Source: a virus. From it: a stretch of 29,763 nt of DNA. Positions 1 through 29,763 of this stretch are shown piece by piece. The position numbers and the translations under genes are program-made. Every line of letters starts with the position of its first letter. Positions within the stretch are counted from its first letter, which is position 1. The notes under the pieces are model-generated. The model did not search any database. It saw only the letters and a list, made by a program, of their open reading frames with translations, and had not been told where the DNA came from. Location of the stretch: positions 1-29,763 of IMG/VR virus record IMGVR_UViG_3300042542_002553; one strand, 5' to 3'.

Positions 1-42
1 ATATACAAGGCCTTTCCCTGCCAGAATCCGAGCCGCCCCCCT

Positions 43-336
43 CTATCTCGATCGCTTCGTCTTCCCGAAGCGGCGATGACAATCTCCGCACAGCGGGCGG
101 AGGTTGGAGGGGTGATCCGTACCCCCGAGGCTCCGAGGGACGATATGGTCGACGTGGAGCGGGACGCCTGAGCGGCGACAGATCAGGCAATACGGGATCT
201 TCTTTCGGATCTCCCTCGAGAGCTTCGTCCACGCATAGCCGTACCCCGGGCGGCGGCGATGATCGGGGAGGGCGTGGACTTCGCATCTTGAGGCGGGAGA
301 GGGCTTACCGCACTCAATACAGGGAAAGAGCGGCAT
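43..336 (-). CDS. HNH endonuclease
   Basis: This 97-residue protein is a small HNH nuclease that probably nicks or cuts double-stranded DNA using one metal ion. The HNH core is easy to see: a CxxC pair (C50, C53), the D63-H64 catalytic pair in VDHIVPRSLGG, N78 in SNLRP, and a second pair C83-x2-C86 followed by H87. An extra N-terminal pair (C6, C9) may bind another zinc. The ATG overlaps the TAA of the upstream peptidase gene in a TAATG junction, so it is the last gene of the early operon. In HK97-type phages an HNH protein next to the terminase genes is often needed for packaging. If the genome is circular or permuted, this gene would sit just before the ParB/Mom/terminase block at the other end of the window. 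A homing role cannot be excluded. Confidence 0.9.
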   Translation of the reverse strand: MPLFPCIECGKPSPASRCEVHALPDHRRRPGYGYAWTKLSREIRKKIPYCLICRRSGVPLHVDHIVPRSLGGTDHPSNLRPLCGDCHRRFGKTKRSR

Positions 337-737
337 TACTTCCCGAAGTTCGGGAGCGGGAGATAGGGCGCGATCAGGCGCGCGAAGTGCTCCGTCATAC
401 GCTCCGTCGCGTCAAGATAGTTCGGCTCCAATACGGCCCACGCAATCTTCCCGAGCGGCTCCTCCATATTCTCGAAGACGCGATCCGTCCGAGAGGTCAG
501 GATATGGACGAGCTCGTGCGTAAGGGTGAGACGCTGACGCTCCGGGGACTGCGTAAAGAAGTCCCGAGCGATCCGTAGATCCGCTGACCTGCGCTGATCC
601 GAGACTTCGATATCGGCGAGCGCGTCAATCTCCGCGGCCTCGCGGCTGATTGAGACCTCCCATCCCTGAAGCTCAAGAAAGACGAGCGCGTCTGCTACCC
701 ACTCTTCGAGCCGCTGATATCGATCCTTCCCCTTCAT
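336..737 (-). CDS. HExxH zinc metallopeptidase, ImmA/IrrE-like
   Basis: The 133-residue protein has a clear HELVH zinc-peptidase motif (H74, E75, H78) on a predicted helix. A downstream ATERMTEHFAR helix offers E112 or E116 as the third ligand. The size and layout resemble the phage and mobile-element ImmA/IrrE (DUF955) peptidases, which in the known cases cleave a partner repressor to switch gene expression. An XRE-like regulator lies two genes upstream (837-1337), as expected for such a pair. It could instead be a SprT-like or other small gluzincin. The start is supported by GGAGG four bases before the ATG, and the ATG overlaps the stop of the small ORF upstream (ATGA). The family placement is inferred from the motif and context, not from a close match. 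Confidence 0.65.
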   Translation of the reverse strand: MKGKDRYQRLEEWVADALVFLELQGWEVSISREAAEIDALADIEVSDQRRSADLRIARDFFTQSPERQRLTLTHELVHILTSRTDRVFENMEEPLGKIAWAVLEPNYLDATERMTEHFARLIAPYLPLPNFGK

Positions 738-835
738 AGATCCTCCAATGGTGGACGCGCCGAGGAGTCGAACCTCGGGTTCTTCGTCGCGTAGCCGTAG
801 CGTGCGAGCGAACGTCCACTCGCGCCCGCGCTCAT
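734..835 (-). CDS. possible 33-residue microprotein
   Basis: This ORF begins with an ATG one base after the TAG of the 837-1337 gene and ends in a TGA that overlaps the ATG of the peptidase gene (ATGA), the same joining style used throughout this genome. A purine-rich GGGGAAG stretch lies upstream. The predicted peptide is basic and low in hydrophobic residues (RYGYATKNPRFDSS in its middle), with no recognisable domain. The same bases also contain a tRNA-like T-arm and CCA end, so the reading frame could be accidental. The coding call rests only on frame, spacing and coupling. Confidence 0.35.
   Translation of the reverse strand: MSAGASGRSLARYGYATKNPRFDSSARPPLEDL
749..827 (-). other. tRNA-like 3' end (T-arm plus CCA)
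   Basis: On the minus strand there is a five-pair T-arm (CGAGG, loop TTCGACT, CCTCG). It is followed by eight bases, an A and CCA. A GGGCGCG at 827-821 can pair with CGCGTCC at 759-753 (one G-T pair) to form an acceptor-like stem. I could not find a five-pair anticodon stem with a seven-base loop in between, and the acceptor-to-T-arm spacing is one base too long for an ordinary tRNA. This may be a decayed tRNA, the phage copy of a tRNA-type attachment site, or chance in a short coding stretch. Confidence 0.25.
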
Positions 836-836
836 C

Positions 837-1337
837 CTATCTTCCCCAATCCTTCCCGACGATCGGGATATCCCGCTTCGCGTTCTTCGCGAGGGTGAGC
901 GGGGAGATCGGGCGGAGCGGACATACGCCGTCGGGACAGAACTGCTCATCGCCCGGATCTTCAGGGGAGGGCGCGCACTCGCGACAGAACTTCGCGACGA
1001 CCCGACGATGCTCGGCGAGCTCCACGTTGGAGCCGTCCGCGAGCCTTGAGCGGGAGTGCTCCACCTTCGCGCTCCGGGACTGAGGCGTCGCCTTCGCGGC
1101 CTCGATGACTTTCTTCAGCGTCTCAAGATCGAGCGGCTTTATCCGAATCCTTCCCGCCATACGCTCACGCATCCACGAGATCGGGAGCCCGAGCTCATCG
1201 TGGGCGGAGGCTACCCCTGCGAGAACGCGGGAGTTCCCTCGTGCGGCGCGTACCATCTCGACGAAGATCTTCGCCTCTGCGAGCGCGAGGTTCTTTTTGA
1301 TCCGTACGTCCCGATCGGACTTCGCTTCGCTCGACAT
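837..1337 (-). CDS. XRE-like DNA-binding regulator with Cys-rich C-terminus (putative)
   Basis: The 166-residue product is not a confident family match. Residues about 36-83 look like the second half of an XRE/Cro-type helix-turn-helix (LPISWMRERMAGRIRIKPLD followed by a hydrophobic helix), a pattern common in small phage regulators. The C-terminal third has four cysteines (C118-x2-C121 and C134-x4-C139), suggesting a zinc or metal site. The ATG is preceded by GGAGG at four bases. Its neighbour but one is an HExxH peptidase, so an ImmR-like repressor cleaved by an ImmA-like peptidase is a reasonable idea. The fold and any regulatory role are inferred; a structural or DNA-packaging role is possible. 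Confidence 0.45.
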   Translation of the reverse strand: MSSEAKSDRDVRIKKNLALAEAKIFVEMVRAARGNSRVLAGVASAHDELGLPISWMRERMAGRIRIKPLDLETLKKVIEAAKATPQSRSAKVEHSRSRLADGSNVELAEHRRVVAKFCRECAPSPEDPGDEQFCPDGVCPLRPISPLTLAKNAKRDIPIVGKDWGR

Positions 1338-1382
1338 TGATCCTCCTTCTCGTGGATCGCGAGGATAGCCGATCGCGGAGAC

Positions 1383-1904
1383 TTAGGGGAGGATCTCGAT
1401 CTTTACCTTCGTCACGCCGAGATAGAGCGGGACGCCGAGGGCGTCCCATACGGCGGGTGCGAGATCGATCAGGCGATCATTCCCGGGCTTCTTATCTCCG
1501 CCTCGGCACTCGCAAAAGTCTACGACGTGGACGATCACGGATATCCCCGTGAGCTTCGAGGTAACGATCACGCGGTAGCGGTTGCGCCATTCGTGCGCCT
1601 TCTCTCGCCGTAACTCTGGCCCCGCTGCTCCGTAGAACTCAATCCCTTCGCGGGTGTACCACGCCGTCTGTCCGTTGCGCTCCGCGTCGTAGTGCGTGGC
1701 GATGCCGTGAAGCGTAGGGTTTACCACCACCTCGTCGGGACTCGCCGTCGGGATAGGATCGCGATCCACGAACGGCGAGGGGCTCGGAACGGAGGCGGGG
1801 ACGCTGATCGTTCCGAGCCTCAAGCCGAGACTCAAGAGAGCCGAACCTGCGAGAGCGGAGCCGAGGAGGAGCATCGCGCCCGCGAGGGCGACCGCCCGGA
1901 TCAT
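1383..1904 (-). CDS. Secreted RlpA-like double-psi beta-barrel protein
   Basis: The 173-residue protein starts with an uncleaved or cleaved export signal: a basic start, then a hydrophobic stretch at about residues 4-27. A proline/serine-rich linker follows (about 35-60). Residues about 66-172 match the RlpA-like double-psi beta-barrel pattern: HGIATHYDAERNG near the start, V-x-V strands, HVVDFCEC, then DLAPAVWDALGVPL and a final VKIEIL strand. Known RlpA proteins bind or cleave peptidoglycan glycan strands in the cell envelope. Here it lies in the early operon, far from the lysis genes, so a role in altering the host wall or blocking other phages is possible. Its ATG overlaps the upstream stop (ATGA at 1901-1904). 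The domain is likely; the activity is unproven. Confidence 0.65.
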   Translation of the reverse strand: MIRAVALAGAMLLLGSALAGSALLSLGLRLGTISVPASVPSPSPFVDRDPIPTASPDEVVVNPTLHGIATHYDAERNGQTAWYTREGIEFYGAAGPELRREKAHEWRNRYRVIVTSKLTGISVIVHVVDFCECRGGDKKPGNDRLIDLAPAVWDALGVPLYLGVTKVKIEILP

Positions 1905-2101
1905 CTCTTCTCGTAGTCGCGCGGGGCGATCGCGCGCTCCATCTCATCAAGAGCGCGGACGAGCTCCATCGCGACCTTCAGGCCTTCGGAGTATCCGCGC
2001 GAGTATTCGGGAGCCTTCTCGAGAACCGCCTCGCCCGCGATGCGCGCCTGAGTGAGCGCGAGGATTAAATCCTCACGATTCAGAACAGGATCACGGCGCA
2101 T
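1901..2101 (-). CDS. Small helical protein of unknown function
   Basis: I do not recognise this 66-residue protein. It is predicted to be mainly alpha-helical, with mixed charge and no cysteines, signal or membrane segment. A GTG two codons upstream (2107) is in frame, but GGAGG five bases before the ATG at 2101 favours the shorter form, because the GTG lies within that ribosome-binding stretch. It overlaps the end of the resolvase-like gene by 11 bases and its stop overlaps the start of the RlpA-like gene (ATGA), so the three are likely translated together. Confidence 0.6.
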   Translation of the reverse strand: MRRDPVLNREDLILALTQARIAGEAVLEKAPEYSRGYSEGLKVAMELVRALDEMERAIAPRDYEKR

Positions 2102-2477
2102 CGTCACCTCCGCGATGGTTATAGAACGCGAGAAAGTCCTGAAGATCGAAGACGATCAGGGCCGTACGCTTCACCCCTGCCCCGGGCTTATTACCCACCA
2201 CGACCGCGCGGAGCTCATCGCCTCGGACGCTGAGCGATCGGAGCGCGTTATCAATCCGCGTCGGAAAGAATCCGTTCCCGCACTTCGCCTGAATCGCCAA
2301 CCATCCGGGGACTTCCACGTCCGTCTTCCCGCCGAACATCCCCACGCGCTTCGCGCCTCCGCCGATCTGAGCGACGATCTCACGCTCGAAGGCGTTCCCT
2401 GAGTTGCGCGCGCGCTTCCCGCGAACGGACTTCTCTTTATTCGCTTCGGTGATCGCGAGATCTTTCATCCGCGCCAT
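2091..2477 (-). CDS. PD-(D/E)XK nuclease, Holliday-junction-resolvase-like
   Basis: This 128-residue protein resembles the small archaeal Hjc/phage resolvase-type nucleases. It has an N-terminal basic tail, then GNAFEREIVAQI (E31 or E33), a glycine-rich turn, D53 in GGKTDVEVPG, and the last active-site strand WLAIQAK, with Q63 where glutamate is usual and K65. The Q-x-K variant is seen in some members but could lower activity. Such enzymes resolve branched DNA before packaging or process recombination intermediates. A longer frame opens upstream to 2597, but that part overlaps the neighbouring gene. The ATG at 2477 shares bases with the upstream TAA (TAATG), which fits the local coupling style. 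Confidence 0.65.
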   Translation of the reverse strand: MARMKDLAITEANKEKSVRGKRARNSGNAFEREIVAQIGGGAKRVGMFGGKTDVEVPGWLAIQAKCGNGFFPTRIDNALRSLSVRGDELRAVVVGNKPGAGVKRTALIVFDLQDFLAFYNHRGGDDAP

Positions 2478-2671
2478 TACTTCATCCCGAAACAGGCGCG
2501 ATGCTGCCAGACCATCGCCATACGCCTCTTCCCTGAATCGAAGGAGATCCAACGGACGCGATACGCATCCTTCAGCGCGGGGATGATCTCGGAGCATCGG
2601 CTACAGGGCGAGACGATAAACCGCGGCTCCCTGCGCGGCCCTGCGTTCTTCTTCGCCTTTACGCCCGCCAT
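2477..2671 (-). CDS. Small CCHC zinc-finger protein (PARP-finger-like spacing)
   Basis: The 64-residue protein has a lysine/arginine-rich N-terminus and four candidate zinc ligands: C23-x2-C26 and H57-x2-C60, separated by 30 residues. This C-x2-C...H-x2-C arrangement, with an aromatic residue and a W before the histidine (VWQHRACFG), looks like the nick- and end-binding zinc finger of PARP and DNA ligase III. A role in binding DNA ends or breaks would fit the neighbouring nuclease gene, but the resemblance is only in ligand spacing and context. The ATG follows a nine-base gap after the upstream gene, and the stop is shared with the next start (TAATG). Confidence 0.55.
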   Translation of the reverse strand: MAGVKAKKNAGPRREPRFIVSPCSRCSEIIPALKDAYRVRWISFDSGKRRMAMVWQHRACFGMK

Positions 2672-2680
2672 ACCCCGATC

Positions 2681-2902
2681 CTACCCGATCTCTTCGTCTT
2701 CAGGCGTTCGGATCTTCTCCTCCGCCTCGTCGCACTCGTAGCAGCTCCACGTGATGATCTCGCCCTCGTGCCCGCCGAAGAACGGCCCCGAGAGATACGC
2801 CGACATCATCGCGAGCCCACAATGGCGGCACGAAGGCGGAGGATCGAGATAGAGCCTCGCGAACGTCTCGCACTCCGCCTTCTTACAGACTCGGCACTTC
2901 AT
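2681..2902 (-). CDS. Three-CxxC zinc-ribbon microprotein
   Basis: This 73-residue acidic protein carries three CxxC pairs (C3-C6, C25-C28, C54-C57) plus C11 and C47-region glycine/histidine residues. It probably folds around one or two zinc ions. I cannot name a family. The C-terminus is strongly acidic (TPEDEEIG end). The ATG overlaps the stop of the LexA-like gene (ATGA at 2899-2902), so the two are likely made together. Possible roles include protein-protein or nucleic-acid binding during take-over of the host. Confidence 0.65.
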   Translation of the reverse strand: MKCRVCKKAECETFARLYLDPPPSCRHCGLAMMSAYLSGPFFGGHEGEIITWSCYECDEAEEKIRTPEDEEIG

Positions 2903-3099
2903 CGCTTCACCCTGAGCCCTCGGGCGACGCCCGTCGTCCGGGAGATCTTCCCTTCACTCACGAGCTCCGCGAGCCCCGCCTGAACGGTGCTATGACCTCG
3001 CCCGAGGATCGCCGCGAGTTCACGGACGGAGGGCGCGTAGCCGTTCTCCGCGACGTAGGATCGGATCGCCTTAAGGATCTCGTCTCGGGTGCTATTCAT
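2899..3099 (-). CDS. LexA-type winged-helix DNA-binding domain, no peptidase
   Basis: The 66-residue protein matches the N-terminal DNA-binding domain of LexA: EILKAIRSYVAENGYAPSVR, then ELAAILG, the recognition helix near GHSTVQAGLAEL, and a final GKISRT...ARGLR strand. Host LexA is usually about 200-240 residues and has a C-terminal self-cleaving serine peptidase. Here that half is absent, so the protein should not respond to RecA in the LexA manner. It may repress phage promoters or compete with host LexA at SOS sites. It overlaps the upstream gene by eight bases and the downstream gene by four. A candidate target is the 19-bp palindrome at 8299-8317, but this is a guess. Confidence 0.75.
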   Translation of the reverse strand: MNSTRDEILKAIRSYVAENGYAPSVRELAAILGRGHSTVQAGLAELVSEGKISRTTGVARGLRVKR

Positions 3100-3433
3100 T
3101 CGCGCCCTCCATCTTCATATCCGCCGTCCATACGCCGTCCCGGAGGGCGAGCGCGATGATCGAATAGTTCGCGAGATCGAGAAGGCAATCCCTGAGCACC
3201 TGCTCCCGCTCATCGTTGAGGGTATCGATCAGGATCGTCCCGTTCACGATCTCTCCCTGAATCTGCGCCCGAGCCCGCTCGACCTTATTCGTGAGCTGCT
3301 CAAGGATTCCCCACGTCCCCGCTGAGAGGACGTTCCCCGGGCCGTAGTGCCGCTGCCGCTCGCATAGGATCGCGAACGCTTCGGAGTAGTACGGCTCCAA
3401 TCTTTCCTCGAAGGTTTTCTTAATCTGAGTCAT
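3092..3433 (-). CDS. Nmad1/DUF1599-like or MazG-like helical nucleotide protein
   Basis: This 113-residue all-helical protein has features of the nucleotide-modification-associated domain 1 (DUF1599) and related MazG-like families: FEERLEP, then the HYGPGN turn, the NKVERARAQI helix, and the closing acidic helix LRDCLLDLANYSIIALALRD, whose D-x3-N pattern suggests a Mg-nucleotide site. Family members are frequent in phages with altered DNA bases or nucleotide-pool control. The Mom-like enzyme encoded in this genome gives it a plausible partner, but no direct link is visible. A good ribosome-binding site (AAGGGGG) precedes the ATG, and the 14-bp repeat array lies just upstream, so this gene may start a sub-operon. 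Confidence 0.5.
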   Translation of the reverse strand: MTQIKKTFEERLEPYYSEAFAILCERQRHYGPGNVLSAGTWGILEQLTNKVERARAQIQGEIVNGTILIDTLNDEREQVLRDCLLDLANYSIIALALRDGVWTADMKMEGANE

Positions 3434-3461
3434 TTTCCCCCTCCTTCTTTCATAGATATAT

Positions 3462-3501
3462 TCTCTAATCTCTTGTCTCTAATCTCTTGTCTCTAATCTC
3501 T
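3462..3501. repeat. 14-bp tandem repeat array, iteron-like
   Basis: On the plus strand TCTCTAATCTCTTG occurs at 3462-3475 and 3476-3489. A third copy at 3490 matches for 12 bases, so there are almost three copies with a period of 14. On the coding (minus) strand the unit reads as GAGATTAGAGACAA-type purine-rich sequence. The third copy covers the stop codon of the upstream nuclease gene, and the array ends about 30 bases before the ATG at 3433. Close by on the plus strand GTTAC-CC-GTAAC (about 3504-3515) forms a short inverted repeat. The array is a candidate replication origin, an initiator-binding site or an operator. Confidence 0.7.
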
Positions 3502-4092
3502 ACCGTTACCCGTAACGCTTTTGTAACGGGGTGATACGGAATCCCCGATCGCGAGAGAGGCTTCCACGAGCTCCTCGATCGGCTTCAGGTCGGAGAGATC
3601 CACGTCCCGCATATCCCGGAACGAGAGGCCTCCGCCGCCCATCTCTGAGCCCTTCGGGATGAGGACGCTCCTCTCCCTGAACTCGGCATCGCTCATCCAC
3701 CCGACGATCCACGCCTCCTCGTACCTGAAGAACGGAGCCTCCGCCTTCGGGTAAAGAGAGACGAAGACGAACGCCTCGGGATGCTGAAACTCCAGACTCT
3801 CCTCGGCGACTCCCGCCTGATAGTGCGCCTCCGGGCGCACGCTGCGCGGCTTCGTCTTGACTTCGATCCTCCCGAGGGCGAGGTGGCGATAATCGAACTC
3901 ATACGCCCCCACGTGCTCGAGAAGCTGACCTCCGAGGCGATGGAACGCCCGCTCGAAGGCGGCCTCTCCGAAGGCTCCCGCGACCTTCGACTCTTTCCCG
4001 AGATAGCTCGGCGTCTCCCCGGAGTAAAGAAGCTCGCGCGCCCGAAGGCGGATCTCTCCGTCAATCGGGACGAGGTAGCCGAACCCGCTCAC
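3493..4092 (-). CDS. PD-(D/E)XK family nuclease
   Basis: The 199-residue protein has the layout of a restriction-like nuclease: FGEAAFERAFHRLGG near residues 42-56 (E43/E47), then D67 in YEFDYRH, and the core GRIEVKTK with E77-x-K79. Similar phage proteins act in recombination or break branched or host DNA. The downstream part contains aromatic and acidic residues and no other domain that I recognise. An in-frame ATG exists at 4233, but the extra 47 residues are highly charged and lie over the neighbouring gene. The GTG at 4092 overlaps the upstream stop (GTGA) and fits the local pattern, so I chose it. Its stop codon lies within the 14-bp repeat array. Confidence 0.6.
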   Translation of the reverse strand: MSGFGYLVPIDGEIRLRARELLYSGETPSYLGKESKVAGAFGEAAFERAFHRLGGQLLEHVGAYEFDYRHLALGRIEVKTKPRSVRPEAHYQAGVAEESLEFQHPEAFVFVSLYPKAEAPFFRYEEAWIVGWMSDAEFRERSVLIPKGSEMGGGGLSFRDMRDVDLSDLKPIEELVEASLAIGDSVSPRYKSVTGNGRD

Positions 4093-4490
4093 GATCCCAC
4101 CTCGCGGAAGAGATCGCCGATCTTCGTCGGCTTCCCGCCCCTCGGCGTCTCCTTCACAAGAGCCCCGACCTGACGCTCGCGGTATCGCTTCACCCGCTCG
4201 CTCCCCGTCGGGTCGATCTGGTATCTCTTCCACTTCGCGACGTGGATTGAGCCGTCGGGATCAACCGCGAGGAGCCCTGAGTCCACGAGCTCCTGCGCCG
4301 ATTCCGCCACGCTCGGAGATACGACCGCGCTCAAGTGCTTCAGGGATTCGAAGTATCCGGGGCGATCACTCTCCTTCGCCGCGAGGATGATCGCCACGAA
4401 GGCCCACCTCACCGCGTCGGAGGAGAGCGTCGCCACCCTCGCATCCCTGACCATCCCTACGTCGAACTTCGCCCACGGGCGGCCCTTCAT
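4089..4490 (-). CDS. Replication-initiator-like winged-helix protein
   Basis: This 133-residue protein resembles the N-terminal part of phage replisome organisers. It has KFDVGMVRDARVATLSSDAV at the start, a helical stretch with AAK, a winged-helix-like segment that includes LVDSGLLAVD-x-DGSIHVAKW, and the characteristic ending KRYQIDPTGSERVKRYRER. Proteins with this pattern often bind the phage origin and load a helicase. No helicase or loader gene is visible here, so the host machine would have to be recruited. The repeat array about 600 bases downstream is a possible binding site. Translation is coupled on both sides (ATGA at 4487-4490, GTGA at 4089-4092). The role is inferred from pattern similarity. 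Confidence 0.55.
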   Translation of the reverse strand: MKGRPWAKFDVGMVRDARVATLSSDAVRWAFVAIILAAKESDRPGYFESLKHLSAVVSPSVAESAQELVDSGLLAVDPDGSIHVAKWKRYQIDPTGSERVKRYRERQVGALVKETPRGGKPTKIGDLFREVGS

Positions 4491-4687
4491 TCTCCCTCTC
4501 CTTCCACTTTACGAATCTCAATCAGGACGTTCCGATGCTGCTCGACATAGTCCGCCCCTCCATAAATCGCCGCGAGGCGTTTTAAATGCGCGAGATAGCA
4601 GGATCGGCAAACGGGGCGCGACGAGTGGGGAGGCTTCGGATAATCCGCAACCCCTCGGCACTCGGCGCACTTTTTGGCGGCGATCAT
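4487..4687 (-). CDS. Zinc-ribbon microprotein (two CxxC pairs)
   Basis: The 66-residue protein contains C7-x2-C10 and C27-x2-C30, with a proline-rich loop between and a helical C-terminal half. This is a typical small zinc-ribbon or treble-clef layout. It is not a family I can name. The ATG at 4687 overlaps the stop of the upstream gene (ATGA). A longer in-frame ATG at 4741 would overlap that gene without a clear ribosome-binding site, so I rejected it. Confidence 0.65.
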   Translation of the reverse strand: MIAAKKCAECRGVADYPKPPHSSRPVCRSCYLAHLKRLAAIYGGADYVEQHRNVLIEIRKVEGEGE

Positions 4688-5304
4688 CGCTTCGCCTCTT
4701 GGGCGGCTTCCCATACCTTCGAAGGCTTCTCGTCGCACCATCCGCGCGGATAGCCCTCATCCTTCGCCCCGCAAGACCAGAAGGCGTACGCCTTACCCGC
4801 CTTCGAGATCCCCTCCTTAAAGCCCCAGTCCCGACCGTGGACGGGACATCGCCCCGCGGCGAGCTCCGCCCCGATCTTCGCGACGGGGTTCTCCGGGAGG
4901 GTGATCGTTTCGATCGCCGCCTCCTGAGCGGAGAAGATCTCTCGCGCCGCCTGAGCGATCTGAGCATCTCCTGCGCCCCGCTTCGCGAGCACCTCATCCG
5001 CCGAGGCGATCTTCTTCGAGGGGAGCCCCGCCGCTACGAGCGCGCGCCCGATCGCCGAAGTCTCCGCGTTCTCAAGCTCCGCACCCCGCGTATAGGGCGT
5101 CGTCCCCGGAATCGCGAGGGCTGAGTGGCCCACGCCCGCGGCGAGCGTCTCGTCCGCCTTTCGGAAGACCTCCGCCTTCACCGTGACCCGCTTCTCCGAT
5201 TGATCCACGATCGTCGTAACGATCCGAGCCGTCGGGTGCTTCGCGTACCATTCGCGGAGCCGATCCGCGACCTCTACGTAGTTGGAAAGATCGAACCCTG
5301 CCAT
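4684..5304 (-). CDS. Putative ssDNA-annealing/recombination accessory protein
   Basis: The 206-residue protein contains the stretch ELENAETSAIGRALVAAGL (residues about 76-94). The ETSAIGRAL signature recurs in phage recombination proteins related to the ERF/Rad52-like annealing group. An acidic strand/helix region precedes it, and a C-terminal cysteine/histidine cluster (C153, H156, C178, C190) may bind zinc. It lies directly after a Cas4-like nuclease gene, with the ATG immediately following the upstream TAA. An exonuclease and an annealing protein together form the usual two-part phage recombination system. The annealing role is inferred from the motif and this neighbour; the name is uncertain. 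Confidence 0.5.
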   Translation of the reverse strand: MAGFDLSNYVEVADRLREWYAKHPTARIVTTIVDQSEKRVTVKAEVFRKADETLAAGVGHSALAIPGTTPYTRGAELENAETSAIGRALVAAGLPSKKIASADEVLAKRGAGDAQIAQAAREIFSAQEAAIETITLPENPVAKIGAELAAGRCPVHGRDWGFKEGISKAGKAYAFWSCGAKDEGYPRGWCDEKPSKVWEAAQEAKR

Positions 5305-6171
5305 TTACTCCTCCTCCTTCGCTTCGTCGGACATTAGAAGCCCGATCGAGCATCCTTCGAACCCCGCGTCGGGATTCGGCTTTCTCCACTCGCACGAGGC
5401 GCAGAAGGACGTCGTGAATCCGACGTTCTCCTGAGAGCCGCGCGATACGACGGATCTCGTCGTCTTGACGTACTCCTCCGCGAGAAGGAGGTGACCCGCG
5501 GTCGCCTCGCCCGTGAGGAGTTGATACCTCGGCTTCGCCGTTCGCGTGAACGTGAGATAGCCGAGATCAGGTAGCTCGCCGCCTGAGTGGATTGACCAAA
5601 GCCAAGCGTAGAAGCTCATCTCCGCGCCCTTCAGATCCTTCTCGGACTTCGCCCGCTTCGAGGCCTTCAGATCGAGGATGAGCGTCCGCCCATTCGGGCG
5701 CGTCTTCCCCGAGATAATAAAGTCGGGCGTCCCGATCAGATCGCCCGCCCTTACACTCTCCCCGTCGAGCCCCTGAAGGAGCGCGCCGTGGAAGTCCACG
5801 AGCCCGGGCTCGAGGACGTCGTACGTAAAGATCTTCACCGCGTTCAGGAGTTGGAGCTCGAAGAGTTGGAAGTCAATCCCCTCCTCGTGCCGCTTCCCCA
5901 ATACCGCCGCCATCCCTTCGGCTACCGCGTCCGCCTCCGTCCACTTCAGGTTCTCGCGAGTCTGGTACGCGATGAAGAGGATCGCCTCATCGAGCGCGGA
6001 GCCGAAGAGCACCCGCTCCGGGGCGATCATCGGGATACGACTCCCGTCGGGGAGCCGCACCGTCTCGGCGAAGTATCCCTTGCGATTACATAGCGCGGTG
6101 CTCGTAACCAGACTCTTCGAGATTCCGACCCTCTTCGGATCAATCGCCTTCGAGATCGGCGTCGGGCTCAC
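5305..6171 (-). CDS. Cas4/AddB-like PD-(D/E)XK exonuclease with 4-Cys Fe-S site
   Basis: The 288-residue protein carries the RecB/Cas4-type nuclease core: GTPDFII with D150, then LILDLKASK with D167-x-K169, and a helix with MSFYAWLW that matches the Q-Y motif region. One cysteine near the N-terminus (C28 in TALCNRKGYF) and three near the C-terminus (C257-x2-C260, C274) give the four ligands that hold a 4Fe-4S cluster in Cas4 and AddB. Such enzymes make single-stranded tails for recombination. It begins with a GTG that overlaps the previous stop (GTGA at 6168-6171). The adjacent downstream gene may encode the matching annealing protein. No CRISPR array or Cas1/Cas2 is present, so a CRISPR role is not supported. 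Confidence 0.8.
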   Translation of the reverse strand: MSPTPISKAIDPKRVGISKSLVTSTALCNRKGYFAETVRLPDGSRIPMIAPERVLFGSALDEAILFIAYQTRENLKWTEADAVAEGMAAVLGKRHEEGIDFQLFELQLLNAVKIFTYDVLEPGLVDFHGALLQGLDGESVRAGDLIGTPDFIISGKTRPNGRTLILDLKASKRAKSEKDLKGAEMSFYAWLWSIHSGGELPDLGYLTFTRTAKPRYQLLTGEATAGHLLLAEEYVKTTRSVVSRGSQENVGFTTSFCASCEWRKPNPDAGFEGCSIGLLMSDEAKEEE

Positions 6172-6338
6172 GAGCCCACCGCCGCGCTAAAGATCGCCGC
6201 GATGATGATCCCTCCGAACGAGAGGATGAGCATCCATAGCCGCCACCCCTCCCCGGATTCTCCGCGTACGATCCGCCCCTGACTGAGCGGCCTGAAGTCC
6301 TGATATACCTTCGGTGAGTCCTTACGATTGAGCTTCAC
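6168..6338 (-). CDS. Hidden 56-residue single-TM protein
   Basis: A GTG-start frame of 56 residues fills the gap between the zinc-ribbon gene and the Cas4-like gene. It is preceded by AAGGAGG at six bases, and it overlaps both neighbours by four bases (GTGA twice). The first 30 residues are polar and basic. The last part, WRLWMLILSFGGIIIAAIFS, is a clear membrane helix followed by a short tail. No family is recognised. A small membrane protein in an early operon might exclude other phages or alter the host envelope; this is a guess from location. Confidence 0.65.
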   Translation of the reverse strand: MKLNRKDSPKVYQDFRPLSQGRIVRGESGEGWRLWMLILSFGGIIIAAIFSAAVGS

Positions 6339-6559
6339 TTCACACCTCCTTCATACCCGTCTTCCGCACTTTTTTCGTGATGCCACCACGGCTCGCGCTC
6401 CAATAAGACCGCGTATTCCGTCGGAGCCTCGGCCTGAGCCTTGAGCTCCGCGCGTTCCATCCATCGCCATACGCACTCTCGGCATAGATATCTCTTCCCG
6501 ATTCGTTGGCGCGTATAGATCACGGCGACGCATCCGTCACACTTCTTTTTAGTTTTCAC
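6335..6559 (-). CDS. Zinc-ribbon microprotein (two CxxC pairs)
   Basis: The 74-residue protein has C7-x2-C10 and C26-x2-C29, with a basic strand between (YTRQRIGKRYL), followed by a long helix. This is a small zinc-ribbon or treble-clef layout. I chose the GTG at 6559, which overlaps the FmdB-like stop (GTGA), over an ATG at 6592 that would lie inside the upstream gene. The C-terminus contains the AAGGAGG ribosome-binding site of the next gene. No specific function can be assigned. Confidence 0.65.
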   Translation of the reverse strand: MKTKKKCDGCVAVIYTRQRIGKRYLCRECVWRWMERAELKAQAEAPTEYAVLLEREPWWHHEKSAEDGYEGGVK

Positions 6560-6744
6560 TTCTTCCCTCCCCTTCGATCCTTCTTCGCCCACCCCGTCCC
6601 CTTAAAGACGACGGACGGCGGACTATACGTACGCTCCATCCAGAAGCCGCACTCGCACTTGATCAGGCGATCCGCGGTGATCGACTGAAGCATCTCGCGC
6701 TCCTTTCCGCATCGAGCGCAGCGGTAGTCGTAGCTCGGGCTCAT
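6556..6744 (-). CDS. FmdB-family zinc-ribbon protein
   Basis: The 62-residue product closely follows the FmdB/CxxC putative regulatory family: YDYRCARCGKE, then C30-x-C32, and the ending MERTYSPPSVVFKGTGWAKKD with the conserved PxVVFKGxG(W/F) pattern. First ligands are C9-x2-C12. FmdB-like proteins are common in bacteria and phages; a role in transcription was proposed for the founding member, but most are uncharacterised. The ATG at 6744 overlaps the primase-like gene stop (ATGA). A longer in-frame ATG upstream is unlikely because it lies over that gene. Confidence 0.85.
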   Translation of the reverse strand: MSPSYDYRCARCGKEREMLQSITADRLIKCECGFWMERTYSPPSVVFKGTGWAKKDRRGGKK

Positions 6745-7217
6745 TCGCTCGCCTCCACGAAATACTCCGCCCCCGGGCGATGCTGCGGGAGAAAGTACGA
6801 GTGAGAAGGAGCGCGAAGATTGTCCCCGCATCCGATCTCGCCCTTGAGCGCGTCATACCTCGCGGCCCACTCCTCGCCCCGTACGGGCTCGGGGAGTCGG
6901 ACGACGATATGGAACCGCTCCTCCTCCGCTGAGTGCGAGAAAGTGGAGTAGGCGATCCACTCCCTCCCCTCAAGCTTCTTCTTCGCCGTCGCGTACGCCG
7001 TCCCGCCGTCCACGTCTACCACGAGAGCGTTTACGGCTACCACCGCGGCGTTCTTCCGAGTCCCGCCATCGGCGAGGGATACCGGGCTCCACATCGGAGC
7101 GCGCTCCTTGTCGCCATTCTCGCGATGCTCGGAGAGGATCTTCTTAAGATCGTCCCAAGATTCGATCGCGCGATCAGGCTTCGTCCCGAAGAGGCTCGGA
7201 TACGTGACGGCGATCAT
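6741..7217 (-). CDS. Minimal AEP-type primase (Prim-Pol-like) domain
   Basis: The 158-residue protein resembles the short N-terminal primase module in phage primase-helicases of the archaeo-eukaryotic primase superfamily. It shows a hydrophobic strand ending in VVDVDGG (D68 and D70, the metal pair), IAYSTFSHS with a Ser-x-His-like motif, RFHIVVRLPEPV, and an ending SYFLPQHRPGAEYF common in these modules. No helicase domain is attached and none is encoded nearby. It may prime for the host polymerase or may be an inactive relic. The ATG overlaps the upstream micro-ORF stop (ATGA at 7214-7217). The third acidic residue usually needed is not obvious, so activity is uncertain. Confidence 0.6.
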   Translation of the reverse strand: MIAVTYPSLFGTKPDRAIESWDDLKKILSEHRENGDKERAPMWSPVSLADGGTRKNAAVVAVNALVVDVDGGTAYATAKKKLEGREWIAYSTFSHSAEEERFHIVVRLPEPVRGEEWAARYDALKGEIGCGDNLRAPSHSYFLPQHRPGAEYFVEASE

Positions 7218-7309
7218 CGCATCGCTCCCGCGATGAGGAGCCCCACCATCGCCGCCATAAAGAGGAGCACCGTTAAGAGCTCCGCGATAAACGTTAGGGC
7301 CTTATTCAT
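7214..7309 (-). CDS. Hidden 31-residue transmembrane microprotein
   Basis: A 31-residue frame fills the gap between two genes. It starts at an ATG inside ATGAATAA, overlapping the previous stop, and ends in ATGA with the next start. Residues about 5-29 (FIAELLTVLLFMAAMVGLLI at the core) form one strong membrane helix with almost no charged residues. No family is known to me. Its exact fit between coupled neighbours, and its hydrophobicity on the coding strand, argue that it is translated. Confidence 0.6.
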   Translation of the reverse strand: MNKALTFIAELLTVLLFMAAMVGLLIAGAMR

Positions 7310-7493
7310 CTCCCGCCTCCTTCTTCTTCCCGGAGGATCGCTTACGCTTCGGCTCGCCGCCCTCGGAGAACTCCTTCGCGATCCTCGCCTTCAGGGCCTT
7401 CTCGAGCTTCTTCGCGAGATCGCCGTCGTCGGCGATGATCTGAATAAAGTCGAGATCCATATCTGCGAGCGCAAACTTCGCGCGCTTACTCAT
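7302..7493 (-). CDS. Small charged helical protein of unknown function
   Basis: This 63-residue protein begins with MSKRAKFALADMDLDFIQII, continues with an alanine/lysine-rich helix, and ends in a very basic and charged tail (RKRSSGKKKEAGDE). There are no cysteines and no membrane segment. I do not recognise it. Its ATG overlaps the end of the upstream gene by eight bases. A longer frame from 7616 lies mostly over that gene and was rejected. Confidence 0.55.
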   Translation of the reverse strand: MSKRAKFALADMDLDFIQIIADDGDLAKKLEKALKARIAKEFSEGGEPKRKRSSGKKKEAGDE

Positions 7494-7650
7494 CGTCCGC
7501 CTCCTTCTCCTTCTTCTCGCCTTCGCGTCCCCACTCGTAGCAGGGGCGCATCCTTCCCGCCTCGATACGCTTCCGATACTTCCCGCAGACGGAGCACTCG
7601 CCCGCCTGATCCCCATCCTCCGGGGCGCGGAGCTTATTCGCCTCGATCAT
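7486..7650 (-). CDS. Small CxxC protein of unknown function
   Basis: A 54-residue protein with C19-x2-C22 followed by a basic helix and C37, then a strongly charged EKKEKEADDE end. It probably binds one zinc ion or dimerises to do so. The ATG at 7650 overlaps the previous stop (ATGA at 7647-7650); the longer upstream start at 7713 would overlap that gene and lacks support. No family is recognised. Confidence 0.6.
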   Translation of the reverse strand: MIEANKLRAPEDGDQAGECSVCGKYRKRIEAGRMRPCYEWGREGEKKEKEADDE

Positions 7651-7913
7651 CGTCCCTCCATTACGTCGCGGATTAGATCCGCCGTCCTGATATCGCCTCG
7701 GCGCGCGAGCCAATAAGAAGCCCGCACCGCCGCGGTCGCGACCTGCTCGTGCGTTCGGGCCCTATGAAGGCTCGTCCTCGCCTCGGCGCGGATTGATCGC
7801 GCGGAGAGCTCGTGCTCCTCGGCGAGCGATCGCTCAACGGCTCCGTCGAGAATCTTCACGAGCCTCTCGGAAAGATCGCGCACCGTCCCGTCCGCGTTGT
7901 GCCACCTGCTCAT
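7647..7913 (-). CDS. Small all-helical protein of unknown function
   Basis: The 88-residue product is rich in alanine, arginine and glutamate and is predicted to be almost entirely helical, with a leucine-rich amphipathic segment (LSERLVKILDGAVERSLAEE). There are no cysteines or membrane segments. I do not recognise a family. Its ATG overlaps the stop of the first early gene (ATGA). The same frame stays open upstream to 8300, but that part is on the other frame of the neighbouring gene and the promoter region, so it is not used. Confidence 0.65.
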   Translation of the reverse strand: MSRWHNADGTVRDLSERLVKILDGAVERSLAEEHELSARSIRAEARTSLHRARTHEQVATAAVRASYWLARRGDIRTADLIRDVMEGR

Positions 7914-8212
7914 CGTGCGCCGCCCTGAACGAAGGCGTTCGCGATGAGATCCTTCGTCTCGAAGTCGCCGAGGTTCTCGAAGTCGATCATCGCCTCGATC
8001 TGAGCTACAACGATCGCCGTCCCATCCTTCGCGGCGTTGATCTTCTCGAGCGTCGCGATCGCCGCCGAGGCGCGCGCTACGCCGAACGAGAAGTTCAGGT
8101 TTCCCTCTTGTGGATCGGAGAGGATGCCTTCCAGCATCGATCGAAGGATCGCCTTCTTCTCTTCCGTAGTAAGTACCCCGGAGATAGCTCCGAGAGTTCC
8201 TGCGCTTCGCAT
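7910..8212 (-). CDS. First early gene, helical protein of unknown function
   Basis: This 100-residue protein opens the early operon. An ideal AAGGAGG (8219-8225) lies six bases before the ATG, and a promoter-like sequence lies 50-75 bases upstream. The sequence is helical and moderately acidic, with a central GNLNFSFGVARASAAIATLE segment. No motif points to a function. The first genes after an early promoter often encode host take-over proteins, but that is inference only. Confidence 0.75.
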   Translation of the reverse strand: MRSAGTLGAISGVLTTEEKKAILRSMLEGILSDPQEGNLNFSFGVARASAAIATLEKINAAKDGTAIVVAQIEAMIDFENLGDFETKDLIANAFVQGGAR

Positions 8213-8233
8213 CTTGAGCCTCCTTACATTTCA

Positions 8234-8248
8234 CGGGGTAGGTCCCCG
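8234..8248 (-). promoter_or_regulatory. Leader hairpin of the early transcript
   Basis: CGGGG-TAGGT-CCCCG forms a perfect five-pair hairpin that lies just downstream of the predicted transcription start and upstream of the ribosome-binding site at 8219-8225. Such 5'-end stems often stabilise mRNA. The role here is inferred from position. Confidence 0.4.
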
Positions 8249-8258
8249 ATCTGCTCCT

Positions 8259-8287
8259 ATGGTACATCCGCTCCCGAGCCCTGTAAA
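8259..8287 (-). promoter_or_regulatory. Early promoter, sigma70-like
   Basis: On the minus strand TTTACA (8287-8282) and TACCAT (8264-8259) are separated by exactly 17 bases. This is five of six matches to the -35 consensus and four of six to the -10. TG directly precedes the -10 box. The predicted start lies near 8252, about 40 bases before the first early ATG. It is the best promoter-like sequence that I found in the window and lies in its main non-coding region. Confidence 0.55.
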
Positions 8288-8298
8288 GCCCCCATCTC

Positions 8299-8317
8299 AA
8301 TATTCAGCGTGAATATT
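8299..8317. promoter_or_regulatory. 19-bp perfect palindrome, candidate operator
   Basis: AATATTCA-GCG-TGAATATT is a perfect eight-base inverted repeat with a three-base centre. It begins 12 bases upstream of the -35 box of the early promoter and is strikingly AT-rich for this genome. The size and position fit a binding site for a dimeric regulator (activator if it binds here, or a repressor). A T-run follows on the plus strand, but the weak AT-rich stem makes a terminator unlikely. Candidate binders encoded here are the LexA-like domain (2899-3099) and the XRE-like protein (837-1337). Confidence 0.6.
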
Positions 8318-8329
8318 TTTGATCCATAG

Positions 8330-8520
8330 CCTCCGCCTGAGCGCGGAGGAGGAGCCCCCGTAGAATCGCCGTAGAGGGCGATTTGCGGCTCGTAGAGGCG
8401 CGCTGAGGCGGGAATAAGGGCGGAATACCCCCGAAACGCCCTACGGGCTTCGGGGAGGGGAGATAGGGCCGCCGCCCGGGGGAGGCTTCCGAGCGGCGGC
8501 TGACCCCGATTCTACGGGGT
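8330..8520. other. Non-coding region with a cluster of perfect hairpins
   Basis: No gene is seen between the metallophosphoesterase stop and the early promoter. The region has at least five inverted repeats: 8330-8349 (CCTCCGC/GCGGAGG), 8364-8383 (AATCGCC/GGCGATT, six-base loop), 8429-8455 (CCCCGAA and GCCC with their complements around TAC), 8468-8500 (GCCGCCGC/GCGGCGGC, 17-base loop), and 8503-8520 (ACCCCG/CGGGGT), which covers the stop codon at 8512-8514. None has a clear T-run on the minus strand. They may end the late transcript with Rho, protect RNA ends or form part of a replication or packaging site. Confidence 0.6.
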
Positions 8521-9564
8521 GGAGTCCCCTAAACGGATCAGGTACTCCGCGGATATCCCCGAGCGGGACTGAAAGAGGAGCCACTGAGCGGGATCGCCCG
8601 AAGCTGAGAGCCACTCCTGCGCGTACGTATTCGAAGATTCGATAGAGCCCGCCGCCCACGCGGTAAGTTTTCCGTCCGCCGCGACGAGCCTCGCGGGAGT
8701 GTGCCAATGACCGAACGCTGCGTAATCGAAGCGATCGATCGAGAGGTTCCATCCCCCGAGTTTCTTATTGAGCGAATAGAACGGGAACCCCATAGACGCC
8801 TTGAGCTGATCGCCGTGGAAGAGAAACCACTTCTTCGTGATGCCTTCCACCGTGACGGGAACGATCTCGTTCCAATGCCGTTCGCCCTGCGTATACGTTT
8901 CCTTCCACGTGATCCGCTTCTCGGCTCGCGTGAGCATCGCCGCCGTTTTATAGGCGATCGCGTCGGCGTTAGATTCAGGACGCGAAGTCCCCCATCGTCC
9001 GATCCGTCCGTGATTCCCGATGACGCCGAAGACGTTCACCTTCTCGAAGTGCGAGGCGAGAGATCTCACGAGGCCCGCGAGCATCTCCGCCGTTGAGAAG
9101 ATCTGTCCGTAGAGCCCTGAGTCGATGAGGTGCGCCTGACCCGGGAAGATATCCTCGCCCTCGACGAGATCTCCCAAGAGAAAGACGTTCGCTTCTCGGA
9201 CGCGATGAGCCGTACGCTGAATCGCGACGAGCTGCTCCACCTTCTTCGCGAGGAGTGAGACGCGCAACGATGCGACCTCCGTCGAATAGTCGGGCGTAAT
9301 CTTCCCCACCTGCCAATCTGCGACGAGAAGAACTGCGGCGAGTTCGCCGAGATTCTTTCTCTTATCAGGCTTCGGCGAAGGGACGGCCTTAATCGTCATC
9401 CCCGCCGCCGCATCGCGCGCCGCCCGGTAGACCGCCTCCGTGTATTCGTCCTCGGATCTCTTTATCTTCTCGAGCTGACGAAGGACGCGATTATGCGCGG
9501 CCTTAAGTTCGTCATAGGCGAGCGCATCTTTCGCCTGTTCGATCGCCTTCTCGATCTCCGTCAT
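8512..9564 (-). CDS. Calcineurin-like metallophosphoesterase
   Basis: The roughly 350-residue protein contains the full order of metallophosphoesterase motifs: DWQ at about 83-85 (a variant of DxH), GDLVEGED at about 131, GNHG at about 183-186, HGDQ at about 250-253, and GHWH at about 285-288. The N-terminal 60 residues form a charged helix before the domain. These enzymes hydrolyse phosphodiesters or phosphomonoesters with two metal ions; phage versions may act on DNA ends or nucleotides. It follows the lysis genes and is the last gene before the hairpin region. An ATG at 9588 is in frame, but the ATG at 9564 overlaps the upstream stop (ATGA) and was chosen. The glutamine in place of the first histidine is not rare in phage members. 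Confidence 0.85.
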   Translation of the reverse strand: MTEIEKAIEQAKDALAYDELKAAHNRVLRQLEKIKRSEDEYTEAVYRAARDAAAGMTIKAVPSPKPDKRKNLGELAAVLLVADWQVGKITPDYSTEVASLRVSLLAKKVEQLVAIQRTAHRVREANVFLLGDLVEGEDIFPGQAHLIDSGLYGQIFSTAEMLAGLVRSLASHFEKVNVFGVIGNHGRIGRWGTSRPESNADAIAYKTAAMLTRAEKRITWKETYTQGERHWNEIVPVTVEGITKKWFLFHGDQLKASMGFPFYSLNKKLGGWNLSIDRFDYAAFGHWHTPARLVAADGKLTAWAAGSIESSNTYAQEWLSASGDPAQWLLFQSRSGISAEYLIRLGDSTP

Positions 9565-9821
9565 CGTCCCGTCCTCCCGCATAGACAATCTTTACGGCGA
9601 TGGCGATCAATCGAGGCGCGATGGACGTCAAGCCCATACGCCGCGGCGATCGCCTGAGAGAGCGCGAGCGCGGGGACGCGATTAACGTCCGTCGTCTCGA
9701 TCACCTTCTTAAGAGCGTCGCGCTCCTGCTCCGGGATTGATCCGTAGAGCGTAAAGACTGAGCACCGCGATCCCTTCCGAGTGGACGGGATCTTCGCGAG
9801 AGCCTCTTCGAGCTTCGTCAT
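9561..9821 (-). CDS. Small conserved phage protein, possible HTH
   Basis: This 86-residue protein has a helical middle (PEQERDALKKVIE, then PALALSQAIAAAYGLD) and an ending VHRASIDRHRRKDCLC that looks like the recognition helix of a small DNA-binding protein, with two cysteines close together. I have a general impression of similar small phage proteins with an SxxxHRRxxC ending, but cannot assign a function. GGGGAGG is four bases before the ATG. It is translationally coupled to the metallophosphoesterase. Two direct copies of CGCCCGAG lie upstream at 9838-9845 and 9852-9859. Confidence 0.6.
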   Translation of the reverse strand: MTKLEEALAKIPSTRKGSRCSVFTLYGSIPEQERDALKKVIETTDVNRVPALALSQAIAAAYGLDVHRASIDRHRRKDCLCGRTGR

Positions 9822-9895
9822 AAGTCCTCCCCATATTCGCCCGAGCGGCTACGCCCGAGTCTACGGAGAGTCTAACTGACGGAAGAGGTGAGCGT

Positions 9896-10228
9896 CTACT
9901 TAGACGCGATCTCGAGTCGGAGGACTGCCGCCTCCACGGCGTTCTCGAGCTGCTCGATATCGAGCGTGATCCCACGCTTCAGGGCCTCGGACTGAACGAG
10001 CGCGACTGCCGCGTCCTTCTTGACCTGACCCTCTTCGGAGGAGAGCGTCTTCTCGACGGAGGCGACGACGGTCGCCGCGATCTTCTCGACGATCGCGTAC
10101 GCCTCGGCGTTCATTCGAGCCTTGAGGTATCCCGCAACCTGACGGGCGAGGTAGGCGAGGCCCGTGATCACAACGGGGATAAGGGCGAGGAGTGTCGCGT
10201 TCACGATATCGCTGACGAGCGTATTCAT
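9896..10228 (-). CDS. LLH-type phage holin
   Basis: The 110-residue protein has one strong membrane helix near the N-terminus (residues about 9-27, ATLLALIPVVITGLAYLA). A long helical, charged region and a short C-terminal helix follow. This matches the phage LLH-type holin layout. Holins time lysis by opening the inner membrane for the endolysin. It sits directly after the cysteine-peptidase lysin gene, with an XhlA-like protein before that gene, so the cluster encodes two membrane proteins around one lysin. Confidence 0.8.
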   Translation of the reverse strand: MNTLVSDIVNATLLALIPVVITGLAYLARQVAGYLKARMNAEAYAIVEKIAATVVASVEKTLSSEEGQVKKDAAVALVQSEALKRGITLDIEQLENAVEAAVLRLEIASK

Positions 10229-10237
10229 AGTCTCTCC

Positions 10238-10825
10238 TTACTTTCTGACGATGAGGGTCCGCCCCTTCGGGGCGTCGCCCTTCGACGATGCGATCGATCG
10301 TACCTGAGCCTCCGTAACGGGGACGGCGTAGATCTCCGTCCCGCTGCCGCTCATCGTCGGGTCCGCGAACTGCCACCCGATCTCGGGGTCGTAGGCGAAG
10401 GCGACCATATGCCCATACCCGTTTGCCCCCGGATTCTTCTTCACGAGGCGACGATGCCACCTGCTCATCTTAACGCCGTCATAGAAGGGCGAGAGCCCGT
10501 TCGAGACGTTCACGATCAGGGCCGCGCCCCTCTTTCCCGCGCGGATCGCGTCCTCCCACGATGCGGGATATCGACCGTCTGCGCCGAGGATCTTCACCGT
10601 CTTCAGGAGTTGAGGGAGGCTCGACCCGTTGTCGGAGACGCCCTGAACGTCCGCCTTACCCGTCGCCCGCTCCTTCGCGGCGATCCCCTCGCGCGCCGTG
10701 ATCGTCTTTCCGAGAACCCACGACGCCGCCGCCGCTGCGGAGGAGGGGCCGCAATCGTCCCAAACTCCCATCCTGCGAGCCTCGCGATCGACGGCGATCT
10801 GAGAACGGATCTCGAGTTTCCGCAT
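10238..10825 (-). CDS. C39/papain-like cysteine peptidase, probable endolysin
   Basis: The 195-residue product has the catalytic cysteine in WDDCGPSSA (C25), the histidine in NGYGHMVAFAYD (H139), and an aspartate in QFADPTMSG (D155), the order seen in C39-like and related cysteine peptidases. Similar domains act as the peptide-cutting part of lysins in many actinophages. There is no obvious wall-binding domain. Its place between two holin-like genes supports lysis; cleavage of a prohost protein is less likely. The ATG at 10825 shares a base with the previous TAA (TAATG), so an in-frame ATG at 10849 was not used. Confidence 0.75.
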   Translation of the reverse strand: MRKLEIRSQIAVDREARRMGVWDDCGPSSAAAAASWVLGKTITAREGIAAKERATGKADVQGVSDNGSSLPQLLKTVKILGADGRYPASWEDAIRAGKRGAALIVNVSNGLSPFYDGVKMSRWHRRLVKKNPGANGYGHMVAFAYDPEIGWQFADPTMSGSGTEIYAVPVTEAQVRSIASSKGDAPKGRTLIVRK

Positions 10826-11010
10826 TACTTCCCCTGCGCCTGAAGCCACGTGAGGAGCGCGCCCAAGCCGCCCACTCCGAGGAGGGCTCCGATCGCCCGG
10901 AGGACGGCGAGGCCGCCTCGCATTGAGTCAATCTCGGACTTGAGCTCGTCGATCTTCTTCTCTTGACGATCGAGGCGTTCGAGGATTAGTCGGACTTCGC
11001 TCGCGCTCAT
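10825..11010 (-). CDS. XhlA-like holin or lysis-accessory membrane protein
   Basis: A 61-residue protein with an N-terminal coiled coil (residues about 5-30, ILERLDRQEKKIDELKSEID) and a C-terminal membrane helix (about 34-55, with GALLGVGGLGALLTWL). This is the usual XhlA layout, in which the protein assists holin-driven lysis. The ATG at 11010 overlaps the stop of the fibre gene (ATGA). A longer frame from 11061 is open but lies over that gene. Confidence 0.7.
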   Translation of the reverse strand: MSASEVRLILERLDRQEKKIDELKSEIDSMRGGLAVLRAIGALLGVGGLGALLTWLQAQGK

Positions 11011-12731
11011 TCGGTCTCCAATACTTTCAGGCGACTCTCGAGGTCGTTTACGCGATGCCATAGTGCCGCGATCAACGCCACGGAATCAATGGTTTCGGGT
11101 TTCCCCTCGGAATCATACCCGACGGCGTGAGTGAGTCCCGCATCGTGAACCTCTTCGGCGATAAACCCGAGGCGTGTTGCGCCGTTCTCATCCTCAATCG
11201 TGGATTCGTAGTGGCGCGGCTTGACTTTACGCGCTGCGCCAAGCACCACCTCGTCCGCATCCACAATGTTTGTCTTGTAGCGCGCTGAGGATGAGTTGCG
11301 GCGGAGTTGATAGTTCGTGCCAGATACAAGCACCCAGATTCCTGCGTTGGATGTTGCCGTTGTAGTAGCAGGGCTGTCGTGCCGCAATCCGTTGCCACCT
11401 GATAGGTTCGCGTTTAGTCCGGTGAACGTTCCATTTGAGCCGATCGAGCCGTTGCCGACTTCAAGTCCATCGTCAGTTCGTAGAACGTTCGCGGCTGCGC
11501 GGTATAAGTTCGTATCTCGCGCTGAACTGCCTGAACCCCAGAACATTCCGCCGTCCGCTTCGATCAGGAATCGATTGACTGAGTCTCCTGAAACGTTGGA
11601 CAAAAACACATCGTTATCTGCGGCGGCACGCGAACTATTGAACTGAGACGCGGTGAGGTCGCCGCTCACGTCAAGCGTCCCGTCAATGACTGTAGGTCCT
11701 GCGCTAAGGAATCCGGGCGTGGAGCCGTCCCCTTCCGCAATCGTCAGACCTCCGTCGGCCTCTACCCCGACCCCTCCGCCGATTCCGCCGCTTAAAACGA
11801 TGCTGCCGCCGTTCGCCTCGAGCTCGATAAGGCCATACGTAGGGTCGCCGTCAATGATCTCAAAGTTTCCGACCGTGATTTTGCTTACTACCGCGCCCGC
11901 ATCCGTGCCTTGCCCGCTCTGAATAACGAGAGCCCCCTGCGACTGTTCTATATATCCTGCGGCGAACCTGTCGGGGTCGATCGTTTCGGCGAGGTAGACG
12001 GACGGCTCGCCGACGGCGATCCTGAAGTCGGTGATATCAAGCGTTCGTGTGATGACGCCCGTCCCGGCTCCTGTAACCCTAAAACGCGCCGTCATCCTTA
12101 AGAACGCCGCGCCCGCTGGCGCGCAGTTGTAGACGCTCGCCGCACCGAAGGCGTCGTCGCCCGCGCTTAGCGTGGCGATTTCGTAGAACGAGTCGAACTC
12201 TCGCGTCGCTACGGGCGCGGCGGTTCCAACGACGGTGCTTTGATCTACGGAGAGCCACGTAAAAAATAAGTCTGCGAGCGCGGCGGTGCCGCTGCTCAAG
12301 GAGCCGATTGCTGTCATCTGTGGGATAAATGCGAACGCCCTGTCGGACGTGCTGCCGGGAATCGGCTCGGTACGGATGAGGGTTGCTGTCCCCGAGGTGA
12401 CCGCTGTCCCGATAGAGATCCTGAGCGCGTTGCCGCTTGCCGCGGTTCCGTTCGGTACGACCTGCGCGACGATGCCCGTTCCCCCGGAGTTGTCCCACGT
12501 GAAATAAGGGAGCGCGTTCTCATCGCTGATCGGGGCACTCGGATCATCCGGGAGCGCGGAGAAGTCGCCGTTCGTAACGCCGCCGTGGATAGCGCGAAGC
12601 GAAGATGGCCCGAATAGTGTCGCCTTCTCGCCATCGCTTGACGTGGAGACGATTGACGCGCCCGTATCCGAGACGACGCCGCCTTCGAAGAGCGTGAGAG
12701 CCGTTAGATCGCTTCCGTATGAGTTGCTCAC
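11007..12731 (-). CDS. Tail fibre/spike with S74 intramolecular chaperone
   Basis: The 574-residue product ends in a peptidase-S74 chaperone domain, which trimerises the fibre and then cuts itself off. The catalytic Ser-Lys pair is S481 and K486 in SSARYKTNI. The downstream HYE...ATRLGFIAEEV and VALIAALWHRVNDLESRLKV coiled coil are typical. The region before it is rich in Gly, Ser, Ala and Thr with beta-strand patterns, fitting a receptor-binding fibre. It is a candidate host-range protein. The GTG start immediately follows the TAA of the previous gene. The composition differs from its neighbours (fewer GATC sites and softer codon choices), suggesting later acquisition of parts of the gene. 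Confidence 0.9.
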   Translation of the reverse strand: MSNSYGSDLTALTLFEGGVVSDTGASIVSTSSDGEKATLFGPSSLRAIHGGVTNGDFSALPDDPSAPISDENALPYFTWDNSGGTGIVAQVVPNGTAASGNALRISIGTAVTSGTATLIRTEPIPGSTSDRAFAFIPQMTAIGSLSSGTAALADLFFTWLSVDQSTVVGTAAPVATREFDSFYEIATLSAGDDAFGAASVYNCAPAGAAFLRMTARFRVTGAGTGVITRTLDITDFRIAVGEPSVYLAETIDPDRFAAGYIEQSQGALVIQSGQGTDAGAVVSKITVGNFEIIDGDPTYGLIELEANGGSIVLSGGIGGGVGVEADGGLTIAEGDGSTPGFLSAGPTVIDGTLDVSGDLTASQFNSSRAAADNDVFLSNVSGDSVNRFLIEADGGMFWGSGSSARDTNLYRAAANVLRTDDGLEVGNGSIGSNGTFTGLNANLSGGNGLRHDSPATTTATSNAGIWVLVSGTNYQLRRNSSSARYKTNIVDADEVVLGAARKVKPRHYESTIEDENGATRLGFIAEEVHDAGLTHAVGYDSEGKPETIDSVALIAALWHRVNDLESRLKVLETE

Positions 12732-14159
12732 TTATCCTCCGATGATGCGACGGAGATCGTCGCCGAACTTTCGGGCGGGGAAGTCCGCCTCGATTTGATA
12801 CTCAAGAGCATATGACGATTCTGACTGAAACTTAAACGTTACGCTTGAGATTCTTAGGATCTCGGAGGCGATCCCGAGGGCGGGCGCGGTGATCCGAACG
12901 TACTGATCCGGGAGCCACGACTTCACGAGGTCGAAAGAGGACGGCCCTGTCTGCGCGTAGCCCTGCGTGAAGCCGTAGCTCCAATCGGGCGCGGAAGTCT
13001 GCGCCTGATCCGTCCCCGTGATCGTGAAGGATACCGTTCGGACGGGCTGCGCCTTCACCTGAAACGTCGCCCGCGTGAGCCGCTGAATCTTTCTCCTACG
13101 CGACCCGAAGCCGAACGCCCCCACCTTCGATGCGCTGAAGACCTGATGCGGGAGGGCTCCCGTACGAGTCGAAAGTCCCGCCCCCGAGAAGCTCGCGGTC
13201 GAGCCGTTGTAGGTTCGGAAATACGGGACGTTCGTAATCGGCGCGGCGTTCGCGTCGCGATCCGCGCGCGTATCTGCGCCCTCCACGAAGATGCCCTTAA
13301 CGATTTGCTGATGATCGAGAGTGACGGAAAGATTCTCGGCGAAGATGACAGTCGCCGTCGCCGTCCCTCCCACCGTCGGGATCGTGATCCCTGTTGATAC
13401 CTGAGCGGGCGCGGTCGCGTACGAGATGCTCCCCGCCGCCGCCTTCGCCCCATACTCAAGCCGAGCGGCGTTATTCACCACGTATCGAATCGCCGAGCCG
13501 CACTCTCCCGAAGCCTCTTCCGCGATCTGATCGAGAGCCGAGATGAGCGGCCCGGGCTTAAATGACTGCTTTCCGATCTCAACCGCCGCCCCGCTGAAGA
13601 TCGCGCGCGTTGATCCTGAAATAACGGAGGTGTTTAGGATGCCTCGGGTCGTCGCATCGTTTACCTGATTGTGTACCTTCTGAAGAAGAAGGTTGATATG
13701 GTCGCGATCCGTGGACGTCGATTTCCCCTGAGAAAATGCTCCGACCTGTTGATAGATATCCGAGCCGCTCAATCCCTTACGAACGATCGTCTTATTGAGC
13801 CAATCCGAAGCCCCCGCGACTGATACGGAGCATCGCGTCCCGACTCCGTTATCAAGGAGCTCGCCCGTAACTGATCGCACGTATCCGAGAAAGATCGGAG
13901 TTCCTGCTGAGTATCGAGAGTCGAATAGCTTCACGATCGCGTTATCGTTTACGGCTCCTGATCGCCACCACGGCCCCGCCCCCGGGGTGAGAGGCTCAAT
14001 GATCTCGAACGAAAGAGAAGAAGATCCGTCGCCCGTGAGCGTCCCAGAAAACGATCCGAGATCGAGGAATGGGGTAGTCGGAGTCGAGGCGGAGGGGAGC
14101 GTGATCAGATCAGCCCCGCCGTTCACGCCCGCGATCGTGAGGCTGAACGGGTTCGGCAT
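12732..14159 (-). CDS. Minor tail protein (tail tip/baseplate)
   Basis: This 475-residue protein is encoded between the tape measure and the fibre, where tail-tip proteins are found. It has beta-rich segments, a GTLTGDGSSSLSFEI stretch near the start, and conserved-looking DWLNK...GLSGSDIYQQVGAF segments. The first and last parts resemble domains of tail-tip hub proteins. No enzyme motif is visible. The ATG directly follows the TAA of the tape-measure gene. The assignment rests on position and general pattern rather than a close family match. Confidence 0.7.
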   Translation of the reverse strand: MPNPFSLTIAGVNGGADLITLPSASTPTTPFLDLGSFSGTLTGDGSSSLSFEIIEPLTPGAGPWWRSGAVNDNAIVKLFDSRYSAGTPIFLGYVRSVTGELLDNGVGTRCSVSVAGASDWLNKTIVRKGLSGSDIYQQVGAFSQGKSTSTDRDHINLLLQKVHNQVNDATTRGILNTSVISGSTRAIFSGAAVEIGKQSFKPGPLISALDQIAEEASGECGSAIRYVVNNAARLEYGAKAAAGSISYATAPAQVSTGITIPTVGGTATATVIFAENLSVTLDHQQIVKGIFVEGADTRADRDANAAPITNVPYFRTYNGSTASFSGAGLSTRTGALPHQVFSASKVGAFGFGSRRRKIQRLTRATFQVKAQPVRTVSFTITGTDQAQTSAPDWSYGFTQGYAQTGPSSFDLVKSWLPDQYVRITAPALGIASEILRISSVTFKFQSESSYALEYQIEADFPARKFGDDLRRIIGG

Positions 14160-15617
14160 TTAGTAGGAACCCCTCGGCGTCGCCCCCGGAGTGAGGTTGA
14201 GCCGAGTCGAGACTGACTCCGCGACTTTCTTTCCGTCAAGATTGACGGAGATCTCGTTTCTAATATCGCGCCCCCCGACGGAGTCTCTTCCGCCTCCGCT
14301 CGTGACGGATGCGGGAACGACGCCTCGGCCCCCGCCCCCGAGCCCGAAGGCTCCGCCAATAGCACCCGCTGCGCCCCCGACGACCCCTGCGATCGCCTTA
14401 ATCAAGAAGCCGATCGGTGAGTCCATAATCGCCTTTCCGAGACTGATCACGAAGTCAATCGCGGTCGCGATAGCCCCGCCGATATTCCCGAGGATGCTGA
14501 GCACGATCGAGAAGGCTCCCCCGATCGCCTGAACGGCGATCGCGAGTGGCCCCGTACCGTCACCCCATAGAACCCCGACGAGCTCGAAGACCTTCCCGAC
14601 GAGCTTCCCCACGCCGTCGAAGAACTTTCCGAAGGCGGGGACGAGATCTTTCATAATCCCGCCGACAACTTTCCCCACGGAATCCGTGACTCCGCCCGGA
14701 GCGGTGAGCTTCTCAACGAAGCCGACGATCGCGGGGATGATCGTGCCGAAGATAAACTCTCCGACTTTTACGAATACCGGGAGAAGATTCGCCGCAATCT
14801 GCGCGACCGTCTGAATCACGGTAGAGATCAACGCTTTATTCTCTTCGATGAACCCCGCGATCCCTTTAGAGACGGCTTCGATGGCGGGGAGCGCGTGACT
14901 ATAGAAGATGCCGACCAGCTCATTAATGATCGGGAGGAACGGTTTAACCGCGCCTTCTCCCGCTTGCTGAACGGCGATCCCGACGGCTTCCATCGCTCCC
15001 GCGGTCGTCGTTGCGTACGCCTCCGCCGTCCCGCCGAACTTCTTCGTTACGGCGTCAAGAACTTTCTGACCCTTCGCGTTTTTCCCGAGCTCGATCCCGA
15101 ACGTCTTGAGAGCCTTCCCGTTACCCGAGAACGCCTTCCCCACGACCTTCGTGGCCGCCTCAAGGGAGATCCCCTTCGCGCGTGCGAGATCCTGCGCGAC
15201 CGCTGAGATCTTCTGAGCCTTCGTAAAGTTCTTCGTAAACTGCGTCGCGGTCGCAAGGCTTCCGCGAACGTCATCCCCCGTAAACGCGAGACGCTGACCC
15301 GACTTTACCAACGCTTCGGTGGCGGCGAGGTTTTCTTTAGACGCGAGACCGCGCGCCTTGAGTACGCTGACGAACTTCGCCTCCGCGGCTTCGCCCTCGA
15401 TGGCGTCCTTCGTAAACTTTACGAGAGCTGCGCCCGCCCCTGCGATCACGGCTCCGACCCCGAGGAGAGCCTTCGTGAAGTTGTTCTTTATAAATCCGCC
15501 CACGCTGCTCGCCGCACTCTTCAGGCCGCCGAGCGTCTTCGAGAGCCCGCGGATCGTGGACGAAGCGGCATCCTTCGCGAGAAATGCGAACGTGACCTGA
15601 GCGTTAGAAGCTGCCAC
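14160..15617 (-). CDS. Tape measure protein
   Basis: The 485-residue protein has alternating helical and hydrophobic segments typical of tape measures, including an N-terminal glycine/alanine-rich hydrophobic stretch (about 52-66) and several later ones (for example about 262-305 and 365-425). The start AAS-NAQVTFAFLAKDAASSTIRG and the glycine-rich region near 420-440 are common features. At roughly 0.15 nm per residue it predicts a tail of about 70 nm, short for a siphophage. It ends at a boundary shared with the minor tail protein. It is the only long, low-complexity helical protein in the tail block. Confidence 0.85.
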   Translation of the reverse strand: MAASNAQVTFAFLAKDAASSTIRGLSKTLGGLKSAASSVGGFIKNNFTKALLGVGAVIAGAGAALVKFTKDAIEGEAAEAKFVSVLKARGLASKENLAATEALVKSGQRLAFTGDDVRGSLATATQFTKNFTKAQKISAVAQDLARAKGISLEAATKVVGKAFSGNGKALKTFGIELGKNAKGQKVLDAVTKKFGGTAEAYATTTAGAMEAVGIAVQQAGEGAVKPFLPIINELVGIFYSHALPAIEAVSKGIAGFIEENKALISTVIQTVAQIAANLLPVFVKVGEFIFGTIIPAIVGFVEKLTAPGGVTDSVGKVVGGIMKDLVPAFGKFFDGVGKLVGKVFELVGVLWGDGTGPLAIAVQAIGGAFSIVLSILGNIGGAIATAIDFVISLGKAIMDSPIGFLIKAIAGVVGGAAGAIGGAFGLGGGGRGVVPASVTSGGGRDSVGGRDIRNEISVNLDGKKVAESVSTRLNLTPGATPRGSY

Positions 15618-15620
15618 TTA

Positions 15621-16190
15621 TTACCTCGGCTTCGGAATACGAACGCGAACACTTCCGCGCTTCGGGATTCCCTTCTCGATGATAGAGGCGAGCCCCTCTC
15701 CGAAGAGTCGAAGGACGGTGTCGAAGTTGCGGTTCACCGTATCCGCGACGAAGGGGCGTCCGGGGATTGTGGAGCGACGCGTCGCGGAGAGACGAAGCCC
15801 GATCCCCGGGATGCTGAGAGCCTGAGCCCCCGACTTCCGATTCGGCCTGATCACATACGGGACGCCGCGTACGCCCGACGTCACGATCCACCGATAATAT
15901 GCGCCCTTCGTATCGGCGCGACTCTTCCCGGGGCGGATTCCGACGTAGGCTCCGGGCTTATTCTTCATCACGGGGTTCGCCCAGATGGCGCGGCGGAGGC
16001 GGCCAGTCTTCACCGGGGCGGCGTTACGCACGGGCTTAACCATCGCCTTCGCGGCGTAGAGAGAGGCGGCCTGAAGAGCCTTATCAATCCGCTTCTCGTC
16101 GAAGCCCGCGGCGATGGCGAGGCTCAAGCCTGAGAGCTCCTCGATCGTCTTCTTCGAGATAATGATATCAACGCGAGATTGAGCCGCCAC
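15621..16190 (-). CDS. HK97 gp10-like structural protein
   Basis: The 189-residue protein fits the HK97 gp10 family: the middle NAAPVKTGRLRRAIW, then a YRWIVTSG segment, a PGRPFVADTVNRNFD stretch and a final helix. This family normally works at the head-tail joint, and its gene usually lies before the tail-tube gene. Here it lies between the tail chaperone and the tape measure. The first 20 bases overlap the end of the -1 frame chaperone extension. Its family call is good; its role in the tail here is uncertain because of the displaced location. Confidence 0.75.
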   Translation of the reverse strand: MAAQSRVDIIISKKTIEELSGLSLAIAAGFDEKRIDKALQAASLYAAKAMVKPVRNAAPVKTGRLRRAIWANPVMKNKPGAYVGIRPGKSRADTKGAYYRWIVTSGVRGVPYVIRPNRKSGAQALSIPGIGLRLSATRRSTIPGRPFVADTVNRNFDTVLRLFGEGLASIIEKGIPKRGSVRVRIPKPR

Positions 16191-16661
16191 GCTTTCCGCC
16201 TTTCTGCTCGTTGAGGAGCGCGGTAATCGTCCACCATCGGAGCACGTCGCCGAGATCCGATTCTAATATGACGGACGGCAATACTCCCCACTTCTCTGCG
16301 AGGATAACGGCGAGGACTTCGGCGGGAGGCTTGACGGGACGCCCGAGGGCGATAAGTTGAGCCGCCCGCTTTACGCTTGGGGGAGTGCTGCCTTAATCGC
16401 GCCCCACTTCTCGAGCACCTGTCCGATCGCGTCATCCGGGGCGTCCGTAGGATCGCCGAGCGTCTCCTCGAAGCCGACCTCTTCGCGGAAGTTGTGATCC
16501 ACGATCAGGGATCGGATCGCGTTTACGCGATCCTCGGGCTTATCGCTTTCGAGCTGAAGTGCGAGCCTGAAGGGAACGTGAAGTTTCATATCGGCCCACC
16601 ATCCCTCGAATGGCGCGGTGAGTTCGATTCTGATCTTTCTGTCTGCTCGTAGTTCCGTCAT
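16168..16661 (-). CDS. Tail assembly chaperone, -1 frameshifted long form
   Basis: The short tail chaperone reading frame is followed by an open -1 frame of 70 codons with no early start. A shift on the CCCCC run at 16383-16379 joins residue P94 to PSVKRAAQLIALG and on to the end VLRWWTITALLNEQKGGKR. The fused product has about 164 residues, like the G-T type products of other siphophages. The -1 frame is closed by a TAA a few codons before the run and the normal frame is closed by a TAA soon after, so a shift must happen within about 24 bases. The run lets the tRNA on CCC re-pair with CCC. The shift is inferred from sequence only. Confidence 0.7.
16371..16661 (-). CDS. Tail assembly chaperone, short form (G-like)
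   Basis: The 96-residue protein is encoded just upstream of the tape-measure region, the usual place of the G-type tail chaperone. The sequence is acidic with segments FEGWWADMKLHVPFRLAL and PEDRVNAIRSLIV, predicted mixed alpha/beta. It has no catalytic motif. It should bind the tape measure and tail-tube subunits during tail assembly. It shares its start with the frameshifted long form. Confidence 0.8.
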   Translation of the reverse strand: MTELRADRKIRIELTAPFEGWWADMKLHVPFRLALQLESDKPEDRVNAIRSLIVDHNFREEVGFEETLGDPTDAPDDAIGQVLEKWGAIKAALPQA

Positions 16662-16688
16662 CCTGCCTCCTTCCCCCTCCCGTAGAAC

Positions 16689-17714
16689 TTACGGAAGAGC
16701 TGCGACTGAGTTTACCGCCACGATCTTAAACGGCTTAAGAGATACGGGATCGGTTGCGATTCGCGCCGTCACGGTCGCCGTGGTAATGCCTTCGTCCTCG
16801 CCCGCAATCGGAGCGAAGTCGGAGATCACGGTCGAGAGATAGATCGTGAGCGAATAGGTTCCGTCCGTCCACGTGAGTCGGATAAATCGCTGATCGCCGA
16901 GATACTGGAAGAGGTTCTCGCTCGCGGCGGCGTTCGACTGAACCGTCATCGTGAGCTCGCCGCCGAGGCGCGCGGTTTCTGCGTGACCTGAGATCGTCGC
17001 CGTACCTGAGAGCGCGCTCCACTTCGCGAGGCCCGTCTGAATCGTCAAGCCGAAGTCAAGGGCGTAGCCGTAATCGGTGAAGGTTCCCGTCGCGAGCGCG
17101 GTTCCGACCGCGACCTTCCATAGCCGCCCCGGCATAAAGACGGACGTCGGAATCGCGGTAGAGGCCGCGGGATTCGTCGTCGTCTCCACCACGTTCTGCG
17201 CGAAGAGCGTCGCGGTGAGAGAGGTGAGTCCTGAACGTTCCGCGGAGATGCTGATCTCCGTCGGCATCGCGTAGTTGATCAGGTAGGCGTTTCCACCTGA
17301 CGCTGTTCCGCCGAGCGCATCCTGAGAGATGAAGGAGAACGAAGTCGGAGATTGAGAAGCGGTTCCGTTCGAAGGCTCCGTCGTCCACGTATACGGAGAA
17401 GCCGTCCCTGAGATCGAAGGAGCGAACGCCATCCCGAACCAGATAGAAGCCTCGTCAATCGAGGCGGCGGGTACGGATACGGAGATCTCGGGCTCGTTGG
17501 AGATCAGGCTCGCCTGAGTGGCGATAATCGGCGCACGGTATGCGATGGATCGCTCCTCACCGAGATCCCACGTTTGGCCGAGCGTAATCAACCCCGTCGG
17601 CTCAACGAGGAACTTTCGTCCCCCGGAGGCGAAAGATGGAGACGTCCCGGCGGTTCCCTCGCTCTTTCCGATGAGGGATGAGAACAGAATCGAACCGCTA
17701 TTCGCTACAGGCAT
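16689..17714 (-). CDS. Major tail protein (tail tube)
   Basis: The 341-residue protein is rich in Ser, Thr, Ala and Gly with many beta strands, as in tail-tube subunits. It lies after the tail terminator and before the tail chaperone, the normal order. The C-terminal third repeats strand patterns such as LTMTVQSNAA and FIRLTWTDGTYSL, and may include an Ig-like domain. A clear AGAAGGAG signal precedes the ATG. Larger than the smallest tube proteins, it may carry an added surface domain. Confidence 0.8.
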   Translation of the reverse strand: MPVANSGSILFSSLIGKSEGTAGTSPSFASGGRKFLVEPTGLITLGQTWDLGEERSIAYRAPIIATQASLISNEPEISVSVPAASIDEASIWFGMAFAPSISGTASPYTWTTEPSNGTASQSPTSFSFISQDALGGTASGGNAYLINYAMPTEISISAERSGLTSLTATLFAQNVVETTTNPAASTAIPTSVFMPGRLWKVAVGTALATGTFTDYGYALDFGLTIQTGLAKWSALSGTATISGHAETARLGGELTMTVQSNAAASENLFQYLGDQRFIRLTWTDGTYSLTIYLSTVISDFAPIAGEDEGITTATVTARIATDPVSLKPFKIVAVNSVAALP

Positions 17715-17729
17715 CGACTTAATCTCCTT

Positions 17730-18164
17730 CTATGCTGACGGCGCGATGATCTCGACGCCGACGACTTCGATATTAGCACTCAACGAGATGAAGGGAGCGT
17801 CTGCGTAATCCGTGGAATCCACAACGGTTCCCGTGACGGATGCCTGAGATACCCCACTCGTTCCGTCCAAGAGTACCCCATCGAGAAGGCTATCTCGCAT
17901 CCACGCACGAAGGGTCGCGATGCGGGCGTATGAGCGCGCGTATTCTACGAGCGGGAGATAGAGCACCGCCTGAAGCTGAAGGCTCGTGCGGCGATTAGCC
18001 GCGCCGTAGGCGATGGAATCCGCGCCCGGATAGATCACGATCGCGGGTACGGCTCCGAGAGATTCGGGCGGATAGTCGTAGACGACGCGGATCGTCTCTC
18101 CCGTCGGCGGAGTAGCGGCGCGAAGATGCGCGCCGAGTGCGGCGATGACCGTCGCGTCGTTCAC
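17730..18164 (-). CDS. Tail terminator/tail completion protein
   Basis: The 144-residue protein is encoded between the connector and tail-tube genes. It has the length and alpha/beta pattern of the tail-terminator family, including a helix MNDATVIAALGAHLR at the start and PAIVIYPGAD and LQAVLYLPLVEYARSYARI in the middle. It would close the tail end that joins the head. It begins with GTG immediately after the connector TAA. Assignment depends on order and general pattern. Confidence 0.7.
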   Translation of the reverse strand: MNDATVIAALGAHLRAATPPTGETIRVVYDYPPESLGAVPAIVIYPGADSIAYGAANRRTSLQLQAVLYLPLVEYARSYARIATLRAWMRDSLLDGVLLDGTSGVSQASVTGTVVDSTDYADAPFISLSANIEVVGVEIIAPSA

Positions 18165-18773
18165 TTACAGGGCCTCGCGGGCGACTCGATAAGGGCGGAG
18201 CATTAGCTCCACGTCGGGATCGAGGCGCGAGAGGAGCCTAACAATCCCGCCCTCCGGGCTTCCCGCCACGCCCAGCGGTGTGTTCCGTCGAGCGTGGAGG
18301 CGGGTACTCTGAACGAGACAGGCGGACTCGACAGGCGCGGGGATTGATCCGCCCCATCCTCTCGTGCCGATCACTTCGATCCCCTGCGTGACGTAGACGG
18401 GGAGCGTATGCGATCCGAAGCTCGTGATCTGAATCCCCGTATACGGCCACCCCGGAACGTCCTGATTCGTGATCAGGCGGAAGTCCGTCCCCGGAGTGAG
18501 CGTGACCTCGGGAGTCCCGTCGTTATCTTCGTCCGTCTTTACGGACGTCACGGCGGAGAAATCGTTGATCGGTTGGAAGAGATAATCCTGCGCGGTATAG
18601 AGCACCGTCCCCGCGACGCTATAAAAGAAGCGTCCGCAATAATCATCGATCGCACGAGATACCGCCGTCACGACCTGATCGATCTCCGCGTCGTCGGGAG
18701 TAAGAACCGCCGTCCCTAACCCGAGCGCGTTCTTGACTTCGCTTCTTGTAACGTATCCGTTCACAATGCTCAC
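18165..18773 (-). CDS. Head-tail connector (gp6-like adaptor)
   Basis: The 202-residue protein has the helical N-terminus of gp6-type adaptors (YVTRSEVKNALGLG, then IDQVVTAVSRAIDDYCGRFF), followed by strands. This layout fits the ring that joins portal and tail. It is the first structural gene after the glycosylation cassette and has a GTG start with AAGGAG upstream. The extra C-terminal part (about 165-202) is longer than in the shortest family members. Confidence 0.75.
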   Translation of the reverse strand: MSIVNGYVTRSEVKNALGLGTAVLTPDDAEIDQVVTAVSRAIDDYCGRFFYSVAGTVLYTAQDYLFQPINDFSAVTSVKTDEDNDGTPEVTLTPGTDFRLITNQDVPGWPYTGIQITSFGSHTLPVYVTQGIEVIGTRGWGGSIPAPVESACLVQSTRLHARRNTPLGVAGSPEGGIVRLLSRLDPDVELMLRPYRVAREAL

Positions 18774-18815
18774 GGAGGATCTCCTTCTCTGAGGCGCGGT
18801 CGCGCCGTCCGTATC

Positions 18816-19493
18816 TTACCGCGTGAGGGCCGTATCAAGCCATCCGACGACGTCGGACTTCGGCGGATCTTCGGAGAGCACGTTCTCGAAGTCGGGGACG
18901 GCGGCGATCGCCGCAGGATCTCCCGCATCGTGCCACCCTCGGACGGTGTTTTGGTGAAGCTGCGTATCGGAGGCGTAGCGTTGGAGGAGATCGGAGAACG
19001 GGACCTCGGGTCCGATCGCGATCGCGCGGATTGCGGCATATAGACGCTCCGGGTAGGCGAAGGCGTAGATCCCCACGCAGACTGCGAGATAGGGCTTCCC
19101 TCTCGTCCATCCCCACCGTGACGGGAGATCCCACGTCCGAGAGGGCGCAGGGGCGACCCCAACCCACGAGCCCGCGGGGAGGGGTTGCGGGGCGAGGAGG
19201 GTATCTGCGAAGAGGACGATCGTCTCCTCCGCGGGCCATCGCGTAATCGAGAGGTAGGCGCGCAGGGCTCCGACGGGTCCGTCCGCCTCATCGTGCGCGA
19301 TGACCCTCGCCCACGGCGTAGCCTCGGCGACTGCCTTCACGTCTTCCGTTCGCGTAATGATCGTCGTCGGAATACCGCGAAGGAGCCTCTCGTGCCATTC
19401 GTGGACGGGGACTCCGCCCGCTTCTACGAGAAGCTTATTCGCGCCGCCGAGGCGCGTAGACTTTCCTGCCGCGAGGATGACCGCTCGCCTCAC
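18816..19493 (-). CDS. Sugar-nucleotidyltransferase-like (NTP-transferase) protein
   Basis: The 225-residue protein starts with RRAVILAAGKSTRLGGANKLL, the nucleotide-binding signature of NTP transferases that make activated sugars (MobA/GlmU/RmlA-like). It also has VIAHDEADGPVGAL and LFADTLLAP motifs, which fit the metal-binding region. A sugar 1-phosphate is a likely substrate, as its gene adjoins two glycosyltransferases. The GTG at 19493 overlaps the previous stop (GTGA); an ATG at 19514 is in frame but would overlap by 25 bases. MobA-like molybdenum-cofactor activity is less likely given its neighbours. Confidence 0.75.
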   Translation of the reverse strand: MRRAVILAAGKSTRLGGANKLLVEAGGVPVHEWHERLLRGIPTTIITRTEDVKAVAEATPWARVIAHDEADGPVGALRAYLSITRWPAEETIVLFADTLLAPQPLPAGSWVGVAPAPSRTWDLPSRWGWTRGKPYLAVCVGIYAFAYPERLYAAIRAIAIGPEVPFSDLLQRYASDTQLHQNTVRGWHDAGDPAAIAAVPDFENVLSEDPPKSDVVGWLDTALTR

Positions 19494-20029
19494 GGGCGGG
19501 ACTCGTGAATCCATTCAGGGTTCAGGCGATAAACCCACGTCACTTCAGGGACGGAGACGAACTTCGCCCCTGCGTCAAGAGCACGAACCCAGAACTTCCA
19601 ATCGTAGCCCTTCTCGTTCGCGAAGCCGCCGAGATCGAGGAGGAGTTCGGTGCGTACCATCGCGACGTGCGAGACGATGGAGGTCGTCCGAAGGAGATCG
19701 GGATCGAACGGGCGAGAGTAGAGATTAAAGGCGGGATCTCCTACGACCGTGGGATAGGAGTAGACGACGTCCGCGTCGCCCACGTGATCGAGCATCGTCT
19801 CAAGGTGATTCGGGAGGAGGAGATCGTCATCGTCGAGGAGCTGCGTCCACTTCGTCTCCACCTGAGAAACGAGGAGATTCCGCGGCCTCCATCCTCCGAT
19901 CTTCTGATAGTCGATCGCGATCAGGTGATCGGCGGGCTTAATAATCTGCGTCGCGACGCTCCGAATACACTCCTCGCGCTGAGAGGATCGCTCCGGGAGG
20001 CTCGCCGTAATGACCGTCACTTCGCTCAC
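19490..20029 (-). CDS. GT-A (family 2-like) glycosyltransferase
   Basis: The 179-residue protein has the GT2 plan: EVTVITASLPERSSQREECI start, the helix SVATQIIKPADHLIAID, and an acidic DDDD motif at 66-69 (QLLDDDDLLLPNH) that would hold the sugar-nucleotide and metal. A YDWKFWVRALDAG segment matches the later catalytic region. It is a compact, single-domain form. Its GTG overlaps the stop of the upstream glycosyltransferase gene (GTGA at 20026-20029), so the three cassette genes are co-translated. Confidence 0.8.
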   Translation of the reverse strand: MSEVTVITASLPERSSQREECIRSVATQIIKPADHLIAIDYQKIGGWRPRNLLVSQVETKWTQLLDDDDLLLPNHLETMLDHVGDADVVYSYPTVVGDPAFNLYSRPFDPDLLRTTSIVSHVAMVRTELLLDLGGFANEKGYDWKFWVRALDAGAKFVSVPEVTWVYRLNPEWIHESRP

Positions 20030-21270
20030 TTCTTCCCCCTTACCGCGGCTCGCCGCTGCTCACGATTGAGTCCCGCCCCGAGTTGAGGCTTCTTCAGCTC
20101 CTGCTCAAGCTGCGCGAGCGTTGGAACCCAATACTTTTCGAAGACCTTATCCGTGGAATAGTCCGCCGCGAAGGCGATCGCCTTCGCCGAGAGAGCCGCC
20201 TTCTCGGCGGGGTTCTTCGAGACGGCGTAGGACTTCTCGAGCGCGTCAATGATTCCGTCAATGCTCGGGACTTTCCACAACGCCCCGCCCTGAAACTCGT
20301 CATAGGCGATCTGACCTTCGACGAGCCACCCTGCGCCGTTGAGTTCCGTCATTGACGTATTGTTCGTCGCGATGATCGGCACTCCCACCGCCATACTCTC
20401 GATCTGACTCACGCCGAAGCCCTCCCCGAGCGTCGCGTGAAGGAGCACGTCGGAGGAGCGGTGAAGATTCGCGACGACTGAGTGATCAATCCCCATTCGG
20501 TATTCGTATTGCGGGACGACCCGGATTCGGTCCATCGGAGCCTTCACGCGCTGAAGGAGACGATCGAGACGGCACCCGTTCGCGATGCCGCTCATCTCTG
20601 AGTGGATATAAAGATACGCGTCGTCGTGCTTCTCCGCGAATCGCGCCCACGCATAGAGCTGCTCAAACCACGCCTTACGGATCGGTGTGTTGCCCTTGTT
20701 CGCGGCGTTGATCATTGAGAGGTGCGCGTCCCTCGGAACCTGAAGCGTCTCGCGCATCGTCGGGCCTTCAGGCGTGAACGTCTTCGGATTAAACGTATGC
20801 GGAGAATAGAAGAGCCGATCGCGCGGGACTCCCGCTTCTAGAAGCTTCGCCTCACCGAAGCGACTCATCGCCATCGCCCACTTTCGCCCGGGGCGATTAA
20901 AGAACTCCATTACTTCGTCGGGAACTGGATCGTGATCGACGGGCGTCCACGAAAGAAGTGGCGACTGATCCCACTGCGGATTCTTAAAGACCCAGACGTC
21001 GAAGAGCGTGATTCCCAAGAAGCGACCCTCTGCGCCCTGCGCGAGATTGAGGAGCGCGGCGGGGTGTAGATCGTTGGAGTATCCGTCGATCCCTTGAGGG
21101 AGGATGCTCATCCCCTCCCACTGAATCGTGGAGCCCGCGAGCCCGTGATTCGCGAGGATTGAGACATCGTGGCCCGCATCGCGAAGCTTTCGCGTGATCT
21201 CTGCCGTGGCCATCCCGTACCCCGAGCCCACGAACGGAGCGTTACTTACCCACCCGATCTTGAGCGTCAT
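20026..21270 (-). CDS. GT-B (family 4-like) glycosyltransferase
   Basis: The 414-residue protein has the GT-B form with the donor-binding E-x7-E motif at E283 and E291 (GEGFGVSQIESMAVGVPII). Its N-terminus is GWVSNAPFVGSGYGMATAEI, the usual acceptor-side glycine-rich start. A nearby helix and the final AAVRGKK basic tail are less conserved. It probably transfers sugars to a phage surface protein. It starts after the terminator that follows the capsid gene, with a GGAGGAGGAG signal ten bases before the ATG. Confidence 0.85.
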   Translation of the reverse strand: MTLKIGWVSNAPFVGSGYGMATAEITRKLRDAGHDVSILANHGLAGSTIQWEGMSILPQGIDGYSNDLHPAALLNLAQGAEGRFLGITLFDVWVFKNPQWDQSPLLSWTPVDHDPVPDEVMEFFNRPGRKWAMAMSRFGEAKLLEAGVPRDRLFYSPHTFNPKTFTPEGPTMRETLQVPRDAHLSMINAANKGNTPIRKAWFEQLYAWARFAEKHDDAYLYIHSEMSGIANGCRLDRLLQRVKAPMDRIRVVPQYEYRMGIDHSVVANLHRSSDVLLHATLGEGFGVSQIESMAVGVPIIATNNTSMTELNGAGWLVEGQIAYDEFQGGALWKVPSIDGIIDALEKSYAVSKNPAEKAALSAKAIAFAADYSTDKVFEKYWVPTLAQLEQELKKPQLGAGLNREQRRAAVRGKK

Positions 21271-21292
21271 CGCCTCTCCTCCTCCGCTTTAG

Positions 21293-21339
21293 ATATTAAA
21301 AGGCGCGAGCCCCCCGGATTACTCCGAGGAGCCCGCGCC
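21293..21339 (-). terminator. Rho-independent terminator after the capsid gene
   Basis: On the minus strand 17 bases (21339-21323) pair with 17 bases (21318-21302), including three G-T pairs, around a four-base GTAA loop. TTTT and an AT-rich stretch follow (21301-21293). This is the clearest intrinsic terminator in the window. It lies between the capsid and glycosyltransferase genes and should reduce expression of the genes after the capsid relative to it. Confidence 0.85.
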
Positions 21340-21370
21340 AAGAGTCTACCTTACGGCGACTCCGCCGTCA

Positions 21371-22561
21371 TCAGGTATTCGCTGAGACGAGGATTCGACC
21401 CGCTGCCGCGTCTGGCAAGGCGGAGTCGAGGCTATAGAGAGCTCGGATGGCGATTGAGTTCAGGTCGAAGTACCTCTCGGAACTTGTCGCCAAATCAACA
21501 CCGCCCGCCTCGCGGATATAGAACGAAGGCTCGTGGATGATCACGACAGACTTCGAAGCCGAAGCCACCGCGGCCATATCCACGTTCTCCTTGACTCGAT
21601 AGCCGAGAAGGGTTTCAGGCTGGCCCGCCATCGTGGAGGGCTGCCACACGAACTGGCCGTTCAGATCCTGAAGGCCGCGAAGCTTGCGCGCCGCGCCCGT
21701 TGAGACCTGCCATACGGTGTCCGCGTTTCGGTACTTAGGCGTTAGTGCATAGAGCGCGGATTGCACGTCAAGAAGATCGAAGAAGGTCGCGGTGACCGTT
21801 CCCGACTTCGTCGCCGTTGTTAGCGCGCCCGCGGTGTTGAGAGCCGATACGAAGCCCGTAGGCTGAACGGTTCCCGTTCCGAGAGTTGTCGCCGAACCTG
21901 CGAGACGTGCGAGCTGCGAACCTGCGGCGCGGCCCACGTACTCCACAAGGTTAAACCCTGCTGAGTCCACGAGCTGCTGAGACGCGAGAGTAATCGTCGC
22001 CGCGGTGAACGCGCCGAGGGTCACGCTCGTGAATACAGGATCGGAGGCTGAGATCGTTCCGCCCTGCGAAACGAACGCGGCTGTCGGTGCCGTACCTGCT
22101 ACGACTGGAATCGTGATGTTGCGAATATCCGTTGTGCGGATCTTCGTAGCACCTTCGTAAATGCTGATCCCTTCCACGAGCTGCTCGACAACGAAGTCGG
22201 CAAACGTGACGGGAGTCGTTGCGGTTGCGGTTGCGAGTGCGCGGATCTCGAAGTTCGCGGAACGCTTCTCGCCCTTGATGATGGCGCGGAGCACGTCCGC
22301 ATCATTCTCAAGAGTCTTCCCCGTTGCGACTTCTAGATTCCCGACGACGGAGGCGAGCTTCGCGCTGCGCTCCTCGCCCTTCTTAAGATCTTCGATCTTC
22401 GAGAGCTTGGCGTCCATTGAGTCGTTCAGCTTCGAATACTGCGCCTCTTCCTCGGCGTTAAGGTCACGGGCCTCGTCCGATGCGCGGGAAACGAGAGCCT
22501 TAGCGGCCTCGAACTCACGTCGGTAGGCGTCGTGGAGCTGGTTCATAACGTCCTTCGACAT
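21371..22561 (-). CDS. Major capsid protein, HK97 fold
   Basis: The 396-residue protein has a charged, coiled-coil N-terminal scaffold-like domain (about 1-75, with YRREFEAAKALVSRASDEAR and EEEAQYSKLNDSMDAKLSK). The shell domain follows after residue 110, with TPVTFADFVVEQLVEGIS and strands typical of HK97-fold capsids. The first domain is probably removed by the phage protease. Its own leader has a strong AAGAAGGAG signal, and a terminator lies behind it, as expected for the most abundant protein. Confidence 0.9.
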   Translation of the reverse strand: MSKDVMNQLHDAYRREFEAAKALVSRASDEARDLNAEEEAQYSKLNDSMDAKLSKIEDLKKGEERSAKLASVVGNLEVATGKTLENDADVLRAIIKGEKRSANFEIRALATATATTPVTFADFVVEQLVEGISIYEGATKIRTTDIRNITIPVVAGTAPTAAFVSQGGTISASDPVFTSVTLGAFTAATITLASQQLVDSAGFNLVEYVGRAAGSQLARLAGSATTLGTGTVQPTGFVSALNTAGALTTATKSGTVTATFFDLLDVQSALYALTPKYRNADTVWQVSTGAARKLRGLQDLNGQFVWQPSTMAGQPETLLGYRVKENVDMAAVASASKSVVIIHEPSFYIREAGGVDLATSSERYFDLNSIAIRALYSLDSALPDAAAGRILVSANT

Positions 22562-22604
22562 TTGATTCTCCTTCTTTCCTACTTTGGGTTTACTACACTC
22601 CGTC

Positions 22605-22630
22605 CCGGTGGTGCTTCTCCGGTGGTGCTT
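22605..22630. repeat. Two 12-bp direct repeats in the capsid leader
   Basis: CCGGTGGTGCTT occurs at 22605-22616 and 22619-22630, with a period of 14. They lie in the 107-base gap (22562-22668) between the protease stop and the capsid ATG. On the transcribed strand they read AAGCACCACCGG. The rest of the gap holds an A/T run next to the protease stop and the capsid ribosome-binding site; I see no convincing promoter. The repeats may bind a regulator or shape the capsid mRNA leader. Confidence 0.65.
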
Positions 22631-22668
22631 TCGCCCTTAGCGGATACGCCCTTCGCGTTTCGGTTTTT

Positions 22669-24627
22669 TTACTTTAGCGCGCGCCTCGCGAGTTCGATCT
22701 GCTTTTCGCGGATCGCTCGTGGTACGGCGCGGGGAGCCGACTGCTCGGCGGGGACGTCTTCGATGATCGTCTCCTCGGTGACGTCCTCCACTTCGGTGAC
22801 GTCCTCCGCCATCTCTGACTCGTCTTCGGCGATGACGGCGGCGATGGCATCCGCGAGGATCTTCGCCTGATCTTCCGTGACCTCGCCCGCGAGGAGCGCG
22901 TTTACCGCTGCGCGGAGCGGCTCAATCTCGAGCCCCGCCTCCGAGGCGAGGGATCGGACGGAGACCGTGGAGATCGTGCTCGGGTAATAAGGCGAGAGGC
23001 CCGTGAGCGCGGAGACCTCCACGAGCTTCACTTCGCGAAGTTCGCGGACTCCCTCATCGTTCACGCGATTCGCGTTCGTCGAGAAGAAGCCGAAGGAGAG
23101 CCCGAGGGACTTCCCCATCGTGCGGACGATCTCTGCGAGGTCGCGATGGAACGATACGTTCGGATTAAGTTTCACGCGGGCGCGGAGTCCCTCCGGGGTA
23201 TCCGTAAGCTCAAGCGTCCCCGTCTTCGTCGTGCCGAGAAGACGCTCGGGGTTATGGTCAGCGTAGGCTTTGATGTCCCACTCTCCGCGCTCCGCGGCGG
23301 CGAGGGATCGGGCGAAGGCTCCGGGCTTCACGACTTCGGGCGTCGTGCCATCCGCCGAGGGCGAGTCGTAGATCGCGGCCATACCCTCGAAGGTGAAGCC
23401 TTCAGGATCAACGGCGCGGAGCTCAGCGGTCGCGGTTCGGAACTGGATTCCCATATCTTCCCCTTCGTTACGCGCCGCGTCATCCGCGGCGGCTTCGTTG
23501 ATGATACGCGACGCCCACGCTTTCGCGGGGTCGCCACCCCATAGTGCCCACGCGATACGACCCGCGGACGGATAGCCGTCTTCGCCGACGCTGAATCCCT
23601 GCGCCTCCTTATCGACTTCGTGGCGCGCGAGATAGGACGAGATTCGGACGACGGTGTCGTATGGAAGGCGGCGACCGTTGGAGATATCGCGAGCTCGGGC
23701 GACCCCGACCTCCGTCCCTCCGCGCCCGAACTCTCGTCGCCACTCAAGCCCGCGCTCGGCCTCTTCCCTCATCTCTGCCGTCGGGAGGTAGCCGTCGGGA
23801 TCAATCGCGCGCGCCTTCGCTTCGCCTGAATACTTCGGGTGCTCGGGATCGAGAAGATCGTTATCCCCGACATACTTCGGGTTCTCCGGGCTCCCCGTTC
23901 GGGCGAGCACAAGGAACGCATTGACGCGCGCCATCGCCCATTGAGCGCGTCCGATCCCCGGACGATGACTTGACGAATAGGCTCCCGCTCCTCGGCGATA
24001 AACGGAGCGGAGCGCGCCCACGCGGACGCGCGTCCACTCGGGACGATCCCGCTCCCTCATCGCGGCGTTGTGCTCGTCGGCTTTATTCTGAAGAGCTGTC
24101 TCCGTCTCTTCCGAGATCTCGATATCCCCGATCTTTCCCTGAGCCGACCCGGGATCGTTCTCATCGCTCCCCGAGATCTGATCCTCGGGAGGCGCGGGCG
24201 CGTCGGCGCGCGTAGGCGCGCTCGGACGGTGATCGTGATCCATCGCCAACGCCTGATCTGGCGTCATCGCGTGGATGCCCATCCCCTCCGCCGCCTCTCG
24301 GGCGTCGGCGTCATCGTCCACGAGGAACGCGATCTCGTCGCCGTATTGTTCAAGGAGCTTCGAATATTTAAACGCCTTAAAGGCTTCGATCACTTCAGGG
24401 CTTGACTCGTCCGAGAAGTCCTGAAGATAGATCGCGTCGAACGGTACGCCGTTCTCCTCGAGCCACTTCTCCGTCTCTGCGCGACGGCGAACGGGGCGGC
24501 CCGTAACGATGAGGATCTTCACGCCGTGATCTGCGACGCCTTTCTTCACGTATGCGATGAGATCCTCTCGCGGCTCCTCCGAGTCCGGGAGAGTGAGCGT
24601 CCCGTCGATATCGTAGATCTCGATCAC
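22669..24627 (-). CDS. HAD-phosphatase/linker/prohead-protease fusion
   Basis: The 652-residue protein has three parts. Residues 1-130 form a HAD-type phosphatase like the 3'-phosphatase half of PNKP: DIDGT (D6, D8), ILIVTGRP (T42), and FLVDDDADAREAA (about 101-113). Residues about 190-380 contain a conserved phage head segment (VYRRGAGAYSS, then GYPSAGRIAWALWGGD). Residues about 400-560 form an S78-type prohead protease, with H458 in YADHNP and the probable serine S511 in GLSFGF. An acidic tail follows. It begins with GTG in a GTGA overlap. An internal ATG (residue 392, bases 23454-23452) after GGGGAAG could also make a lone protease of 261 residues. It lies between the portal region and capsid genes. 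Confidence 0.8.
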   Translation of the reverse strand: MIEIYDIDGTLTLPDSEEPREDLIAYVKKGVADHGVKILIVTGRPVRRRAETEKWLEENGVPFDAIYLQDFSDESSPEVIEAFKAFKYSKLLEQYGDEIAFLVDDDADAREAAEGMGIHAMTPDQALAMDHDHRPSAPTRADAPAPPEDQISGSDENDPGSAQGKIGDIEISEETETALQNKADEHNAAMRERDRPEWTRVRVGALRSVYRRGAGAYSSSHRPGIGRAQWAMARVNAFLVLARTGSPENPKYVGDNDLLDPEHPKYSGEAKARAIDPDGYLPTAEMREEAERGLEWRREFGRGGTEVGVARARDISNGRRLPYDTVVRISSYLARHEVDKEAQGFSVGEDGYPSAGRIAWALWGGDPAKAWASRIINEAAADDAARNEGEDMGIQFRTATAELRAVDPEGFTFEGMAAIYDSPSADGTTPEVVKPGAFARSLAAAERGEWDIKAYADHNPERLLGTTKTGTLELTDTPEGLRARVKLNPNVSFHRDLAEIVRTMGKSLGLSFGFFSTNANRVNDEGVRELREVKLVEVSALTGLSPYYPSTISTVSVRSLASEAGLEIEPLRAAVNALLAGEVTEDQAKILADAIAAVIAEDESEMAEDVTEVEDVTEETIIEDVPAEQSAPRAVPRAIREKQIELARRALK

Positions 24628-24893
24628 GGATCTACCTGAAAATCATAGACTGAGATTACGGCGTCCGAAGAAGAAGAGATCCCGTAAAGGATATCGCCGT
24701 TCGCGATCTTTACGATCACGACCGCGTTCTTCACGACCTCGAAGCCTCCTCCAATGGCGACGGCCTCATCTCCGATATATACCGTCTTGTTATCATTCGA
24801 TTCGATCGTGAGCTCGTGCGTATTCTTCGGAGTCGCCGTCCCGATGGCAACCGCCGCTGTTCCGATTGTGATATGGCGCGAAGAGAAGGTCAT
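24624..24893 (-). CDS. Small beta-rich virion-associated protein (putative)
   Basis: This 89-residue protein has a strand-rich pattern (HITIGTAAVAIGTAT, then ELTIESNDNKTVYIGDEAVA, then IANGDILYGISSSSDAVISV). The pattern resembles small beta-sandwich proteins found in many phage head or tail modules. It lies between portal and protease and overlaps both neighbours by four bases. A head decoration or scaffold-related role is possible. No enzyme motif is present. Confidence 0.6.
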   Translation of the reverse strand: MTFSSRHITIGTAAVAIGTATPKNTHELTIESNDNKTVYIGDEAVAIGGGFEVVKNAVVIVKIANGDILYGISSSSDAVISVYDFQVDP

Positions 24894-26179
24894 AGTCCCG
24901 AGATCTTTCGCGCGGTCGCCTCGTCCATTCCCGACCCGATGAGCGCGGAATAAATATCCGTCTTCTGCTTTGTCGTCACGAGGGCGGCGTCGCCTTCGTT
25001 GAGCGGTTGGCGGAAGAGGTTCCCTGACTCATCCGGGACGGGCGGGAGATCCTCTCGGCGTCTAATCTCGGACACCGTCAAGAAGCCCGCGGCGAGCCCA
25101 GTGCGGTATGCGTTGAAGCGTGCTTCGGTTGAGCCTCGGAGGAGCGCGTCCATACTGAACTTCACGAACGCTTCAGGGAGAGGGATCAGCGTAGAGAGCG
25201 GACGCTCAATGATCTCGGCGAGGGGGCGGAGGGTAAACCTGACGAAGTCTTCCGACAGTTGCTCGACTGAGGCGTAGCTCATCGCGCCCGCGGTCGTCAC
25301 GGCGAGAAGTGCGGGCGGGACTCGGAAGATACGGGCGACCTCGTTCACGGTGAACTCTCGCGATGCGAGAAGCTGCGCGTCTTCAGGCTTAAAGGCGAGC
25401 GGCTTAAAGGTAAGTCCGCCCGTCAAGACGCCCGGGGTGTATTGATTCGGCCCCGTATGGTGGCGAAGCCATCCCTCCTTGATCGCCTTAATCTGATCCG
25501 CGGTGAGCGAATCGCTCGTCTCAAGAATCCCCGACGGAGTGCTCCCCGTCGCGAAGAAGTTAGAAGCGGAGTCCTCAAGCGTCATCCCGAGGGCGAGTGT
25601 ATTCCGAAGAGACTCGATCGGATTCACTCCGCGATCCTGACCCGGGAGGCGGATCAGCGGGATATGGAGAATCGTTTCGGTTCCGAAGACGACGCCCGTC
25701 GTATGCTCCGAGTTGCGAACGGTGTAGCTCACTTCGCGCCCGATGCGATTAATCGTCACGCTGCGCGGATCGAGAACGCGAACCTCAAGCGGCTCAAGCG
25801 TCTCAGGATCGCGCGGCGCGTAGACGAACGCGTTCCCGTTGAGATAAAGACTTACGATCACTTCGGAGATGACGGACTGAATCCCTACTCCGGGCTCCGA
25901 TGGTAGCGGCGTGAGAAGCCACGTCGGCTTCGCTCCGCCCGGGCGATACGGACGGCGTTCGCCATTGTCGCGACGATAGGCGTCGAGCGGCATCGTAGAG
26001 ATCAGGTCGGCCAGAATCCGCACGCACGCCCACGCACTCGTGAGGCCGAGGGTGGACTTCTCATCCACGCGCGCGGGAGCTAATCCGGGGACGCGATCAA
26101 ATGCGGACGGGATGAGCCCGAGTCCGTTTAGGTTTCTCTCTTCAGGATTCGTTCCGAGGATTCGGCGGATGACGCTCAC
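24890..26179 (-). CDS. Portal protein, HK97 family
   Basis: The 429-residue product matches the HK97-type portal: TSAWACVRILADLISTMPL near residue 50, NGNAFVYAPRD near 115, then FFATGSTPSGILET and the helical wing with MSYASVEQLSEDFVRFTLRP. The N-terminal and stem regions are complete. Portal is the ring through which DNA enters and leaves. The GTG start overlaps the stop of the small membrane gene (GTGA at 26176-26179). Confidence 0.95.
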   Translation of the reverse strand: MSVIRRILGTNPEERNLNGLGLIPSAFDRVPGLAPARVDEKSTLGLTSAWACVRILADLISTMPLDAYRRDNGERRPYRPGGAKPTWLLTPLPSEPGVGIQSVISEVIVSLYLNGNAFVYAPRDPETLEPLEVRVLDPRSVTINRIGREVSYTVRNSEHTTGVVFGTETILHIPLIRLPGQDRGVNPIESLRNTLALGMTLEDSASNFFATGSTPSGILETSDSLTADQIKAIKEGWLRHHTGPNQYTPGVLTGGLTFKPLAFKPEDAQLLASREFTVNEVARIFRVPPALLAVTTAGAMSYASVEQLSEDFVRFTLRPLAEIIERPLSTLIPLPEAFVKFSMDALLRGSTEARFNAYRTGLAAGFLTVSEIRRREDLPPVPDESGNLFRQPLNEGDAALVTTKQKTDIYSALIGSGMDEATARKISGL

Positions 26180-26313
26180 TTATTCTTCCCTCTCGAATAT
26201 CCGATCGCGATTAACGCGATCCCTGCGAGTCCGACGATCGTCGCCGGGTGGACGAGGTACGCCGCCCATAGTAGCATCGCGAGTCCCGCGAGTTCGAGGA
26301 TGGCGGAAATCAT
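26176..26313 (-). CDS. Hidden 45-residue two-helix membrane protein
   Basis: A frame of 45 residues lies exactly between the terminase and portal genes. It overlaps the terminase stop (ATGA at 26310-26313) and the portal start (GTGA at 26176-26179). Two hydrophobic segments can be seen (about residues 2-20 and 24-39), separated by a short HPAT turn, and the end is basic (SRGKNK). It forms a likely membrane hairpin. No family is known to me. Its place between terL and portal suggests that it is produced with the head genes. Confidence 0.65.
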   Translation of the reverse strand: MISAILELAGLAMLLWAAYLVHPATIVGLAGIALIAIGYSRGKNK

Positions 26314-27824
26314 AGACTAATGAACCCCACTTCTTTCGTCGGCTTGTTCGCCTCGTTAGCATAGTACCGCGCCCGATCCAACGCCATAATAGACGCCACC
26401 GCGAGGTCGATCTTCCGGGGTGACGAGCGGTTCTCCTTCACGATGCGAGGCCCGAAGCGATCCGTCTTCACCGTCGCGTTCGCGAAGTGGCGGAGGAACG
26501 CTTGAGCGAGGTGAGGCTCGCCGCCCCACGAGAGCGTCTGCTGCGTGACTGATTCGAACAGGGCCTGACTGCTCGCCGTCATCCTGCTCGGACTCTGCGG
26601 GTAGTGGACGACCCGGAGCCCCTCCTTCTCCAACGCTTCGAGGCTTCGGCTCCATCGATACGGGTCGGCGGCGAGCTCCACGATCTCGAACTTCTTCGCG
26701 AGCTCAAGGATTCCCGCCTCCACTTCGGAGATATCCACGCGCCAATGGGGATCGTCGAGAGGACGCTCGAAGGCGAGGAGCGGCTCAAGATGACCGTCAA
26801 GGGCGCACCCCACGGCGACGCTGCTGTCCCCGTCGTAGGAGCCGTCGAACGATAGGACGATCTTCTCCCCGGGCTCAAGCCTTCGCGGGGACTGAAGCCG
26901 CTCGAGCGCGCCCGTCGGGAGCCACGAGGTCGCGCGCTGAATCCAACGGTTGAGCCGCTTCGTCTCGAACTCATCGCGCGGGATGGATCGCGCGGCGGCG
27001 GCGAAGTCTTCAGGATCGAGAAAGTCGCCGAAGGCGGGGTTCGCCGCGGCCCACGATGCGGGATCATCCCACGGAAGATCTTCAGGCGCGGTGAAATATC
27101 GGAAGAAGAAGGCGTCATCCTGAACCTCGCCCGACTGAAGCCGCATCCCGTACTGAAAGAGCCGATAACAAAGAGAGTCCTGACCGTGAGAATCCGTCCG
27201 CGATCCCGCGGTGGAGATTCCGAAGACGAGCGGATTCTTTCGCGTACCTGATCCGAGGTTCACCGTAGACCAAAGACGATCGTCGGGCTGAACGTGGATC
27301 TCGTCGAAGATCACGGTGGAGAAGTTGTAGCCTTCGGCGCGATCGGCGTCCGACGAGAGCACGCGAAGGACGGAGCCCGTCTCGGGGTACTCGATCACGT
27401 CGCGAAGGACGCGAAGTTTCCGCGAGAGGATCGGATCGAGCTCCACCATTCGGGCGCACTCACGGAAGACGATACGCGCCTGAGCGCGGTCGCCCGCCAC
27501 GATGGCGACCTCCGCGCCGATCTCCGTAAAGAGAGAGTAGAGCGCGATCCCTGACGCGAGGAGAGACTTTCCGTTCTTTCTCGGCATTAGGAGAAGACCG
27601 CGGCGATACTTTCGCTTCCCGTCCTCGCGATGCGAAAAGATCTCGGAGAGGATCTCGCGCTGCCACGGGCGGAGCTTAATCAGGCCGCCCGCGATATCGC
27701 CCTTCGTAAGCCGACAGAACGCCTCGATAAACTCCGCGACGACTTCGCCTTCGGGCTTAGGCGCGTCGGGCGGCGCGGATGATGGACTCGAGCTTCGCGG
27801 TTGCCGAGTTCGCCTGATCGCCAA
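26310..27824 (-). CDS. terL: Terminase large subunit
   Basis: The 504-residue packaging motor has an ATPase with Walker A at MPRKNGKS (80-87) and Walker B at VIFDEIH (D174, E175). The nuclease half has a metal-binding start at SFDGSYDGD (D326). Both halves match large terminases of HK97-like phages. It drives DNA into the head and cuts the concatemer. It overlaps the end of the small terminase gene by 68 bases. No better internal start was seen. The end is coupled to a small membrane ORF. Confidence 0.95.
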   Translation of the reverse strand: MAIRRTRQPRSSSPSSAPPDAPKPEGEVVAEFIEAFCRLTKGDIAGGLIKLRPWQREILSEIFSHREDGKRKYRRGLLLMPRKNGKSLLASGIALYSLFTEIGAEVAIVAGDRAQARIVFRECARMVELDPILSRKLRVLRDVIEYPETGSVLRVLSSDADRAEGYNFSTVIFDEIHVQPDDRLWSTVNLGSGTRKNPLVFGISTAGSRTDSHGQDSLCYRLFQYGMRLQSGEVQDDAFFFRYFTAPEDLPWDDPASWAAANPAFGDFLDPEDFAAAARSIPRDEFETKRLNRWIQRATSWLPTGALERLQSPRRLEPGEKIVLSFDGSYDGDSSVAVGCALDGHLEPLLAFERPLDDPHWRVDISEVEAGILELAKKFEIVELAADPYRWSRSLEALEKEGLRVVHYPQSPSRMTASSQALFESVTQQTLSWGGEPHLAQAFLRHFANATVKTDRFGPRIVKENRSSPRKIDLAVASIMALDRARYYANEANKPTKEVGFISL

Positions 27825-28242
27825 TCTCGCCTCTCAATCCTACGCGAGCCGCGGGCGTGAGCCCGATCTCTCGCGCGTACTTCTTCACCGCGTCCGCGTT
27901 ATCTCGAACGATCTGGTGGAGCGGGTTCTTTACGAAGTTTCCGTCCCGCCCCTGAAGGAGCGGCCCCGTCTTGACGAGCATAGCCTCCGCTTCGAGATAG
28001 CGCGCCATCGCTTCGGCGTAGAGGCGGAGCACGTGCTTATCGGCGGAGGTTAGGACGCCCGTACGCCCGAGAGCTGCGACGACCTGCTCCCAGATTACGC
28101 GCGCCTCCGGGCGGATATCGGGAGGAGGAGAGAGCGGGCCGCCTTCAGGGATCGGCTCCGCGTAGTTGATCACCGAAGGGCGCGTCTCTCCCGAGAGGAT
28201 CTTTAATCTCGTCGGCTTAGGTTGCGGCCCTCTTGTTCCCAT
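27757..28242 (-). CDS. terS: Terminase small subunit, P27 family
   Basis: The 161-residue protein matches the P27-type small terminase. It has the N-terminal PQPKPTRLKILSG, PPPDIRPEARVIWEQVVAAL and a HVLRLYAEAMARYLEAE helical core, then NPLHQIVRDNADAVKKYARE near the end. It recognises phage DNA and regulates the large subunit. There is little Shine-Dalgarno match upstream (only AGGA), so it may rely on coupling or a short leader. The large terminase gene begins inside its last 68 bases. Confidence 0.9.
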   Translation of the reverse strand: MGTRGPQPKPTRLKILSGETRPSVINYAEPIPEGGPLSPPPDIRPEARVIWEQVVAALGRTGVLTSADKHVLRLYAEAMARYLEAEAMLVKTGPLLQGRDGNFVKNPLHQIVRDNADAVKKYAREIGLTPAARVGLRGEIGDQANSATAKLESIIRAARRA

Positions 28243-28290
28243 AGTCCTATCGTAGCGTTGGAGCGCGCGGATCGCATCTCAGCGTCCTCT

Positions 28291-28307
28291 CCTCGGTGGA
28301 ACCGAGG
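28291..28307. other. Perfect 6-bp hairpin between Mom-like and terS genes
   Basis: CCTCGG-TGGAA-CCGAGG forms a perfect hairpin in the 76-base gap between the Mom-like gene stop and the terS ATG. No T-run follows on the minus strand, so it is a weak terminator at best. It may be an RNA-processing signal or a DNA site for packaging or regulation. Confidence 0.5.
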
Positions 28308-28318
28308 CGCATCACTCT

Positions 28319-29071
28319 CTATGCTTCGCGCGCGTGATCGGGCTTCGATCTCTCCGCTTGAGAGATCCACTTCCCACGATAAATCCCCGCCTTCTTCTCG
28401 TCAATAGCCGAGAAGGGAACAATCGGCGCGACAAGGTCAGCTCGTGCCGAGGGGTCAAGAAAATAGATATAGCGAAACTGATTCCCTCTTAGCACTTCAG
28501 CCTTCGCGGCTTCAACGTACTTCTGAAAGTTATACTTACCGCCCGTGATATCAAAGAAGGATCGACCGCCGAGTTCGGGCCGAGGCGCGAGCGGCTGACT
28601 CTTGAGCGTCATCTCGTGGATTACTTCGCCGCCCGGGAGGCGGGCGAGCCCTGCGTTCGGCTTAATCAGGGTGAGGGAAAATCCCGCCGCCCGGTAGATC
28701 GTGCCGTCGCCGCACTGAGTGCCGTCTGCGTAGGAGACGACCCACCGAACATTCGGGGCGTGCTGCCTGATCTTTCGGAGAGCGATCGCGATCGCGCGGC
28801 TTTCTGAGTTCCTCGGAAGAGCCTCCGTGAAGACCATCCGATTAAGCTCGAGGAACCCATTCCATTCTGTCCCGCGTACGAGCCCGAGCATATTCGCCTT
28901 GTCAAGACTTGGGCCGAACTGGAGGACTCCTTCGAGCCTTCCCGAAAGATACGCGCCGAAGTGAACGCTTGAGTTATTCACACTCTTCCCGGAGTAATGA
29001 TGCGCGCGGACGAAGGCGTGCGCTTCGCGAGAATCAATCAGGCGAAGGACGAGATCCTTAGCCTTCGACAT
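28319..29071 (-). CDS. mom: Mom-like adenine-modification protein
   Basis: The 250-residue protein is like phage Mu Mom and its phage relatives: AHHYSGKSVNNS (H25, Y26), FLELNRMVFTEALPRNSES, and YADGTQCGDGTIYRAAGF (D116, Y126), with a GNAT-like fold expected. In Mu, Mom changes adenine to N6-methylcarbamoyl-adenine and blocks host restriction enzymes. The homologue here probably does something similar, but the target DNA sequence and chemistry are not known. It overlaps the ParB-like gene by 14 bases and precedes the terminase genes. The neighbour may help it bind DNA. Confidence 0.85.
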   Translation of the reverse strand: MSKAKDLVLRLIDSREAHAFVRAHHYSGKSVNNSSVHFGAYLSGRLEGVLQFGPSLDKANMLGLVRGTEWNGFLELNRMVFTEALPRNSESRAIAIALRKIRQHAPNVRWVVSYADGTQCGDGTIYRAAGFSLTLIKPNAGLARLPGGEVIHEMTLKSQPLAPRPELGGRSFFDITGGKYNFQKYVEAAKAEVLRGNQFRYIYFLDPSARADLVAPIVPFSAIDEKKAGIYRGKWISQAERSKPDHAREA

Positions 29072-29675
29072 AGGAGGCGCATATAGCGGCGAGACGATTC
29101 CCGTTATCGTTAGGCGACTCGCCTCCTTTCGCCGCGTCCTTCGCGGCGTCGAGGGCGCGCTGGACGAGAGCGCGCTGATCCTTCGTCATCGTAAAAGTCA
29201 TCGTCACGATTCTCCCGTCGCCCGATGCTGCGAGAGAATCAAGAGAGGAGAAGTCGCCCGGAACGACTCCCGCGCTCACCGCCATATCGGCGAGGAGTGC
29301 CTGAATCTCGGGGTTAGAAGTGCCGACTTCTGAGAGGAGCTGCTCGAGCTTCTCTCGATCTGTCCCCGCGAGCCCTGCGAGCGGATCAAGGGTTGCGAGG
29401 ATAAGAGCCTCTTCGTCGGGCGAGAGATCCACGTATACGACGGGGACGGTTGGCGCGTCATCTCTGAGCGCGATCGAGACGCGGAGGTGACCATCAACGA
29501 GGTGGCCCGTCCGCTTATTGACGATGACGGACTGAACCCACCCGACTTCATCGAGCACGCCCGCGACCGCGTCCTGTTGATTCTTCGGATGGATTCGGAA
29601 GTTCCTCGGATTCGCGAGGAGCTGATCCGGGGCCTCTTCGCCGTATCCGACGATCCTGTTTTCCCACTGCGTCAT
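29058..29675 (-). CDS. ParB/Srx-like domain protein
   Basis: The 205-residue protein has an N-terminal ParB/Srx-like domain: LLANPRNFRIHPKNQQ, then GVLDEVGWVQSVIVNK, the HLVDGHLR motif (61-65 around DGH), and VVYVDLSPDEEALILATL. Such domains in phages often accompany DNA methyltransferases or other DNA-modifying enzymes, and some bind nucleotides such as CTP. The C-terminal third is less conserved and includes MTFTMTKDQRALVQRALDAA. A strong AAAGGAGG signal (29680-29687) precedes the ATG. It may guide or regulate the adjacent Mom-like enzyme; a separate nuclease function is possible. Confidence 0.8.
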   Translation of the reverse strand: MTQWENRIVGYGEEAPDQLLANPRNFRIHPKNQQDAVAGVLDEVGWVQSVIVNKRTGHLVDGHLRVSIALRDDAPTVPVVYVDLSPDEEALILATLDPLAGLAGTDREKLEQLLSEVGTSNPEIQALLADMAVSAGVVPGDFSSLDSLAASGDGRIVTMTFTMTKDQRALVQRALDAAKDAAKGGESPNDNGNRLAAICASYVEG

Positions 29676-29763
29676 TGAGCCTCCTTTCGATCAGGGTAGC
29701 ACGCGCCCCCCTGATTCAGATTTCCCCCAAGAATCGAAATACCTCCCCGCTCGCGCACCCGAT
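29676..29763. other. Right-end flank; left end 1-42 also without genes
   Basis: The last 88 bases hold the AAAGGAGG signal of the ParB-like gene and a short GATTC/GAATC inverted repeat, but no complete gene. The first 42 bases of the window also hold no gene. I see no direct repeat shared by the two ends, so they may simply be the two sides of a cut or a circular-permutation break. Confidence 0.5.

Follow-up and report, generated by a model that had tools for sequence, protein, structure and literature searches.

A PNKP-like HAD domain and two head modules fused in frame to a prohead protease in a small aquatic phage and its relatives

The stretch of viral DNA analyzed here (IMG/VR record IMGVR_UViG_3300042542_002553, positions 1 to 29,763; all 29,763 nucleotides are called "the window" below) holds a minus-strand frame of 652 codons at 24627-22669 (GTG start at 24627, stop codon at 22671-22669) with a phosphatase motif at one end and a prohead protease at the other. 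The locus raises the question of what an end-processing phosphatase might do on the front of a head-maturation protease: whether the junction is genuine, whether the protease may also be made alone, and whether the upstream part would be carried into the head. An initial annotation made from the letters alone had described a DIDGT phosphatase N-terminus, a conserved phage head segment and an S78-type protease in this one frame. The single 652-residue frame and the DIDGT motif (residues 6-10) are present as claimed in the ORF and its translation. The S78 gene is placed between the portal and HK97-type capsid genes, the order being portal, 89-aa ORF, fusion gene, capsid gene; the GTG of the fused ORF overlaps the stop codon of the 89-aa ORF as GTGA. 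The features are as follows.

24890..26179, minus strand: portal protein (PF04860, E 3.2e-74)
24624..24893, minus strand: 89-aa ORF in the interval between portal and fusion genes (Pontimonas phage phiPsal1 has an equally long gene at this position)
22669..24627, minus strand: fused ORF HAD + DUF5824 + C2 + S78 protease, 652 aa (Pfam, PHROG, AF2)
24238..24627, minus strand: HAD phosphatase domain, residues 1-130, with D6, D8, T10, T42/R44, K84 and D104/D105 (predicted from fold, profile and motifs)
24112..24237, minus strand: low-confidence linker, residues 131-172 (pLDDT 44-64 over much of its length)
23812..24111, minus strand: DUF5824 domain, residues 173-272, helical (PF19141, E 1.1e-7; helices in both models)
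23467..23787, minus strand: C2 domain, residues 281-387, helical (PHROG 2859, E 5.5e-23; pLDDT about 96)
23428..23466, minus strand: disordered linker, residues 388-400, containing M392 (pLDDT <50 over segment 387-400)
23457..23466, minus strand: candidate Shine-Dalgarno (SD) sequence GAAGGGGAAG 5' of the internal ATG (duplex energy -7.9)
23452..23454, minus strand: candidate internal start ATG (M392) of a 261-aa free protease, kept in all relatives of the window clade
22948..23427, minus strand: S78 prohead protease core, residues 401-560, with E431, H458 and S511 (PF04586, E 6.9e-24)
22672..22947, minus strand: C-terminal helices and disordered tail, residues 561-652 (AF2 model)
21371..22561, minus strand: major capsid protein, HK97 type (PF05065, E 9.8e-40)

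The AF2 model of the fused protein (109 sequences; mean pLDDT 83.3) contained four confident domains joined by low-confidence linkers. The structure prediction of each segment that had been suggested was thereby carried out, and HAD, DUF5824, C2 and the protease were each confidently folded. The protein has no cysteines. The conserved middle proposed as a head segment was recovered as two separate modules, DUF5824 and C2, and not as one.

Elsewhere in the window, the gene for a Mom-like DNA modification protein (28319-29071, minus strand; Pfam Mom E 3.7e-50) has the terminase genes and a ParB-like gene (29058-29675) as direct neighbors. At 18816-21270 (minus strand), in the capsid/neck interval, are three sugar genes, encoding a MobA-like NTP transferase and glycosyltransferases of the GT4 and GT2 types; glycosyltransferase genes are likewise found in that interval in phiPsal1.

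The Peptidase_S78 match (residues 401-560) scored 85.3 bits against a gathering score of 21, and H458 and S511, the residues named in the initial annotation, were identical in 84 of 84 aligned S78 relatives, as was E431. The T4 gp21 protease (5jbl) was among the Foldseek matches listed. The match to PHROG 80 ("head maturation protease") begins at residue 283 and spans C2 and S78; these two parts are shared with that family, and HAD and DUF5824 lie outside it.

Polynucleotide-kinase-type HAD profiles from PHROGs and Pfam cover the first 125 residues, which were matched weakly by Pfam and clearly by PHROG 415 ("polynucleotide kinase", 2.6e-14). Both the window (16.7 bits) and a relative, L086 (21.6 bits), fall below the curated Pfam cut-off for HAD_PNKP (27.6 bits); because this cut-off was not reached, the domain is named PNKP-like and is not filed as an HAD_PNKP member. 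It is a cap-less HAD. The T4 Pnkp phosphatase was ranked first by VIA-align (Z 16.2, rmsd 2.1, 117 residues), followed by Pnkp1 (15.6), Nir2 LNS2 (14.7) and lipin (14.2); the second VIA comparison effectively covered residues 1-138. When a 24-sequence HAD profile was compared to the PDB, the top two chains were Pnkp1 (7.2e-8) and T4 Pnkp (4.3e-5). In these 24 diverse members D6, D8, T10, R44, T52, R110 and G117 are invariant and K84 is nearly so. The HAD motifs (DxDGT, [ST]xR, Lys) are all present, and motifs I-III are intact among the fused relatives; the acidic pair of motif IV is D104-D105 in the window and DN, EN or SD in some relatives. The window HAD shares with the T4 Pnkp and Pnkp1 phosphatases (1rrc, 5uj0, 4xrp) the fold, DxDGT, the [ST]xR motif II and the motif III lysine. 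It differs from them in being without a kinase domain, in having no equivalent of the T4 Pnkp insertion after motif I, and in motif IV, which is D-[DN]-[DN] in the window HAD family and DDR in T4 Pnkp/Pnkp1.

Values of dN/dS well below 1 in 13 pairs indicate that the fused HAD is under purifying selection. An inactive HAD without a conserved metal site, which the initial annotation had listed as a possible refutation, was rejected on the motif conservation and the low dN/dS; the site is conserved in relatives, with the drift in motif IV noted above for some of them. With fold and profile closest to the 3'-phosphatase domains of T4 Pnkp and Pnkp1, the "PNKP-like" label stands as a fair description, and the domain is a predicted 3'-phosphatase. 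No nucleic-acid kinase or ligase was found among the scanned ORFs of the genome, and the phosphatase would therefore be without its usual partners.

A sequencing or assembly error joining separate genes would produce such a frame by accident, and the unusual architecture is the one thing that speaks for it. The protease part, used as a query against viral contigs, yielded 19 close relatives, and the HAD alignment yielded 155 loci, of which 80 were kept. HAD and S78 occurred in one frame in 65 ORFs of related viral contigs, some of them 82% identical in the protease; the fusion is therefore neither chance nor a frame error, and a joining artifact, which had also been raised as a way for the proposal to fail, was ruled out with a negligible residue of doubt. 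These ORFs establish, at the level of sequence, that the HAD-protease fusion is real and widespread in relatives of this small aquatic phage. HAD-C2-S78 is the commonest architecture among them; DUF5824 is added in the window and a few others.

The protease nearest to that of the window (L087) is 86% identical in its core. Relatives with 67-82% identical proteases carry HAD-C2 (L086), HAD only (L001), a short "MPY" domain with C2 (L096) or C2 alone (L100). Protease identity thus stays at 67-86% while the upstream modules reshuffle, and these differing arrays ahead of similar proteases imply that the array turns over fast. Mapped onto a tree of 71 S78 domains, HAD presence requires 8 changes and DUF5824 presence 13; well-supported branches force at least 4 of the HAD changes.

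Several other features were seen among the relatives. At L085:4193-5740 the HAD has no in-frame motif I at its start, pointing to a frame break or a contig error near the N-terminus. The N-termini of L007, L009, L013, L016 and L020 consist of a small domain (MPYxI...CxGWAVVK...GCHxTKxEA) that opens many arrays and weakly matches the start of PHROG 80. A Cys4 domain (CxNCxFY...C...C) in L020:3599-5539, L006, L053, L069 and L080 resembles high-potential iron-sulfur protein, with a Pfam HIPIP E-value of only 0.07; this may be an iron-sulfur module carried by phage head proteases.

The two middle modules are found far beyond this gene. DUF5824 (PF19141) was matched at residues 198-249 with 32.5 bits against a gathering score of 25. 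C2 corresponds to the match to PHROG 2859 (unknown function) at residues 282-383 and has the signature GRGGTxVGxARARDI...RHEVDK...PSAGRIAWALWGGD. In a sample of 157 DUF5824/C2 ORFs, 97 were fused to S78, 9 to S78 and the major capsid protein (MCP), 3 to MCP and 1 to portal, 35 more lay beside head genes, and 12 had no head gene in the available stretch; the sample was drawn with the fused protein of the window as the query, so these fractions are not unbiased and exaggerate the share of modules attached to proteases. The modules occur in either order. C2 is part of a portal-MuF protein encoded by the archaeal virus HRTV-4, stands alone in phage PaBG, and forms C2-S78 in phiPsal1. From this distribution, DUF5824 and C2 are judged to be mobile modules on many head proteins.

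No solved structure matched the DUF5824+C2 model in a Foldseek search of the PDB (best E only 2.7), and in a viral structure library the fold was found in other phage proteins only. The names matched there by the central model were prohead protease, XkdF, portal, Dps, ParB/sulfiredoxin and HAD-like; the record "DNA-binding protein Dps" matches this central (DUF5824+C2) model. At L079:1604-2971, a Dps-like ferritin is fused to DUF5824 (Ferritin E 1.3e-14, DUF5824 E 1e-7), suggesting a DNA-protecting cargo. A 238-aa C2 + DUF5824 protein of Roseobacter phage CRP-823 (L082:4340-5056) carries the GenBank label "major capsid protein", which is probably wrong.

The same modules bear on a structural explanation, according to which the N-terminal array is a part of the prohead (a scaffold or a protease-docking extension) whose HAD fold binds, with catalysis being irrelevant, or is degraded during maturation. 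DUF5824/C2 are also joined to the N-terminal side of capsid proteins, and a coil-rich protein of a Vibrio phage, encoded between the portal/MuF and capsid genes where a scaffold would be, contains C2; the optional, reshuffled nature of the array is consistent with this idea as well. A pure scaffold, however, would not need invariant D6, D8, T10 and R44, a nearly invariant K84 (24 members) and low dN/dS, and HAD is missing from the near relatives L096 and L100 without a similar-sized substitute fold. A purely structural array is accordingly considered improbable. A broader proposal is that DUF5824/C2 would be general head-loading modules of bacterial and archaeal tailed viruses, that enzymes (the PNKP-like HAD, the Dps-like ferritin, perhaps others) would be plugged onto them and the prohead protease, and that a second start would determine how much protease bears cargo relative to the free form; this is put forward tentatively, and we would not expect it to hold in full.

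That second start had been proposed in the initial annotation at the ATG at 23454-23452. The codon is present as M392, with GAAGGGGAAGAT before it. Its SD energy (-7.9 kcal/mol) is typical of probable starts elsewhere in the window, which span roughly -3 to -12, but 11% of ORF positions score as well. Every member of the window clade has the ATG four residues ahead of the S78 match, its SD energy ranges from -7.8 to -9.2, and the linker residues vary (EGED, KGDK, KEPK, EKPK) despite the kept SD. In one sister clade, the boundary residue is M, V or L and the codon is ATG, GTG or TTG in 24 of 24 ORFs that represent few independent lineages; background usage there is 19% TTG among Leu codons and 32% GTG among Val codons. 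Synonymous codon shuffles gave an SD no better than expected for the window (P 0.51) and did not single it out in the window's own clade (P 0.09-0.61); for the sister clade they gave weak support (P 0.02-0.07 in 7 of 12 rows). Across 74 fused ORFs, the median SD energy of the best linker ATG was -5.9 vs. -2.5 for other ATGs, a generous comparison of the best of several with single codons. Distant HAD-S78 relatives keep the boundary Met with a weak SD, and two starts are therefore not universal.

In a split-gene sister clade, the protease is a separate gene whose ATG and SD lie 23-52 nt past the stop codon of the module gene; the protease can thus exist unfused in natural phages. L117 was considered as a natural split between HAD-C2 and protease and was ruled out, its break resembling an internal deletion or an assembly fault. 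The proposal of a protease made alone is thus favored by the conserved, SD-backed boundary codon and the split-gene clade, and disfavored by a window SD that is not above synonymous expectation. A second, shorter product of the fusion gene, with M392 as the candidate start, is plausible on these comparisons and somewhat favored.

In the nested C and Nu3 genes of phage lambda, an internal in-frame start gives a shorter C-terminal product. The candidate here resembles this case in having a conserved second in-frame start with an SD inside a head-protease gene; it differs in that the short product of lambda is a scaffold, whereas the one predicted for the window is the protease. Interaction data for C and Nu3 have been published (PMC3224144).

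The boundary start and the split-gene clade would also fit a different account, in which the HAD serves the infected cell as an ordinary phosphatase for end processing or for nucleotides, the fusion does no more than link expression, and mostly the short protease from the internal start is used in heads. Standalone HAD relatives in other phages point the same way. Selection has nevertheless kept the HAD, C2 and S78 frame open in many lineages, and DUF5824/C2 tie the array to head proteins; we regard this account as unlikely.

The initial annotation is borne out in what it observed and in part of what it concluded. The preferred reading is that a head-maturation protease takes N-terminal cargo, an enzyme plus two head modules, into the prohead, and we hold it to be evenly balanced between right and wrong. 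The profile searches, alignments and model support four domains in one frame, apparently intact active sites, predicted disordered linkers, a conserved fusion and a reshuffled array; all steps beyond the one-frame fusion are ones that we infer. HK97-type proteases work inside proheads, so parts joined to one would be carried in unless assembly were blocked. The protease part would enter the prohead as those proteases do, bringing HAD-DUF5824-C2 along. Once activated, it would cleave scaffold and capsid precursor, and probably also the linkers within its own chain, and the HAD would be released inside the head with or without DUF5824/C2. The PNKP-like HAD would be retained together with the DNA; it may then be injected and clean 3'-phosphate DNA or RNA ends early in infection. 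The second start at M392 would probably also yield a free 28-kDa protease and would set the level of cargo loading.

Parts of this scheme have precedents. For polyvalent phage proteins that end in an assemblin-like peptidase, processing while the virion is assembled has been proposed, and their packaging and injection are a prediction there too (PMC5512222). The window protein has the polyvalent characters defined there (multidomain, C-terminal peptidase, among head genes), with several enzymatic or binding domains before a C-terminal head-maturation-type peptidase; the polyvalent proteins described are mostly larger. No HAD or phosphatase domain turned up when the text of that paper was searched, and its consulted passages mention neither DUF5824/C2 modules nor an internal start. 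MuF-effector fusions (PMC5576092, PMC5512222) likewise use a head protein as an enzyme carrier; there the carrier is the portal-bound MuF, whereas here it is the protease, without a toxin domain. T4 internal proteins bear a capsid targeting sequence, and cargo fused to such a protein is packaged, cut loose by the gp21 protease and injected (PMC9026906). Prohead-core loading and release by the protease are as proposed for the window cargo, and the T4 system differs in placing a short targeting peptide on separate proteins, whereas the window cargo would be covalently on the protease. Literature searches that covered few subscription papers found no paper on DUF5824, on a prohead protease with HAD and polynucleotide kinase, or on HiPIP and a prohead protease together. 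The HAD-protease fusion is probably a variation on the known theme of C-terminal-peptidase phage proteins, its HAD version not having been found in the literature searched.

If the cargo reading is true, the prohead protease would be a carrier for swappable enzymes, and small HK97-type phages would own a protein-loading route parallel to the T4 targeting peptides and the MuF fusions. It would also assign a role to two uncharacterised modules that are widespread, and would predict which phage heads deliver DNA- or RNA-end enzymes to the host.
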